A stretch of 64,000 bases of DNA, taken from assembly GCF_035975855.1 (NCBI RefSeq), contig NZ_CP109055.1:8990001-9054000 (forward strand), read 5' to 3'. Positions 1 through 64,000 of the stretch are shown here, piece by piece. The DNA comes from Streptomyces sp. NBC_01304 (GTDB lineage Bacteria > Actinomycetota > Actinomycetes > Streptomycetales > Streptomycetaceae). Both the position numbers and the translations under genes were made by a program. The first letter of the stretch is position 1, and the number at the start of each line of letters is the position of its first letter. A model generated the notes under the pieces. It was not told where the DNA came from, did no database searches, and worked only from the letters and a program-made list of their open reading frames with translations.

Positions 1-991
1 CCACGAGCGAGCCGAGAATTGTGCGCTTGGCGCCGTACACCCGGGCGAGTCGTCCCATGCCGAGCGCCCCGGCCACGGCGAGCAGCTGCACGAGGAGCAC
101 CGCGACGATGAGCGTGGTCTGCTCCAGGCCCAGTTCCTCCGAGCCGTAGATCGAAGCCTGCGAGATCACCGTCTGTACGCCGTCGTTGTAGACGAGGTAG
201 GCCAGCAGGAACGCCAGCGTGAGGGGATGCCGGCGCATGTCCCGCAGGGTCGTCATCAGTTGCCGCCACCCGCTGCCGACCGGAGCGGCGTCCTCGTGCG
301 CGGCCACTCGGCGGTCCCGCAAACGGCGCAGCGGCACCAGGGTGAAGGCGCCCCACCACACGCCGGCCGAGGCGAGACAGATGCGTACCGCCGCCGCCTC
401 GGACAGGCCGAAGCTGTCATGGGCCGAATAGAGCACCAGATTCAGTACGAGGACCAGGGCGCCGGCCGCGTAGCCGAAGGCCCAGCCCCGCGAGGAGACG
501 GCGTCGCGCTCCTCGGGTTCGGCGATCTGTGGCAGGAAGGAGTTGTAGAGCACCATCGAGACCGCGAGCGAGGCATTGGCGACGATCAGCAGCAATCCGC
601 CGAGCAGATAGCGGTCGCCGCTCAGGAAGAACATCCCGGCCGTCGCGGCGGCGCCCACGTAGGCGGCCGTTCCGAGCAGCGGCTTCTTGCGGCCCGTGCG
701 GTCCGCGAGCGCACCCGCCAGCGGCATCACGAAGATCGACAGGATCACGGACGCCGACACGGAGTACGCGAAGAAGGAGCCTGCGCGGACCGGGATGCCC
801 AGGGGGTGCACGAAGCCGTCGGCGTCGGCGGCCGCCTTGGCGACCGACGTCAGATAGGGCCCGAGGAACACCGTGAGCACGCTCGTCGAATAGACCGAGC
901 AGGCCCAGTCGTAGACGTACCAGCCCCGCTGCTCCCGCCGCCGTTCGGCGACGCCTTCCTCAGCCGTCGCCCCCACGGTGTCCGCGCCCAC
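1..991 (-). CDS. UMF1-family MFS transporter (partial)
   Basis: Membrane transporter of the major facilitator superfamily, closest in feel to the UMF1/Atg22-like group. The reverse-strand frame reads an N-terminal tail, then WYVYDWACSVYSTSVLTVFL, a hallmark of that group, followed by many hydrophobic segments and the loop ALADRTGRKKPLL between TM2 and TM3. I place the start at a GTG (989-991) preceded by AAGGGG; no in-frame ATG lies upstream of the conserved part. The C-terminus runs off the left edge, so about 330 residues are visible. The substrate cannot be told from sequence. The gene is read in the same direction as the phosphodiesterase upstream (about 47 bp gap) and may be its last operon partner. 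Confidence 0.8.
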   Translation of the reverse strand, partial: MGADTVGATAEEGVAERRREQRGWYVYDWACSVYSTSVLTVFLGPYLTSVAKAAADADGFVHPLGIPVRAGSFFAYSVSASVILSIFVMPLAGALADRTGRKKPLLGTAAYVGAAATAGMFFLSGDRYLLGGLLLIVANASLAVSMVLYNSFLPQIAEPEERDAVSSRGWAFGYAAGALVLVLNLVLYSAHDSFGLSEAAAVRICLASAGVWWGAFTLVPLRRLRDRRVAAHEDAAPVGSGWRQLMTTLRDMRRHPLTLAFLLAYLVYNDGVQTVISQASIYGSEELGLEQTTLIVAVLLVQLLAVAGALGMGRLARVYGAKRTILGSLV

Positions 992-1038
992 CCGTGTCCC
1001 CTTGCCGTCCCCGTGACCCGAGCGCCCCGGTACCGGGG

Positions 1039-1806
1039 TCAGTCCCAGGCGCCGCGCTCCTTCAACACCTCGATCAGAGTGCCGAGATGATCGGTCATGA
1101 TGCCATCCACCCCGAGGTCGAGGAGGGCGGCCATCCGCTCGCGGTCGTTGACCGTCCAGACGTGCACCTGCAGACCCAGGGCGTGCGCGGTCTTCACGAA
1201 GCGGTGGTCGACGACGCGGATGCCCGACTGGCTCTCCGGCACCTGGGCGGCCACGGCGGAGCGGCGCAGGGCGGCCGGGATGCCGTACGAGCGCAGCCGC
1301 AGGCCCACGACGCCCCGGGTGCCGAACGAGGTCGCCAGGCGCGGACCGGCCAGGCGCTGGGCCCGGGCGACGCGGGCCTCGGAGAACGAGCCGACGCACA
1401 CGCGGTCCCAGGCGCCGGTGCGGCGGATCAGGTCGAGCAGGGGGTGAAGGGCGGGCTCGGCCTTGACGTCGACATTCCAGCGGGCCTCGGGGAAGGCCTC
1501 CAGGAGGTCCTCGAAGAGCGGCATGGGCTCACTGCCCGCCACGCGCGCGTGGCGCACGTCGCTCCACTTCAGGTCGGCGATGCGGCCGCCGGCGTCCGTC
1601 ACGCGGTCGAGGGTCGCGTCGTGGAACGCCACGAGCCGGCCGTCGGCCGTGGCGTGCACATCGGTCTCCAGATAGCGGTAGCCGGAGTCGACCGCGCGCC
1701 GGAAGGCGGCCGCGGTGTTCTCCAGGCCGTCGGCCGCCCCGCCGCGATGGGCGAAGGCGAGCGGTCCGGGGTGGTCCAGATAGGGGTGGCGTATGCGCGG
1801 GCTCAC
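1039..1806 (-). CDS. glycerophosphodiester phosphodiesterase
   Basis: GDPD-family TIM-barrel enzyme of 255 residues that hydrolyses deacylated phospholipids to glycerol-3-phosphate and an alcohol. Visible family motifs: FAHRGGAADGLENTAAAF at residues 16-33 (the catalytic HRG and the EN metal ligands), ETDVHATADGRLVAFHD (the E-x-D metal site and second catalytic His) and, near the C-terminus, VHVWTVND and GVDGIMTDH. No signal peptide is evident, so a cytoplasmic form is likely. The GTG start at 1804-1806 overlaps the stop of the upstream membrane-protein gene by GTGA, which implies translational coupling. Glycerol kinase and a glycerol channel are also encoded in this window, but far away. Confidence 0.9.
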   Translation of the reverse strand: MSPRIRHPYLDHPGPLAFAHRGGAADGLENTAAAFRRAVDSGYRYLETDVHATADGRLVAFHDATLDRVTDAGGRIADLKWSDVRHARVAGSEPMPLFEDLLEAFPEARWNVDVKAEPALHPLLDLIRRTGAWDRVCVGSFSEARVARAQRLAGPRLATSFGTRGVVGLRLRSYGIPAALRRSAVAAQVPESQSGIRVVDHRFVKTAHALGLQVHVWTVNDRERMAALLDLGVDGIMTDHLGTLIEVLKERGAWD

Positions 1807-2492
1807 CGCCGCAGTATCGCCCGCTTCGGTGGCGAGGCGGCGACCACGGTGCTGCGGCCGTCCGCCGAGGGGATGGCGAACATCCGTAGGAAGAGCTGGG
1901 CGAGCGGCCCGATGGCGAGCGCGTACGCGACCGTGCCGATGCCGACGGTGCCGCCGAGTACGAAGCCCGTGGCCACCACCGCGACCTCGATCGCGGTGCG
2001 CATCAGCCGGATCGAGCGGCCGGTGACCTGGTGCAGGCCGGTCATCAGGCCGTCCCGGGGGCCGGGGCCGAAACGGGCGGAGATGTAGAGGCCCGTGGCG
2101 ACGCCGTTGAGGAGGATGCCGCCGACCACGAGGGGGATGCGCAGCCCCAGACCGTGTGCGTCCGGAACGAGCGCGAGCGTGCCGTCCATCGCGATGCCGA
2201 CCACGAAGACGTTGGAGACCGTGCCGAGGCCGGGCCGCTGGCGCAGCGGAATCCACAGGAGCAGGACCGCAGCCCCGACGAAGATCGAGACAACGCCGAT
2301 GGTCATCCCGGTCCGCTCGGCGATCCCCTGGTGCAGCACGTTCCACGGCTCCAGGCCGAGGCCGGAACGTACGAGCAGCGCCGAGCTCGCGCCGTACAGG
2401 GCCAGACCGATGTACAGCTGCAGCAGACGACGGGTGAGCCGTGAGCGCGGCGGGGTCGGTGTGGCCCCTGTTGCGGTCCCGGATGCGGACAA
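1803..2492 (-). CDS. YczE/YitT-like integral membrane protein
   Basis: Multi-pass membrane protein of about 229 residues resembling YczE. Hydrophobic segments begin at LLQLYIGLALYGASSALLV and continue through GVVSIFVGAAVLLLWI, IPLVVGGILLNGVATGLYI and TVGIGTVAYALAIGPLAQLF; GLGLEPWNVLHQG is typical of the family. I prefer a TTG start at 2490-2492 because AGGGGG lies six bases before it. An ATG at 2526-2528 is in frame but has no convincing ribosome site. The gene is divergent from a MocR regulator; yczE-yczR pairs are a known comparative-genomics association, with the regulator controlling the membrane protein. The function of YczE proteins is unknown. Its last bases overlap the GDPD gene. Confidence 0.8.
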   Translation of the reverse strand: MSASGTATGATPTPPRSRLTRRLLQLYIGLALYGASSALLVRSGLGLEPWNVLHQGIAERTGMTIGVVSIFVGAAVLLLWIPLRQRPGLGTVSNVFVVGIAMDGTLALVPDAHGLGLRIPLVVGGILLNGVATGLYISARFGPGPRDGLMTGLHQVTGRSIRLMRTAIEVAVVATGFVLGGTVGIGTVAYALAIGPLAQLFLRMFAIPSADGRSTVVAASPPKRAILRR

Positions 2493-2592
2493 GGTGTGCC
2501 CCCTGATGGTGTGAGTGGCCCGACCCATGCCACTCTGTGGCTTGGAATGTGTGGCCAACCATGGCCAATTTGAGGAAGGTGGACTGGTCGAC
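2493..2592. promoter_or_regulatory. divergent yczE/yczR-like control region
   Basis: About 100 bp separate the two divergent starts. It contains three repeats of a TGGC-type motif on the plus strand: TGTGGCTTGG from 2536, TGTGGCCAACC from 2550 and ATGGCCAATT from 2561, plus a small inverted repeat GCCACTCTGTGGC (2529-2541). MocR regulators generally bind repeated short sites between themselves and a divergent target, so this is a candidate operator. No clean -10/-35 pair was identified. Confidence 0.4.
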
Positions 2593-4089
2593 ATGGCGCA
2601 GTGGACTTCTGCGGTGGGCTCCACCCAGCTTGCCCGACTCATCAAGTCACAGGAAGACCGTCCCGCGGGCCCGGGCACCCGCCGCCCGCCCGCCTACCGG
2701 GCCCTCGCCGACGGCATCCGGCTCCTCGTCCTCGAGGGCCGTGTCCCGGTCGCCGCGAGGCTGCCCGCCGAGCGCGAGCTCGCGCAGGCGCTCACGGTGA
2801 GCCGGACGACGGTGGCCGCCGCGTACGAGGCGCTGCGCGGCGAGGGGTTCCTGGAGTCGCGCAGGGGAGCCGGGAGTTGGACCGCCGTCCCGGCCGGAAA
2901 TCCGCTGCCCGCGCGGGGCCTCGAACCGCTGCCGCCCGAGTCGCTCGGCTCCATGATCGACCTCGGCTGTGCCGCCCTGCCCGCCCCCGAGCCCTGGCTC
3001 ACCCGGGCCGTGCAGGGCGCCCTCGAGGAGCTGCCGCCGTACGCCCACACGCACGGCGACTACCCGGCCGGGCTGCCCGCGCTGCGCCAGATGATCGCCG
3101 ACCGGTACACGGAGCGCGGCATTCCGACGATGCCCGAGCAGATCATGGTCACCACCGGGGCCATGGGCGCGATCGACGCCATCTGTCATCTGTTCGCGGG
3201 GCGCGGTGAGCGGATCGCCGTCGAGTCGCCTTCGTACGCCAACATCCTCCAGCTCATGCGCGCGGCCGGCGCCCGCCTTGTGCCCGTGGCCATGGCGGAG
3301 GGGCTGAGCGGCTGGGAGTTGGACCGCTGGCGGCAGGTGCTGCGGGACGCGGCGCCCCGACTGGCCTATGTCGTCGCCGACTTCCACAACCCGACCGGGG
3401 CGCTGCCGGACGACGACCAGCGCCGCCAGCTCGTGGACGCGGCGCGCGGGGCGGGCACGGTGCTCATCGTCGACGAGACGATGTCCGAGATGTGGCTCGA
3501 TCCCGGGCTCGAACTGCCGCGCCCCGTCTGTTCCTTCGACCCGGCGGGTTCCACGGTCATCACGGTCGGCTCGGTGAGCAAGGCCTTCTGGGCGGGGATG
3601 CGCATCGGCTGGGTGCGGGCGGCTCCCGACGTGGTCCGGTCGCTGGTTGCGGCGCGCGCGTACGCGGACCTGGGTACGCCCGTCGTGGAGCAGCTCGCGG
3701 TCAACTGGCTGTTCAGTACGGGGGGTTGGCAGGCCGCGGTCGACCTTCGGCGGATCCAGGCCAGGGAGAACCGGGACGCGCTGGTCGCCGCGGTGCGCCG
3801 GGAGCTGCCCGACTGGGAGTTCGAGGTGCCCGGCGGCGGCCTGACGCTGTGGGTGCGCGCGGGCGGGCTGTCAGGGTCGCGCCTTGCCGAGGTGGGGGAG
3901 CGGGTCGGGGTGCGGGTGCCCTCGGGGCCGCGGTTCGGGGTGGACGGGGCCTTCGAGGGGTATGTGCGGCTGCCGTTCACGGTGGGCGGGCCGCTGGCCG
4001 ACGAGGCGGCGTCGCGGCTCGCGGCCGCTGCCCGGCTGGTGGTGTCCGGGGCGGGGACGGGTGCCGAGCCGCGGACGTTCGTGGCGTGA
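2593..4089 (+). CDS. MocR/YczR-type PLP-dependent transcriptional regulator
   Basis: Regulator of the MocR subfamily of GntR proteins, 498 residues. It has an N-terminal winged helix (roughly residues 35-95, including LPAERELAQALTVSRTTVAA) joined to a fold-type I aminotransferase domain. The aminotransferase part shows DFHNPTGALP, VDETMSEMW and GSVSKAFWAGMRIGW, whose lysine (about residue 330) should form the Schiff base with pyridoxal phosphate. I chose ATG 2593, preceded by AGGAAGG, rather than the longer GTG-initiated frame that starts at 2515 and would overlap the divergent gene. Its place opposite a YczE protein makes it a YczR homologue that probably controls yczE; the inducer is unknown. 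Confidence 0.87.
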   Translation: MAQWTSAVGSTQLARLIKSQEDRPAGPGTRRPPAYRALADGIRLLVLEGRVPVAARLPAERELAQALTVSRTTVAAAYEALRGEGFLESRRGAGSWTAVPAGNPLPARGLEPLPPESLGSMIDLGCAALPAPEPWLTRAVQGALEELPPYAHTHGDYPAGLPALRQMIADRYTERGIPTMPEQIMVTTGAMGAIDAICHLFAGRGERIAVESPSYANILQLMRAAGARLVPVAMAEGLSGWELDRWRQVLRDAAPRLAYVVADFHNPTGALPDDDQRRQLVDAARGAGTVLIVDETMSEMWLDPGLELPRPVCSFDPAGSTVITVGSVSKAFWAGMRIGWVRAAPDVVRSLVAARAYADLGTPVVEQLAVNWLFSTGGWQAAVDLRRIQARENRDALVAAVRRELPDWEFEVPGGGLTLWVRAGGLSGSRLAEVGERVGVRVPSGPRFGVDGAFEGYVRLPFTVGGPLADEAASRLAAAARLVVSGAGTGAEPRTFVA

Positions 4090-4101
4090 CGTGACGTGAA
4101 G

Positions 4102-4142
4102 CGGCCGGTCCGGGGGGGTCCTCGGACACCCCGGACCGGCCG
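4102..4142. terminator. bidirectional hairpin terminator
   Basis: Perfect 14-bp stem: CGGCCGGTCCGGGG at 4102-4115 pairs with 4129-4142 around a 13-base loop. It lies between two convergent gene ends, so it can serve both. There is no clear T-tract, as is common in high-GC actinomycetes. Confidence 0.7.
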
Positions 4143-4152
4143 ACGGATTCGC

Positions 4153-5727
4153 TCAGCCCTCCGCGGCCACCACCGCGGGCTCCGCATCCGCCACCGGCCC
4201 GCTGTGCGGCGGCAGCAGTTCCAGGACCGCCTGCCGGTGGGCCTCGCTGGTCGCGTCGTCGAACGGGTCGGGCGTGGCCGGGACCTGCAGCCGGAGCGCC
4301 GGACCCGTGCCCAGGCGGGCGTAGCCCCGGCCCGGCGGCACCTCGGGCGTGGGCGTCGTGTGCGGCTCGATGCCGAGCACGGCCTGGACGTGCGCCGGGG
4401 AGGCGGGGCCGAGCACCACGCGCGCGCGGGTGTGCTGACGTACCGCATCGCTGAGCGCGTCCACGCTGTCGAACTGCTCGGCCACCACGACGGTCACATT
4501 GGCCGCCCTGCCGTGCCGCAGCGGCACCTGCAGCAGCGCCTGCGGATCGCTGCGCCCGTCCGCCGCGGCCAGGTGGCCGAGCGCGCTCGGGCGGTCGAGG
4601 AGGATCCACAGCGGACGCCGGGTGTCCTCCGGCGGCGCCTGGCCCGCCTGCCGGGCCCGGTTGGCCGCGATCAGCCGGCGCTCGGTCTCGTGCGCCGCCC
4701 ATTCCAGGCTGGCGAGCGCCCCGGCCAGTCCGCACTCGACGGCGAGGACGCCGCTGCGGCCGGTCAGGCAGGCGTACTCACCCGTTCCGCTGCCCTCGAC
4801 GATCAGCAGATCGCCGTGCTGCAGGGCCTGCAGGGCGATAGAGCGCATCAGAGTCGTGGTGCCGCTGCCCGGCTGGCCCACGACCAGCAGATGAGGCTCG
4901 GTGGAGCGGATCCCGGTGCGCCAGACCACCGGCGGCACATCGCGCCGGTCGTCGCCGTCGGCCACCGGCAGCGTGCGCTGCACGGCGGTCCCGTCGGTGA
5001 AGCCGAGCACGGTCTCGCCGGGGGACGTCACGAACCGCTGGGCGGCGATGTCCGTGGGCAGCGGGGGCAGGACGGTGACGGAGAGCTGGTTGCCCTCCTC
5101 GTCCCACGCGAAGTGGTATTCGCGCCCCCGCCCCGACTTGGCGTGCAGCAGCTGCTCGATGCGGGCCCGGGACGAGGCCTCGCCATCGGTGAAGTAGGCC
5201 GGGTAGCGCAGCACCAGGCTGGTGATGCGGCCGTTCCCGTCGAACGCGAAGTCGCCGAAGGCCTTGTCCCACTCGCCGCCGTGGGCGTAGAGCGGGCTCG
5301 GGTCCTCGGCCACCGAGAAGTAGGGCACGAGCGCCTCGTAGAGCGCCTGCAGCCGTGCCGTCTGCGCCTCGTCGGGACCCGTCGGCTCCTCTTCGCGGAC
5401 GTCACGGCCCTTCCACGCGGCCGCCCCCATGAGGGAGACGAGCGCGAGGATCGGACCGTACGGGATGAGCGCCACGACGAGGACGCACGAGGCCACCAGG
5501 AACAGCAGTGGACCGCGCCGGTCCTTGGGGGTCTCGGTCCACTTGCGCCGCCCGGCTCCGGCGAGGCGGCGCAGTCCGCGTGTGATCGTGATCAGCGGGT
5601 GGAGGACATCGGTGGCGCTGTCGGCGGCCGTACGCGCCAGCTCCCGGCTGCGCGTGATCGAGGCCCTGCCTCGGGCGATCGATGCGCTGCCGCTGGTCAG
5701 AATGCGAGGGAGTGGTCGCCTGGCCAC
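4153..5727 (-). CDS. FtsK/TraB-like membrane-anchored ATPase with altered P-loop
   Basis: Protein of 524 residues with a basic N-terminus, two adjacent hydrophobic segments (LLFLVASCVLVVALIPYGPI and LALVSLMGAAAW) and a C-terminal P-loop NTPase-like domain. The nucleotide loop reads VVGQPGSGTTTLMRS: the usual GK[ST] lysine is threonine. A Walker B-like strand, LWILLDRPSAL, and VTVVVAEQFDSV follow, as in FtsK/SpoIIIE/TraB folds. It is coupled to a small membrane protein only 8 bp upstream; the GTG start (5725-5727) has AGGAGA overlapping that gene's stop. No integrase, Spd or relaxase genes accompany it, so conjugation is not supported. It could be a chromosomal DNA-pump relative with weakened ATPase activity; the role is unknown. 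Confidence 0.65.
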   Translation of the reverse strand: MARRPLPRILTSGSASIARGRASITRSRELARTAADSATDVLHPLITITRGLRRLAGAGRRKWTETPKDRRGPLLFLVASCVLVVALIPYGPILALVSLMGAAAWKGRDVREEEPTGPDEAQTARLQALYEALVPYFSVAEDPSPLYAHGGEWDKAFGDFAFDGNGRITSLVLRYPAYFTDGEASSRARIEQLLHAKSGRGREYHFAWDEEGNQLSVTVLPPLPTDIAAQRFVTSPGETVLGFTDGTAVQRTLPVADGDDRRDVPPVVWRTGIRSTEPHLLVVGQPGSGTTTLMRSIALQALQHGDLLIVEGSGTGEYACLTGRSGVLAVECGLAGALASLEWAAHETERRLIAANRARQAGQAPPEDTRRPLWILLDRPSALGHLAAADGRSDPQALLQVPLRHGRAANVTVVVAEQFDSVDALSDAVRQHTRARVVLGPASPAHVQAVLGIEPHTTPTPEVPPGRGYARLGTGPALRLQVPATPDPFDDATSEAHRQAVLELLPPHSGPVADAEPAVVAAEG

Positions 5728-5735
5728 ACGTTCTC

Positions 5736-5930
5736 CTAGAACTTGATTCCGCCGAGGAGGCTGGCCAGGCTCGCGCCGCCCGCCTTGATGCTCGGGGCGA
5801 TGGCCGTGCCCGCGAGGTAGAACCCGAACAGTGCGCAGACCAGCGCGTGCGAGGCCTTGAGTCCGTCTTTCCGGAAGAAGAGGAAGACGATGATTCCGAG
5901 CAGCACGACGCCCGAGATGGACAGAATCAT
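5736..5930 (-). CDS. small two-helix membrane protein
   Basis: A 64-residue protein starting MILSISGVVLLGIIVFLFF, so the first helix begins at the start codon. A short basic loop RKDGLK follows, then a second hydrophobic stretch ALVCALFGFYLAGTAIA and a glycine/alanine-rich tail. ATG 5928-5930 is preceded by AGGAGA at good spacing. It is the first gene of a two-gene unit with the FtsK-like ATPase and may be its membrane partner. The family is not recognised beyond being a typical streptomycete small membrane protein. Confidence 0.7.
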   Translation of the reverse strand: MILSISGVVLLGIIVFLFFRKDGLKASHALVCALFGFYLAGTAIAPSIKAGGASLASLLGGIKF

Positions 5931-6240
5931 GAGGGTTCTCCTGGTAGCGGGGGGACAGTCACCATGAGTTCTTCCAGGCTCACAGCATGTATCCATAAGA
6001 TAAAAGGTGCAACTGGGTGAATTTCGGGAAGTTTCGCCCGACTGGTCGAGGGTGGTTGAGCCATCTGCGAAGGGGAAAACGTGCCAGAGGTGATCTTTGC
6101 CTCGGTCGTCTCCCGTCATGTGCTCGGGCGGGCAGTACTCTGGCGATTCACTCTTACGGCCGACACCGGTCGGCAAGCCTGTGAGCAGCACGTACGCATG
6201 ACATACGCCCCGAGAGAACCAAGAAAGGTGGGACCTGCCG
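5931..6240. other. divergent intergenic region
   Basis: 310 bp between the small membrane protein and the ankyrin gene. An unusually A+T-rich patch (about 5985-6015) reads, on the minus strand, TTGCAC, 17 bases, then CATGCT. This could be a promoter for the membrane-protein operon. No coding potential with a proper start and codon bias was seen. Confidence 0.35.
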
Positions 6241-6633
6241 ATGACTGAAGCACCCGATCCGGAGGTCGTGGAGCTCGCCACGAAGATCTTCGATCTGGCG
6301 CGGCAGGGCGAGACCGAGGCGCTTGCCGCGTACGTCGACGCGGGCGTGCCGGTGGATCTCACCAACGACAAGGGCGACACGCTTGTCATGCTCGCCGCCT
6401 ACCACGGCCATGCCGCGGCGGTCGGTGCCCTCCTGGAGCGCGGCGCGGACGCCAACCGCGCCAACGACCGGGGGCAGACCCCGCTCGCCGGTGCCGTCTT
6501 CAAGGGCGAGGACGCCGTGATCAAGGCCCTGCTCGCCGGTGGCGCCGACCCGGCCGCGGGAACGCCGTCGGCGGTGGACACGGCCCGGATGTTCCAGAAG
6601 GCCGAGCTCCTGGAGCTCTTCGGAGCCCACTGA
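6241..6633 (+). CDS. ankyrin-repeat protein
   Basis: Protein of 130 residues made of about three ankyrin repeats. NDKGDTLVMLAAYHGHAAAV, NDRGQTPLAGAVFKG and the GADPAAG segment carry the G-x-TPLxxA and GADxN signatures. It is cytoplasmic, with no signal peptide. Ankyrin repeats bind other proteins, but the partner is not indicated by the neighbours. The ATG at 6241 follows AAAGGTGGGACC at a slightly long distance. The gene is divergent from the FtsK-like pair. Confidence 0.88.
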   Translation: MTEAPDPEVVELATKIFDLARQGETEALAAYVDAGVPVDLTNDKGDTLVMLAAYHGHAAAVGALLERGADANRANDRGQTPLAGAVFKGEDAVIKALLAGGADPAAGTPSAVDTARMFQKAELLELFGAH

Positions 6634-6812
6634 GGCGCCGCACGGGGGGGCAGGTGAAGGCCGGGCGCGGGGGGCGCCGGAAATCTGGTCGCGGTGGCCG
6701 GAACGGCTGGGTCATCATGACGACGTGATTCACGGACACGACCGCTGGGCAGATGCCGCAGCACGCGGACCGTGAACGGCCCGCTCGGGCCCCCGACGAG
6801 AGGCAGCGAAAG

Positions 6813-6872
6813 ATGAGTGGCAACAAGCAAGAGACGACGGGCAGCCGCACGTGTTGTTGCGCCGGCAGGTAA
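6813..6872 (+). CDS. possible 19-residue cysteine-rich leader peptide
   Basis: A 20-codon frame encoding MSGNKQETTGSRTCCCAGR, preceded by GAGAGGCAGCGAAAG. It ends at TAA 6870-6872, 47 bp before the HEAT-repeat gene. Three consecutive cysteine codons close to the stop resemble amino-acid-responsive leader peptides; poly-cysteine upstream ORFs are known in mycobacteria. Whether this one is translated or regulatory is inference. It could also be chance, since short frames are frequent, but the ribosome site, position and Cys run all favour a real leader. The product is too short to classify. Confidence 0.4.
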   Translation: MSGNKQETTGSRTCCCAGR

Positions 6873-6919
6873 TCGCGATCCCCCCTGTTGCGTCGACAGC
6901 TTGATGTGAGGCTCATTCC

Positions 6920-8329
6920 ATGTTCGACACCGTCATAGCGCCCAGCGGCACGCTGCTCGGCCTGCTCCAGCGGGGGCGGGGCGACGGCACACTGCACGCG
7001 CTCACCGCGCCTCGTGCCGAGGCCCTCGCCGCCCTGAACCACTGTGTGCTGAACGACCCCCGCCACGACTGGCAGGTGGAGAACCGCTCGCTGTACTACG
7101 CACGGCTCTACCTCGATCTGCACGGCGGCATCGAGGAGATCGAACGTCACCTGTTCGACGCCGAGGACGTGCTCGACACCGAGGAGTCACGCACGGGCCT
7201 CGCGCTCGCGGTCCTCGGCCACCTCGCCGCCTACGGCCGCGGTGACGCCCTGGCGCTCCTTCGCCGGTACGCCGCCACGGGCAGCAACTGGGCCTGGGCC
7301 CTCGACGAACTCGCCCTGCGCGACGGCGACTCGGGCCTGCGGGCCCTCGCCGAACCCGTCCTTGCCAGATTCCCCCGTACCCCCGAGGGCGAGACCGAGC
7401 TCGCCGCGGCCGTGCGCGACGCCTTCGAGCCCAGGCCCTGGCGGCTGTGGGCCGACGATCCGCGCGAGGCCGTCGCCACCCGCGTACGGTCGGCGAAGGA
7501 GCAGGGCTCCTTCGACCAGTGGCAGCGGCAGATGCGACCTACCGGGCCACGACCCGGGTGGAGCGTCCGCGCGGTCTTCGACTGGGCCGAGGAGGCCGTC
7601 GAGCGCGGCGCCGGGATGCACGTGCCCGCCGCCCGCTGCCTGGCCGCCGTCGCCGGCCCCCGCAACCGGCCCGAGATCATCGAGACCGCCCGCAACGGAC
7701 TCGACGGCGCCCGCAGCACGGCATTGCGCTACCTCGCCGACACCGAGGATCCCGACGTACTGGATCTGATCGAGACGGCCGTCTCGGACGGCACCTCGGC
7801 TGTCGTGGACGCCGCCGTCGACGCCTTCGAGCGGATGCAGGGCGACAACGCCGTGGACCGCGCCCGGAGTTGGGTGCACCGACCCGACGCGCTCGGCGCC
7901 GCGGCCGGCCGGGTACTCGCCTGCCGGGGCGGCGCCCAGGACGCCACGCTCGTCCTCGCCGCACTGCGCGAGGCGGTACGAGGCGAAGGCGCCGACGCCC
8001 CCACCCTGTGGACCCTGGTCGACGGCACCGGCCGGCTCGGCATCTGCATCGCCGCGCCCGTCCTGCGCCACGTCTACCGCGAGACCGGCTCCTCGCACCT
8101 GCGGGGCCGCGCCGCACGCGCCCTGGCCGTCACCGACCCCTCGTTCGCCGCAGGCTTCGCCGTCGAATGCCTGTGGGACTGCGAGGAGTCCACCCGCGAG
8201 GTCGCCGCACGGCACGCCGAGACCGGTGATGCCCGCGTGGTCGACCAACTCCGCCGCCTGGCCGCCGATCCGGCCGAGGAGGACGAGGTGCAGACCGCGG
8301 TACGCAGCCGGATCGGGCCCGACGCCTGA
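6920..8329 (+). CDS. HEAT-repeat domain protein
   Basis: Protein of 469 residues, almost wholly alpha-helical by composition, with repeated helix pairs such as GARSTALRYLADTEDPDVLDL, SAVVDAAVDAFERM and GRAARALAVTDPSFAAGFAV. These are typical of HEAT or PBS-lyase-type repeats. No catalytic motif, signal peptide or membrane segment was seen. ATG 6920 follows GTGAGG at moderate distance. Such proteins act as protein-binding scaffolds. The only nearby clue is a short Cys-rich frame immediately upstream, which may control its translation. Function unknown. Confidence 0.8.
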   Translation: MFDTVIAPSGTLLGLLQRGRGDGTLHALTAPRAEALAALNHCVLNDPRHDWQVENRSLYYARLYLDLHGGIEEIERHLFDAEDVLDTEESRTGLALAVLGHLAAYGRGDALALLRRYAATGSNWAWALDELALRDGDSGLRALAEPVLARFPRTPEGETELAAAVRDAFEPRPWRLWADDPREAVATRVRSAKEQGSFDQWQRQMRPTGPRPGWSVRAVFDWAEEAVERGAGMHVPAARCLAAVAGPRNRPEIIETARNGLDGARSTALRYLADTEDPDVLDLIETAVSDGTSAVVDAAVDAFERMQGDNAVDRARSWVHRPDALGAAAGRVLACRGGAQDATLVLAALREAVRGEGADAPTLWTLVDGTGRLGICIAAPVLRHVYRETGSSHLRGRAARALAVTDPSFAAGFAVECLWDCEESTREVAARHAETGDARVVDQLRRLAADPAEEDEVQTAVRSRIGPDA

Positions 8330-8467
8330 GCCGCTGAAGTGCCCCGGAAAGGGGCCGGACCCTGCTGGTCGGGCGCAGTTCAGGAAGCGGACCACCGCCC
8401 GATGGCTGCCGGGCCCGCCAGGGGCCCGGAACGCTCATGGGACGTTCCTCGCCAGGAAAGATCGACG

Positions 8468-8504
8468 TTGACGCGGCCACGCCGCGGCCGACGACAACAC
8501 GGGT
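8468..8504 (+). promoter_or_regulatory. possible promoter giving a leaderless transcript
   Basis: TTGACG at 8468-8473 lies 37 bases before the glycosyltransferase ATG. This is the spacing expected for a -35 box when transcription starts at the start codon. No good -10 hexamer is visible, and the gene lacks a clear ribosome site, so the idea is tentative. Confidence 0.3.
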
Positions 8505-9629
8505 ATGCGTGTTGCCATCGTCACCGAATCCTTCCCGCCCGACGTCAACGGCGTGGCGCACTGCGCCGTGCAGACCGCCCGCCACCTGGTCAGGCGCGGT
8601 CATGACCCCCTCGTCATCGCTCCGGCCATGGCCGCCGGAGCCGAGGAACACACCGCCGGACCCTGTCCCGTGGTCCGCATCCCCTCGCTGCCGCTGCCCG
8701 GCTATCCACAGGTGCGGGTGGCACTGCCGAGCCGCCGGGTGGCCGCCGCGCTGAGCGCGCACCGGGCCGAACTCGTCCATCTGGCAAGCCCCTTCATCCT
8801 CGGCGTGCGCGGCATGACGGCTGCCGCGCGGCTCGGCATTCCGGCCGTCGCCGTCTACCAGACGGATCTCGCGGGATACGCCCGTACGTACGTGGGTGCG
8901 GGTGAGGCCGCCGCCTGGCGCCGCATCCGGGGCGTGCACCGGGCCGCCGATCGCACCCTCGCTCCGTCGACGGCCGCGCTGCGCGACCTGGCCGCGCACG
9001 GGGTGCCCCGGCTCAGCCTGTGGCCCCGTGGCGTGGACGCCGTCCGCTTCCGGCCCTCGTGTCGGGATGAGGCGCTGCGCCGGGAGGTCGCGCCCGACGG
9101 CGAGCTCGTCGTCGGCTACGTGGGGCGGCTCGCCCCGGAGAAGCGGGTCGAACTGCTCGCCGGGGCCTGCTCGTTGGACGGCGTACGCGTGGTGATCGTC
9201 GGCGACGGGCCGAGCGAGGCCGCGCTGCGCGGGCAGTTGCCGGGCGCGGTCTTCCTCGGCCGGCGCACCGGCTCCGAGCTCGCCCGGATCTTCGCCTCGC
9301 TCGACCTCTTCGTGCACACCGGGCCCTACGAGACCTTCTGCCAGACCGTGCAGGAGGCCATGGCCAGCGGGGTGCCCGTGGTGGCACCTGCCGCGGGCGG
9401 CCCGCTCGACCTCGTCGCGCCGGGCCGGACCGGGCTGCTCGTCCCACCGGGGGATGCGGCCGCCGTACGCGATGCGGTGTGGGCACTCGCGGCGGATCCG
9501 CAGCTGCGGGCCGCGTACGGGCGGGCCGGGCGGGCCGCGGTGCTCGGCCGGACCTGGGAGGCCGTGGGGGATCAGCTGATCGAGCACTATGCGGAGGTTC
9601 TGGACGCGCGGGTGGTGAGGGCGGCATGA
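8505..9629 (+). CDS. GT4-type glycosyltransferase (mannosyltransferase-like)
   Basis: GT-B fold glycosyltransferase of 374 residues. The N-terminal domain begins MRVAIVTESFPPDVNGVAH, the G-rich loop of family GT4. The C-terminal domain carries VGYVGRLAPEKRVELLAG, VVIVGDGPSE and the E-x7-E nucleotide-sugar motif in YETFCQTVQEAMASG. It resembles the GDP-mannose-dependent mannosyltransferases of actinobacterial glycolipid synthesis (MgtA/PimB-like), but the donor and acceptor are not proven. A second GT and a GDSL lipase follow, suggesting a cell-surface glycolipid or glycan module. Its 3' end (about 75 bp) has been copied in tandem three more times downstream. Confidence 0.87.
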   Translation: MRVAIVTESFPPDVNGVAHCAVQTARHLVRRGHDPLVIAPAMAAGAEEHTAGPCPVVRIPSLPLPGYPQVRVALPSRRVAAALSAHRAELVHLASPFILGVRGMTAAARLGIPAVAVYQTDLAGYARTYVGAGEAAAWRRIRGVHRAADRTLAPSTAALRDLAAHGVPRLSLWPRGVDAVRFRPSCRDEALRREVAPDGELVVGYVGRLAPEKRVELLAGACSLDGVRVVIVGDGPSEAALRGQLPGAVFLGRRTGSELARIFASLDLFVHTGPYETFCQTVQEAMASGVPVVAPAAGGPLDLVAPGRTGLLVPPGDAAAVRDAVWALAADPQLRAAYGRAGRAAVLGRTWEAVGDQLIEHYAEVLDARVVRAA

Positions 9630-10010
9630 GGGCTTCCGTGCAGTCCGGGCTGCGCGTCTCTGAGGCGGGGCGGGCCTGGCCGGCGCTGAGGGGTCGGCGG
9701 ATTGAGCATTACGGCGATGTCCTTGCGGCGCGGGTGGTGAGGGCTGATGCGACGACCGGGCTGCCGGCAGTTGTGGCGGGGCGGAACCGGCGAGCGGTGG
9801 GGGATCGGCGAGCGGTGGGGGGATCGGCTGATCGCGTACTGCGTGGAGGTTCTGGACGCGCGGGAGGTGACGGCGGCATGAGGGCTGATGGGAGGGCCGG
9901 GCCGCGGGCCGTTGAGGTGGGGCGGGTCCGGTGGGCGGTGGGGGATCTGTTGGTCGAGCACTGCGTCGAGGTCCCCGGTGTGCGGGAGGTGAGGGCGGCA
10001 TGGGTGTTCT
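9561..10010 (+). repeat. four imperfect tandem copies of the GT1/GT2 gene junction
   Basis: A unit of 122-130 bp spanning the last codons of the first glycosyltransferase, a GGAGGTGAGGGCGGCATGA-like junction and the first codons of the next gene. Equivalent GATCGAGCAC-type positions fall at 9578, 9700, 9830 and 9952. The first copy is the live 3' end of GT1 and the last copy is the live 5' end of GT2. The two middle copies are frameshifted relics. The 370 bp between the genes therefore hold no extra gene. Confidence 0.75.
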
Positions 10011-11226
10011 CGTGAAGTCCGGGCTGCGGATCGTGCGCATGGCGAACTTCGTCGCCCCGGCCTCGGGCGGGCTGCGTACGGCGCTGCGGGAGCTGGGTGC
10101 CGGGTATCTGGCGGCGGGGCACGAGCCGGTGCTGATCGTGCCGGGGGAGCGGGCATCGGACCGGCACACCGGGCAGGGGCGGGTGATCACGCTGCCGGGG
10201 CCGCTGCTGCCGGGGACCGGTGGCTACCGCGTGCTGGCCGACCGGCGGGCTCTGGCAGGAATTCTGGAGCGCCTCGCGCCCGACCGCCTGGAGGTCTCCG
10301 ACCGCACCACGCTGCGCTGGACCGGCGAGTGGGCGCGGCGCGCCAGGGTGCCCTCCGTGATGGTGTCCCACGAGACCGCGGACGGCGTGCTCCGCACCTG
10401 GGGCCTGCCCACGGGCGCGGCCCGCCGGGCCGCGGACGCGCTGAACTCCCGTACCGCCCATGCCTATTCACGTGTCCTGTGCACCACGGAGTGGGCGGCC
10501 AGGGAGTTCGTCCGCATCGGGGCGCGCAACGTGGTGCGGGCGCCCTTGGGTGTCGATCTCGTACGCAGTCATCCGGGCTTGCGGGATGCGGGGCTGCGGG
10601 CTCGGTACGCGGGCCGTGGCGAGGTCTTGCTGGTGCTCTGTTCGCGGCTGTCCGTGGAGAAGCGGCCCGGTACGGCGCTGGACGTGGTGGCCGTGCTGCG
10701 GGAGCGCGGGGTGCGGGCCCGGCTGGTCGTCGTCGGGGACGGGCCGCTGAGGGGTCGCCTCGAACAGCGGGCACGCGCGCGTGGGTTGGCGGTGAACTTC
10801 CTCGGCCACGTGGGCGATCGAGCCCGGCTCGGCGCATTGCAGGCCACGGCCGATGTGTGCCTGGCGCCGGGGCCCGCGGAGACGTTCGGGCTCGCGGCAC
10901 TGGAGGCCCTGGCCTGCGGGACGCCGGTGGTGGCCAGCGGGTCCTCCGCCCTGCCCGAGATTCTGGGCGCCGCCGGGGGTGTGGCGGGCGACTCCGGGCC
11001 GGGCTTCGCGGACGCGGTCGAGGGGCTCCTCGCGCAGCCCGAGCGGGTGCGGCGGGATGCGGCACGCGCGCGTGCGGAGTGTTTTGGCTGGGAAGCGGCG
11101 GTGGCCGGCTTCTTGGCGGCGCACGAGGTGCCCGTGGTGCATGGGTTGCACGGGCCGCCGGTGGTGCACGGCGGTCTGTCGGTACGTGCCGACAGCGCCC
11201 GGCCGAGGCGGGAGGGCGCGGCATGA
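10000..11226 (+). CDS. GT4-type glycosyltransferase
   Basis: Second GT-B enzyme, 408 residues. The N-terminal loop is RMANFVAPASGGLRTALREL, followed by VSHETADGVLRTWG, the Rossmann segment VLLVLCSRLSVEKRPGTALD, VVVGDGPLRGRL and the E-x7-E motif in AETFGLAALEALACGTPV. The last 40 residues are a variable tail. ATG 10000 is chosen because GGAGGTGA stands at proper distance; a GTG at 10012 is also possible. Its stop overlaps the GDSL lipase start (ATGA), so the two are coupled. With GT1 it probably builds one glycoconjugate. The sugar specificity is unknown. Confidence 0.87.
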   Translation: MGVLVKSGLRIVRMANFVAPASGGLRTALRELGAGYLAAGHEPVLIVPGERASDRHTGQGRVITLPGPLLPGTGGYRVLADRRALAGILERLAPDRLEVSDRTTLRWTGEWARRARVPSVMVSHETADGVLRTWGLPTGAARRAADALNSRTAHAYSRVLCTTEWAAREFVRIGARNVVRAPLGVDLVRSHPGLRDAGLRARYAGRGEVLLVLCSRLSVEKRPGTALDVVAVLRERGVRARLVVVGDGPLRGRLEQRARARGLAVNFLGHVGDRARLGALQATADVCLAPGPAETFGLAALEALACGTPVVASGSSALPEILGAAGGVAGDSGPGFADAVEGLLAQPERVRRDAARARAECFGWEAAVAGFLAAHEVPVVHGLHGPPVVHGGLSVRADSARPRREGAA

Positions 11227-12092
11227 GCGCGACCCGTCCGGTGCGGTTCGCCGCGCTCGGGGACTCGCTCACCGAAGGGGTCGGGGATCCCGTGGGTGAG
11301 GCGTGGCGCGGCTGGGCCGCCCTGCTCGCCGCGGGGCTCGGCCCGGGCGAAGTACCCGTGGAATTCCGCAACTTCGCGGTCAGCGGGGCCCAGTCGCACG
11401 ACGTGCTGGACCGTCAACTGCCCGCCGCGCTCGCCTTCCGGCCCGATGTGGTGTCCGTGGTGGTCGGCGTCAACGACACCCTGCGCTGCACCTTCGACCT
11501 CCACGCCGTCGCCGCCCGCCTCGACGAGGTGTACGCGCGCTGCACGGCGCGGGGCGCGGTGCTGCTCACCGCGTGCCTGCCCGACCCGGGCACCATGCTC
11601 GGCCTGCCGGCCGCTCTGGGCCGTCCGCTGGCCCGGCGCCAGCGCGGGGTGAACGCGGTGGTGCATGCGCTGTCGGAGCGCTACGGAGCGGTGCATGTGC
11701 ATGTCGCGGAGGGCGACTGGGTGGCCGACCGGGCCATGTGGAGCGCGGACCGGCTGCATCCGGGGGAGCGGGGGCATCGCTTCCTGGCCGCCCGCTTCCA
11801 TGCCGGACTCGCCGCCACGGGGCGCGAGTTGGGCGCGCCACCCTCGTTGACGCCGGAGCAGCCGCCCCCGACCCGGTCGGCCGGTGTGCTGTGGCTGGCG
11901 ACGGCAGGTACCGGCTGGGTGGCACGGCGCTGCACGGATCTGCTGCCGCAGCTGCTCGGGCTCGCGGCACAGGAGCTGCGGCACCTGGCCCGGGGCACCA
12001 GTGCCCGGCTGGACCTGCGCGCGGCGCAGGCGGTGTCGGCGGCGCTGGCCGGGCTGTCGACGGGTGTGGCTCAAGTGGTCGACGTGGCTTGA
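11223..12092 (+). CDS. GDSL/SGNH-family esterase
   Basis: SGNH hydrolase of 289 residues. Block I is ALGDSLTEGVGD with the catalytic Ser, block III is VVVGVNDTLR (Asn), and block V is SADRLHPGERGH with the catalytic Asp and His. No signal peptide precedes block I, so it acts inside the cell or at the membrane. The C-terminal 90 residues are proline/alanine-rich and not part of the core fold. It starts at ATG 11223, which overlaps the stop of the glycosyltransferase. The genetic coupling suggests that it trims acyl groups from the same glycoconjugate; this is inference. Confidence 0.87.
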   Translation: MSATRPVRFAALGDSLTEGVGDPVGEAWRGWAALLAAGLGPGEVPVEFRNFAVSGAQSHDVLDRQLPAALAFRPDVVSVVVGVNDTLRCTFDLHAVAARLDEVYARCTARGAVLLTACLPDPGTMLGLPAALGRPLARRQRGVNAVVHALSERYGAVHVHVAEGDWVADRAMWSADRLHPGERGHRFLAARFHAGLAATGRELGAPPSLTPEQPPPTRSAGVLWLATAGTGWVARRCTDLLPQLLGLAAQELRHLARGTSARLDLRAAQAVSAALAGLSTGVAQVVDVA

Positions 12093-12130
12093 GGGTTGGG
12101 GCGCCGGATTCGGGGCTCGAGTGGCGGGGG

Positions 12131-13084
12131 CTAGGTGGTGTTGCTGTGCTGACCGGGGGCGGCGGACAGTCGACCGAGCGGGCCCGGAGCGGGCCGGGCC
12201 GCCGCCCCGCTCACCCCCCGGCGTCCGACCGGGACGAAGCGCAGAGGTGTCCCGGGCGGCGCCTGGGCCGCCGATGCCAGGTCGGTCTCCTCGACCACGG
12301 CCACCACCGGGTAGCCCCCGGTCGTCGGATGGTCGGCCAGGAACACCACGGGGCGGCCGTCCGGCGGTACCTGGACCGCGCCCAGGACCATGCCCTCGCT
12401 GGGGAGTTCGCCGGGGACGGCGCGCTCCAGCGGGGGGCCTTCGGTGCGCAGGCCGATGCGGTTGGAGGCCGTGGACACGCGGTACGCGCGCGTGCTGAGC
12501 GTGCGCAGGGCGGCGGGCGTGAACCAGTCAGCGCGCGGTCCCGGCAGGATGCGCAGCACCAGTGCGGCGGGCGGGCCCGGCTGCGGGGCCGTGTCCACGC
12601 GCGCGTGGACGCCGGTTTCCGCGCCCAGGGGCAGCACGGTGCCGTCCGTGAGCGGGGCCGGGCCGAGGCCCGAGAGCAGATCGGTGGCGCGGCTGCCGAG
12701 CACCGGTTCGACCGCGATCCCGCCCGCGACGCCGACGTAGGAACGTACGCCGCGAACAGCGGGACCCACCTCGAGGCGCGCCCCCGCCGGCACCCGTACC
12801 GGCGCCCCCCAAGCGGCCGGACGACCGTCGACCGTCACCGCGCACGGCGCGCCGGTCACCGCCACCGTCACGGCGCAACGCGACCGCAGGGCGCAGCCAT
12901 TGAGGGTGGTCTCCAGGGTCGCGGCATCGGCCGGATTGCCGACGAGGCGGTTGGCCAGGCGGCTCGCGGGCGCGTCGAGTGCGCCGGAGCGGGGCACGCC
13001 CAGGAGGGCGTGGCCGGGGCGGCCCTCGTCCTGCACGGTGGTGAGCGCGCCCGCCCGCACGACGCAGAGAGCCCGGTCCGTCAT
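12131..13084 (-). CDS. pxpC: 5-oxoprolinase subunit PxpC
   Basis: Protein of 317 residues of the KipA/biotin-dependent-carboxyltransferase-like family, the C subunit of the prokaryotic PxpABC 5-oxoprolinase. This enzyme hydrolyses 5-oxoproline to glutamate with ATP. Family marks: VVRAGALTTVQDEGRPG near the N-terminus, GVPRSGALD, ETTLNG, YVGVAGGI, SNRIGLRTEG and FLADHPTTGGYP near the C-terminus. Start ATG 13084 overlaps the pxpB stop by ATGA. It is the last gene of a five-gene unit (MFS, hydro-lyase, pxpA, pxpB, pxpC). The final 25 residues are Ala/Pro-rich and variable. Confidence 0.93.
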   Translation of the reverse strand: MTDRALCVVRAGALTTVQDEGRPGHALLGVPRSGALDAPASRLANRLVGNPADAATLETTLNGCALRSRCAVTVAVTGAPCAVTVDGRPAAWGAPVRVPAGARLEVGPAVRGVRSYVGVAGGIAVEPVLGSRATDLLSGLGPAPLTDGTVLPLGAETGVHARVDTAPQPGPPAALVLRILPGPRADWFTPAALRTLSTRAYRVSTASNRIGLRTEGPPLERAVPGELPSEGMVLGAVQVPPDGRPVVFLADHPTTGGYPVVAVVEETDLASAAQAPPGTPLRFVPVGRRGVSGAAARPAPGPLGRLSAAPGQHSNTT

Positions 13085-13725
13085 CGCCCCTCCACCGGCA
13101 CGAAACGCACCCGGCTGCCCGGCGACAGCAGAGCCGCGGGCACGCGCGCGTGGTCCCAGAGCGCCGCCTGAGTGGTGCCGATGAGCTGCCAGCCGCCGGG
13201 GGACGAACGCGGGTACACGCCCGTGTAGGAGCCCGCGAGGGCGACCGATCCGGCGGGTACGGAGGTGCGCGGCGTAGCCCGGCGCGGCACGGCGTACCGC
13301 TCCGCCAGCCCCGTCAGATAGCCGAAGCCGGGTGCGAACCCGCAGAAGGCGACGCGGAATTCGGCCTCGGAGTGGATCCGCGGCACCTGCCCCACCGGGA
13401 CGCCCCACAGCTGCGCGACCTCCGCCAGATCCGGCCCGTCGTACCGCACCGGAATCTCGATCGCGTCCCCCGCGCGCGTGGACAGCGGCGGGATCCTCCA
13501 GGAGCGCATCCGGGCGGCCAGCCCGCGCGGGTCGTCCAGGCCGTCGAGCAGGACTGTGCGGGCCGCGGGCACGATCTCCCGTACTGCGGGCAGTTCGCCG
13601 TCCGCGCGGCGGCGCAGCAGCTCCGCGTGCAGGGCCTGTGCCTCGGTCGGGCTGTCGAACTCGACGAGCAGCGCGCGGGAGCCGACCTCCAGGGTCCGCA
13701 TCGCGGCGGCCGTCTGAGTGCTCAT
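13081..13725 (-). CDS. pxpB: 5-oxoprolinase subunit PxpB
   Basis: KipI-like subunit of 214 residues. Conserved features are ALLVEFDSPTEAQAL at the N-terminus, IPVRYDGPDLAEVA in the middle, FCGFAPGFGYLTGL and SPGGWQLIGTT in the C-terminal cyclophilin-like half. Together with PxpC it forms the ATP-dependent part of 5-oxoprolinase. Both ends overlap neighbours by ATGA, so pxpA, pxpB and pxpC are translated as one coupled set. The KipI name comes from a Bacillus histidine-kinase inhibitor, but the gene context here fits 5-oxoproline metabolism. Confidence 0.93.
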   Translation of the reverse strand: MSTQTAAAMRTLEVGSRALLVEFDSPTEAQALHAELLRRRADGELPAVREIVPAARTVLLDGLDDPRGLAARMRSWRIPPLSTRAGDAIEIPVRYDGPDLAEVAQLWGVPVGQVPRIHSEAEFRVAFCGFAPGFGYLTGLAERYAVPRRATPRTSVPAGSVALAGSYTGVYPRSSPGGWQLIGTTQAALWDHARVPAALLSPGSRVRFVPVEGR

Positions 13726-14486
13726 ACGAAGGCCGCCACGCCGACGCCGGCCGCCTCCAGGCGGGCGCGGACCCGCCGGGCCAGGTCCACCGCGCCCGGG
13801 GTGTCGCCGTGCAGGCACAGCGAGCGGGCGCGCACGTCCACCTGCCGCCCGCCGTGCGAAGTGACCCGGCCCCGGCGGGCCAGGCCGACCGAGCGCTCCA
13901 CGACCGCGTCCGGCTCCGTGATCATGGAGCCCTCCTCGGTGCGCGGCACCAGCGTGCCCGCGTCGGTGTACGCGCGGTCGGCGAACGCCTCGCCCACGAC
14001 CGGTAGTCCGGCCTTCGCCGCGACCTCGAGCAGCCGCGCGCCGGGCAGGCCGAGCAGCGGCAGGTCGCCGCCTGCCAGCAGGACGCCGTCGACCACCGCC
14101 GCCGCCTGCTCCTCGTCGTGCACCACCCGGTTGTAGAGCGCGCCGTGCGGCTTGACGTACGACACGCGCGTGCCGGCGGCTCGCGCGAAGACCTCCAACG
14201 CGCCGATCTGGTAGGCCACTTCGGCGGTCAGTTCGGCGGCGGGCACATCCATCGCCCGCCGCCCGAAGCCGGCCAGATCCCGGTACGAGACCTGGGCGCC
14301 GATCCGCACCCCGCGCGCGGCGGCCATCTCGCAGACCCGCCGCATGGTCGCGGCGTCCCCGGCGTGGAAGCCGCAGGCCACATTGGCGCTGGTGACGACC
14401 GAGAGCAGCTGCTCGTCGTCGGTCAGCTGCCAGCGGCCGAAGCCCTCGCCGAGGTCGGCGTTGAGATCGATCAGAACCCGGGTCAT
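13722..14486 (-). CDS. pxpA: 5-oxoprolinase subunit PxpA
   Basis: LamB/YcsF-family subunit of 254 residues. Signatures: LIDLNADLGEGFGRW at the N-terminus, TSANVACGFHAGD, YVKPHGALYN and SLCLHGDTPGAV. PxpA carries out 5-oxoproline ring opening together with PxpB and PxpC. ATG 14484-14486 is the natural start because the LNADLGE motif always lies within the first dozen residues. The ribosome site is weak (GAAGGA, rather far). It is separated from the hydro-lyase by 88 bp, the only sizeable gap in this operon. Confidence 0.94.
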   Translation of the reverse strand: MTRVLIDLNADLGEGFGRWQLTDDEQLLSVVTSANVACGFHAGDAATMRRVCEMAAARGVRIGAQVSYRDLAGFGRRAMDVPAAELTAEVAYQIGALEVFARAAGTRVSYVKPHGALYNRVVHDEEQAAAVVDGVLLAGGDLPLLGLPGARLLEVAAKAGLPVVGEAFADRAYTDAGTLVPRTEEGSMITEPDAVVERSVGLARRGRVTSHGGRQVDVRARSLCLHGDTPGAVDLARRVRARLEAAGVGVAAFV

Positions 14487-14574
14487 GTGCGTAGGTGCGT
14501 CCTTCTGTGGTTGCGGGGTGCCGGTTGTCGGCTGTCCGTTGTCGACTGTCGGCCGTGGGCTGTGCGTTGCGGGG

Positions 14575-15390
14575 TCAGGCCACGCGATAGCGCTCGTCGC
14601 GGGCATCGGTGATCAGCATCTGGCCGGGCGCGTGGGTGAGCGCGAACGGCGGCCCGGACGCCATCACCGCCGCCTGCGGGGTCACGCCGCAGGCCCAGAA
14701 CACCGGGATGTCGCCCGGCTGCGCGTCCACGCGGTCGCCGAAGTCCGGCCGGTCGAGGTCCCGGATGCCGAGCCCGGCCGGGTCGCCGCAGTGCACCGGG
14801 CTGCCGTGCATCGCGGGCAGCAGCGCCGACTCCTCGATCGCGGCCGCGAGCCGGTCAGGCGGCACCGGGCGCATCGACACCACCAACTGCCCTTGCAGCC
14901 GTCCCGCGCTGCGGCAGCGCCGATCGGTGACGTACATGGCGACATTGCGGCCCTGTTCCAGGTGGCGCATCGGCACCCCGGCGTCGAGGAGCGCCGCCTC
15001 GAAGGTGAAGCTGCAGCCGATCAGGAAGGCGACCAGGTCGTCGCGCCAGTACGCGCGCGTGTCGGTGGGTTCGGCGACGAGTTCGCCGTGTTCCCAGACC
15101 CGGTAGCCGGGAATATCGGTGCGCAGATCGGCGCCCGGGGCGAGCGGTGTCGTCCAGGATCCGGCGTCGGTGACGTCAAGTACCGGGCAGGCCTTGGGGT
15201 TGCGCTGGCAGAACAGCAGCATGTCGTACGCCCAGTCCGCGGGTACCGCGATCAGGTTGGCCTGGGTGTGTCCGGGGAGCAGGCCCGCCGTGGTGCCCGT
15301 GGCACCCGCGCGGAAGGCCGCCCGGGCTTCGGCCGGGCTGCGGTACTCGGCGCGGCCCGGGGGAGCGCTCTTGAGGCGCGTACGGCTCAC
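14575..15390 (-). CDS. putative hydro-lyase (DUF1445 family)
   Basis: Protein of 271 residues of the YcsI/DUF1445 'putative hydro-lyase' family. Typical segments are [60 protein letters not shown] and [13 protein letters not shown]. The biochemical reaction is not established. Genes of this family commonly sit beside pxpABC and a transporter, as here, which suggests a step in handling 5-oxoproline or a related compound. The GTG start at 15388-15390 overlaps the MFS stop (GTGA) and has AAGGAG. Confidence 0.88.
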
Positions 15391-16697
15391 AGCAGCTCCT
15401 TTCCACGGGTCTCCGGCAGTCCGAAGAGGGCGATCACGGCGATGCCGTAGGCGAGGGCGCCGAAGATCAGGGCGCCGCCGACACCCCAGCTGTCCGCGAG
15501 GAAGCCGACCAGGGTCGGGAAGACCGCCCCGATGCCACGGCCGGTGTTGTACGTGAAGCCCTGCCCCGTGCCGCGTATCGCCGTCGGATACAGCTCGCTG
15601 AGGAACGAGCCGAAGCCGCTGAAAATCGCCGACATACAGAAGCCGAGCGGGAAACTGACCACGAGGAGAAGGCCGTTGTCGCCCTTCGGTATCTGTGAGA
15701 AGGCAAGGATGCAGAGCGCCGACAGGAAGGCGAACAGGGCGATGTTGTTCTTGCGGCCGAGCCGGTCGGTGAGCACGCCGCCGGTGAGATAGCCGAGGAA
15801 GGCGCCGGATATCAGTACGGACAGATAGCCGCCGGTGCCGACGACGGTGAGGCCGCGCTCGGTCTTGAGGTACGTCGGAACCCAGGTGGCGAGCGTGTAG
15901 TAGCCGCCCTGGACGCCCGTCGAGAGCAGCACCGCGAAGAGCGTGACACGGGCCGTGCCGGGCTTGAAGATCGCCGCCAACGAGCCCATGAGCGGGGCCT
16001 TCTCGGCGCTCTTGCGGCGCACTTCGGCCGCCTCGGGGGCGTCGCTGACATGACGGCGTACGTAGATGACGAGAAGCGCCGGCAGCGCACCGGTCCAGAA
16101 CATCACGCGCCAGGCGGTGTCCGGGTCGACGAACTCGAAGGTCAGCGTGTAGACGATGACCGCGAGACCCCAGCCGACCGCCCACGCGCTCTGGACGCCG
16201 CCGAGGGTGCGGCCGCGGTGCTTGGCCGAGGCGTACTCGGCGACCAGGATCGCGCCGACCGCCCATTCGCCGCCGAAACCGAGGCCCTGCAGGGCGCGGA
16301 AGAGTAGCAGGGTCTCGTAGTTGGGTGCGAAGCCGCACGCGACGGTGAAGACGGCGTAGGTGCTCACCGTGATGATCAGAGCCTTCACCCGGCCGACGCG
16401 GTCGGCGAGGATGCCGGCGAGCGCCCCGCCGACGGCCGAGACCACCAGCGTGACCGTGGTGAGCAGGCCGGTCTGGCCGCTGTCGAGCCCGAAGTAGGCG
16501 GCGATCGCCACCATGGTCAAGGGCAGTGTGAAGTAGTCGTAGGAGTCCAGGCCGTAGCCGCCGAACGCGCCACCGAAGGCGCGCCGCCCCTGCGGGCCCA
16601 GTGCACGGAACCAGGCGAACGGGCCGTCGGGGGAGGCGGGTTCGGGCGGGGCCGGGGCCACCGCCGACTCGGACTCGGGCGGAGGGGTCGTACTCAT
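15387..16697 (-). CDS. MFS transporter of the metabolite:H+ symporter type
   Basis: Twelve-helix transporter of 436 residues. Clear MFS marks: [14 protein letters not shown] between TM2 and TM3, [20 protein letters not shown] in TM4, and [13 protein letters not shown] in the second half. The pattern matches the aromatic acid/sialate-type symporter group. It leads an operon with the hydro-lyase and pxpABC, so it probably imports the compound they degrade, plausibly 5-oxoproline (inference). ATG 16697 has GAGGTG upstream. Confidence 0.88.
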
Positions 16698-16762
16698 CGT
16701 GCACCTCGCAGGAGTGGGAGGAGGGTGCTTGAGAGTTCGTGCGGGTTGCTCGACAAGGTAGA

Positions 16763-16779
16763 GGATTGTTGAACGATCC
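16763..16779. promoter_or_regulatory. candidate GntR/FadR-type operator
   Basis: Near-palindrome GGATTGTTGAACGATCC in the 130-bp divergent region between the MFS operon and the GntR gene. Its core GT-TGA-AC fits the GT-N-AC pattern typical of FadR-subfamily sites. It lies 66 bases before the MFS start and 48 before gntR, well placed to control both. Confidence 0.5.
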
Positions 16780-16827
16780 CTCAATACCCCTGTTGTTTCG
16801 TTCTTGTATCTGCGCTTGAATTCGGGC

Positions 16828-17508
16828 ATGAGCGAACTGGTCGACGACCGTGCACTTCTCGGCCGCACCAGCACGGCGGAACGCGTGGCGGACATCCTGC
16901 GCAATCGGCTCGCCGACGGATATTTCGAACCGGGGGAGCAGCTTTCCGAAGCCGCCATCGGGGGCGCGCTGAAGGTGTCGCGCAACACACTGCGGGAAGC
17001 CTTCCGGCTGCTCACGCACGAGCGACTCCTCGTGCACGAGCTCAACCGCGGCGTCTTCGTGCGCAAGCTGGCCGTGGCGGACGTCGAGGACATCTACCGC
17101 ACCCGACTGCTCGTCGAGTGCGCCGTCGTCCGTGGCCTCGGCAGGCCGCCGTACGACCTCGCCCGGCTCGCGGCGGCCGTCGCCGAGGGCAGGCGGGCGG
17201 CCCGCGCCCACGACTGGAAGGGCGTCGGCACCGCCAACATCCACTTCCACCGGGAGCTGGTGGCCCTCGCGGGCAGCGTGCGCACCGACGAACTCATGCG
17301 CAGCGTCTTCGCCGAGCTGCGCCTCGCCTTCCACCTGGTCGACGACCCGCACACCCTGCACCAGCCCTACCTCGGCCGGAACCAGGAGCTCCTCGAAGCC
17401 CTGCAGGCCGGCGACCGGGCCGGGGCCGGGCGGCTCCTCGCCCAGTACCTGGACGACTCCAGGCAGCGTGTGATCGAGGCGTACGCGCAGCACCTGAGCG
17501 GCGCCTGA
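16828..17508 (+). CDS. GntR-family regulator (FadR/FCD subfamily)
   Basis: Regulator of 226 residues. The N-terminal winged helix (residues 13-80) contains [20 protein letters not shown] and [19 protein letters not shown]. The C-terminal FCD all-helical domain has [16 protein letters not shown] and metal-ligand-like histidines in [11 protein letters not shown]. Start ATG 16828 is preferred over an in-frame TTG at 16804. Divergence from the pxp operon and a FadR-like palindrome in between make it the likely local regulator responding to 5-oxoproline or a related acid (inference). Confidence 0.88.
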
Positions 17509-17579
17509 GCACTGGGCCGAGCCCCGTCTGATCTGCGTCGTTTCGGCCGTTGTCAGTGGGAGCGCCTAATCTTTCCGTC

Positions 17580-19085
17580 GTGACTGCACCTGCCCCGGCC
17601 AAAACCGGCCCCTCTCCGGCCCCGGGCCCGGCCGCCGACGAAGGCCTGGCCCGGCGCCTGCGCGCGCTCGCCTGCACGGCGCCGCTGCACGACCTCGACG
17701 TGCGCAAGGCCAACCTCGCGGGCGAGTACTCGGTGTACGCGATGGCGGAGGTCGCGCTCTCCGCCATCGACCTCGTCACGCTGAACATGGATTTCGACAC
17801 GGGCGCCGACCACGAACAGATAGTGACGAGGCTCATCCCGCGCATCGCGGCCCAGGCGCCGCAGCGGCCCGTCGCCGAGCACGAGCGGGTGGCGCGCTGG
17901 GTCCTGGAGAACCTGATCAACGTCGGCAGCGTGGACCGCGGCTTCCGCGCGGTGTACGGCACGTTCTCGCCGGACGGGGCCTACGTGCGCCGTGACTACG
18001 ACTTCAAGCTGATCGAAGAGGTGCCCGGCTACGGGGGCGGTGTCTATCTGCGTACGACGGATGAGGCCGTCAACGTGCTCGTCGGCGCCCTCGACACCGA
18101 CGTCACCAGCGCGCAGATCGCGGCCGAGGTCAAGCTCGAGGTGCTGATCAGCCGCGGCCGGCTCGCCGACGCCCAGCTCGCCGCCGAGCAGGCCCGGTAC
18201 CGGACCGTGCAGTACTCGGAGACGCTGCGCCGGGCCCTGGACGCCACGCGGCGCAACGTTCGCGCGGTGGACTGGCTGGAAGCCGTGCCGGACATGATCG
18301 CCGAGGCGCTGGACCATGTCGCCGACCGGTACCGGCACGAGAACGCGATCCTGACCAACATTCGCAAGGCGCGGGACGAGGCCGAGGACCCCGAGCACAA
18401 GCGGCGCGCGGCAGAGCTCGTCGACATCGTGAAGGACTGCATCCGACGCCATACGCAGCTGCAGTCCCGACTCCTCGAAGCGGGGCCGCTGTTCCGTGCC
18501 GAGCAGGACCGGCAGGCCTTCGCCGCGCCCTCCGCGCGCGCCGGGCTCGATCTGTACGGGCAGCTCGTCGCGCCCGTGCTTCCGCTGCCCGTGGAGCAGG
18601 GGATCCGGGTCACCGACGCGTTCTTCGCGCGCGGGACGGGGCTTCGGACGCCCGCGTCCGTGCGGGTCGGGGATCTGGTCGACATGCTGCTCACGCCGCC
18701 CATGGAGCGCGAGCACCTGGGGGTGGAGATGCCCGAGCCCGATCTGATCGCCACGCCTGACGACAGTCGGTTCAGTGAGGAGCAGCTTGCCTCCGCGATG
18801 GAGCTGCTCGATCTGGAGCATGACGCTCCGCGGCGGTTGTCGGGGCTGTTGGCCGAGGCTCGGCGCCTCGATCCCGAACTTCCTTATCTGGTGGCGCTGT
18901 TGGCAGTGCATGCGGCCAGTCCGCCCGTTGGCACTGCGTACCGGCAAGGGGAGTCGAAGCTCTTGTTCGCCGTGGATGACGGGGTTGAGCTGGATGATCC
19001 GGAGTTCGGCGGGGCCGACTTGATCGTGGGGACGGCTTTGCTGGATGCCATAGGGATGGCTGCGGATCGGTCGGAGGCGGCGTGA
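17580..19085 (+). CDS. kleisin-like subunit of an SMC complex (MukF/JetA-like)
   Basis: Protein of about 501 residues, first of three genes ending in a giant SMC ATPase. The N-terminal third looks like winged-helix plus helical bundle (YSVYAMAEVALSAIDLVTLN, then VLENLINVGSVDRGFR). A central helical stretch, rich in charged residues, runs through LRRALDATRRNVRAVDW and HENAILTNIRKARDEAEDPE. The C-terminal third returns to compact alpha/beta. This size, order and position match MukF/MksF/JetA kleisins, but the call is by architecture and context, not by a unique motif. I prefer GTG 17580, which has TAATCT eight bases upstream and may be leaderless; a TTG at 17550 is also in frame. Confidence 0.55.
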   Translation: MTAPAPAKTGPSPAPGPAADEGLARRLRALACTAPLHDLDVRKANLAGEYSVYAMAEVALSAIDLVTLNMDFDTGADHEQIVTRLIPRIAAQAPQRPVAEHERVARWVLENLINVGSVDRGFRAVYGTFSPDGAYVRRDYDFKLIEEVPGYGGGVYLRTTDEAVNVLVGALDTDVTSAQIAAEVKLEVLISRGRLADAQLAAEQARYRTVQYSETLRRALDATRRNVRAVDWLEAVPDMIAEALDHVADRYRHENAILTNIRKARDEAEDPEHKRRAAELVDIVKDCIRRHTQLQSRLLEAGPLFRAEQDRQAFAAPSARAGLDLYGQLVAPVLPLPVEQGIRVTDAFFARGTGLRTPASVRVGDLVDMLLTPPMEREHLGVEMPEPDLIATPDDSRFSEEQLASAMELLDLEHDAPRRLSGLLAEARRLDPELPYLVALLAVHAASPPVGTAYRQGESKLLFAVDDGVELDDPEFGGADLIVGTALLDAIGMAADRSEAA

Positions 19086-19094
19086 GAATTCTTC

Positions 19095-19174
19095 TTCCCC
19101 ACCCCGCCCCTTCCCGAAAGTCTGCGACGCCGCCCGCCCTTCGGGCGGGTCCTCAAACGCCGGACGGGCTGGAT
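19095..19174. repeat. streptomycete intergenic palindromic repeat
   Basis: The 133-bp gap between the first two SMC-operon genes holds CCCGCCC-TTC-GGGCGGG (19133-19149) followed by CTCAAACGCCGGACGGGCTG. From memory this is a very common type of Streptomyces intergenic element. The hairpin could attenuate transcription inside the operon. It shows that this gap is a mobile-repeat insertion site rather than a promoter by default. Confidence 0.6.
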
Positions 19175-19218
19175 ATCGGCCCGAACATGAAGATGAACGT
19201 GATCAAGGAGCAGCGCCC

Positions 19219-20121
19219 GTGAGTGACCACCACGCAGACGGCACCGCGTGGAGTGAGCCCGAAGCCCGCTCCGCACCCGCGGCCATCACCCCCGCCGACG
19301 CCGCCGACGCCGCGCGGCTCGTCGCCTTCGGGCTGCAGCCGAAACTGCAGCCCGCGCGGGACGTCGAGTACGCCGATCTGCTCAGGCGGTATCGCGAGGA
19401 TCCGCCGTTCGCGCGGCTCGCGGATGCCGTGGCGACCGGGCTCGGGCTGGTCGTGCTTGAGGTCTCGCCCCGTGCGGGCATGGCGGTGACCGCCGCCGAG
19501 GACTCGGTGTTCGCCGTCCGCATGGGCGACTACGCGCGGCGGGCCGCCTCCGACTCCGCCGACCGGTTTCTGCACGGCCTCGCCCATCTCGCGGTCGCGG
19601 CCATGGCGTTCCCGCGGCCCGAGGACCTCGCCGACGACGGGTACATCGGGCGGGTCACCGTCAACGGCGTCGATGCCTTTGTGCGCCAGGCCTGTCACCG
19701 GCTGGAGGAGCGCGCCGACGAGCAGGGCGAGAACACCGACCCGGCCAGCGATGCCCCCGGCCTCGAAGCGGGCTGGCGGATCTGGGCGCGGCGCAGCTCC
19801 ACCGGCGCCACCAAGGACGCCCGCCGCCTCGCCGGGTCGACCACCGGCATCGTCGCCAAGGCCGTCGCCTTCCTCACCGACTCCGGTTTCCTGCAGCGCA
19901 CGGGGGACGACGCCGGGGGGACGTACCGCACCACCGCGCGCTACCAGCTGCAGGTCCGCGACATGGCGGGCAGCGCCGCCATGGCCGAACTGCTCGAACT
20001 CGGCATCGTGCCGGTGAGCGACGGCAGCGCCAGCCTGGTGCCCGCCACGGACGGGGAGGATCTGGAACTCGTCGCGGGCGCCGGACTTCCCTTCCACGCC
20101 GACGCCGCCGACCGGGCCTGA
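19219..20121 (+). CDS. KITE/winged-helix subunit of an SMC complex (MukE/JetB-like)
   Basis: Protein of 300 residues, second in the SMC operon. Visible: a short helical N-terminus, EYADLLRRYREDPPFARLAD, then a long-helix region DRFLHGLAHLAVAAMAFPRP. A likely winged-helix unit follows, with AVAFLTDSGFLQRTGDD as recognition helix and wing and TYRTTARYQLQVRDMAGSA as the next strand and helix. MukE/MksE/JetB proteins have this size, tandem winged helices and gene position. GTG 19219 follows AAGGAG at eight bases. The assignment rests on architecture and neighbours. No enzymatic motif is present. Confidence 0.55.
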   Translation: MSDHHADGTAWSEPEARSAPAAITPADAADAARLVAFGLQPKLQPARDVEYADLLRRYREDPPFARLADAVATGLGLVVLEVSPRAGMAVTAAEDSVFAVRMGDYARRAASDSADRFLHGLAHLAVAAMAFPRPEDLADDGYIGRVTVNGVDAFVRQACHRLEERADEQGENTDPASDAPGLEAGWRIWARRSSTGATKDARRLAGSTTGIVAKAVAFLTDSGFLQRTGDDAGGTYRTTARYQLQVRDMAGSAAMAELLELGIVPVSDGSASLVPATDGEDLELVAGAGLPFHADAADRA

Positions 20122-20182
20122 ACGCCCGCCGCCCCGCCCAGACTTCCTGCCGACTTCAGACACACGACGAGAGTCCGCCGCC

Positions 20183-23100
20183 ATGTACGAGCTGTCCCGG
20201 ATCCGCCTCTACTCCATCGGCCCCGCCGGTGCGCGCTACGCCGACACCGTGCTCGACCTGCGTGGAGTGGGCAGCGCCGTGCCCGAACCCGCGCCCACCC
20301 AGGCGGAGTTCTTCGCGGACGAGCCGACCGGCCCGCCGCGCCGCCCCGCCCCTGCGGGGGTCCTCTTCCTGGAGAACGGCGGCGGTAAGTCCGTCCTGCT
20401 CAAGCTGATCTTCTCCGTGATGCTGCCGGGCCACCGCAACACCCTCGGTGGCGCCAGCTCCGGTGTGCTGCGCAAGTTCCTGCTCGCGGACGACTGCGGG
20501 CATGTGGCCCTGGAGTGGCAGCACACCCTCACCGGCGAGTGCGTCGTCGTCGGCAAGGTCAGCGAGTGGCGCGGGCGACAGGTCTCCAACGACCCGCGGA
20601 AGTTCGCCGAGGCCTGGTACTCCTTCCAGCCCGGCCCGGGGCTGAGCCTGGACAACCTGCCGGTCGCCGAGTCCACGGCCGTACGTCCCGTCGCCGAGGG
20701 CGCCTCCGGGGCGCAGGGCCGGCGCCGCACCATGAAGGGCTTCCGGGACGCACTGACCGACGCGGTCAAGGCGTACCCGCACCTCGAAGTGCACTGGGAA
20801 GAGATCCACGACCGCTGGAACGAACACCTCGGCGACCTGGGCCTCGACCCCGAACTCTTCCGTTACCAGCGCGAGATGAACGCCGACGAAGGCGAGGCCG
20901 CCGGCCTCTTCGCCGTCAAGAAGGACTCCGACTTCACCGATCTGCTCCTTCGCGCGGTCACCGATACCAGGGACACCGACGGGCTCGCCGACCTGGTGGG
21001 CGGCTTCGGGAACAAGCTGGGCCGACGCGCCGAGCTGATCGCCGAACGCGACTTCACCGCAGGCTCGGTCGACCTGCTCACCCGCATCGTCGAGGGCACC
21101 GAGACCAGGGCACGCGCGCGTGACGTGCACGCGGCCGCCGAGCGGCGCACCCGGGGCCTGGCCCGTCGCCTGTCCGCCCGCGCCGTCCAGGAGCGCGGCC
21201 GCGCCGCCGATCTCGCCCAGCAGGTCACCGCCGCCGCGCACACCGTCACCGAGGCCGAGCAGTCCCGCGGCCGCAGCGCCCTGATCGCCGCCGAACTCGC
21301 CTACCGCAACGCCTCGTTGGCGCTGTCCGCCGCCGAGAAGGCCGCCGCCGCCCAGAAGCGCGAGCTCGCCGACGCCCGCACCCTGCACTCCGCCTGGCAG
21401 GCCGCCGAGGCCGTGCTCAGGCACCGTGCCGCCGCCGACCGCTCCGCGCGCGTGGCCGTCGCCATCCGCGAGGCCGAGCGGGACGCGGCCCCCGCGCTCG
21501 CCGCCCGCGCCGAGGCCGCCGCCGACCTGGTACGCGCCCTGCACACGGCCGCCGAGGACGGCGAGCGGCTCGCCAACGAGGAGGAGGAGCGCTCCGCCGC
21601 CCTCCAGGAGGTCGGCGAGGCCGCGCACCACGACGCCACCATCGCCGCCACCGACGCCCAGCGCGCCCGCAGCGAGGTCGGCCACCTCAAGCAGCGTCTG
21701 GCCGAGGTCGAGCAGGAGACCACCGAGGCCGTCCGCGCGGGCTGGCTCGACGACACCGCACCCGACGCCGACCCGGCCCGCGCCGCCCTTGCCGCCAGCG
21801 ACGCCGAGAAGACCGCGGTCGCCGCCTGGGACACGGCCCGTGACGCCTCGCGCGCGACGGCCGACCGCGCCAGGGAAGCCGCCGCGACCCAGGCCCGCGC
21901 CGAACTCACCGCGGCCCGCGCGGCCGACGCCGCGGATGCCGCGGATGCCGCCTACACGGCGGAGAACCGCACCGCCGAGGCCCTTGCCGCCGAACAGCGT
22001 CTCGCGGATCTGCTCAGCCTGCCGGGCACGGCGGACAGGGCGGGCGACGGGGGAGCCGGGGCCGTGCCCCAGCCGCGTACCGTCCGCACGGAATCCGCCC
22101 GCTCGGAATCCGACGGCCCCGTGACCCCGCCGCTGCGACCCGCCTCCGAAACCCCCCTCACCGGCGAGGAGTTGGACCGCTTCGCGGACGAGCTGCGGGA
22201 GGTTCTGGAGCAGGGCGTCAACACCGCCGAGCGCCAGCTGTTCGACCTGCGCACGGCGGCAGCGGACGACTCCCGCATCCTCGGCGCCCTCGGCGACGGC
22301 GGACTGCTCCCGCCCGGCCCGGACGTCCTGGCCACCGTCGAATACCTCGGCGAGCACGGCATCCCCGCCCTGCCCGGCTGGCGCTACCTCGCCCAGGCCG
22401 TCGACCCCGCCGACCACGCGCGTGTGCTCGCCGCCCGGCCCGAGCTCGTCGACGGCGTCGTCATCACCGACCCCGCCACGCACGCCCGCGCCCGCGAGGT
22501 GCTGACCGGCGCCGCCCTGCTGCCCCGCTCGACCGTGGCCGTCGGCACGGCCGCCGCACTCATCGCCCCGGCCCCGGCCGCCGAAGCGGGCGGCGACACG
22601 GACGTGTTCCTGGTCCCGCCGAACCCGGCCATGCACGACGAGCACGCCGCCGACGAGGAGCGCCAAGCCCTGCGCACCCGCGCCACCCGGCGCGACGAGG
22701 AGATCCGGGCCCTCGCCGCCCGCCTCGCGAAGGACCGCGAGCTCGCCGCCCGCCTCAGCTCCTGGCGCACCGGCTGCCCCGCCGGGCGCCTCGCCGAACT
22801 CGCCCGAGCCGCCGGTGCGGCCCGCGAGTTCGCCGAGGAGGCCGAGGCCGAGCTCACCGAGGCCCGCACCGCCCGCGCGGAGGCCGACGAGGCAGCCGCC
22901 GACGCCGCCCGCGTGCGCGACGAGCGCCAGGACGCCGCCCAGCGCGCCCGCCGCGTCGCCGACGCCCTGGCCGGCCTCGCCTTCCGGCTCAGGGAACGGG
23001 CCGGCTGGCAGGTCAAACTGCGCGAACTCGCCGACGACGCGGTCGAGTCGGAGGCCAGGGCGACCGCCTGCCTGGACCGGGCCCGCGCCGCCGACGAGGA

Positions 23101-24940
23101 CCGCCGCGCCGCCCAGCGTGCCGCGGACGACGCCCGGCGTACGTCGCGCGCCCTGCGCGCCGAACGCGCGGAGGTCGCCGGCGCCCCCGACGACGTACCG
23201 GAAGAGGCCCCGGACTCCCCGGAGGCCGACGCTCCGAAGAAGACCCCGCTGCCCGCCCTGCGCGAGGCCTACCGCGCCGCGTCCCAGCTCTACGAGAAGG
23301 TCGGCGTCGGCGCCGACCTGCGGGCCGAGCAGGCCCGGGCCGAGAGCGACGACAGCGCCGCGCTCACCGAACTGGACCGGCTCAGCAACAAGGTGCGCAC
23401 GCGCGCCGCCCAGCTCCTGGAAGGGCCGGACGGCGCCGACGGCCCGTCCCGGCAGGCCGCCGCGGCCCGCGCCGAGTCCCTGGTGCAGATGCTGGAGACC
23501 CGGGCGTCCACCGCCAGCGAGCAGCTCGGCCGACTGCGTGGCGAGGCCGAGCGGCACGCCCCCGAGGACGGCGAGGCGCACACCGAGCTCCCCGAGGAGC
23601 TCGTGCCCACGGACGCCGAGCACGCCCAGACGCTCCTGCGCACCGCCACCACCGAGCTCAACTCCCGTACGGAGGCGCTCGGTGTGGCCCGCGAGGCGCA
23701 CGCCGAACTCCTGCACGCCCACCGCACCGCAGACGACGGCGCGGGCGGCTTCGACGAGACCGCGGCCCTCCTGCGCGACCTGCTCAGGGACCACCACTCC
23801 GGCGACGAGGCAGCGGCGACCGAGGAGCCCGAGCCCTACCCCGGCTCCCTGGAGGAGGCCCGGCAGTCCGCCGCCGAGACCCGCCGCTCCCTGCGGGGCT
23901 GCGCCGCCGAGCTCAGCACGGCCGAGGCGGCGGTGCGCGAGGCCAGTGACGTCCTCGTACGGCATGCCAACTCCACGCGCTACGAGCAGGTGCGCACCCC
24001 GGCCCGCCAGCAGATCCGCGAACTGCCCGCGTCCGCGCTGCCCGAGCACGCCAAGAAGTGGGCGGAGGCCTTCGCGCCCCGACTGCGCGTGCTCACCGAC
24101 GAGTTGGAGCAGCTGGAGCGCAACCGGGACAGCATCGTCGACCGGCTGCGCGGCCTGGTCGAATCGGCGCTCGCCACGCTCAGGTCGGCGCAGCGGCTCT
24201 CCCGTCTTCCGGAGGGGCTCGGCGAGTGGTCGGGCCAGGAGTTCCTGCGGATCCGCTTCGAGGAGCCCGACCAGGCGACGCTCGCCGAGCGGCTCGGCGT
24301 GGTCGTGGACGAGGCCACCAAGGCGGCCCTGAAGAAGAATTCCGACATGAAGCGGGACGGAATGTCCTTGCTGTTGCGGGGAGTCCAGGCCGCCCTCGAA
24401 CCCAAGGGCATCGCCGTCGAGATCCTGAAGCCGGACGCCGTGCTGCGCGCCGAGCGGGTCCCGGTCGGGCAGATGGGCGACGTCTTCTCCGGCGGCCAGC
24501 TGCTCACCGCTGCCATCGCCCTGTACTGCACGATGGCGGCGCTGCGGTCCAACGACCGGGGCCGCGACAAGCACCGGCACGCGGGCACGCTGTTCCTCGA
24601 CAACCCGATCGGGCGCGCCAACGCCACGTATCTGCTGGAACTCCAGCGGGCCGTCGCCGACGCCCTCGGCGTCCAACTCCTCTACACGACGGGGCTGTTC
24701 GACACCACGGCGCTCGCCGAGTTCCCGCTGGTCATCCGGCTCAGGAACGACGCGGACCTCAGGGCGGGCCTGAAGTACATCAGCGTCGAGGAGCACCTGC
24801 GCCCCGGACTGCCGCAGGAGCACCCGGACGGCGAGACGGTGCACGGCGAGATCACGGCGACCCGCATGTTCAAGCGGCCCGCCGCGACCTCCGTCCCCGG
24901 ACCCGCCTCCGACCCCGCCCCCTCGCCGGCTACGACGTGA
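20183..24940 (+). CDS. giant SMC-like coiled-coil ATPase (MukB/MksB/JetC-like)
   Basis: Protein of 1585 residues with split ABC-type ATPase heads. Walker A, LENGGGKSVLLK, lies near residue 63-75 (Lys about 69). Two long Ala/Glu/Arg-rich coiled coils (roughly 250-690 and 800-1330) flank a compact hinge-like domain (about 690-795) containing ILGALGDGGLLPPGPDVLA and VDGVVITDP. The C-terminal head has the signature VFSGGQLLTAAIALYCTMAA (about 1433-1452) and Walker B, TLFLDNPIGRANATY (about 1470). The Walker B Asp is followed by Asn, not the usual catalytic Glu. It is the third gene after kleisin- and KITE-like proteins. No JetD-type nuclease follows. Its stop overlaps the convergent Rieske gene by 11 bp. 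Likely a DNA-loop-extruding condensin relative acting in chromosome organisation or plasmid defence (inference). Confidence 0.75.
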   Translation: MYELSRIRLYSIGPAGARYADTVLDLRGVGSAVPEPAPTQAEFFADEPTGPPRRPAPAGVLFLENGGGKSVLLKLIFSVMLPGHRNTLGGASSGVLRKFLLADDCGHVALEWQHTLTGECVVVGKVSEWRGRQVSNDPRKFAEAWYSFQPGPGLSLDNLPVAESTAVRPVAEGASGAQGRRRTMKGFRDALTDAVKAYPHLEVHWEEIHDRWNEHLGDLGLDPELFRYQREMNADEGEAAGLFAVKKDSDFTDLLLRAVTDTRDTDGLADLVGGFGNKLGRRAELIAERDFTAGSVDLLTRIVEGTETRARARDVHAAAERRTRGLARRLSARAVQERGRAADLAQQVTAAAHTVTEAEQSRGRSALIAAELAYRNASLALSAAEKAAAAQKRELADARTLHSAWQAAEAVLRHRAAADRSARVAVAIREAERDAAPALAARAEAAADLVRALHTAAEDGERLANEEEERSAALQEVGEAAHHDATIAATDAQRARSEVGHLKQRLAEVEQETTEAVRAGWLDDTAPDADPARAALAASDAEKTAVAAWDTARDASRATADRAREAAATQARAELTAARAADAADAADAAYTAENRTAEALAAEQRLADLLSLPGTADRAGDGGAGAVPQPRTVRTESARSESDGPVTPPLRPASETPLTGEELDRFADELREVLEQGVNTAERQLFDLRTAAADDSRILGALGDGGLLPPGPDVLATVEYLGEHGIPALPGWRYLAQAVDPADHARVLAARPELVDGVVITDPATHARAREVLTGAALLPRSTVAVGTAAALIAPAPAAEAGGDTDVFLVPPNPAMHDEHAADEERQALRTRATRRDEEIRALAARLAKDRELAARLSSWRTGCPAGRLAELARAAGAAREFAEEAEAELTEARTARAEADEAAADAARVRDERQDAAQRARRVADALAGLAFRLRERAGWQVKLRELADDAVESEARATACLDRARAADEDRRAAQRAADDARRTSRALRAERAEVAGAPDDVPEEAPDSPEADAPKKTPLPALREAYRAASQLYEKVGVGADLRAEQARAESDDSAALTELDRLSNKVRTRAAQLLEGPDGADGPSRQAAAARAESLVQMLETRASTASEQLGRLRGEAERHAPEDGEAHTELPEELVPTDAEHAQTLLRTATTELNSRTEALGVAREAHAELLHAHRTADDGAGGFDETAALLRDLLRDHHSGDEAAATEEPEPYPGSLEEARQSAAETRRSLRGCAAELSTAEAAVREASDVLVRHANSTRYEQVRTPARQQIRELPASALPEHAKKWAEAFAPRLRVLTDELEQLERNRDSIVDRLRGLVESALATLRSAQRLSRLPEGLGEWSGQEFLRIRFEEPDQATLAERLGVVVDEATKAALKKNSDMKRDGMSLLLRGVQAALEPKGIAVEILKPDAVLRAERVPVGQMGDVFSGGQLLTAAIALYCTMAALRSNDRGRDKHRHAGTLFLDNPIGRANATYLLELQRAVADALGVQLLYTTGLFDTTALAEFPLVIRLRNDADLRAGLKYISVEEHLRPGLPQEHPDGETVHGEITATRMFKRPAATSVPGPASDPAPSPATT

Positions 24941-26141
24941 GCGAGAGCCGTTCGGTCACCCATCGGTGGAATCCGCCGATGTGGTGCTCGGACGGCACGA
25001 GCACCCCGCCCTGCCGGTAGGCCCTGGAGCTCATCGCGGGCTGGGTGCGCTCGCAGGCCTCGAAGTCCTGCACGTTCACCCGGTGGAAGAGCTCTACGGA
25101 CCGCGACAGGTCGACCCCGGAGGCCAGAACTTCGGGGGCGTACAGCCAGTCGCACTCGACGACCGTGCGGTCCTCGGACAGCGGGAACATCCGGTGCAGG
25201 ATCACATGGTCCGGCACCAGGTTCACGAACACCGTCGGCTTCACGGTGATCGCGTAGTAGCGGCGGTCCTGCTCGTCGAGGAGGCCGTCGAGGCGCCCGA
25301 ACCCGGCACTGCCGTCGACGGTGAAGCCCTTGACCCCCTCGCCGAACGCCGCGCCGTGGCCCACGAAGTACTGCGCGGCAAAGCCGTCCGCGAACTCCGG
25401 GAGCACATCGGTGAGTTCGGGATGGATGGTCGCGCAGTGATAGCACTCCATGAAGTTCTCGACGATCAGCTTCCAGTTGGCCTTCACGTCGTACGTGATG
25501 CGCTTGCCGAGCGCCAGATCCGTCGTGCGATAGCGGTCGAGGGACGCGACATCGCCCAGCCGCTCCACGGCCGCGCCGATCACCGTGTCCTCGAACGACG
25601 GCGGTTCGTCGGCCAGACAGAGCCAGGCATAGCCCAGCCATTCGCGCAGCTGGACCGGGCGCAGCCCGTACGCGCGGCGGTCCACGTCCGCCATGCTCGT
25701 CAGGTTGGGCGCGGCGATCAGCTTGCCGTCCAGGTCGTACGTCCACGCGTGGTACGGGCACTGCAGACTGCGCCGCACCTCGCCCGCCGCCTCGACGCAC
25801 AGCCGGGCGCCGCGGTGCCGGCAGATGTTGAGGAAGGCCCGCAGTTCGCCGTGCCGGTTGCGGGTGACGACCACCGACTCACGGCCGATCTGCACGGTCC
25901 GGAACGCGCCCGGCTTGGCGAGGTCGTCGCAGCGTACGGCGCAGAACCAGAGCGATTCGAAGATCCGGTCCTGCTCCTGCCGGAAGATCCCCGGATCGGT
26001 GTAGAAGTGCCCCGGCAGTGTGGCGATCAGGCTCGGGTCGGGCGCCTGGGCGGGAGCCCCGGTGTGTCCGGCGGTCCCCGGAAGAGGGTCAGCCGTACCC
26101 GGAAGGGGTGCGGCCGTCCCCGGTATGTGCTGGGTCGTCAT
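24930..26141 (-). CDS. Rieske oxygenase alpha subunit, probable glycine betaine monooxygenase
   Basis: Ring-hydroxylating-type oxygenase of 403 residues. The Rieske 2Fe-2S site is CRHRGARLC...CPYHAW (C-x-H ... C-x2-H) around residues 110-135. The mononuclear iron site is NFMECYHCATIHPEL. Enzymes of this type remove N-methyl groups from quaternary amines (GbcA, stachydrine demethylase). The neighbouring dimethylglycine- and sarcosine-oxidase genes point to glycine betaine as substrate; carnitine or stachydrine remain possible. Electrons would come from the divergent ferredoxin and reductase. The first 35 residues contain three PGTA repeats, probably disordered. It is the last gene of the operon, 13 bp after the sarcosine oxidase-type gene. 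Confidence 0.87.
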   Translation of the reverse strand: MTTQHIPGTAAPLPGTADPLPGTAGHTGAPAQAPDPSLIATLPGHFYTDPGIFRQEQDRIFESLWFCAVRCDDLAKPGAFRTVQIGRESVVVTRNRHGELRAFLNICRHRGARLCVEAAGEVRRSLQCPYHAWTYDLDGKLIAAPNLTSMADVDRRAYGLRPVQLREWLGYAWLCLADEPPSFEDTVIGAAVERLGDVASLDRYRTTDLALGKRITYDVKANWKLIVENFMECYHCATIHPELTDVLPEFADGFAAQYFVGHGAAFGEGVKGFTVDGSAGFGRLDGLLDEQDRRYYAITVKPTVFVNLVPDHVILHRMFPLSEDRTVVECDWLYAPEVLASGVDLSRSVELFHRVNVQDFEACERTQPAMSSRAYRQGGVLVPSEHHIGGFHRWVTERLSLTS

Positions 26142-26154
26142 GAGCGACTGCCTC

Positions 26155-27309
26155 TCAGACGGGCGCGGCGCTCAGCCGGCTCGGGTCGAACAGCTCGATG
26201 GGGTGCGCGGTGGTGCCCTCGATCGCCAGATCGGCGAGGATCTCGCCGACCACCGGCACGAACTTGAAGCCGTGCCCGGAGAACCCGCAGGCCACGGTCA
26301 CCGACGAGGGATGCGCCGGATGGCGCGCGATCACGAAGTGCTCGTCGGGCGTGGTCGAGTACATACAGGTCGACGCGGTCAGGAAGGAGCCCGGCAGCGT
26401 GGGAAGGAGCCGCGCGGACTGGGCCGCCATGGCATCGACCTCGTGGTCGTACACGGTCCGGTCGATGGTCTCCGGGGTGCAGATGCTGCCCTTGCGGAAG
26501 AAGGCGACCTTGGCGCCGCCGTCCGGCCCGTCGATGGCCGGGAAGCCGTAGATCTGGACGCCCTCGGTGTCCTCCCAGATGTAGATGGGATGCCGCTCCG
26601 GCAGGTAGGGGTCGACGCCGCCCGCCGGCTGGAACCAGTACATGATCTGCCGCTCGATGCTGAACGGAACCCCGAGGTCGTCGAGCAGCTGCGGCGCCCA
26701 GGCTCCCGGGCAGATCACCAACTGCCCGGCGGTGTACGTGTCTTCGGCCGTGTGCACCCGCACTCCGTCCCGGTACGGCTCCCACCGGGTCACCGGTTCC
26801 TCGAAGTGCAGCTCGGCCCCGGCCTGGGTCGCGAGCTGCAGCTGCGCCGCGACCGTGCTCTCCGGACGTACGAGCCCGGCACGCCGCTCGAAGAGCGCCA
26901 CGTCCTCGTCGCCCGGGGTCAGGGTCGGAAAGCGCCGCCTGATCTCCCGCGCGTCCAGCATCTCGTGCGGCAGGTCCCACTGGGTGGCCGACTTCAGGGA
27001 GCCCGCGACCGTGCGGCTGTCGGGCCGCCCGAGCATCAGGCCCCCGCAGAGCGTGGCGACCTGTCGTCCGGTGTCCTCCTGCAGCCGCTCGTACAGCTCG
27101 AACGACCGAAGTAGCAGCGGCACATACGCGGGGTCCTCGAAGTACGACTGCCGTGTCACCCGCGATCCGCCGTGGCTGGACCCCCGGCTGTGCACCGGCC
27201 CGAACTTCTCCAGCCCGAGCACCCGCACGCCACGGGCCGCCAGCTGGTCCACGGCCGCGCTGCCCATGCCGCCGAGCCCGAGCACGATCACGTCATACGT
27301 CGCCGCCAT
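26155..27309 (-). CDS. monomeric sarcosine oxidase/N-methyl amino acid oxidase
   Basis: FAD enzyme of 384 residues of the MSOX/SolA family, which converts sarcosine to glycine, formaldehyde and H2O2. The dinucleotide fold is [40 protein letters not shown] is the conserved active-site stretch. [12 protein letters not shown] carries the cysteine that binds FAD covalently, and [15 protein letters not shown] is the C-terminal FAD motif. It is nine bp downstream of the dimethylglycine enzyme gene and 13 bp upstream of the Rieske gene, clearly one operon. In the proposed pathway it performs the last demethylation. Confidence 0.9.
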
Positions 27310-27318
27310 GAGGCCTCC

Positions 27319-29845
<2,527 letters not shown>

Positions 29846-29871
<26 letters not shown>

Positions 29872-30472
29872 CGGCGCCGATGGTGGTGTCCTCGCCGTGC
29901 CCGGTGCGGACGACGGTGTCCGCGGGCAGCGTCAGGAGGCGTCCGCGCACGGACGTCACGAGGGTGGGGCGGTCCGAGAAGGAGCGGCCGGTGGCGCCGG
30001 GGCCGCCGTGGAACAGGGTGTCGCCGGTGCAGACCGTGTTGAGGAAGGGCACATGGAGGGAGCAGCTGCCCCAGGTGTGGCCGGGCGTATGGATCACCTG
30101 GACCTCGATCCCGGCGACGTACAGCCGTTGTCCGTCGGCGAGTTCGCCGTCCGGCTTGCGGTCCGGGTGGACCGCGGTCCACAGCTGCAGATCCTGCGGG
30201 TGCAGCAGGACGGGCGCCCCGGTCAGGGCGGCCAGCTCGGCCGCCGCGCCGATGTGGTCGTCGTGGCCGTGCGTGCACACGATCGCGGTGACCCCGCGGC
30301 CGCCCACGGCCTGATGGATGGCGTGCGCGTCATGCGCCGCATCCACGATCAGCACCTCCTCGTCGTCACCGATCAGCCAGACGTTGTTGTCGACGTCGAA
30401 AGTCTCGCCGTCGAGGCTGAACGTCCCCGAGGTGACGACGCGTTCGATGCGCGCCCGGCCCGCCGTCGTCAC
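29846..30472 (-). CDS. MBL-fold hydrolase, probable S-formylmycothiol hydrolase role
   Basis: Metallo-beta-lactamase-fold protein of 208 residues. The zinc-binding motif is [12 protein letters not shown] (H-x-H-x-D-H), followed by [34 protein letters not shown] and a final RTGHGEDT histidine. This is the glyoxalase II-like layout. The GTG start (30470-30472) overlaps the dehydrogenase stop (GTGA). MBL proteins coupled to S-(hydroxymethyl)mycothiol dehydrogenase are widespread in actinomycetes and are thought to release formate from S-formylmycothiol; that reaction is inferred from context. Confidence 0.85.
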
Positions 30473-31554
30473 AGGACGACCACCGAGCGGAGCACCTGGC
30501 CGTGGTGCATCTTCGTGAACGCCTGCTCCACCTGCTCGAGCGCGATCGTCTCCGAGACGAAGCCGCCGAGGTCGAGGCGGCCGCTCAGGTACTGGTCGAT
30601 GAGGATGGGGAAGTCGCGGGTCGGCAGACAGTCCCCGTACCAGGACGACTTGACGGCGCCGCCGCGCGAGAAGACGTCGATCAGCGGGATCTCGATCTTC
30701 ATCTCGGGGTCAGGAACGCCGACTTGGACCATGATCCCGGCGTGGTCGCGCATGTAGAAGGCCTGCTTGTACGTCTCCGGGCGGCCGACCGCGTCGATCG
30801 CGACGTCGACCCCGAAGCCGCCGGTCAGCTCGCGCACCGCCTCGATCGGGTCGGTGCCGCGCGAGTTGACGGTGTGGGTGGCGCCGAAGCGCTCGGCGCC
30901 CGCCAGCTTGGCGTTGTCGATGTCGATGGCGATGACCCGGCGGGCGCCGGCGAGGGAGGCTCCCGCGATCGCGGCGTTGCCGACGCCGCCGCAGCCGATG
31001 ACGGCGACCGTGTCGCCGCGGGAGACCCCGCCGGTGTTCACCGCCGCGCCGTAGCCGGCCATCACGCCACAGCCGATGAGGCCGGCCGCCTCGGGGCGGG
31101 CCGCCGGGTCGACCTTCACGGCCTGGCCGGCCGCGACCAGGGTCTTCTCGGCGAAGGCGCCGATGCCGAGGGCGGGGGAGAGCGGGGTGCCGTCCAGGAG
31201 GGTCATGGGCTGGGTGGCGTTGAGCGAGTCGAAGCAGTACCAGGGGCGGCCGCGGCGACACGAACGACAGCGACCGCAGGGGGCGCGCCAGGCGAGCACC
31301 ACGTAGTCGCCGGGTGCGAGGTCGGTGACTCCCTCGCCGACGGCCGCGATCGTGCCGGCCGCCTCATGGCCGAGCAGGAACGGGAACTCGTCGTTGATCG
31401 CGCCCTCGCGGTAGTGCAGATCGGTGTGGCAGACCCCGCAGGCCTGCACGTCCACCAGGACCTCGCCGGGGCCCGGGTCGGGGACGACGATCGTCTGCAC
31501 CTCGACCGGCGCACCCTTCTTGGCCGCTACGACACCGCGGACCTCGTACGACAC
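30469..31554 (-). CDS. S-(hydroxymethyl)mycothiol dehydrogenase
   Basis: Zinc-dependent class III-type alcohol dehydrogenase of 361 residues, the mycothiol counterpart of glutathione-dependent formaldehyde dehydrogenase. It oxidises the mycothiol-formaldehyde adduct with NAD+. Features: catalytic zinc ligands in [11 protein letters not shown] and GHEAAG, structural zinc cysteines in [15 protein letters not shown], the NAD fold [16 protein letters not shown], and the C-terminal [14 protein letters not shown] segment characteristic of this group. The GTG start (31552-31554) after GGGGGTGGG gives the family's usual length. It heads the five-gene betaine operon and would detoxify formaldehyde from the three demethylations. 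Confidence 0.93.
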
Positions 31555-31577
31555 AATGCCCACCCCCTTCGAGAATG

Positions 31578-31679
31578 GCGAACCTACGGACGCTGCGAGC
31601 CTACGGCCGTCGGGCACCTACGGGTGCGGCGAACCATCGGGTGCTGCGAACCATCGGGTGTTGCGAACCATCGGGTGTT
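31578..31679. repeat. six tandem 17-bp repeats upstream of the dehydrogenase
   Basis: Six head-to-tail units of exactly 17 bp. The most regular are GCGAACCATCGGGTGCT (31629-31645) and GCGAACCATCGGGTGTT (31646-31662 and 31663-31679). The three nearer the gene are more diverged (for example GCGAACCTACGGACGCT at 31578-31594). Unit boundaries create GTTGCGAAC, close to palindromic. They lie 24-125 bp before the start codon, downstream of the putative promoter. Confidence 0.85.
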
Positions 31680-31712
31680 GCGCACTACACGCCGTGTTGC
31701 GCGATGAGAGAC

Positions 31713-31742
31713 ATAGTGGGAACGGCGGTGCCAGGCCGTCAA
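31713..31742 (-). promoter_or_regulatory. putative promoter of the betaine/formaldehyde operon
   Basis: On the minus strand TTGACG (31737-31742) is followed after 18 bp by CACTAT (31713-31718). Transcription would start near 31706, placing the six 17-bp repeats inside the 5' untranslated leader of about 150 nt. The -35 is good and the -10 moderate. Confidence 0.4.
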
Positions 31743-31866
31743 GAGGCCGTCGGGGACGCCGGGTTAAGCCTGGGTAAAAGGCGCACCGCCCTGGCCGGAA
31801 TCCGTCCATCCGGTGCTCCGCCGGAACGTGCCCGGCGTCGTGCGTCCCCGCGTCCTCGACGATCCG

Positions 31867-32661
31867 TCAGAATCCGTACCCCATCCGCCGCGAGAGGTCC
31901 CCGGCGACCACCACCGCCCGCTCGGACAGCTGGTCGAGCCGGTCCTCGGTCAGCCGGTACACCGGCCCCGAGACGCTGATGGCCCCGATGACCTTGCCGT
32001 CGTGCGCCCGCACCGGCGCCGCCACGGCCGTCAGGCCCACCTCCAACTCCTCTCTGGCCTGGGCGTATCCGAGCTCCGTGACAGACTTCAGCTCGGTGCG
32101 CAGGGCCGCGGAGCCGGTCACCGTGTGCTCGGTGAAGCGGGGCAGGCTGCGCGCGAGCAGGCCCTCGCGCAGGGTGGTCGGCAGATGGGCGAGCAGGACC
32201 TTGCCGCTGGAGGTGGCGTGCAGCGGGGTGCGCCGGCCCAGCCAGTTCTGCGCGGTGACGGCGGACGGCCCGCGCGCCTGCATGATGTTGACCGCGGCAT
32301 CGTCGTCCAGGACCGCGATGTTCACCGTCTCGCCCAGCTCGTCGGCGAGCTCCCGGCAGACCGGGGCACCCTCCTGGGATATGTCCAGGCGCACCGCGGC
32401 CGCCCCGGCCAGACGCAGAACTCCCGCGCCCAGAAAGTACTTTCCGCGATCCTGGGCCTGCCCCACCAGGCCGCGGTTCTCCAGCACGCCGAGCAGCCGG
32501 AACGCCGTCGAGCGGTGCACCTCCAGCGCGTCGGCGATCTCCGTGACGCCCGCTTCGCCCAGCTCGGCGAGGATTTCGAGGACGCTCACCGCGCGGTCCA
32601 CGGACTGTACGGAGCTGCCGTTGTTGCGGGTGTTGCCGTTGCTGTCGCTCTTGCCAGTCAT
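31867..32661 (-). CDS. IclR-family transcriptional regulator
   Basis: Regulator of 264 residues. The winged helix near residues 18-80 includes SVDRAVSVLEILAELGEAGV and HRSTAFRLLGVLENRGLV. The C-terminal IclR effector domain has RRTPLHATSSGKVLLAHL, GLTAVAAPVRAHDGKVIGA and ISVSGPVYRL. It lies between the two arms of the putative betaine pathway, upstream of the dehydrogenase operon on the same strand and divergent from the ferredoxin gene. Both flanking control regions hold GTTGCG-type motifs, so it probably regulates both arms. Effector unknown. Confidence 0.9.
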   Translation of the reverse strand: MTGKSDSNGNTRNNGSSVQSVDRAVSVLEILAELGEAGVTEIADALEVHRSTAFRLLGVLENRGLVGQAQDRGKYFLGAGVLRLAGAAAVRLDISQEGAPVCRELADELGETVNIAVLDDDAAVNIMQARGPSAVTAQNWLGRRTPLHATSSGKVLLAHLPTTLREGLLARSLPRFTEHTVTGSAALRTELKSVTELGYAQAREELEVGLTAVAAPVRAHDGKVIGAISVSGPVYRLTEDRLDQLSERAVVVAGDLSRRMGYGF

Positions 32662-32745
32662 AGGTCAGTTCCCACCGCCTCAGGGGCCGGTCCGGGACGC
32701 ATTGCCGGGAAGCGCTTGACGCGGCTCGCCTCCCGCCCGGATTCT

Positions 32746-32781
32746 GTTGCGTACAGCGCGCGTTGACGCGTCATACGCAAC
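32746..32781. promoter_or_regulatory. inverted repeat, candidate IclR operator
   Basis: GTTGCGTA at 32746-32753 and TACGCAAC at 32774-32781 are a perfect 8-bp inverted repeat with 20 bp between, in the divergent IclR/ferredoxin region. The same GTTGCG core recurs as GTTGCGCAC (31677) and GTTGCGCGA (31696) upstream of the dehydrogenase operon and at the 17-bp repeat junctions. Confidence 0.45.
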
Positions 32782-32804
32782 ACGATGTTACCGAACGGTC
32801 GTGC

Positions 32805-32873
32805 ATCCCGTCCTTTCGTGAATCCCGTACTGACACTGTCGTGATCCCGTACTGACACATCCCGTTCTGACAC
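32805..32873 (+). repeat. ATCCCG-type direct repeats before the ferredoxin gene
   Basis: ATCCCGTACTGACAC occurs at 32822-32836 and 32844-32858, and ATCCCGTTCTGACAC at 32859-32873. A shorter relative starts at 32805. The last unit ends 10 bp before the GTG start, so the array covers the promoter-to-ribosome-site stretch. Confidence 0.8.
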
Positions 32874-32883
32874 AGGGGGGCCT

Positions 32884-33204
32884 GTGATACCCGTCTGCCG
32901 TCTTGAAGACCTCCCCGAAGGCGAATCCGTCCGCCTCGACACCGCACCGCCGATCGCCGTGTTCAACGCCGACGGCGAGCTGTACGCCATCGACGACACC
33001 TGCACCCATCAGGACGCCTCGCTGTCCGAAGGCTGGCTGGAGGACTGTCAGGTCGAATGCCCGCTGCACGCCGCCTCATTCGACCTTCGCACGGGGCAGC
33101 CGACCTGCCTGCCCGCCCGCCGGCCCGTACGCACCCACCAGGTGGCCGTGATCGACGGCATGATCTGCGTCCGCCCGGCCGCCGAGGAGGGCAGCGCCGC
33201 ATGA
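32884..33204 (+). CDS. Rieske-type 2Fe-2S ferredoxin
   Basis: Small electron carrier of 106 residues. The cluster ligands are CTHQDASL and CPLHAASF (C-x-H, 17 residues, C-x2-H), as in biphenyl-dioxygenase-type ferredoxins. The GTG start follows AGGGGGG. Its stop overlaps the reductase start (ATGA), so the two are made together. With the reductase it would supply electrons to the Rieske oxygenase encoded at the far end of the divergent operon. Confidence 0.92.
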   Translation: MIPVCRLEDLPEGESVRLDTAPPIAVFNADGELYAIDDTCTHQDASLSEGWLEDCQVECPLHAASFDLRTGQPTCLPARRPVRTHQVAVIDGMICVRPAAEEGSAA

Positions 33205-34394
33205 GAACGGTCACCGTGGTGGGCGCCTCGCTCGCGGGCCTGTACGCGGTGCGGGCCCTGCGCGCGCAGGGGTTCGACGGCCGGCTCGTCGTGATCGGCG
33301 CGGAGGGCCGGCTGCCGTACGACCGTCCGCCGCTGTCGAAGAGCTACCTCACGGGCCCGCCCGACGAGGAACAGGTGGCCCTGTGCGACCCGGAGGAGCT
33401 CGCCGACCTCGCTGCCGAGTGGCTTCTCGGCGTCCCCGCCCGCGGTCTGGACGCCCGCGCGCGGGACGTCGTCCTGGCCGACGGGCGTACCGTCCACACG
33501 GACGGCGTGGTCATCGCCACCGGGGCCCGTGCCCGGCCGCTGCCGGGCCCGCCCCTCGGCGGCGTACACCTGCTGCGCACGCTCGACGACGCCCGCGCCC
33601 TGCGGGACCGACTGCATGAAGGCGCCCGCCGGATCGTGGTGATCGGCGGCGGCTTCATCGGGGCCGAGACCGCCTCCTCGTGCGCCGCGCTCGGCCATGA
33701 GGTGACCGTGGTCGAGGCGGCGCGGCTGCCGCTGCTGCCCCAACTGGGCCCCGACATGGCCGAGTTCTGCGCCGGGCTGCACGAGCGGCGTGGGGTCCGC
33801 CTGCGCTGCGGCACCGGCGTGGCGGCGCTGCACGGCCCGCGCGAGGTCACTTCCGTGGAACTCGCGGACGGGGCCCGGCTGCCCGCCGACCTGGTCGTCG
33901 TGGGCATCGGGGCCGCGCCGAACACGGCCTGGCTGCAGGACTCCCCGCTCGCCGCACCGGACCTGGACCGGGGCGTCGCCTGCGATGCGGGCTGTGTCAC
34001 CGCACTGGCGAACGTCGTCGCCGTCGGCGATGTGGCGAGGGTCGGCGGGGAGCGTGCCGAGCACTGGACCAGCGCCACCGAGCAGCCCGCCGTGGCCGTA
34101 CGCAACCTCCTGGCCGGCCGTACCGTCGAGGCCGTGCGTGGTGTGCCGTACTTCTGGTCGGACCAGTACGGAGCCCGCATCCAGTTCGCGGGCCGCCGCC
34201 GACCCGGCGACGGCGTCCGCATCGCCGAGGGCTCCCCGGCCGAGGGCAGCCTCCTCGCCCGCTATGAGCGCGCGGGCCGTACGACCGCGGTGCTCGCGGT
34301 GGACCGGCCCCGGCCCTTCATGCGCGTACGCAGGGAACTGCGGGCGGGGGAGGCGGACATGGGGGTGTCGCAGGCGGCAGCCGCAAGCCTGTGA
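33201..34394 (+). CDS. FAD-dependent ferredoxin reductase
   Basis: NAD(P)H:ferredoxin reductase of 397 residues, similar to the reductases of Rieske dioxygenase systems. The N-terminal FAD fold is VTVVGASLAGLYAVRALRAQ, then LPYDRPPLSKSYLTG, the NADH-binding fold IVVIGGGFIGAETASSCAAL, and the second FAD motif VVAVGDVARV. PYFWSDQYGARIQFAG is the C-terminal reductase domain. ATG 33201 overlaps the ferredoxin stop. Partner enzyme inferred: the Rieske oxygenase of the same locus. Confidence 0.92.
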   Translation: MRTVTVVGASLAGLYAVRALRAQGFDGRLVVIGAEGRLPYDRPPLSKSYLTGPPDEEQVALCDPEELADLAAEWLLGVPARGLDARARDVVLADGRTVHTDGVVIATGARARPLPGPPLGGVHLLRTLDDARALRDRLHEGARRIVVIGGGFIGAETASSCAALGHEVTVVEAARLPLLPQLGPDMAEFCAGLHERRGVRLRCGTGVAALHGPREVTSVELADGARLPADLVVVGIGAAPNTAWLQDSPLAAPDLDRGVACDAGCVTALANVVAVGDVARVGGERAEHWTSATEQPAVAVRNLLAGRTVEAVRGVPYFWSDQYGARIQFAGRRRPGDGVRIAEGSPAEGSLLARYERAGRTTAVLAVDRPRPFMRVRRELRAGEADMGVSQAAAASL

Positions 34395-34440
34395 CCGGAC
34401 CCCGATCGGGCCCGTGATCGGGCCAGTGATCAGGCTTGCG
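34382..34440. terminator. bidirectional terminator made from two gene ends
   Basis: CGCAAGCCTG at 34382-34391 pairs perfectly with 34431-34440. An inner GATCGGGCC-rich stem lies between. The arms include the last codons of the reductase and of the convergent membrane protein, whose stops lie just inside the arms. Confidence 0.5.
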
Positions 34441-34876
34441 AAAGGTGCCCGCCGGGAGCTGGCCGCGCCCGAGCCGTGGCCCGGGCCGCGCGGCGGGCCC
34501 TGCGGCGCTCCTTGCGGAGCCCGCGCGCCGTGCTGCTCGGCATCGACACCACGCCGTGCCGTTGGTTCCACACCTGCCGGGTGACCCACACGTCGAGCAC
34601 GCCCCAGGTGGCCACGACCGTGCTGGCCACGCTGCTGAGGACCATGGGGAAGGCGAGCCACGACCCGGCCAGGGTGGACAGGAACGCCACCATCGCCTGG
34701 ATCATGGTCAGCGCCACGATGATCACCGCTCGGACCGCGGCCGTACGCACCGGGTCGGGCAGCCGCCGCCGAAGAGCGGGTTCCTCGACCCACAACTGCC
34801 GCTCCCGGTCCCGTGGCTCCGCCGCGGGACCTCGCTGCCCCACTGACGGCACATGCTGCTCTGCCGACACCATCAC
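34430..34876 (-). CDS. small hydrophobic membrane protein
   Basis: About 148 residues with an N-terminal charged region and two closely spaced hydrophobic segments, AVIIVALTMIQAMVAFLSTL and WLAFPMVLSSVASTVVATWG. A strongly basic Arg/Ala-rich tail (RKERRRARRAARATARAR) follows. The start is a GTG at 34876, seven bases after GGGGAG; ATG 34873 is the next codon. No family recognised. It is convergent with the reductase and divergent from the conservon, with no obvious functional link. Confidence 0.65.
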   Translation of the reverse strand: MMVSAEQHVPSVGQRGPAAEPRDRERQLWVEEPALRRRLPDPVRTAAVRAVIIVALTMIQAMVAFLSTLAGSWLAFPMVLSSVASTVVATWGVLDVWVTRQVWNQRHGVVSMPSSTARGLRKERRRARRAARATARARPAPGGHLSQA

Positions 34877-35476
34877 CAAGTCACTCCCCGCCGCCTCACA
34901 GCCGACCGCCCCCGGTGCGCTCGCGCCCGACTCCTCAGTGACTGCCCGGCTTGCGCCGGTTTATTCCCCGCTCAACTGCGCCCAACTGCCATACCGGCCG
35001 ACAACTGCCGTACTGGCAGGACGAATGGAGCGACCGAAAGATTCCCGGCGACCCAAGGGTGCGGGTGGGATTCCGGCCGTAAGTACGCACGTGCACGCAC
35101 CTGCACACGCCTGCGCGCGCCCGCACGCATCGGCCCGCGCCCATTCGCCGGATTCGCCGCAAGAGGGCCTGTATTCACCCTCCATTGCCCCCTTCGGATT
35201 CCCCGAAGAGGCCTGATCTCCCACATCGTGCGCCCGTATCGACGAATTCCGGCCAACTGGACCCGCCGCATGGCGAGATGGCGCTCCGTGGCCTGTGCCA
35301 CATACGAGGCGGCAATCTCCGATTAAGAGGGGACAACTCATGACGAGCCTTGCATGCTTCGGCCGAAAAGTGACCGGAGATGACCGGACGTGCCTTCGAG
35401 TTGCTCATGTGGCAGTAGTAGGCTCACGCCGTTTATTGACGTACCCCCGGTCACGGGGGGTGAGCTGGGGGAGGCC
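34877..35476. other. 600-bp intergenic region before the conservon
   Basis: No conventional gene is convincing here. Contents: CAACTGC repeated three times around 34973-35007, an alternating purine-pyrimidine run rich in GCACG/GCGC (about 35088-35131), a possible 68-codon upstream frame (35340-35546), and an inverted repeat with ACCCCCG and CGGGGGGT arms (35443-35461) just before the kinase start. Promoters for the conservon should lie in this stretch. Confidence 0.4.
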
Positions 35477-35546
35477 ATGCGCTTTCGCGGGAAGTCCATC
35501 CGCCGGAAGATCGTGGCGTTGCTCCTGGTGCCGCTGCTTTCCCTGA
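35340..35546 (+). CDS. possible small upstream ORF overlapping the kinase start
   Basis: A 68-codon frame with an excellent ribosome site (GAGGGG, seven bases, ATG) and one TTA codon, overlapping the first 70 bp of the sensor-kinase gene in another frame. Its protein is Arg/Cys-rich and unlike any family, and codon usage is poor after the overlap, so it may act only as a translated leader or be spurious. A TTA codon would make it dependent on the bldA tRNA. Confidence 0.25.
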   Translation: MTSLACFGRKVTGDDRTCLRVAHVAVVGSRRLLTYPRSRGVSWGRPCAFAGSPSAGRSWRCSWCRCFP

Positions 35547-38500
35547 CCGCCATTTGGGGCGTTGCCACCGCCTTCACCTGGCGCGAGGCGGACCAATTGC
35601 TCGACGTGTCCTTCATCGTCGAAGAGGTCGGCTATCCGATCGAGGACCTGGTCCGGCTCATTCAGGAGGAACGCCGCCAGAGCGTCACCTACCTGGCCGA
35701 CCCACGCGCCTCCGACGTACCCGACAAACTCCGCACCCAGCGCGCCGCCACCGATGAACTGGTGGACCACATCCGCGCCAATGCCGAAGACCCGGACGTC
35801 CGGGACGAGTTGACCGGTGACTCGGCGGCCAAGCTCGACTCGATCATCGAAGGGCTCGGCGAGGTCGATTCGCTGCGCCAGTCGGTCGATGCGGGCCCCA
35901 AGGCGATCACGGCCGCGCGGACCCTGGACCACTACAGCGACCTGATCGACCCCTGCTACAGCTTCCTGCTGACCCTGCACGGCCTGGACGACGTGGAGAT
36001 GGACAAGCAGGGCCGCGCCCTGGTCGGCCTCGCCCGCGCCCGCGAGCTGCTCTCCCGCGAGGACGCGCTGGTCGGCGCCGCCCTGGTGTCCGACAACTTC
36101 GACATCGAGCAACTGCGGCTCGCCTCCGCCCTCGTGGCCCAGCGCCAGCTCCGCGTCGACATCAGCCTCGAAGTCCTGCCGACGGACGAGCGCGACCGCT
36201 ACCAGCGCTATCTGCGCAGCCCCGCCACCACCCCGCTGCTCCAGGCCGAGGAGAGAGTCCTGGAGTCCGAGCCGGGCAAGCCGCGCGGCATCACCCCGGC
36301 ACGCTGGGACAAGGCGGCGACCGATGTCCTGGACGACCTCGCCGAACTCAGCACAGCCGCGGGCGACCGCTATCAGGATCGGGTCCAGCCGCACGCCATC
36401 GGCGTCCTCCTCAAGGCGGCCGGAGCGGGCATCCTCGGCCTGTTCGCCCTGCTCTTCTCGCTGGGTCTGTCGGTACGCATCGGACGCGGCCTGGTCCGTG
36501 ACCTGACCCGGCTGCGCAAGGACGCCCACGAGGTCTCCGGGGTCCGGCTGCCCAGCGTGATGCGCCGCCTCGCGGCCGGCGAGCAGGTCGACGTCGAGAC
36601 CGAGGCACCCCGCCTCGAGTACGACAAGGACGAGATGGGCCAGGTCGGCCAGGCCCTCAACACCCTGCAACGGGCCGCCGTCGAGGCCGCCGTGAAGCAG
36701 GCCGGCATGCGGCGCGGCGTCTCCGAGGTCTTCGTCAACCTCGCCCGGCGCAGCCAGGTCCTGCTGCACAAGCAGCTCACGCTCCTCGACACCATGGAGC
36801 GCCGCACCGAGGACACCGAGGAGCTCGCGGACCTGTTCCGCCTGGACCACCTCACCACCCGCATGCGGCGGCACGCGGAGGGCCTGGTGATCCTCTCCGG
36901 CGCCTCCCCGTCCCGGCAGTGGCGCAAGCCCGTCCAGCTGATGGACGTCGTACGGGCCGCGGTCGCCGAGGTCGAGGACTACGAGCGCATCGAGGTCCGC
37001 CGGCTGCCCCGCATCGCCGTCACCGGGCCCGCCGTCGCCGACCTCACCCACCTCGCGGCCGAACTCCTGGAGAACGCCACGGTGTTCTCGCCCCCGCACA
37101 CCGCGGTGCAGGTGCACGGCGAGCGGGTCGCCAACGGCTTCACCCTGGAGATCCACGACCGGGGCCTCGGCATGACGGCGGAGGCGCTGCTCGACGCCAA
37201 TCTGCGGCTCGCGGAGACGCCCGAGTTCGAGCTGTCCGACACCGACCGGCTCGGCTTGTTCGTGGTCAGCCGGCTGGCCCAGCGGCAGAACGTCCGGGTC
37301 TCCCTGCAGCCGTCGCCGTACGGCGGTACCACCGCGGTCGTCTTCATCCCCGACGCCCTGCTCACCGAGGCCCCGGACACGGACGGCGCGGGCCTGCGGC
37401 TCGACGGCGTCGTCGACCCGCGCGGGCGCGAGGTGGCGGGCGAGAAGGCGGCGCAGCTGTCGCAGGTGCCGGTCGCCCTGCCGGGGCTTGCGGCGTCCGT
37501 CCTGGACGGGCCGGTCGAGCTGGAGGCGCCGGTCACCACGGGGCGCGGCGTGAGCAGGCTCGCCGGACTGGACGATCTGGGCGACCTCGACGACGCCGAC
37601 AGCGAGCGCGGCGGCCTGTTCCGACCGCGCCGGCACATGCCCGAGGGCACCGGACCGCGCGGCGAGCACCAGCAGGCCCGCGACGCGGTCGGGGCGGAGG
37701 GTGAGTCGGCCCGGCCGGATCGCGCCGGACGGCTGGAGCCGTTGGGGCGCCCCGGAGGTCCCGTACGTTCCGTCGGCACGGGGCCGGAGCCGGGCGGCGC
37801 CGGCAGCGGCTCCGGACCGGTGCCGCTGCCCCGCCGCAGCCGGACGCCCAAGCTCGTGAGCTCGCACGGCAGGCCCGTACCGCAGACCCGGCCCCGCCCG
37901 GCAGCCGAGCCCGGCGAGCCCGCGCCCGGCCGCTCGCCCGCCTCGGAAGCCGGGCCCGCCGTGGACCCCGTACCGACCTCGCAGGCCGCCACCACGGCGG
38001 ACTTCACGCGGGGCGACTCGCCGGACCGGACGGCCGCTGCGGCGGATCGCGGCATCGACGTGCCGACCGCGAACCTGCCCCGCCGGGTCCGCCAGGCCAG
38101 CCTGGCCCCGCAGTTGAAGGACGCGCAGGAGCGCGAGCCGGTGCGCGCGCAGGCTCCCGAGGAGCGTGACGCGGACGAGGTGCGCAGCCGGATGGCCTCG
38201 CTGCAGCGCGGCTGGCAGCGCGGTCGCAGGGACAACGGCGAGACCTCGCCGTCGACGGACACGGCCACCGCCTCGGCGGACATGGGCCTGGCCGACACGA
38301 GCCTGGCGGGCACGGGCCCGGCGGACACAGACCTGGCCGACACGGGCCCGGCGGACACGCTCCCGCATGCCGCTCCCGCACCGGAGGCCCCGCCCGCTTC
38401 CGACGGCCCCTTCGCGAGCCCTGCTCCCGACGCCACCACAGCAGATTCCGACGCCACCGACCCTGGCGCCGCCCCGGCCGAAACCGCAGACGCCGAAGCA

Positions 38501-38644
38501 GCCGCATCAGCCACGGAAGCCGAATCAGCCGCACAAGCTGAACAGGCCGACGAAGCTGAACAGGCCGACGAAGCCGAGCCAGCCGAACCGGCCGAAGAAA
38601 TCACAGCACCACACCGCACCACACCGGAGGGGGACGGTCGATGA
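35477..38644 (+). CDS. conservon sensor histidine kinase-like protein (CvnA)
   Basis: Membrane sensor of 1055 residues. TM1 is about residues 12-33 (KIVALLLVPLLSLTAIWGVA). A large extracytoplasmic helical domain (about 40-305) of the nitrate/nitrite-sensor type contains LIQEERRQSVTYLADPR. TM2 is about 311-332, followed by a HAMP-like linker. The HATPase domain shows LAAELLENATVFSPPHTAVQ (N box, about 520), IHDRGLGMTAEAL and DTDRLGLFVVSRLA. A long Pro/Ala/Glu-rich disordered tail includes repeats such as ADTGPADT and EQADEAEPAEPAEE. It heads a CvnABCD signalling unit, in which the kinase is thought to work with a roadblock protein and a small GTPase. Start ATG follows GGGGGAGG. No classical phospho-acceptor His box was picked out. 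Confidence 0.9.
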   Translation: MRFRGKSIRRKIVALLLVPLLSLTAIWGVATAFTWREADQLLDVSFIVEEVGYPIEDLVRLIQEERRQSVTYLADPRASDVPDKLRTQRAATDELVDHIRANAEDPDVRDELTGDSAAKLDSIIEGLGEVDSLRQSVDAGPKAITAARTLDHYSDLIDPCYSFLLTLHGLDDVEMDKQGRALVGLARARELLSREDALVGAALVSDNFDIEQLRLASALVAQRQLRVDISLEVLPTDERDRYQRYLRSPATTPLLQAEERVLESEPGKPRGITPARWDKAATDVLDDLAELSTAAGDRYQDRVQPHAIGVLLKAAGAGILGLFALLFSLGLSVRIGRGLVRDLTRLRKDAHEVSGVRLPSVMRRLAAGEQVDVETEAPRLEYDKDEMGQVGQALNTLQRAAVEAAVKQAGMRRGVSEVFVNLARRSQVLLHKQLTLLDTMERRTEDTEELADLFRLDHLTTRMRRHAEGLVILSGASPSRQWRKPVQLMDVVRAAVAEVEDYERIEVRRLPRIAVTGPAVADLTHLAAELLENATVFSPPHTAVQVHGERVANGFTLEIHDRGLGMTAEALLDANLRLAETPEFELSDTDRLGLFVVSRLAQRQNVRVSLQPSPYGGTTAVVFIPDALLTEAPDTDGAGLRLDGVVDPRGREVAGEKAAQLSQVPVALPGLAASVLDGPVELEAPVTTGRGVSRLAGLDDLGDLDDADSERGGLFRPRRHMPEGTGPRGEHQQARDAVGAEGESARPDRAGRLEPLGRPGGPVRSVGTGPEPGGAGSGSGPVPLPRRSRTPKLVSSHGRPVPQTRPRPAAEPGEPAPGRSPASEAGPAVDPVPTSQAATTADFTRGDSPDRTAAAADRGIDVPTANLPRRVRQASLAPQLKDAQEREPVRAQAPEERDADEVRSRMASLQRGWQRGRRDNGETSPSTDTATASADMGLADTSLAGTGPADTDLADTGPADTLPHAAPAPEAPPASDGPFASPAPDATTADSDATDPGAAPAETADAEAAASATEAESAAQAEQADEAEQADEAEPAEPAEEITAPHRTTPEGDGR

Positions 38645-39078
38645 CCGCACCACACACCACCCCAGGAACCGCAGGCCGCACCACCGGCGAGCTGAACTGG
38701 CTGCTCGACGACCTGGTCTCGCGCGTGGCCAGCATCCGCAAGGCGGTGGTGCTCTCCGGCGACGGCCTGCCCACCGGCCTCTCGCAGAACCTGAGCCGTG
38801 AGGACAGCGAGCACCTGGCCGCCGTGGCCTCCGGCTTCCACAGCCTTGCCAAGGGCGTCGGCCGGCACTTCGACGCGGGCCGGGTCCGGCAGACCGTCGT
38901 CGAGCTCGACGACGCCTTCCTGTTCGTCACGGCGGCCGGTGACGGCAGCTGCCTGGCGGTGCTCTCCGACGCGGACTCGGACGTCGGCCTGGTCGCCTAC
39001 GAAATGACCTTGCTGGTCAAGCGGGTCGGCGCACATCTGGCCACCGCTCCGCGCACCGATCTGCCCGCCGGAGGGTAG
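38641..39078 (+). CDS. conservon roadblock/LC7 protein (CvnB)
   Basis: Roadblock/LC7-domain protein of 145 residues. Signatures are LNWLLDDLVSRVASIRKAVV and VLSGDGLPTG at the N-terminus and LAVLSDADSDVGLVAYEMTL at the C-terminus. These proteins act with bacterial Ras-like GTPases such as MglB with MglA. Its start overlaps the kinase stop (ATGA), so production is coupled. It is the second member of the conservon. Confidence 0.93.
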   Translation: MTAPHTTPGTAGRTTGELNWLLDDLVSRVASIRKAVVLSGDGLPTGLSQNLSREDSEHLAAVASGFHSLAKGVGRHFDAGRVRQTVVELDDAFLFVTAAGDGSCLAVLSDADSDVGLVAYEMTLLVKRVGAHLATAPRTDLPAGG

Positions 39079-39087
39079 TGAAATGGC

Positions 39088-39507
39088 ATGACTGCTGAGG
39101 ATGCCGCCGGCCAGACCGGGATATCCGGCAACGGGGCCCACTGGTTCGACGACGACGCCGGACCGGTGGTGCGCCCGTACGCCATGACGCGCGGCCGCAC
39201 GACCAGCGCGGGCCAGCACCGCCTCGACCTGATCGCGGTGGTCGTCGCCCAGACGCACGCCGACGACCCGGAGGCGGACCAGACCCTCGCGCCCGAGCAC
39301 GTCGACATAGTCGAACTGTGCCGCAGCGCCCCGCAGTCCGTCGCCGAACTGGCCTCGGAGCTCGACCTGCCCATCGGGGTCGTCCGGGTGCTCATCGGCG
39401 ATCTCGTGGCCGACGAACTGGTGCACGTCACCCGCCCCGTCCCCCCGGCGGAACTGCCGGACGAGAGTATCCTGCGCGATGTGATCAGCGGTCTGCGCGC
39501 GCTCTGA
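39088..39507 (+). CDS. conservon DUF742 protein (CvnC)
   Basis: DUF742 protein of 139 residues. [33 protein letters not shown] and [20 protein letters not shown] are the family hallmarks, the last part being winged-helix-like. ATG 39088 lies nine bases after the roadblock stop. In ordinary conservons the GTPase gene follows directly; here a hydantoinase/oxoprolinase gene intervenes. Confidence 0.92.
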
Positions 39508-39556
39508 GCAGCGGCGCCCGGACCGCCCGGCGACCGCCTGCGAGCAGGAGATCCCC

Positions 39557-42500
39557 GTGACAGGGACAGACGCGCGGACCACACCCGGCTGGCAGTTCTG
39601 GATCGACCGCGGCGGTACGTTCACGGACGTGGTGGCCCGCCGCCCGGACGGCCGCCTCGTCACCCACAAGCTCCTGTCCGAAAACCCCTCCCGCTACCGC
39701 GACTCCGCCGTGGCGGGCATCCGCGAACTCCTGAGCGGCGCACCCGGACCGAGCGGCGCACCCGGACCGGGCACGATCGAGGACGCCCGGATCGACGCAG
39801 TCCGCATGGGCACCACGGTCGCCACCAACGCCCTCCTGGAACGCAAGGGCGAACGCACCGCCCTCGTGATCACCCGCGGCTTCCGGGACGCCCTGCGCAT
39901 CGCGTACCAGAACCGCCCGCACATCTTCGCCCGCGAGATCGTCCTCCCCGAACTCCTCTACGAGCGCGTCATCGAGGTCGACGAACGCCTCGCCGCCGAC
40001 GGCACGGTCCTCACCCCGCCCGACCTCGACAGCCTCGCCGCGGAGCTCAAGAGCGTGTACGACGACGGGATCCGGGCCCTCGCCGTGGTCTGCATGCACA
40101 GCCATCTGCACCCCGGCCACGAGCAGGCCATCGGCAGGCTCGCCGCCCGCACCGGCTTCCCGCAGATCTCCCTCTCCAGCGAGGTCAGCCCGCTGATGAA
40201 GCTGGTCCCGCGCGGCGACACGGCGGTCGTGGACGCCTACCTCTCACCCGTTCTGCGCCGCTATGTGCACCAGGTCGCCGGCCAACTCCACGGCGTACGG
40301 CTGATGTTCATGCAGTCCAACGGCGGCCTGGCCGAGGCGAACCAGTTCCGCGGCAAGGACGCCATCCTGTCCGGCCCGGCCGGCGGGATCGTCGGCATGG
40401 CGCGCATGTCGCAGCGCGCGGGCTTCGACAAGGTCATCGGCTTCGACATGGGCGGCACCTCCACGGACGTCTCGCACTTCGCGGGAGAGTACGAACGGGT
40501 CTTCACCACACAGATCGCGGGCGTCCGGCTGCGCGCTCCCATGCTGGACATCCACACGGTCGCAGCGGGCGGCGGCTCCGTCCTGCACTTCGACGGCAGC
40601 CGCTACCGGGTCGGCCCCGACTCGGCGGGCGCGGCGCCCGGGCCCGCCTGCTACCGGGGCGGCGGCCCGCTCACCGTCACGGACGCCAATGTGATGCTCG
40701 GCCGCATCCAACCCGCCTATTTCCCCCGGGTGTTCGGCCCGGACGGCGACCAGCCCCTGGACGACGCCCTCGTACGCGGCCGCTTCACCGCCCTCGCCGC
40801 CGAGATCCGCGAGAGCACCGGCGACGACCGCACCCCCGAGCAGGTCGCCGAGGGCTATCTGCGCGTCGCCGTGGCCAACATCGCGGGCGCGATCAAGCGC
40901 ATCTCGGTCCAGAAGGGCCACGACGTCACCCGCTACGCGCTCACCACCTTCGGCGGCGCGGGCGGCCAGCACGCCTGCGCGGTCGCCGACTCGCTGGGCA
41001 TCCGTACCGTCCTCGTCCCGCCCATGGCGGGCGTCCTGTCCGCGCTCGGCATCGGTCTCGCCGATACGACGGCCATGCGCGAGCAGTCCGTCGAGGCGCC
41101 CCTGGAACCGGCGTCCATGCCCCGCGTCCAGGAGACCGCCGACGCCCTGGAGGAGGCGGCCCGCGCCGAACTCCTCGCCGAGGACGTGCCCGAGGACCGC
41201 ATCGAGATCGCCCGCCGCGCCCAACTCCGTTACGACGGCACCGACACCGCCCTCACCGTGGCCCTCACTGACCCGAAGACGATGGCCGAGGAGTTCGAGG
41301 AGCACCACCGGGCCACGTACTCCTTCGCGCTCGACCGCCCGATCGTCGTCGAAGCCCTCTCCATCGAGGCGACGGGTGTCACCGACCCGCCCGACCTGAC
41401 CGGACTTCGGCAACTACGCGCGCGTGGGGAGCGATCGCAGCACGCGCGGTTGCACACGGGCGGCACCTGGCACGACGTACCCCTGCACCGGCGCGAGGAA
41501 CTGCCCCCGCGCGAGCGGATCGACGGCCCTGCCGTGATCACCGAGGCGAACGCCACCACGGTCGTCGACGACGGCTGGCAGGCGGCCATGAACGACGAGG
41601 GCCACCTGATCATGCACCGCACCGAGGCCCCCACCGGCCCCGAGGCGGACACGACGGCCGACCCGGTCCTCCTGGAGGTCTTCAACAACCTCTTCATGTC
41701 GATCGCCGAACAGATGGGCGCCCGCCTGGAGTCCACCGCCCAGTCGGTCAACATCAAGGAACGCCTCGACTTCTCCTGCGCCCTCTTCGACCCGGACGGC
41801 AACCTGGTCGCCAACGCGCCCCACATCCCCGTCCACCTGGGCTCGATGGGCACCAGCGTCAAGGAGGTCATCGACCGCCGCGCCTCGACCATGCGCCCAG
41901 GGGACGCGTACGCCGTCAACGACCCCTACCACGGCGGCACCCACCTCCCCGATGTCACCGTGATCACGCCCGTCTTCGACGCCGACGGCACCCGAATCCT
42001 CTTCTACGTCGCCTCCCGCGGCCACCACGCGGAGATCGGCGGCATCGCGCCCGGCTCCATGCCCGCGCACAGCCGCACCATCGACGAGGAGGGCATCCTC
42101 TTCGACAACTGGCTGCTCACCGAAGGCGGCCGCTTCCGCGAGCAGGAGACGTACGACCTCCTTACGGAGGCGCCCTTCCCGTCCCGCAACCCGGCCACCA
42201 ACCTCGCCGATCTGCGCGCCCAGATCGCCGCCAACGCCAAGGGCGTCGAGGAGGTCGGCAAGATGATCGGCCACTTCGGGCTCGACGTCGTCCAGGCGTA
42301 CATGAAGCACGTCCAGGACAACGCCGAGGACGCGGTACGCCGCGTCATCGACGCCCTCGACGACGGCGAGTACGCCTACGAGACCGATCTGGGCGCCACC
42401 ATCAAGGTCCGCGTCACGGTCGACCGCGCCACCCGCAGCGCCACGATCGACTTCACCGGCACGTCCGCGCAGCTCCCCGGCAACTTCAACGCCCCCTACG

Positions 42501-43252
42501 CCGTGGTGAACGCGGCCGTCCTGTACGTCTTCCGCACCCTCGTCGCCGACGACATCCCGCTCAACGACGGCTGCCTGCGCCCCCTGAAGATCGTCGTCCC
42601 GCGCGGGTGCATGCTCGCGCCCGCACCACCCGCGGCCGTCGTCGCCGGCAACGTGGAGACGTCGCAGGCCATCACGGGCGCGATCTACGGCGCCCTGAAG
42701 GTCCAGGCGGAGGGCTCGGGCACGATGAACAACGTCACCTTCGGCAACGACCGCTTCCAGTACTACGAGACCGTGGCCTCCGGCTCCGGCGCGGGCGACG
42801 GCTTTCCCGGGGCGCCCGTCGTGCAGACCCACATGACCAACTCCCGTCTCACCGACCCCGAGATCCTGGAGTGGCGACTGCCCGTGCTCCTCGAGGAGTT
42901 CGAGGTACGCGCCCACAGCGGGGGAGCGGGCCGCTGGCCCGGCGGCGACGGCGCGGTGCGCCGCATCCGCTTCCTGGAGGCGATGACCGTGTCGACCCTG
43001 TCCGGGCACCGCAGGGTCGCGCCCTACGGCATGGCAGGCGGCCTGCCCGGGGCCCTCGGGGCCAACCGTGTGGAGCGTACGGACGGCACCGTCGTACGAC
43101 TCGACGGCAGCGATTCCGTGGAGCTCGGCCCCGGCGACGTACTCGTCATCGAGACACCCGGAGGCGGCGGCTACGGCCGCGCGTCCCGGAGCCAGGGAAC
43201 CGATCCGGCCACATCGGCCACCCCGAGTGAAGCGGAATCTCGCCGCCGCTAG
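39557..43252 (+). CDS. full-length hydantoinase/5-oxoprolinase (HyuA-HyuB fusion)
   Basis: Protein of 1231 residues, the size of eukaryotic-type 5-oxoprolinase. The N-terminal HyuA half has an actin-like ATPase core: [36 protein letters not shown] and [14 protein letters not shown]. The C-terminal HyuB half (from about residue 700) shows [16 protein letters not shown] [32 protein letters not shown] and a glycine-rich end. Substrate is a hydantoin, 5-oxoproline or another cyclic amide. GTG 39557 follows AGGAG, and the gene is 49 bp after cvnC and 84 bp before cvnD. An 18-bp tandem duplication (39734-39769) encodes SGAPGP twice. Confidence 0.92.
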
Positions 43253-43336
43253 AGTCTCTCCGGAACTCCCGCACGTCACACAGGTGTTCCGTACACACAT
43301 CCGCACCACAGAGCGGTGAACCAGGAGTGGAGAGCC

Positions 43337-43945
43337 ATGGTCCTCGGGCGCGCTGGACGCCGTAAGGCACCCGTCGAACCGGTCACCCTCAAGATCCTGG
43401 TGGCCGGCGGCTTCGGCGTCGGCAAGACGACGCTCGTCGGCGCGGTCAGCGAGATCAAGCCACTGCGCACCGAGGAGACGCTCAGCGAGGCAGGGAGGCC
43501 CGTCGACGATCTCCACGGCGTCGAGGCCAAGAACACCACCACCGTGGCCATGGACTTCGGGCGGATCACCCTGCGCGAGGACCTGGTGCTGTACCTCTTC
43601 GGCACGCCGGGACAGGACCGCTTCTGGTTCCTGTGGGACGAGTTGGCACAAGGCGCCCTCGGCGCCGTGGTCCTCGCCGACACCCGGCGGCTCGAGGACT
43701 GCTTCGCAGGCGTCGACTACTTCGAGCGGCGCGGCATCCCCTTCATGATCGCGGTCAACTGCTTCGACGGGGCCGACCGTTACCCCGAGGCCACCGTGCG
43801 CCAGGCGCTCGACCTGGACGAGGACGTGCCGGTGATGCTGTGCGACGCGCGGGAGCGCGAGTCCGTCAAGTCGGTCCTCATCACGGTGGTCCAGCACGCG
43901 ATGGCCACGGCCGCGGCCGCCCGCGAGCCTGCGACCACCGGCTGA
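43337..43945 (+). CDS. conservon Ras-like GTPase (CvnD)
   Basis: Small GTP-binding protein of 202 residues. The P-loop is LVAGGFGVGKTTLVGAV, the switch region contains TTVAMDFGRI, the G3-like motif is LFGTPGQDRF and the specificity motif is VNCFDGAD. These match the MglA-like GTPases that complete Streptomyces conservons. Start ATG 43337 is preceded by GGAGTGGAGAG. It is separated from its usual partners by the 3.7-kb oxoprolinase gene but stays in the same orientation, so one transcript remains possible. Confidence 0.92.
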   Translation: MVLGRAGRRKAPVEPVTLKILVAGGFGVGKTTLVGAVSEIKPLRTEETLSEAGRPVDDLHGVEAKNTTTVAMDFGRITLREDLVLYLFGTPGQDRFWFLWDELAQGALGAVVLADTRRLEDCFAGVDYFERRGIPFMIAVNCFDGADRYPEATVRQALDLDEDVPVMLCDARERESVKSVLITVVQHAMATAAAAREPATTG

Positions 43946-43964
43946 CCTTCCTGAGGTACGGCAA

Positions 43965-43998
43965 CGGCCCGTACCCCCGCCGACCGGGGTACGGGCCG
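43965..43998. terminator. bidirectional hairpin terminator
   Basis: Perfect 13-bp stem: CGGCCCGTACCCC at 43965-43977 pairs with 43986-43998 around an 8-base loop. It lies between the convergent cvnD and glpK ends. Confidence 0.75.
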
Positions 43999-44020
43999 CA
44001 GCTCTCGGGCGGGACGAAGG

Positions 44021-45532
44021 TCAGTCGCCGTCCTCCTGCCAGCCGAAGCTCTTCTCCACCGCCTTGCGCCAGTTGTGGTACTCGCGCTCCTGCTCCGCCT
44101 GTCCCATCTGCGGCGACCATTCGGCGTCCCGCTGCCAGTGGGTCTTCAGCTCGTCGGTGTCGTTCCACACGCCGGTCGCGAGCCCGGCCGCGTACGCCGC
44201 ACCCAGACACGTCGTCTCGGACACCTTCGGCCGGACCACCGGCACGCCGAGGACATCCGCCTGGTGCTGCATCAGCAGATTGTTCTTGGTCATGCCGCCG
44301 TCGACCTTGAGCGTCGTGATGTGCACGCCCGAGTCCTGGTACATGGCGTCGACGACTTCGCGCGTCTGCCAGCTGGTCGCCTCCAGCACCGCGCGGGCGA
44401 GGTGCGCCTTGGTGACGTACCGCGTCAGACCGGTGATGACACCGCGGGCGTCCGAGCGCCAGTACGGCGCGAACAGGCCGGAGAACGCGGGGACGATGTA
44501 CGCCCCGCCGTTGTCCTCGACGCTCGCCGCCAGTGGCTCGATCTCGTCGGCGCTGCGGATGATCCCGAGCTGGTCGCGGAACCACTGCACCAGAGCGCCG
44601 GTGATCGCTATGGAGCCCTCCAGGCAGTAGACCGGGGCCTCGCCGCCGATCTGGTAGCCCATGGTGGTGAGCAGCCCGTTCTTCGAGGGCACCGGACGGT
44701 TGCCGGTGTTGAGGAGCAGGAAGCTGCCGGTGCCGTACGTGTTCTTCGCCTGGCCGGTGTCGTAGCAGGCCTGCCCGAAGATCGCGGCCTGCTGGTCGCC
44801 GAGCGCCGAGGCGACCGGCACCCCGGAGAGCTGGCCGACCGCGTTGCCGTACACCTCGGCCGAGGACTTGATCTCCGGCAGGACCGCCTCGGGGACGTTC
44901 ATGGCCGACAGGATCGACTGGTCCCATTGCAGGGTCTCGAGGTTCATCAGCATGGTGCGGCCCGCGTTGGTGACGTCCGTGACGTGGACGCCGCCCTGGG
45001 TGCCGCCCGTGAGGTTCCAGATCAGCCACGAGTCGATGGTGCCGAAGGCGATCTCGCCCCGCTCGGCGCGGCTGCGCAGGCCCGGCACGTTGTCCAGGAG
45101 CCAGGCCGCCTTGGGCCCGGAGAAGTAGCTGGCCAGCGGCAGACCGGTGGCGTCGCGGAAGCGGTCCTGGCCGTCCGTGCCGCCCAGCTCGTTGCAGAGG
45201 GCGGCGGTGCGGGTGTCCTGCCAGACGATCGCGTTGTGCACGGGCTTGCCGGTGGCGCGGTCCCAAAGGACCGTCGTCTCCCGCTGGTTGGTGATGCCGA
45301 GCGCGCTGAGCTGCTCGGCGCGCAGGCCCGCCTTGGCGAGGGCGCCGGCGACGACGGCCTGCACCTTGGACCAGATCTCGGTGGCGTCGTGCTCCACCCA
45401 GCCCGGCTTCGGGAAGATCTGGCGGTGCTCACGCTGGTCGACGGCGACGATCGCGCCGTCCTGGTTGAAGATGATGCAACGGCTCGAGGTGGTGCCCTGG
45501 TCGATGGCTGCGACGTATTTCTGATCCGGCAT
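44021..45532 (-). CDS. glpK: glycerol kinase
   Basis: FGGY-family kinase of 503 residues that phosphorylates glycerol to glycerol-3-phosphate. N-terminus [20 protein letters not shown], then [30 protein letters not shown] and [14 protein letters not shown]. The FGGY signatures are [12 protein letters not shown] and [23 protein letters not shown] 45532 follows AAGGGG. It lies 78 bp downstream of the glycerol channel gene on the same strand. Glycerol-3-phosphate dehydrogenase is not in this pair. Confidence 0.97.
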
Positions 45533-45610
45533 GGTGCTACCCCTTGTCAGAAGGCTGCGTCCGAAGGCGTCGCCCGCAAGCCGTGGCAGCGGGCGACGGG
45601 AACGGGCTCG

Positions 45611-46372
45611 TCAGAAGGCTGCGTTGAAGATGAGGCCCGCCAGGAGGCCGCCGACGAGCGGTCCGACCACCGGCACATAGGCGTAACCCCAGTCGGAACC
45701 GCCCTTGTTGGGGATGGGCAGCAGGGCGTGGGCGATGCGCGGGCCCAGGTCGCGGGCCGGGTTGATGGCGTAGCCCGTGGGTCCGCCGAGCGAGAGGCCG
45801 ATGCCGACGACGAGTAGCGAGACCAGCAGGATGGAGATGCCGGAGCCGTAGATTCCGGCGTCCTGGCCCTGGATCTGGCCGATGCTGATGCCGTCGTTCT
45901 TGCCGAAGGCCAGGATCGGCAGGACGAGCCCGATCGTCGCGATGACCTCGGTCATCAGGTTGGCCACCGGGTTCCGGATCTCCGGACCGGTGGAGAAGAT
46001 GCCGAGGGTGGGCAGCGCGGTCTCCGTGTCCTTGTTGGCCTGGAACTGCGCGTAGTAGACCAGCCAGGCCAGCACGGCACCGAGGATGGCGCCCACCATC
46101 TGGCCCAGGATGTAGAGCGGTACCTTGCTCCATTCCCCGGTGTCCACGGCGACGCCGACCGTCACCGCCGGGTTGAGGTGCCCGCCGGACAGCGGCGCGG
46201 CGGTGTAGGCGCCAGCCAGCACGCCGAAGCCCCAGCCGAAGGCGATGACGACCCACCCGGCGGCTTTCGCCTTCGAGAAGTTGAGAGTGACGGCGGCGCA
46301 CACGCCGGCGCCGAACAGAATCAGAATGGCGGTGCCGATCAGCTCACCGACGAAAATGTCCCCATTGCTCAT
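45611..46372 (-). CDS. glpF: glycerol uptake facilitator (aquaglyceroporin)
   Basis: MIP-family channel of 253 residues with six membrane helices. Both pore motifs are present: [11 protein letters not shown] in the first half and [13 protein letters not shown] in the second, the Asp after NPAR being typical of glycerol channels. Start ATG 46372 follows AGGAG; longer upstream frames lack a ribosome site and codon bias. It is transcribed first, followed by glpK, a standard uptake-and-phosphorylation unit. Confidence 0.95.
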
Positions 46373-46627
46373 GGCGGCTCCTAGGCCCTCGCCCGAGGCT
46401 CTGCGCCCCGGTCCTCCGTGCAGGGTGCGTTCCATGGCTACGTCGGCCTGAGGCAGGGGTCTCCCGTACCCCGCCCGGCGTCCGTGACGAGCGTGCCGTC
46501 GCAGCCGAATCGCCCGTGGGGGATGGCCCGCTGACCGGAATACTGCCAAGTCCTGGCGCAGGCAGGGACCCTGAGCGGCGTGCTGCCGCGAGGTGCTGAG
46601 ATGCGGCGATGCCGACTGACACCCGGA

Positions 46628-46656
46628 AGTGTTCACCGCTGGTGATGGAGCGTCAA
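46628..46656 (-). promoter_or_regulatory. putative glpF promoter
   Basis: On the minus strand TTGACG (46651-46656), 17 bp, then AACACT (46628-46633). An ACAC/GTGT inverted repeat overlaps the -10. The start would give a leader of about 250 nt before glpF. The 302-bp gap holds no gene. Confidence 0.35.
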
Positions 46657-46664
46657 GGTCGCGG

Positions 46665-46688
46665 ACGGCACCGGTTAACCGGTGCCGT
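46665..46688. terminator. 24-bp perfect palindrome over the stop of the GGDEF gene
   Basis: Arms ACGGCACCGG (46665-46674) and CCGGTGCCGT (46679-46688) around TTAA. The TAA stop of the minus-strand cyclic-di-GMP protein lies in the loop. It probably terminates that gene just before the glpF promoter. Confidence 0.55.
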
Positions 46689-48327
46689 GCCCCGCCGCAC
46701 CACACCCGGCACCGGCCGGCGCGCCCCCGGAACCACGCCTGATCTGGTGGCCCGGCATCCCCGCGCGCCCCAGCACCCAGCTGTCCCCGGGCAGCGATTT
46801 CGCGGCCTGCTTGAGCGGCGCGAGCCACGCCGCGGCCTGCCGGTGATCACTGACACTGCCCGGCGGACAGTCCACCGTGGCCAGCGACAGACTGACCGGG
46901 CGCCCGCCCGCCGACCACGGAGCGTCAAGCACCGCCCCGGCCAGCGGATCGAGCCCCGCCGGCTCCGCGAGCACCAGGAAGTCGTCGCCCCCGATGTGCC
47001 CGACCCGCGTCACCCCGGACGCCGCCCGCCGCAGGGCCTCGCCCACGCCCCGGATCAGCTCGTCGCCGGCCGCGAACCCCGCCACGTCGTTGACCTGCTT
47101 GAACCGGTCGACGTCCAGCCAGCTGAGCGCGAAGTGCCGCCCCTCGGCGATCCATTGGTCGACCTCACCGGTGATCGCGTCCGAACCGGGCAGCCTGGTC
47201 AGCGGATTGAGCCCGGCCGCCTCCTCCACCCGGCTCTCGGCCAGCGCCCGCACCAGATCGGCGAGCCGCACCACCCCCACGCACCGCCCGTCCCGGTCCA
47301 CGACGGCCACGTCGTCGCCCGTACGGCTGCGCTCCCCGTCGGCCAGCACGTCGAGCACCTCCCACGCGGTGGCATCGACGCCGACCGTACGCGGACCGTC
47401 GGCGAGCTTCGCCGCGGGCCGGTCGGCGTACAGCGCATGCCCGTAACGCCCCGACAGCGACAGCAGAAACCGGTCCCGGTCCACCGCCCGCACCGGCACC
47501 CCCGCCGCATCGATGAGCAGCACCCCCGACACCTCGGCGGGCCCCATGAGCAGATCCCGCACCTGCCCGGCCGAGGCCCCCACCGGGAGCAGCGCCGCCG
47601 GCCGGACGAACTGCCGCACCGCGGGCCCCGACCGGGAGGCGGAAGTCCGCGCGGCATCGGACGCGGGAACGTACACATCGACCACGGGCCGCCGCGCCGG
47701 CGGCGCGAACAGATCCCCCTGGGCCAGCTGCGCCCCGGCCACCCGCGCCGCCGCACACTCCCGCTCGGTCTCCACGCCCTCCACGCAGAGCAGCGCCCCC
47801 GCCTGCTCGCACAGCGCCCGCATCGCGTGCACGGCGGGCAGCCGCGTCAGCAGCGAGGCATCGAGCTTGACCAGCTCCGGCGCGAGATCCACCAGGAGCC
47901 TGAGCGGCAGATCCCCGTCCCCGACCCCGTCCGCACAGATCCGGAACCCCTCGCCCCGCAGCGCCTCGACGGCTTCAAGAAGCGCTCGATGCGGTACGTG
48001 GGTGAACGGCGGGCCGAGATCGACGGTCACCTCCCACGGCAGTCGCCCCGCCTCCTTCACCGCGTCCCGCAGCGCGGCAAGTCCGCCCAGATCGGCGGCA
48101 GTTCCCGCGTGGACGTTCACGTGCAGGGGCAGCAGCGTCTCCTGCCGGGCGGCCGACCGCACCGCGAACGCCGCGAGCGCGCCGTCGAGTTCGGGGTCGC
48201 GCCGGGCCTCGGCGAGGATGTCGCCGTGCTCGGGACGGGCGAGTATCTCCAGCGCTGCCACGGTCCCGGTCGTCAGATTGACGACCGGTTGGAAGGCGAA
48301 GCGGAGAGAGTCCGTCCAGGCAGGCAC
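46675..48327 (-). CDS. EAL-CBS-GGDEF cyclic-di-GMP protein with degenerate motifs
   Basis: Protein of 550 residues with reversed order: EAL-like domain (about 5-230), two CBS motifs (about 250-385) and GGDEF-like domain (about 390-520). EAL remnants: EILAR for E-x-L-x-[20 protein letters not shown] and AQGDLFAPP. The metal-binding DD pair reads ICADGVGDG. The cyclase loop is [10 protein letters not shown] instead of GG[DE]EF, and no RxxD inhibitory site precedes it. It may bind c-di-GMP, or a nucleotide through CBS, rather than make and break it. No membrane segment is present. A single gene ended by a palindromic hairpin. Confidence 0.85.
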
Positions 48328-48466
48328 GGCAGCATGATGGCCCCGGCGACAGGCGCCGGGGCCCAGTTCATGCGCTGTTCACGGAGACTTCCCGGGCGAT
48401 CACGCCGAGTGAAATTCGGCCCTACGCTCCCACGTCGGGGTCGCCTCTACGTTGCCGCGTGGGCCC

Positions 48467-49666
48467 TCACCGTACGGCGATGACCGACGACCCGTGCCCG
48501 AACAGCCCCTGGTTCGCGGTGATCCCCACCCGGGCCCCCGCCACCTGCCGTTCGCCCGCGGTGCCGCGCAACTGCCAGGTCAGCTCGCACACTTGGGCAA
48601 TGGCCTGGGCCGGCACCGCCTCACCGAAGGACGCGAGCCCGCCACTGCCGTTGACCGGGATCCGCCCGCCGAGCGCCGTGGCCCCCTCGCGCAGCAGCTT
48701 GGCGCCCTCGCCCTCGCCGCACAGCCCGAGGTCCTCGTACCACTGCAGCTCAAGCGCGGTCGACAGGTCGTACACCTCGGCAAGTGACAGCTCCTCGGGG
48801 CCGATCCCGGCCTCCTCGTACGCCGCGTGCGCGATCGACGAGCGGAACGTACGCCCAGAAGGCTCCACGGCGACCGCCGAGTCCGTGGCGATGTCCGGCA
48901 GGTCGAGCACGGTCTGCGGATAGGTCGGCGTGACGGTCGAAACGGCCCGGATCCGCACCGGGTCCGCCGCTCCGTGCCGGCGCGCGAAGTCCATGCTGGA
49001 CAGCACCAGGGCGGCCGCGCCGTCCGAGGTCGCACAGATGTCGAGCAGCCGCAGCGGGTCGGCCACGACCGCGGAGGCCGCGACTTCGTCCGGGGTGACC
49101 GTCTTGCGGTAGCGGGCGTTGGGGTTGAGCGCCCCGGCCGCCGCGTTCTTCACCTTGACCTGCGCGAAGTCCTCCAGGGTGTCGCCGTGCAGCGCCATCC
49201 GCCGCCGCGCGTACAGCCCGAAGTACGCCGGGTTGGTGGCCCCGAGCACCCGGAAGCGCAGCCAGTCCGGATCGTCGGCGCGATCGCCGCCCGCGGGCCG
49301 GAAGAACCCCTTGGGCGCCGCGTCCGCGCCCACCACGAGCACCACGTCCGCGAGTCCCGAAAGGATCTGCGTACGCGCGGTGTTGATGGCCTGCGCCCCG
49401 GAGGCACAGGCCGCGTACACGCTGGTGACCCGCGCGCCCTGCCAGCCGAGCGCCTTGGCGAAGGTGGCGCCCGCGACGTAGCCCGGGTAGCCGCCGCGCA
49501 CCGTGTCCGCCCCGACGATCGACTGCACGTCGCGCCAGTCCACCGCGGCGTCGGCCAGCGCGGCACGGGCCGCCTTGGTGCCGTACTCGACGAAACTGCG
49601 CCCCCATTTGCCCCAGGGGTGCATCGCCGCACCGAGGACCGCCACGTCCTGCACTTTCTGGGCCAT
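48467..49666 (-). CDS. SCP-x/lipid-transfer-type thiolase
   Basis: Thiolase-superfamily protein of 399 residues of the lipid-transfer (SCP-x, Ltp) branch. The nucleophile loop is SVYAACASGAQAIN (Cys about 90). C-terminal catalytic-type segments include VNGSGGLASFGEAVPAQ and ITANQGLFGHGSSVIA. Ltp proteins work as thiolases or aldolases on steroid-like CoA esters, paired with a DUF35 protein, as here. The ATG (49666) overlaps the DUF35 stop as TGATG; a GTG one codon upstream is also possible. No other steroid genes are close. Confidence 0.87.
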   Translation of the reverse strand: MAQKVQDVAVLGAAMHPWGKWGRSFVEYGTKAARAALADAAVDWRDVQSIVGADTVRGGYPGYVAGATFAKALGWQGARVTSVYAACASGAQAINTARTQILSGLADVVLVVGADAAPKGFFRPAGGDRADDPDWLRFRVLGATNPAYFGLYARRRMALHGDTLEDFAQVKVKNAAAGALNPNARYRKTVTPDEVAASAVVADPLRLLDICATSDGAAALVLSSMDFARRHGAADPVRIRAVSTVTPTYPQTVLDLPDIATDSAVAVEPSGRTFRSSIAHAAYEEAGIGPEELSLAEVYDLSTALELQWYEDLGLCGEGEGAKLLREGATALGGRIPVNGSGGLASFGEAVPAQAIAQVCELTWQLRGTAGERQVAGARVGITANQGLFGHGSSVIAVR

Positions 49667-50115
49667 CACTCACTCACCGGCTTCCAGTGCCAGGTCGTCC
49701 AGGTGGTCTCGGCATCCTCGTTGAGCACACCGGGGACGAGCTCGACCTCCATGCCGACCGCGAGGTCCGCCGTCGTGACGCCGGGGGCTCCCTGACCGAG
49801 CACGACCATGCGCTCGGCCTCGAGCTCCACCGCGACCAGGGCGTACGGCTCCCACTCCTGGTCCGGGTCGGAGACGTAGGGCGAGGGCGGCCGATAGCGC
49901 CCGTCGGTGTACGACCAGACGCGGCCGCTGCGCGACAGCGGGACCTCGGCGAGCTCGCTGCCCGCGCATCCCGGGTTGCGGCAGAAGGTATCCTCGCGGG
50001 GGAAGAAGACGGACCCGCAGTCGGCACACCGCGTGCCGAGCAGCCGGAAATCGGCCCCTTCCCCCGTCTCCTCGGTGAACCAATCGGCCACCACTGGTGT
50101 CCGCTTACGCGACAA
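49666..50115 (-). CDS. DUF35 zinc-ribbon/OB-fold acyl-CoA-binding protein
   Basis: DUF35 protein of 149 residues. The zinc ribbon is TRCADCGSVFFP and CRNPGCAG (C-x2-C ... C-x4-C), followed by an OB-fold beginning VWSYTDGRYRPP and ending EVELVPGV. DUF35 proteins partner thiolases of the Ltp/SCP-x group and present acyl-CoA substrates. Direct overlap with the thiolase supports a two-subunit enzyme. Confidence 0.88.
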   Translation of the reverse strand: MSRKRTPVVADWFTEETGEGADFRLLGTRCADCGSVFFPREDTFCRNPGCAGSELAEVPLSRSGRVWSYTDGRYRPPSPYVSDPDQEWEPYALVAVELEAERMVVLGQGAPGVTTADLAVGMEVELVPGVLNEDAETTWTTWHWKPVSE

Positions 50116-50191
50116 GGCCCCTCCCCGGCACTGGATCTGACGGAACGTCAGAAGTGTGCCATGGAGGGGCCGCAGTCGACAGGCCGGGGGT

Positions 50192-50536
50192 TCACCGGTT
50201 CTCGGCGAGCCACTTCCCGGCGATCTCGGCCAGCTCGCTGTCGCGCCCGGCCAGCATCATCTTGATCATCTGGATGTCGCCGCGCAGCGACCAGGCCGGA
50301 TGCCCGAAGGTCGCCGGGTTGTTCTTCTCGATGAAGAAGTGCGCGGGCCAGGCCGTGCCGTACCCGATCAACGGCAGTGCGGCGGCATAGCGCTTGCGCC
50401 CGCGCGCCAGGCCGTAGACGGTGACGGCGAGACCGGTCAGGGTGCCGGTGAGATGGACCCAGCGGGTCGCGGCCTTGGAGTGCATCGCGACGTAGTAGGG
50501 CCAGAATTCCTCGAATGAATCGAAAGTCCGCTCCAT
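50192..50536 (-). CDS. DUF962/Mpo1-like membrane protein
   Basis: Protein of 114 residues of the DUF962 (Mpo1-like) family. FEEFWPYYVAMHSKAATRWV is the N-terminal mark with its His; PAHFFIEKNNPATFGHPAWS is the C-terminal mark, with the HP-x-W motif. One or two hydrophobic helices lie between. The yeast member Mpo1 is a dioxygenase acting on 2-hydroxy fatty acids. Bacterial roles are not established. ATG 50536. It lies 76 bp downstream-side of the DUF35 gene start with opposite neighbours unlinked in function. Confidence 0.85.
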   Translation of the reverse strand: MERTFDSFEEFWPYYVAMHSKAATRWVHLTGTLTGLAVTVYGLARGRKRYAAALPLIGYGTAWPAHFFIEKNNPATFGHPAWSLRGDIQMIKMMLAGRDSELAEIAGKWLAENR

Positions 50537-50592
50537 GAACGAAACCGTAATGCGTCAACGGAGAACCGGATACGGCCCAGTTGCGTCAGCGT

Positions 50593-50645
50593 AAGGGTGA
50601 GGGCGGCCGGGACCCACGGGGGTGGTCCCGGCCGCCCTCACCCTT
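50593..50645. terminator. very strong hairpin terminator
   Basis: A 22-bp perfect stem: 50593-50614 (starting AAGGGTGAGGGCGG) pairs with 50624-50645 around a nine-base loop. It separates the VanX-type gene from the DUF962 gene, both on the minus strand. Confidence 0.8.
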
Positions 50646-50666
50646 GTGTCACTTCTCTACCTCTCC

Positions 50667-51476
50667 CTACTTCCCGGTCAGGGACCGTCGCGCCACCGGA
50701 AAGTCGAAGAAGGTGTCGGGGAACAGCTCGGGCTTGTGCGTGAAATGCCACCACTCCTCGGGCAGATTGACGAACCCGACCTCGGTCAGCGCATTGCGCA
50801 GCAGGTCACGGTTGGCACGCTGGACGCCGCCGATCCGCGGGTCGTCGGTGTGCGACAGCGTGTCGAAGCAGTCGAACCCGGTACCCATGTCGAGGGAGTT
50901 GTCCGGGAACCGCTCGCTCTGCGGCGCGTAGCAGGGGACCAGGGGCTCACCCGGCACGTACGGCCGCGTGGGCGCCGCCGGCAGCTTTACCACGGTCAGA
51001 TCGACGGTCGAACCACGGCTGTGCCCGGACTTCGCGGCGATGTAACCGTCCTCGAACAACCTGGACTTGTCGACAAGGGGATAGAACTCCTGCTTCATCC
51101 GCTCGTCCTGGAGATCCTCCGCCCAGCGCACGAAGTGATCGACGGCCCGCTGCGGCCGGTAACAGTCGTACACCTTCAGCGAATAGCCCTTCCGCAGCAG
51201 CTTGCGCTGCGCACCGCGCAGGGCCTTCGCGGCCGGCTCGGTCAGGATGCACATCGGCTTGCGGTAGCCGTCGACGGTCTCGCCCACGAAGTTGTGCACC
51301 GTGGTGTAGCGCATCTCCTGGATGATCGTCGGGTCCACATCCCTGAGCGCCACGAACTCCTTGGGCGCTTTGGGCTCCGGCTTCGCCTGGGCGGCAGGCG
51401 CGGGCGCGACACCGACGGCGAGCAGGGTGGCGGCCGTGACGGCGAGGGTCCGCAGTGCGGCGGTGAGTCGTCTCAT
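50667..51476 (-). CDS. secreted D-Ala-D-Ala dipeptidase-like M15 peptidase (VanX type)
   Basis: Zinc peptidase of 269 residues with a signal peptide (MRRLTAALRTLAVTAATLLA, probable cut after AQA). VanX-like signatures: KVYDCYRPQRAV, SGHSRGSTVDLTV (His and Asp zinc ligands) and LPEEWWHFTH (catalytic Glu and third ligand His). It cleaves D-alanyl-D-alanine or related dipeptides. Secretion suggests cell-wall recycling rather than cytoplasmic vancomycin resistance, and no vanH or vanA genes are near. Ends with a strong terminator. Confidence 0.9.
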   Translation of the reverse strand: MRRLTAALRTLAVTAATLLAVGVAPAPAAQAKPEPKAPKEFVALRDVDPTIIQEMRYTTVHNFVGETVDGYRKPMCILTEPAAKALRGAQRKLLRKGYSLKVYDCYRPQRAVDHFVRWAEDLQDERMKQEFYPLVDKSRLFEDGYIAAKSGHSRGSTVDLTVVKLPAAPTRPYVPGEPLVPCYAPQSERFPDNSLDMGTGFDCFDTLSHTDDPRIGGVQRANRDLLRNALTEVGFVNLPEEWWHFTHKPELFPDTFFDFPVARRSLTGK

Positions 51477-51524
51477 GGCCGCTGGGTCTACCAGTCAACC
51501 GCCCGCCGGGGAAGGGAGATCGGA

Positions 51525-51536
51525 TACGGTCCGCGC
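51525..51536 (+). promoter_or_regulatory. possible -10 of a leaderless Nudix transcript
   Basis: TACGGT at 51525-51530 stands six bases before the GTG start at 51537, and the gene has no ribosome site. This fits a transcript starting at the start codon. Confidence 0.35.
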
Positions 51537-52139
51537 GTGTCCTTGACGCCTGCGACGCCCTCTGCGCACCACAAGCACTCCCACTGCTCGACCTGCGGCG
51601 CGCCCTACGGGGACGCGACCGGCTGGCCCCGCACCTGCCAGGCCTGCGGCGACGTGGCCTACCGCAACCCCCTGCCGGTGGCCGTCGCGCTGCTGCCCGT
51701 CGCGTACGGCACCGGAAAGGACGTCTCCGGGGCGGATGGCACCGGAGCGGACAGCCCCGGCACGGCGGAGGGCGTCGGCCTGGTCGTCATCACCCGAACC
51801 ATCGCCCCCGCCCGCGGCGCCGTCGCCCTGCCCGGCGGGTTCGTCGACCACCGTGAGGACTGGCGCCGCGCGGTCGTCCGCGAACTGCACGAGGAGACCG
51901 GCATCGAGGCCGCCATGGGCGACGTCCGCCTCGCCGACGCCCTCAGCTCGCCCGACGGCCACCTGCTCCTCTTCGGCCTCCTCCCACCGCGCACGGCGGG
52001 GGAGTTGCCCCCGCCCACGCCGACCGCCGAGACCGACGGCTGGCACGTCCTGCGCGCGCCCGGGCAGCTCGGCTTCCCCCTGCACACGATCGCCGTACGT
52101 CAGTGGTTCGCAGGCCGGTACGCGAACGTCGCGCGCTGA
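51537..52139 (+). CDS. Nudix hydrolase with N-terminal zinc ribbon
   Basis: Protein of 200 residues. The N-terminal zinc ribbon is HCSTCGAPYG and RTCQACGDVAY. The Nudix box is complete: GGFVDHRED, then RRAVVRELHEETGIEA, matching G-x5-E-x7-REUxEExGU. Such zinc-ribbon Nudix proteins hydrolyse nucleoside diphosphate derivatives such as NADH or ADP-ribose. An insert GADGTGADSPGTAEG interrupts the fold before the first strand. GTG 51537 was chosen because longer frames extend back through the divergent peptidase; a leaderless start is likely. Confidence 0.88.
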   Translation: MSLTPATPSAHHKHSHCSTCGAPYGDATGWPRTCQACGDVAYRNPLPVAVALLPVAYGTGKDVSGADGTGADSPGTAEGVGLVVITRTIAPARGAVALPGGFVDHREDWRRAVVRELHEETGIEAAMGDVRLADALSSPDGHLLLFGLLPPRTAGELPPPTPTAETDGWHVLRAPGQLGFPLHTIAVRQWFAGRYANVAR

Positions 52140-52161
52140 ACCGCAGTGCGTACGCCGTCCC

Positions 52162-52632
52162 TCAGACGCTGAACCACAACTCGGGCCGCACCCAGTCGAC
52201 CTTCGGCGGAGCAGGCGGCACCGTGCCGGTCCGCCGCGCGCCGAGCCGCCGGTAGAACTCCTCCGACGGGGGATGCGACACCACGCGCACCCCGTCGAGG
52301 CCGGCGGCCCGCGCCTCGCCGAGCATGTGCTCCACCAACTGCCGCCCGACTCCCAGCCCTTGCGCGTCGTCGGCCACGAACGCCAGGTCCAGCTCCGCCG
52401 GCTCGCACACCAGCGAGTAGAAGCCGAGCACCCGCCCGGCACCGTCCGCCGCGACGAAGACCAGATGCCGGGCCATGTACTCGGCCGTGACCGCGTAGCC
52501 CTCCAGGATCGAGGCGTACTGCCCCTGATATGCGCTCGACTTGAGCATGAGGGAGGTCAGGGTCTCGGCGTCGGCGGCCGTGGCACGCCGGATGACCGTG
52601 CCGATCAGTGCGCTGGGCGTGGTGCTGTTCAT
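52162..52632 (-). CDS. GNAT-family N-acetyltransferase
   Basis: Acetyltransferase of 156 residues. IRRATAADAETLTSLMLKSS is the N-terminal strand and helix. LDLAFVADDAQGLGVGRQLV holds the acetyl-CoA loop, with Q-G-L-G-V-G for Q/R-x-x-G-x-G/A. EEFYRRLGARRTGTVPP is the usual C-terminal motif. Substrate unknown. ATG 52632. It is 81 bp downstream of the GH31 gene on the same strand, the gap being filled with repeats of the GH31 3' end, so co-transcription is possible. Confidence 0.87.
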   Translation of the reverse strand: MNSTTPSALIGTVIRRATAADAETLTSLMLKSSAYQGQYASILEGYAVTAEYMARHLVFVAADGAGRVLGFYSLVCEPAELDLAFVADDAQGLGVGRQLVEHMLGEARAAGLDGVRVVSHPPSEEFYRRLGARRTGTVPPAPPKVDWVRPELWFSV

Positions 52633-52660
52633 GCGGCCGAGCCTAGGCGGACCCACTGAC

Positions 52661-52736
52661 AACGCCCCTCACGCACCGAGCCCGCGGTAACGCCCCTCAC
52701 GCACCGCTGCCCTTCACGCACCGAGCCCGCGCACGG
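52661..52736. repeat. three tandem copies of the GH31 gene 3' end
   Basis: On the plus strand CCCCTCACGCACCGAGCCCG (from 52665), CCCCTCACGCACCG (from 52693) and CCCTTCACGCACCGAGCCCG (from 52710). The last copy holds the true TGA stop (52714-52716, minus strand). The others repeat the same GCGTGA beyond the gene end. Confidence 0.75.
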
Positions 52737-55104
52737 CCACCGGCACCTCGACCCCGACGGCCACGCCTTCCGCCCCTTCCTGGTCCCGCTCGACCACGAC
52801 CCGGCCCTCGTGCCACCGCGAGGTGTACCGCTCGACGGGCGGCACCTCCCACCCGTCCCCGCCGTCCCGCACCACGAGCCCCGAGCCGGTACGCCCCCGC
52901 GCGGGCGCCCACACCTCCAGCTCGACCCCGCCGTCCGCACCCCGCACCGGCAGTACGGCCCCCGCGCGGGCGAGCACCGGAATGCGGGACAGCGGCGCAT
53001 CCAACAGGACCTGCCCAGGACCCTCGTACGCCTGCCCCGTCACCGTGTCGTACCAGCGCCCCCGAGGCAGCCGCACCGCCCGCCGGTCGGAGCCACGCTC
53101 CAGGACCGGGGCCACCAGAAGCGCATCGCCCAACAGGAAGGCGTCCTCGCAGTCCCGCAGCGCCCGGTCCTCCGGCGCGCACCACCACAGGGGACGTACG
53201 TACGGGGCGCCGGTCCGGTGCGCCAGATGGGCCAGCGTCATCAGATACGGCCCCAGCCGGCGCCGCTCGTCGAGCGCCACGCGCGCGTGCTCGAGCACTT
53301 CGGGGCCGAACTCCCACGGCTCCCTGCGCCCGGCCCGCAGCGAGGCATGGGTGCGGAACAGCGGCAAGTAGGCGCCCAGTTGGAACCAGCGCAGATACAG
53401 CTCGGGCGACGGACTCCCGTCGAACCCGCCCACATCGGGCCCCGAGTACGGCACCCCGCACAGCCCGAGCCCCATCACCAGCGCCAGCGAGGCCCGCAGG
53501 CCCGGCCAGCCGGTCGCCACGTCACCGGACCAGGTCCCGCCGTAGCGCTGCATCCCGGCCCACCCGGAGCGCGAGAACTGAAAGGGCCGCTCGTCGGGGC
53601 GCAGCCGGCGCACCCCCTCGTACCCGGCCCGCGCCATGCACAGCCCGTACACGTTGTGCGCCTCGCGATGATCACCCCCGCGCCCTTCCAGATCGTGCCG
53701 CGCGGAACGGGGCAGCGTCGGCTCCCCGAAGGCCGCGAACGACACCGGCTCGTTCATGTCGTGCCAGAACCCGGCGAAGCCCTGCCCGAGCCGCTCCTCG
53801 TACAGCCCGCCCCACCACGTGCGCACCTTCGCCGCGGTGAAGTCCGGATAGACGGACTCCCCGGGCCACACCACGCCCCGCACCTGCCGCCCGCGCGCAT
53901 CCCGCACGAACGCGTCGACCGCCCGCCCGGAGTCATACACAGCATTGCCCTGCTCACCCTTGACCGCAGGATCGACGATCGACACGAGGCGCACTCCGTC
54001 CTCGCCCAGATCGGCCGCCAGCCGCGGCAGCGCCGGATAGGCCTGGCGATCGACGGTGAACACCTGGTGGTCGTCGTAGTGATCGATGTCCAGATGCACC
54101 GCATCCAGCGGCAGTTCACGCTCCTTGTAGCCGGCGACGATCCGCCGGACCTCCTTCTCGCTGCCGAATCCCCACCGCGCGTGATGGTGACCGAGCGCCC
54201 ACGCGGGCGGCACCGCCGGCGCCCCCGTCAGCGCCGTCCAGGCCTGCAGCACGCGCGGAGGAGTCCCCACCACGACCCAGCACCGCAGCGGCCCGCCGTC
54301 CATCCGCAGCTCGCTGCCGCCCGCCCGGTCGTGCCCCGACCCGGCACCCTCCTCGCCCTCGCGCAGCGTCACCGTCCCGTCCCAGGTGTTGTCGTGGAAC
54401 ACCAGATGGGTGCCCGCGTCGGCCACTACCAGCTGCACCGGCATGGTGATGTACAGCGGGTCGTCCCCGGGCTCGAAGGAACCGCCCGGATCGGTGTTCC
54501 ACAACCGGTACTCGCCGTCCCGCAGCCTCGGCCCCCGCGCCCGCCCACCGAGCCCGAAGAACCGCGCGTCAGAGGCCACTTCGGACCGCTGCACCCACCT
54601 CGCGGGACCCCCGCCGACCGGCTCCCACCAGCGCGGCGGCAGTTCGCGCCGCAGCATCACACCACCGGGCGTACACACCTCCACCGCGCCGTGCCGCGAG
54701 ATCACGACCATCACCCGCTCGGACACCACCCGCCAGCCGCCGTCCTTGTCCGGCTCCAGCTCGGCCCGCGGATCGGGCTCGGGACTCTGGTCGACCAGCG
54801 CGTAGGAGGGCGCGGGCCCGGCCCCGTCCCAGCCCCAGAACACCGCACCGCCCCCGGTGACCGACACCCGCAGCTCGGACTGCGCGAAGCGCACCACTCC
54901 ACCGCCGGGCCCCGGCTCGACCCCCGTCACCGGCCCCGGCACACGGGCCCGTTCGGCACCCCGCGCGGGCAGCCCCGCCGAGTCCGCCCGCCGCCTGCGC
55001 CATGCCGAACGCACGGTCCGCAGCCCCTGAGCCGCTCCGATCACGCCGATCGCCTTCACGGCCTTAACCACCTTCACCGAACGCACCAGGTCACGACCGT
55101 CCAT
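52714..55104 (-). CDS. glycoside hydrolase family 31 (alpha-glucosidase/xylosidase-like)
   Basis: Retaining glycosidase of 796 residues. GH31 signatures: the nucleophile region GFWHDMNEPVSFAAFGEP (Asp of WxDMNE), LDIDHYDDHQVFTVD in the barrel, and VPYSGPDVGGFDGSPSPELY. RAWSGDVA-like GTWSGDVATGW precedes the acid/base Asp. The N-terminal beta-sandwich is present. A basic hydrophobic start (SVKVVKAVKAIGVIGAAQGL) is not a clear signal peptide. ATG 55104 is chosen over 55131. Likely acts on alpha-glucosides; linkage unknown. Confidence 0.9.
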   Translation of the reverse strand: MDGRDLVRSVKVVKAVKAIGVIGAAQGLRTVRSAWRRRRADSAGLPARGAERARVPGPVTGVEPGPGGGVVRFAQSELRVSVTGGGAVFWGWDGAGPAPSYALVDQSPEPDPRAELEPDKDGGWRVVSERVMVVISRHGAVEVCTPGGVMLRRELPPRWWEPVGGGPARWVQRSEVASDARFFGLGGRARGPRLRDGEYRLWNTDPGGSFEPGDDPLYITMPVQLVVADAGTHLVFHDNTWDGTVTLREGEEGAGSGHDRAGGSELRMDGGPLRCWVVVGTPPRVLQAWTALTGAPAVPPAWALGHHHARWGFGSEKEVRRIVAGYKERELPLDAVHLDIDHYDDHQVFTVDRQAYPALPRLAADLGEDGVRLVSIVDPAVKGEQGNAVYDSGRAVDAFVRDARGRQVRGVVWPGESVYPDFTAAKVRTWWGGLYEERLGQGFAGFWHDMNEPVSFAAFGEPTLPRSARHDLEGRGGDHREAHNVYGLCMARAGYEGVRRLRPDERPFQFSRSGWAGMQRYGGTWSGDVATGWPGLRASLALVMGLGLCGVPYSGPDVGGFDGSPSPELYLRWFQLGAYLPLFRTHASLRAGRREPWEFGPEVLEHARVALDERRRLGPYLMTLAHLAHRTGAPYVRPLWWCAPEDRALRDCEDAFLLGDALLVAPVLERGSDRRAVRLPRGRWYDTVTGQAYEGPGQVLLDAPLSRIPVLARAGAVLPVRGADGGVELEVWAPARGRTGSGLVVRDGGDGWEVPPVERYTSRWHEGRVVVERDQEGAEGVAVGVEVPVAVRGLGA

Positions 55105-55318
55105 GCAGCTCACCCTGCCACTGCACGGCACGCGCGCGTAGGGCGTTCAACTGCCGTTCACCCGTGCCCGGCCCACATCTTCACGACCCGGACCATGTGA
55201 GGCCCACCCTGGTGCGGAAGTCGATCACGTGGCATCGTCCCTTCCAGCCACGTCACGCGCACACCCCCGCACGTGCGCGCGGCGACGCACACACCGCGTA
55301 CAGCTTGGGAGCCGCCCC

Positions 55319-57286
55319 GTGTCCACCGCCGCACCGCAGCCCCTGTGGCAGCCCGACGACGCCCGCATCGCCGCCGCGCAGATCACCCGCTTCCAGGCCT
55401 GGGCGGCCGAGCGGTACGGCGCCCCCGCCGACGGCGGCTACGAGGCCCTGCACCGCTGGTCCGTGACCGAGCTCGACACCTTCTGGGAAGCGGTCGTCGC
55501 CTGGTTCGACATCCGCTTCTCCAGCCCGTACGAGCACGTCCTCGGCGACCGCTCCATGCCGGGCACCCAATGGTTCCAGGGCGCCACCGTCAACTACGCC
55601 GAGCACGCCCTGCGCACCGCGGCCGACCGCCCCGACGAGCCGGCCCTCCTGTACGTCGACGAGTCCCAGGAGCCACAGCCCGTCACCTGGTCAGAGCTCC
55701 GCAACCAGGTCGGCTCCCTCGCCGCCGAGCTCCGCACGCTCGGCGTCCGCCCCGGCGACCGCGTCAGCGGCTACCTCCCCAACATCCCCCAGTCCGTCGT
55801 CGCCCTCCTCGCCACCGCCGCCGTCGGCGCCGTCTGGACCTCCTGCGCCCCCGACTTCGGCGCCCGCAGCGTCCTGGACCGCTTCCAGCAGGTCGAGCCG
55901 GTCGTCCTCTTCACCGTCGACGGCTACCGCTACGGCGGAAAGGAACACGACCGCCGCGACACCGTCGCCGAACTCCGCGCCGAACTCCCCACCCTGCGCG
56001 CGGTGGTCCACATCCCGCTCCTCGGTACGGAGGCTCCCGAAGGCGCCCTGGAGTGGTCCGCCCTCACGTCCTCCGCCACCGACCCGGTCTTCGAGCAGGT
56101 GCCCTTCGACCACCCCCTGTGGGTCCTCTACTCCTCCGGCACCACCGGCCTGCCCAAGGCCATCGTGCAGTCGCAGGGCGGCATCCTCCTGGAGCACTTC
56201 AAACAGCTCGGCCTGCACTGCGACCTGGGGCCCGAGGACCGCTTCTTCTGGTACACCTCCACCGGCTGGATGATGTGGAACTTCCTCGTCTCCGGCCTCC
56301 TCACGGGCACCACCGTGATCCTGTACGACGGCAGCCCCGGCTACCCGGACACCGGCGCCCAGTGGCGCATCGCCGAACGCACCGGCGCCACCCTCTTCGG
56401 CACCTCCGCCGCGTACGTCATGGCCTGCCGCAAGGCCGACGTGCACCCCGCGCGGGACTTCGACCTCTCCCGCATCCAGTGCGTGGCCACCACCGGCTCT
56501 CCGCTCCCGCCCGACGGCTTCCGCTGGCTGCACGACGAGGTCCGCGACGACCTCTGGATCGCCTCGGTCAGCGGCGGCACCGACGTCTGCTCCTGCTTCG
56601 CCGGAGCCGTCCCGACGCTTCCGGTGTACGTCGGTGAACTCCAGGCCCCCTGCCTCGGCACCGACCTCCAGTCCTGGGACCCCCAGGGCAAGCCCCTCAC
56701 CGACGAGGTCGGCGAGCTCGTCGTCACCAACCCCATGCCGTCCATGCCGATCCACTTCTGGAACGACCCCGACGGCGCCCGCTACCACGACAGCTACTTC
56801 GACACCTACCCCGGCGTCTGGCGGCACGGCGACTGGATCACCCTCACCTCACGCGGCTCCGTCGTCATCCACGGACGCTCGGACTCCACGCTCAACCGCC
56901 AGGGCGTGCGCATGGGCTCGGCCGACATCTACGAGGCCGTCGAACGCCTCCCCGAAATCCGCGAATCCCTCGTCATCGGCATCGAACAACCCGACGGCGG
57001 CTACTGGATGCCCCTGTTCGTCCACCTCGCCCCCGGCGCGGTCCTCGACGACGCCCTGCGCACCCGCATCAAGCAGGCGATCCGCGAACAACTCTCCCCA
57101 CGCCACGTCCCCGACGAGATCATCGAGGCCCCCGGCGTCCCGCACACCCTCACCGGCAAGCGCATCGAGGTCCCGGTCAAGCGCCTCCTGCAGGGCACCC
57201 CGCTGGAGAAGGCCGTGAACCCGGGCTCGGTCGACAACCTCGAACTGCTGCGCTTCTACGCCGAGATCGCCCGCGAACGCTCCTGA
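55319..57286 (+). CDS. acetoacetyl-CoA synthetase
   Basis: Acyl-adenylate-forming ligase of 655 residues that activates acetoacetate with ATP and CoA. Features: FQGATVNYAEHAL near the N-terminus, the AMP-binding P-loop LYSSGTTGLPKAIVQSQGG, STGWMMWNFLVSGLL, SVSGGTDVCSCFAG, HGDWITLT and the C-terminal catalytic-lysine segment HTLTGKRIEVPVKRLLQG. Length and the FWEAVVAWFDI start match this enzyme rather than acetyl-CoA synthetase. GTG 55319 follows GGGAG; an upstream in-frame GTG has no ribosome site. Single gene. Confidence 0.93.
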   Translation: MSTAAPQPLWQPDDARIAAAQITRFQAWAAERYGAPADGGYEALHRWSVTELDTFWEAVVAWFDIRFSSPYEHVLGDRSMPGTQWFQGATVNYAEHALRTAADRPDEPALLYVDESQEPQPVTWSELRNQVGSLAAELRTLGVRPGDRVSGYLPNIPQSVVALLATAAVGAVWTSCAPDFGARSVLDRFQQVEPVVLFTVDGYRYGGKEHDRRDTVAELRAELPTLRAVVHIPLLGTEAPEGALEWSALTSSATDPVFEQVPFDHPLWVLYSSGTTGLPKAIVQSQGGILLEHFKQLGLHCDLGPEDRFFWYTSTGWMMWNFLVSGLLTGTTVILYDGSPGYPDTGAQWRIAERTGATLFGTSAAYVMACRKADVHPARDFDLSRIQCVATTGSPLPPDGFRWLHDEVRDDLWIASVSGGTDVCSCFAGAVPTLPVYVGELQAPCLGTDLQSWDPQGKPLTDEVGELVVTNPMPSMPIHFWNDPDGARYHDSYFDTYPGVWRHGDWITLTSRGSVVIHGRSDSTLNRQGVRMGSADIYEAVERLPEIRESLVIGIEQPDGGYWMPLFVHLAPGAVLDDALRTRIKQAIREQLSPRHVPDEIIEAPGVPHTLTGKRIEVPVKRLLQGTPLEKAVNPGSVDNLELLRFYAEIARERS

Positions 57287-57354
57287 CGTCACGTTGTCAG
57301 TACCTCCCCCTACGCTGAGTGAGCACTGATCAACCGTGCTGCACAGGGGGAACG

Positions 57355-58242
57355 ATGGCGCGCACCAAACCGACCACCATGCGACGCGTCCTGCGCCGTG
57401 AAGTCGCCGGAACCATCGGCCTGTTGGCCGACTCCGAGGACTTCACGGCGATGCGCCGCTACCGCACCTTCACATTCGACGACCACACCGCCTATCTGCA
57501 CGAGGTCGAAGGCCTCCTCAGATCCCTCGCCGCCGAGGGCCGCCACACGACAGTCGCGCTCTTCGACCCGGAGGACTACGCGGAGTTCTGCACCGACCTC
57601 GCCCTCGACCCGGACACCCCGGCCGTCCGCGCCCGCTACACCGCCCAACTCGCGGCCGACGGCCCGACCGTCCCCTACGACGGCCGACCCCTGAGCGCCC
57701 TCGTCCCCGACCTCATCGACGAAGCCGTCCGACAGTCCACGTGGGAGTACGCCCAGACCCTCCTCGCCGGCATCGGAGCATGCGCGGACTGCGGCGAGGA
57801 CATCGGCAGAGCCGCCTTCGCCCGCGCCGCACATCTGCTCAGCCGGGTGCTCGACGCCGCCGCCGAGGGCAGCCACCACCTCGTGTGCAGCATCTCCATC
57901 GACTCCGAAGCCCTCCTCGCGGCCCTGCACGTCGACAGTTCCGCACCGGGACGTGTGCAACTGGACGAGACCGAGGCCCTGGAGTTCACGACGGTCCTCG
58001 CAGCCGGCATCGCCACCTCCCGCCCCGGCGGCATGGTCCTGCGCACGAACCGACCCGACGCCCCGGACACGGTCTACGGCTGGCGACTCACCGGCGACCG
58101 ACTGGACGCCTTGACGGCAGCCGAAGTCTTCGACGCCTACTGCACCGACAGCCAGACCGGCGACCTGGTCTCACCCGAGCCCGGCGTCGAGTACTGCACC
58201 CCACCCGACCTCGGCCCGGACGAGGAGGACCACCGGCACTGA
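57355..58242 (+). CDS. protein of unknown function
   Basis: Soluble, acidic protein of 295 residues. No family recognised. It begins MARTKPTTMRRVLRREVAGT and contains YRTFTFDDHTAYLHEVEGLL, ALFDPEDYAEFC, a possible metal-binding pair in ACADCGED, and a charged C-terminus rich in Asp, Glu and His. There are no membrane segments or signal peptide. ATG 57355 follows AGGGGGA at good spacing. It stands alone between acetoacetyl-CoA synthetase and a terminator shared with ptsI. Confidence 0.75.
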   Translation: MARTKPTTMRRVLRREVAGTIGLLADSEDFTAMRRYRTFTFDDHTAYLHEVEGLLRSLAAEGRHTTVALFDPEDYAEFCTDLALDPDTPAVRARYTAQLAADGPTVPYDGRPLSALVPDLIDEAVRQSTWEYAQTLLAGIGACADCGEDIGRAAFARAAHLLSRVLDAAAEGSHHLVCSISIDSEALLAALHVDSSAPGRVQLDETEALEFTTVLAAGIATSRPGGMVLRTNRPDAPDTVYGWRLTGDRLDALTAAEVFDAYCTDSQTGDLVSPEPGVEYCTPPDLGPDEEDHRH

Positions 58243-58246
58243 AACG

Positions 58247-58287
58247 CCCGAGGGGCGTCCCACCACACGGGTGGAACGCCCCTCGGG
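58247..58287. terminator. bidirectional hairpin terminator
   Basis: CCCGAGGGGCGT (58247-58258) pairs with 58276-58287, continued by CCACC/GGTGG after one mismatch, with a five-base loop. It lies between convergent gene ends. Confidence 0.75.
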
Positions 58288-58298
58288 AACAGCTCGGC

Positions 58299-59969
58299 TC
58301 ACTCGCCGGACAGCACCGCCTGCGCGGCCGCCCGCGCCTCGTCGGCGGTGTCCGCAGCACGCGCCGCGGCGGCGGCACGCTCGCACTGGGCGAGCGTGTA
58401 CTTGGCCAGCGTGGCCCGTACGTACGGAATCGACGCCGCACCCATGGACAGGGAGGTGATACCAAGACCGGTCAGCACACAGGCGAGCAGCGGGTCGGAC
58501 GCGGCCTCACCGCACACGCCACAGCTCTTGCCCTCGGCCTTGGCGGCGTCGGCGGACATCGCCACCAGGTCGAGCAGCGCCGGCTGCCACGGGTCCTGCA
58601 GCCGCGACACCGCACCGACCTGACGGTCGGCGGCAAAGGTGTACTGGGCCAGGTCGTTGGTCCCGAGAGACAGGAACTCGACCTCCTGCAGGATCGAACG
58701 AGCACGCAGCGCGGCGGACGGAATCTCCACCATCGCGCCGAACTTCGCCTTCAGCCCTGCCTCACGGCAGGCATCGGCGAACGCCTTGGCATCGATCCGG
58801 TCGGCCACCATCGGGGCCATGACCTCGAGATAGACCGGCAGCCCCTCGGCGGCCTTGGCCAGCGCGGTCAGCTGCGTACGCATGACCTCGGGGTGCTCGA
58901 GCAGCGAGCGCAGCCCACGCACGCCGAGCGCCGGGTTCGGCTCATCGGCGGGCGTCAGGAAGTCCAGCGGCTTGTCGGCACCGGCATCCAGCGCACGCAC
59001 GACGACCCGGCCCTCGGGGAAGGCCTCGAGCACCTTGCGGTACGACTCGATCTGCTTCTCCTCAGACGGCGCCTGCTTGCTGTCGTCCAGGAAGAGGAAC
59101 TCCGTACGGAACAGACCGACGCCCTCGGCACCCGCCTCGACGGCGGCCGGCACGTCGCCGGGACCACCCACGTTGGCGAGCAGCGGCACCTTGTGACCGT
59201 CGGAGGTCGCACCGGGCCCGGACGACGCGGAGAGCGCAGCCTTGCGCTCCTCCGCGGCCTTGGCCAGCTCGGCACGCTTCTCGGCACTCGGGTCCACATA
59301 GATGTCACCGGTACTGCCGTCCACCGCGACCACGGTGCCCTCGGCGATCTCACCGGCACCGGGCAGCGCCACCACAGCAGGCACCCCCAGCGCTCGCGCG
59401 AGAATCGCGCTGTGGCTGGTCGGCCCGCCTTCCTCGGTCACGAACCCGAGGACGAGCGCGGGGTCGAGCAGCGCCGTGTCGGCGGGGGCAAGATCCCGCG
59501 CGATCAGCACGTACGGCTCGTCGCTGTCCGGCACACCGGGCATCGGCACACCGAGCAGCCGCGCCACGATCCGGTTCCGCACGTCATCGAGGTCGGCAAC
59601 GCGCCCGGCCATGTACTCACCGGCACCGGCCAGCAGCTCGCGATAGTGCGAGAACGCGTCGTAGATACCGCGCTCAGCGGTGCTGCCGACAGCGACCCGA
59701 CGGTCCACATCAGCCATGAGCTCCGGGTCCTGAGCGATCATCGCCTGGGCCTCGAGCACGTGCTGAGCCTCGCCACCAGCCAGATTGCCGCGCGCAATCA
59801 GGTCTGCCGCCACAGCTTCCACGGCCTGGCGAGCACGCCCCTGTTCGCGCTCAGCCTCCTCCGCGGGAATCTGCTTGGCCGGCGGCTCCAAGACCGCCGT
59901 CCCCATGTGCCGAACCTCGCCGATCGCCACACCGTGGCTCACGCCGACGCCTCGCAGCGTTGTCTCCAT
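58299..59969 (-). CDS. ptsI: PTS enzyme I (phosphoenolpyruvate-protein phosphotransferase)
   Basis: Enzyme I of 556 residues. It autophosphorylates from phosphoenolpyruvate and passes the phosphate to HPr. The phospho-His site is GGPTSHSAILARALGVPA (about residue 190). The PEP-binding signature includes FRTEFLFLDD, LRARSILQEVEFLSLGTNDL and CGVCGEAASDPLL with the active-site Cys. ATG 59969 follows GGAGACGGG. It is 80 bp downstream of crr on the same strand, the standard streptomycete arrangement. Confidence 0.96.
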   Translation of the reverse strand: METTLRGVGVSHGVAIGEVRHMGTAVLEPPAKQIPAEEAEREQGRARQAVEAVAADLIARGNLAGGEAQHVLEAQAMIAQDPELMADVDRRVAVGSTAERGIYDAFSHYRELLAGAGEYMAGRVADLDDVRNRIVARLLGVPMPGVPDSDEPYVLIARDLAPADTALLDPALVLGFVTEEGGPTSHSAILARALGVPAVVALPGAGEIAEGTVVAVDGSTGDIYVDPSAEKRAELAKAAEERKAALSASSGPGATSDGHKVPLLANVGGPGDVPAAVEAGAEGVGLFRTEFLFLDDSKQAPSEEKQIESYRKVLEAFPEGRVVVRALDAGADKPLDFLTPADEPNPALGVRGLRSLLEHPEVMRTQLTALAKAAEGLPVYLEVMAPMVADRIDAKAFADACREAGLKAKFGAMVEIPSAALRARSILQEVEFLSLGTNDLAQYTFAADRQVGAVSRLQDPWQPALLDLVAMSADAAKAEGKSCGVCGEAASDPLLACVLTGLGITSLSMGAASIPYVRATLAKYTLAQCERAAAAARAADTADEARAAAQAVLSGE

Positions 59970-60049
59970 TTACCCGTCTCCGATAGATGCGACGGACCAT
60001 GCCGCCGCGATGGAAGTCGTACCTGCCGCCGCCCAATGCGGCGCTGACG

Positions 60050-60499
60050 TCACTGCCAGCTGAAGAGCTCGTCGCCCGCCCTCACGTCGCCGTCCTCGAC
60101 GACGCCGGACAGGGCCTCGGCCGTGGCCTCGAGCGCCACGATCGGGCACACCGGGGACTTCCCGGCCGCCTCGACGGCAGCGGGGTCCCACCGGATCACG
60201 GCCTGGCCGCGCTGCACGGTGTCACCCTTGTTGACGAGCAGCTCGAAGCCCTCGCCGTTGAGCTGAACGGTGTCGATACCAAGGTGCGTCAGCACACCGT
60301 GCCCCTGGTCGTCTACGACGACATAGGCATGCGGGTGAAGCGAGACAACGATGCCGGCGACGGGAGCAACGGCTTCCGAAGGCTCACGCGCGGGATCAAT
60401 TGCCGTACCGGGACCAACCATCGCTCCGGAGAACACCGGGTCGGGCACAGCAGTGAGCCCGATGGCACGTCCGGGGAGTGGGGCCGTCACGGTCGTCAT
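60050..60499 (-). CDS. crr: PTS glucose-type IIA component
   Basis: IIA-Crr protein of 149 residues. Motifs: DPVFSGAMVGPGTAIDP, VAPVAGIVVSLHPHAYVV and the phospho-His in GVLTHLGIDTVQLNGEGFEL. It accepts phosphate from HPr and donates it to sugar-specific IIB/IIC permeases. ATG 60499 follows GGGAGG. In Streptomyces crr-ptsI serves N-acetylglucosamine uptake and is controlled by DasR. An inverted repeat CAACTGG-TC-CCAGTTG lies at 60601-60616, but its spacing is not that of a standard DasR site. Confidence 0.95.
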   Translation of the reverse strand: MTTVTAPLPGRAIGLTAVPDPVFSGAMVGPGTAIDPAREPSEAVAPVAGIVVSLHPHAYVVVDDQGHGVLTHLGIDTVQLNGEGFELLVNKGDTVQRGQAVIRWDPAAVEAAGKSPVCPIVALEATAEALSGVVEDGDVRAGDELFSWQ

Positions 60500-60644
60500 G
60501 GGGAGCCTCCCAGGGGGTGGAGAGTCATAAGCGCCGTCACTGCCTGTCCTGGACGACGCACTGTTCAGAAGGGTAAGTCATAAGAAGTCCCGGTTCCGCA
60601 CAACTGGTCCCAGTTGACAGACGTAGCGACGCACCACAAACGAT

Positions 60645-60673
60645 TTGCGTCCGCTCCGCACGGCATGTACTGT
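60645..60673 (+). promoter_or_regulatory. rRNA operon promoter candidate P1
   Basis: TTGCGT (60645-60650), 17 bp, TACTGT (60668-60673), oriented towards the 16S gene about 500 bp downstream. The hexamers and spacing are good for the housekeeping sigma factor. Confidence 0.55.
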
Positions 60674-60803
60674 CGTACTCCTGCCTGAGACCGCACGGCG
60701 CACTAGCGCGAGGTCTCGGCGGCATCCATCAGATCGATCCTATCTCCGGATCTGGGTTCTGCATGTTCGCAGAGACTTGGTCAGGGAGACGGAAATGGCC
60801 TGA

Positions 60804-60891
60804 TAGAGTCAGCACCGCTGGAAAGGGAAAGCGCGAAAGCGAATCCCTGAAAAGCACCGAGGAAATCAGGCCCGAAAGCGTCTGATAGAGT
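60804..60891 (+). promoter_or_regulatory. tandem rRNA promoters with TAGAGT -10 boxes
   Basis: CTGATAGAGTC occurs twice, giving -10 hexamers TAGAGT at 60804-60809 and 60886-60891, 82 bp apart. Both match the TAG-R-R-T consensus of the vegetative sigma factor; -35 elements are weak. Multiple tandem promoters are normal for streptomycete rrn operons. Confidence 0.55.
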
Positions 60892-61174
60892 CGGAAAGGC
60901 AAGACCGAAGGGAAGCGCCCGGAGGAAAGCCCGAGAGGGTGAGTACAAAGGAAGCGTCCGTTCCTTGAGAACTCAACAGCGTGCCAAAAATCAACGCCAG
61001 ATATGTTGATACCCCGTCCACGGCCAATCTTGGCTGGGGATGAGGTTCCTTTGAAAAAGTCCTGCCGATCTACACCGGTTGGTAGGCAAACACAGCGAGG
61101 ACGCTGTGAACGACCGGGACTATTCCTCCTGGTTGTTCCGCTCTCGTGGTGTCATCCCGATTACGGGAAAACAT
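60892..61174 (+). other. rrn leader region
   Basis: Transcribed leader before 16S. It contains TTGAGAACTCAACAG (60965-60979), related to the TTTGAGAACTACACAG in the 16S-23S spacer and likely part of the antitermination box A/processing signals. No protein gene is present. Confidence 0.6.

Positions 61175-64000
<2,826 letters not shown>

Follow-up and report, generated by a model that had tools for sequence, protein, structure and literature searches.

A nuclease-free SMC complex related to type III Wadjet is retained across Streptomyces and may serve genome maintenance

In a 64,000-nucleotide stretch of the Streptomyces sp. NBC_01304 chromosome (the window), three genes on the forward strand form an operon encoding proteins of 501, 300 and 1585 residues, as listed among the open reading frames. 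A promoter-like motif precedes the operon, and a convergent gene overlaps its end by 11 bp. The features are as follows.

17539-17545, forward strand: CGTTTCG block 5' of the promoter motif, at about -41 to -35 relative to the inferred transcription start
17550-17572, forward strand: RecA-NDp/PafBC-like promoter, TTGTCAGTG-N8-TAATCT, an exact match to the consensus
17580-19085, forward strand: gene 1, JetA (kleisin-like), 501 residues, GTG start; PADLOC JetA3
19219-20121, forward strand: gene 2, JetB (KITE-like), 300 residues; named by identity to JetB of JetABCD operons
20183-24940, forward strand: gene 3, JetC (SMC-like ATPase), 1585 residues; PADLOC JetC3
20378-20392, forward strand: Walker A GGGKS, residues 66-70, from a motif search in JetC
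24485-24499, forward strand: ABC signature FSGGQ, residues 1435-1439, from a motif search and aligned JetC heads
24593-24613, forward strand: Walker B FLDNPIG, residues 1471-1477, with asparagine at the position usual for the catalytic glutamate
24930-26141, reverse strand: Rieske oxygenase (PF00848 and PF00355), convergent with gene 3

Genes 1 and 3 had no match in Pfam or NCBIfam, and gene 2 had no significant one. In PADLOC, JetA matches the JetA3 model PDLC00567 (E = 9.9e-187) and JetC the JetC3 model PDLC00588 (E = 0), placing both in the type III families. JetB had no match at E ≤ 1 in the PADLOC profile search. It shares 33-50% identity with the second gene of eight JetABCD operons from the genus, and its predicted structure has a winged helix at the C-terminus. 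When JetB proteins from four of these operons were compared with the JetB3 model, three matched weakly (E = 6e-4 to 0.03). On its similarity to the JetB of JetABCD operons, gene 2 is assigned as JetB. The earlier note's description of a JetABC-like SMC/kleisin/KITE operon running into a Rieske gene, with a P-loop and an ABC signature in its last protein, thus held in each of these points. That note had named a Rad50/SbcC-like coiled-coil protein as an outcome that would refute its reading; the zinc-hook CxxC is missing from all 1585 residues, and with the JetC3 match this idea was rejected.

The Walker A sequence GGGKS is common to all JetC proteins in which the motif could be read. Walker A, signature and Walker B are all readable in 22 of 26 Streptomyces JetC sequences; in the remaining four, the frame as read lacks one end. 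All 15 aligned type III JetC heads, from operons with and without JetD, have the D-N pair of Walker B. We considered whether loss of the glutamate might be a hallmark of JetD-less copies and rejected this, since JetD-bearing copies carry the asparagine too. On the more tentative reading given below, the asparagine across the examined type III JetC proteins would add an unusual ATPase cycle.

Wadjet systems carry a plasmid-cutting TOPRIM nuclease, JetD, that the earlier note found missing beside the operon. Indeed, no JetD is encoded downstream of JetC at this locus, where the Rieske frame lies instead, and the genome is equally empty: JetD_C (PF09983) has no match anywhere in it, and a Wadjet III JetD profile has none at E ≤ 10 with all 123 candidates scored. 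The second search matters because PF09983 alone misses some JetD3 proteins; the profile detects JetD3 in 10 genomes that contributed nothing to its alignment. The profile likewise found no JetD in 25 Streptomyces loci (24 with sequence 3' of JetC), 15 Frankiaceae loci (10 with at least 1235 nt 3' of JetC) or 80 named loci (61 with at least 1500 nt). Strong JetD3 matches occur in 14 of 199 Streptomyces genomes, 13 of them among the 15 genomes with at least two JetA matches and one among the 184 others. Within the genus, JetD3 therefore goes with extra, divergent JetABC copies, and some genomes hold a nuclease-free core copy alongside nuclease-bearing ones. A new effector encoded next door was rejected as well: of the 18 gene clusters most frequent in the fetched neighborhoods, JetA, JetB and JetC alone are found in at least two Streptomyces loci and at least two Frankiaceae loci.

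The operon is nearly universal in the genus. The earlier note had proposed comparing conservation across Streptomyces, and JetA matched in 193 of 199 genomes (192 of the 194 of good quality), while all 25 fetched Streptomyces loci contain JetA, JetB and JetC together, one of them (L089) ending at a contig end. Mean JetA identity is 89%, compared with 88% for the C-terminal 501 residues of Smc in the same 24 genomes, so JetA appears to be about as conserved as Smc in Streptomyces. Operons without JetD, from Streptomyces and Frankiaceae alike, group in a single clade next to JetD-bearing Wadjet III, both in the JetA tree (SH-aLRT 96; 41 of 60 rows) and in a concatenated tree (SH-aLRT 94; 36 of the 48 rows kept after dropping 12 named loci for long branches, truncation or lack of classification). 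A single clade suggests that JetD was probably lost once.

JetABC is under purifying selection in Streptomyces, with median dN/dS values of 0.13 for JetA, 0.20 for JetB and 0.23 for JetC; the sets drop 2 of 26 Streptomyces and 6 of 15 Frankiaceae rows. JetD-bearing pairs span 0.10-0.32 and constraint on JetC is weaker in the Frankiaceae (0.48), so dN/dS does not separate repair from defence. Three readings had been offered in the earlier note. The evidence favors a chromosomal SMC complex, given the near-universal distribution, the complete gene set in every fetched Streptomyces locus, purifying selection and the JetD-less clade. The other two are not supported: for a nuclease encoded elsewhere, neither JetD search matched in this genome and JetD3 in the genus goes with the extra JetABC copies; for a new effector, the commonest gene clusters show no shared neighbor. 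That note had noticed neither the near-universal distribution nor the recA-like promoter described below.

The promoter motif conforms to TTGTCRGTG-N8-TANNNT, which we take to be the actinobacterial DNA-damage consensus (RecA-NDp/PafBC), calibrated on recA of this genome. It ends 7 nt before the JetA GTG, and with the start codon so close to the -10 element the jetA mRNA is probably leaderless. The frame of gene 1 is already open from a TTG at 17550, which is itself part of the motif. In a scan, neither sigma-70-type promoters nor intrinsic terminators came up. The strict motif occurs twice in the window and 0.00 times in 100 shuffles; its second match precedes a GNAT gene, which is not a known repair gene.

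To follow the motif across the genus, we anchored upstream regions on TANNNT followed by GTGA, taking the anchor closest to TTGTCAGT where several fitted; the letters of TANNNT and GTGA are thus invariant by construction, and TGTC was not required. Among the 150 unique of 166 Streptomyces regions, TGTC-N13-TANNNT is present in all 150 and the strict motif in 57. Pairwise identity is 0.77 within the motif, compared with a near-random 0.32-0.35 at 24-69 nt upstream of it. The context of the JetA start is conserved in these regions too. In the CGTTTCG block, all seven positions but the sixth keep one letter in 143-147 of the 150 regions; at the sixth, 95 regions have C and 54 have G.

Elsewhere in this genome the strict motif also precedes repair genes. 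A 1.2 Mb stretch contains eight sites, seven with a gene, and these include recA, a DinG/YoaA-like helicase and an AlkZ-like glycosylase; the other four of the seven sampled are not known repair genes. Part of the stretch was chosen for recA, which is no unbiased hit. Without it, two of six motif genes are repair genes, for which chance gives about 0.006-0.03 at an assumed background of 2-5%. We found the motif in none of 31 Frankiaceae upstream rows, which include genomes fetched twice, indicating that damage control does not extend to the entire JetD-less clade. A damage-type motif also occurs in 3 of 15 JetD-bearing operons, and so does not separate repair from defence. According to a passage in PMC9380542, an initial search suggested that S. 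venezuelae has not conserved the PafBC motif known from M. smegmatis. On the motif and its placement, the jetABC operon is probably damage-induced.

Loss of the nuclease, combined with a recA-like promoter, suggests that this may be a chromosome-care complex switched on by DNA damage. Our preferred reading, to which we assign a probability of roughly 0.57, is that JetABC is a nuclease-free SMC complex derived from Wadjet III, core in Streptomyces, that acts in genome maintenance and is probably damage-induced. The complex would comprise a JetC dimer, the kleisin JetA and the KITE protein JetB; it would have arisen from a type III system minus JetD and been retained as a core chromosomal gene set across the genus. 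Upon damage, single-stranded DNA would be sensed by PafBC and the complex produced in quantity. It would then load onto chromosomal DNA, where ATP-driven loop extrusion might serve repair and segregation by compacting or tethering the damaged DNA. Because it cannot cut, its action would resemble that of Smc5/6, RecN or MksBEF more than that of Wadjet. Counted against this reading are the Walker B motif without the usual glutamate, the strict motif in only 57 of 150 upstream regions, the report on M. smegmatis and S. venezuelae, and a report on C. glutamicum MksBEFG taken up below. More tentatively, an anti-plasmid machine may have turned genus-wide into a genome-repair machine, dropping its nuclease, keeping or gaining a recA-type promoter and becoming a damage-inducible loop extruder that fills on bacterial chromosomes the role of Smc5/6 in eukaryotes.

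The complex might instead be a second condensin that organizes the chromosome in general, comparable to MksBEF of P. aeruginosa. It would work together with Smc-ScpAB during growth or sporulation, under a recA-type promoter that is incidental or constitutive. Streptomyces and Frankiaceae are both mycelial and sporulating, and the Frankiaceae retain the complex without the damage motif. The near-universal distribution and a JetA conservation equal to that of part of Smc fit this alternative, as do passages on MksBEF in a review (PMC10586767). However, the motif is shared with recA and with the helicase and AlkZ-like genes of the same genome, and nothing else in the upstream region is as well conserved; we regard this alternative as rather unlikely.

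Less probable still is continued defence, in which JetABC would load onto circular or phage DNA entering the cell and either silence or compact that DNA while leaving it uncut, or bring in an unrelated nuclease. Homology to Wadjet III and a strength of selection resembling that of JetD-bearing copies speak for it, and the damage-type promoters of 3 of 15 JetD-bearing operons suggest that control by damage or single-stranded DNA may be ancestral to defence. Against this, the operon belongs to a conserved, near-universal set while strong JetD3 is confined to 14 of 199 genomes, both JetD searches of this genome were empty, and Streptomyces and Frankiaceae have no conserved neighbor in common. A decaying relic that lost its nuclease by chance would account for the absent JetD, but is scarcely credible given the legible ATPase motifs in 22 of 26 JetC sequences, dN/dS values of 0.13-0.23 that already contradict it, JetA in 193 of 199 genomes and a conserved promoter.

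In the passages concerned, the literature on Streptomyces chromosome organization speaks of one condensin, Smc-ScpAB. Our findings point to a second, nearly universal SMC complex, and we found no description of a nuclease-free JetABC complex from Streptomyces in the literature searched. With core nuclease-free and nuclease-bearing copies coexisting in some genomes, the passage of SMC complexes between DNA immunity and chromosome maintenance becomes a testable question. It follows for annotation that Streptomyces JetA3/JetC3 matches without JetD should not count as Wadjet defence.

Among known systems, type III Wadjet shares with the operon its JetA3/JetC3 family membership, the A-B-C gene order and the JetC motifs, including the Walker B D-N pair. 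It differs in possessing JetD, for which no match lies beside this operon or elsewhere in its genome, and in being sporadic, whereas the operon is near-universal in its genus. With starts chosen by script throughout, a gap of 31-742 bp separates JetA from JetB in 24 of 26 Streptomyces rows (133 bp in this operon), whereas 14 of 15 JetD-bearing rows show a 4-bp overlap; the Frankiaceae are mixed, with overlaps in 8 of 14.

MksBEF and MukBEF share the nuclease-free three-gene SMC-kleisin-KITE set. The top two Foldseek matches of the JetA model are 3euh_A (E = 0.038) and 9gm7_D (E = 0.13), chains of MukE-MukF and MukBEF entries that we take as MukF by their length; for the JetB model, MukE-MukF chains rank 5, 8 and 29 (E about 1-2). 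No sequence relatives of JetA, JetB or JetC were found in the PDB, nor was any sequence-level relation to MksBEF or MukBEF found; by family the operon derives from type III Wadjet. This genome also encodes Smc. In C. glutamicum, according to a passage in PMC7022226, MksBEFG does not contribute to chromosome folding.

The likeness proposed to RecN and Smc5/6 would lie in damage-linked DNA tethering by an SMC ATPase. Both belong to different families from JetC, and the kleisin and KITE partners of the Streptomyces complex are of the Jet type. With the RecA-NDp/PafBC regulon the operon shares a motif and spacing as at recA of the same genome, from which binding and induction are predicted; it differs in that many jetA orthologues carry diverged versions of the motif.

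The operon consists of three genes on one strand, and the product of the last carries Walker A, signature and Walker B motifs:

17580-19085, + strand, gene 1, JetA, 501 residues
19219-20121, + strand, gene 2, JetB, 300 residues
20183-24940, + strand, gene 3, JetC, 1585 residues
24593-24613, JetC Walker B, with Asn at the catalytic Glu position (LDNP in an alignment of 15 heads)

Reading the ORFs upheld the arrangement and sizes given in the earlier note, including an 11-bp overlap between the end of gene 3 and a convergent Rieske oxygenase gene. Profile searches bore out the kinship it proposed for genes 1 and 3, which match the PADLOC models JetA3 (E 9.9e-187) and JetC3 (E 0) of Wadjet type III; for gene 2, the libraries searched (PADLOC, Pfam, NCBIfam) gave nothing significant. 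We assign gene 2 to JetB because of its position and because it is 33-50% identical to gene 2 of eight JetABCD operons in the same genus; three of four JetB proteins tested from such operons themselves match JetB3 weakly (E 6e-4 to 0.03). A Rad50/SbcC-type coil protein was rejected for gene 3, as JetC has no zinc hook and matches JetC3 instead.

The low-confidence JetA model (pLDDT 62) resembles most closely, among PDB entries, the MukE-MukF and MukBEF chains 3euh_A (E 0.038) and 9gm7_D (E 0.13), which we take to be MukF from their length; chain 8q72_E of a JetABCD entry ranks ninth (E 0.96). For the JetB model (pLDDT 57), chains of MukE-MukF entries appear at ranks 5, 8 and 29 (E about 1-2), a likeness that is suggestive only. 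In ABC ATPases, a catalytic Glu is canonical where JetC has Asn. L-D-N-P stands in each of the 15 type III JetC heads in the alignment, JetD-bearing or JetD-less. Because Asn replaces the Walker B Glu, type III ATP hydrolysis may be slow or rely on another residue.

As the earlier note had it, no JetD follows the operon. Nothing in the whole genome matched PF09983 (the JetD_C Pfam model), and when a Wadjet III JetD profile was scored against all 123 candidates, none reached E<=10. PF09983 occurs in 24 of the 199 genus genomes. The JetD3 profile, built from seven sequences and run with ten candidates scored per genome, matches 23, and in 14 the match is strong (E 4e-52 or better). JetD3 is the better test, because ten of these 14 lie outside its source sequences and five (sampled genomes G007, G022, G090, G094 and G151) are invisible to PF09983. 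Strong JetD3 matches occur in 13 of 15 genomes with at least two JetA matches versus 1 of the 184 remaining; JetD3 was not seen in G119 and G171, whose second JetA match may be a fragment. Since JetD3 tracks such genomes, JetD accompanies additional, divergent copies and not the window-type operon. A nuclease encoded elsewhere, one option the earlier note had raised, finds no support in a genome without detectable JetD and a genus in which JetD3 follows extra JetA copies.

Individual loci gave the same picture. Of 59 loci, a trimmed JetD profile matched only the 15 JetD-bearing ones that built it; it found JetD in none of 25 Streptomyces loci (24 with sequence beyond JetC) and in none of 15 Frankiaceae loci (10 with at least 1235 nt past JetC, 5 with at most 91 nt). 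At E<=1, the JetD profile matched none of 80 named loci, 61 of which extend at least 1500 nt past JetC. JetD-family genes are mirrored near both chromosome ends in G129 (loci L009/L025), G049 (L010/L026) and G151, as expected of copies within terminal inverted repeats.

The operon is core in Streptomyces. On conservation across the genus, which the earlier note had left for comparison, JetA matches 193 of 199 genomes (192 of the 194 good-quality ones), with 86-92% identity among the matches listed, and the best match has 82-92% identity in all 104 genus genomes of an order-wide sample that overlaps this set. Because the best matches of G121 (E 6e-69), G081 (E 3e-179) and G171 (E 5e-223) are weaker, at least one of the 193 may lack the core copy. 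Mean identity over the same 24 genomes is 89% for JetA and 88% for the last 501 residues of Smc (Spearman 0.55). JetC varies more than JetA, with identities mostly of 73-85%. Each of the 25 Streptomyces loci fetched has JetA, JetB and JetC side by side; a contig end interrupts one of them (L089). Median dN/dS for A, B and C is 0.13, 0.20 and 0.23 (276 pairs each), demonstrating constraint on the operon. The core copy is not distinguished by these values, given 0.10-0.32 for JetD-bearing operons (four pairs) and 0.29, 0.28 and 0.48 for Frankiaceae.

A class-wide sample of 296 genomes, with five candidates scored in each, gave 43 with matches. Of these, 28 belong to the same genus and the remaining 15 to a single further family, the Frankiaceae. 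There JetA occurs in 19 of 35 genomes at about 62% identity, a patchier occurrence than in Streptomyces. Two third-family genomes of the order-wide sample match at 32-45%, on contigs too short downstream for a JetD check. Streptomyces and Frankiaceae rows cluster in the JetA tree (41 of 60 rows, SH-aLRT 96) and the concatenated tree (36 of 48, SH-aLRT 94), both quick trees with long-branch warnings, made without bootstrap or AU test and inferring neither root nor direction. A single JetD loss is the simplest reading. Locus L152 (G224) holds a second JetA, 58% identical and near the core clade, behind a strict promoter motif; its contig stops within JetC, before any JetD position, and it may represent a stage preceding the loss. 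The JetA-JetB gap is 31-742 bp in 24 of 26 Streptomyces rows, whereas JetD-bearing Wadjet III operons have a 4-bp overlap in 14 of 15.

The new effector envisaged earlier did not emerge from the neighbourhoods: of their 18 most frequent gene clusters, only JetA, B and C turn up at two or more loci in each of the two families. An adjoining effector gene was rejected accordingly. A divergent 972-aa ORF (14575-17493, - strand) carries a D-glutamate cyclase domain at its C-terminus, and nothing else in Pfam matches its remainder; a relative adjoins the operon in some, not all, Streptomyces loci.

Seven nucleotides upstream of the JetA GTG lies TTGTCAGTG-N8-TAATCT, a spacing that suggests a leaderless mRNA. 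The sequence fits TTGTCRGTG-N8-TANNNT, which we take to be the RecA-NDp consensus. The pattern occurs twice in the window (0.00 in shuffles), at eight sites in 1.2 Mb of host chromosome and nowhere in five Markov-1 simulations of 400 kb. Seven of the eight sites are followed by a gene:

RecA
DinG/YoaA-like helicase (match below NCBIfam cut-offs)
AlkZ-like glycosylase
alpha/beta hydrolase
histidine phosphatase
HAD hydrolase
SUKH-4 protein

The recA site identifies the motif as the recA promoter, yet it gives no unbiased support, because the first 400 kb were picked for the expected recA. With recA excluded, two of six are repair genes (chance about 0.006-0.03, on an assumed 2-5% repair-gene background). 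In published work, PafBC acts via RecA-NDp (PMC6789036, PMC8223512), mycobacterial PafBC is activated by ssDNA (PMC11804915), and RecA-NDp lies upstream of many damage genes in Actinomycetales, a figure legend aligning it for S. coelicolor recA (PMC5087735).

With TANNNT and GTGA as anchors, 150 unique Streptomyces upstream regions were compared. All 150 have TGTC 13 nt upstream of TANNNT, 102 have TTGTCRG and 57 have the strict motif. Pairwise identity averages 0.77 within the motif, 0.64 across the preceding 23 nt and 0.32-0.35 farther upstream. Directly 5' of the motif, a CGTTT(C/G)G block (17539-17545), nearly invariant in these regions and not seen directly upstream of the host recA motif, may be a second binding site. 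Within 52162-52662 on the - strand, a GNAT acetyltransferase gene has its ATG 7 nt downstream of another exact RecA-NDp-like motif (52640-52662) and is possibly damage-linked.

Some evidence weighs against the damage-control reading. PMC9380542 reports an initial search that pointed to a lack of conservation of the M. smegmatis PafBC motif in S. venezuelae. The motif is in none of 31 Frankiaceae upstream rows and is present in 3 of 15 JetD-bearing operons (L059, L060, L158), as in L152. Judged from these promoters, damage control is neither unique to nor universal in the JetD-less clade. It could be an ancestral trait of a defence system. Several Frankiaceae loci (e.g. L139, L140, L172) have TAGGGT or TAGGCT close before the JetA start and no TGTC upstream; their JetA may be leaderless as well, and the missing TGTC makes a different regulator likely.

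No title or displayed abstract in the open-access literature on Streptomyces Wadjet/MksBEF/MukB, JetD-less Wadjet or Wadjet with PafBC describes jetABC, a weak negative from a search that did not reach bioRxiv, and the portions seen of PMC10586767, PMC10123090, PMC13121528, PMC4255298, PMC4255302, PMC11898615 and PMC7022226 do not mention it. PMC10482375, whose main text does not use the word JetD, reports an enrichment of Wadjet in Actinobacteria and towards the ends of Streptomyces chromosomes.

Beside the observed anatomy, JetD absence, distribution, selection and promoter motif, we propose a mechanism. DNA damage would induce the operon in a PafBC-type manner, and a JetC dimer would assemble with JetA and JetB. 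The complex would then extrude loops on the chromosome, driven by ATP, so that damaged DNA would be compacted or tethered and never cut. A point against this is that the nuclease-bearing MksBEFG of C. glutamicum does not fold the chromosome (PMC7022226). The nearest precedent is MksBEF of P. aeruginosa, as noted in the review PMC10586767.
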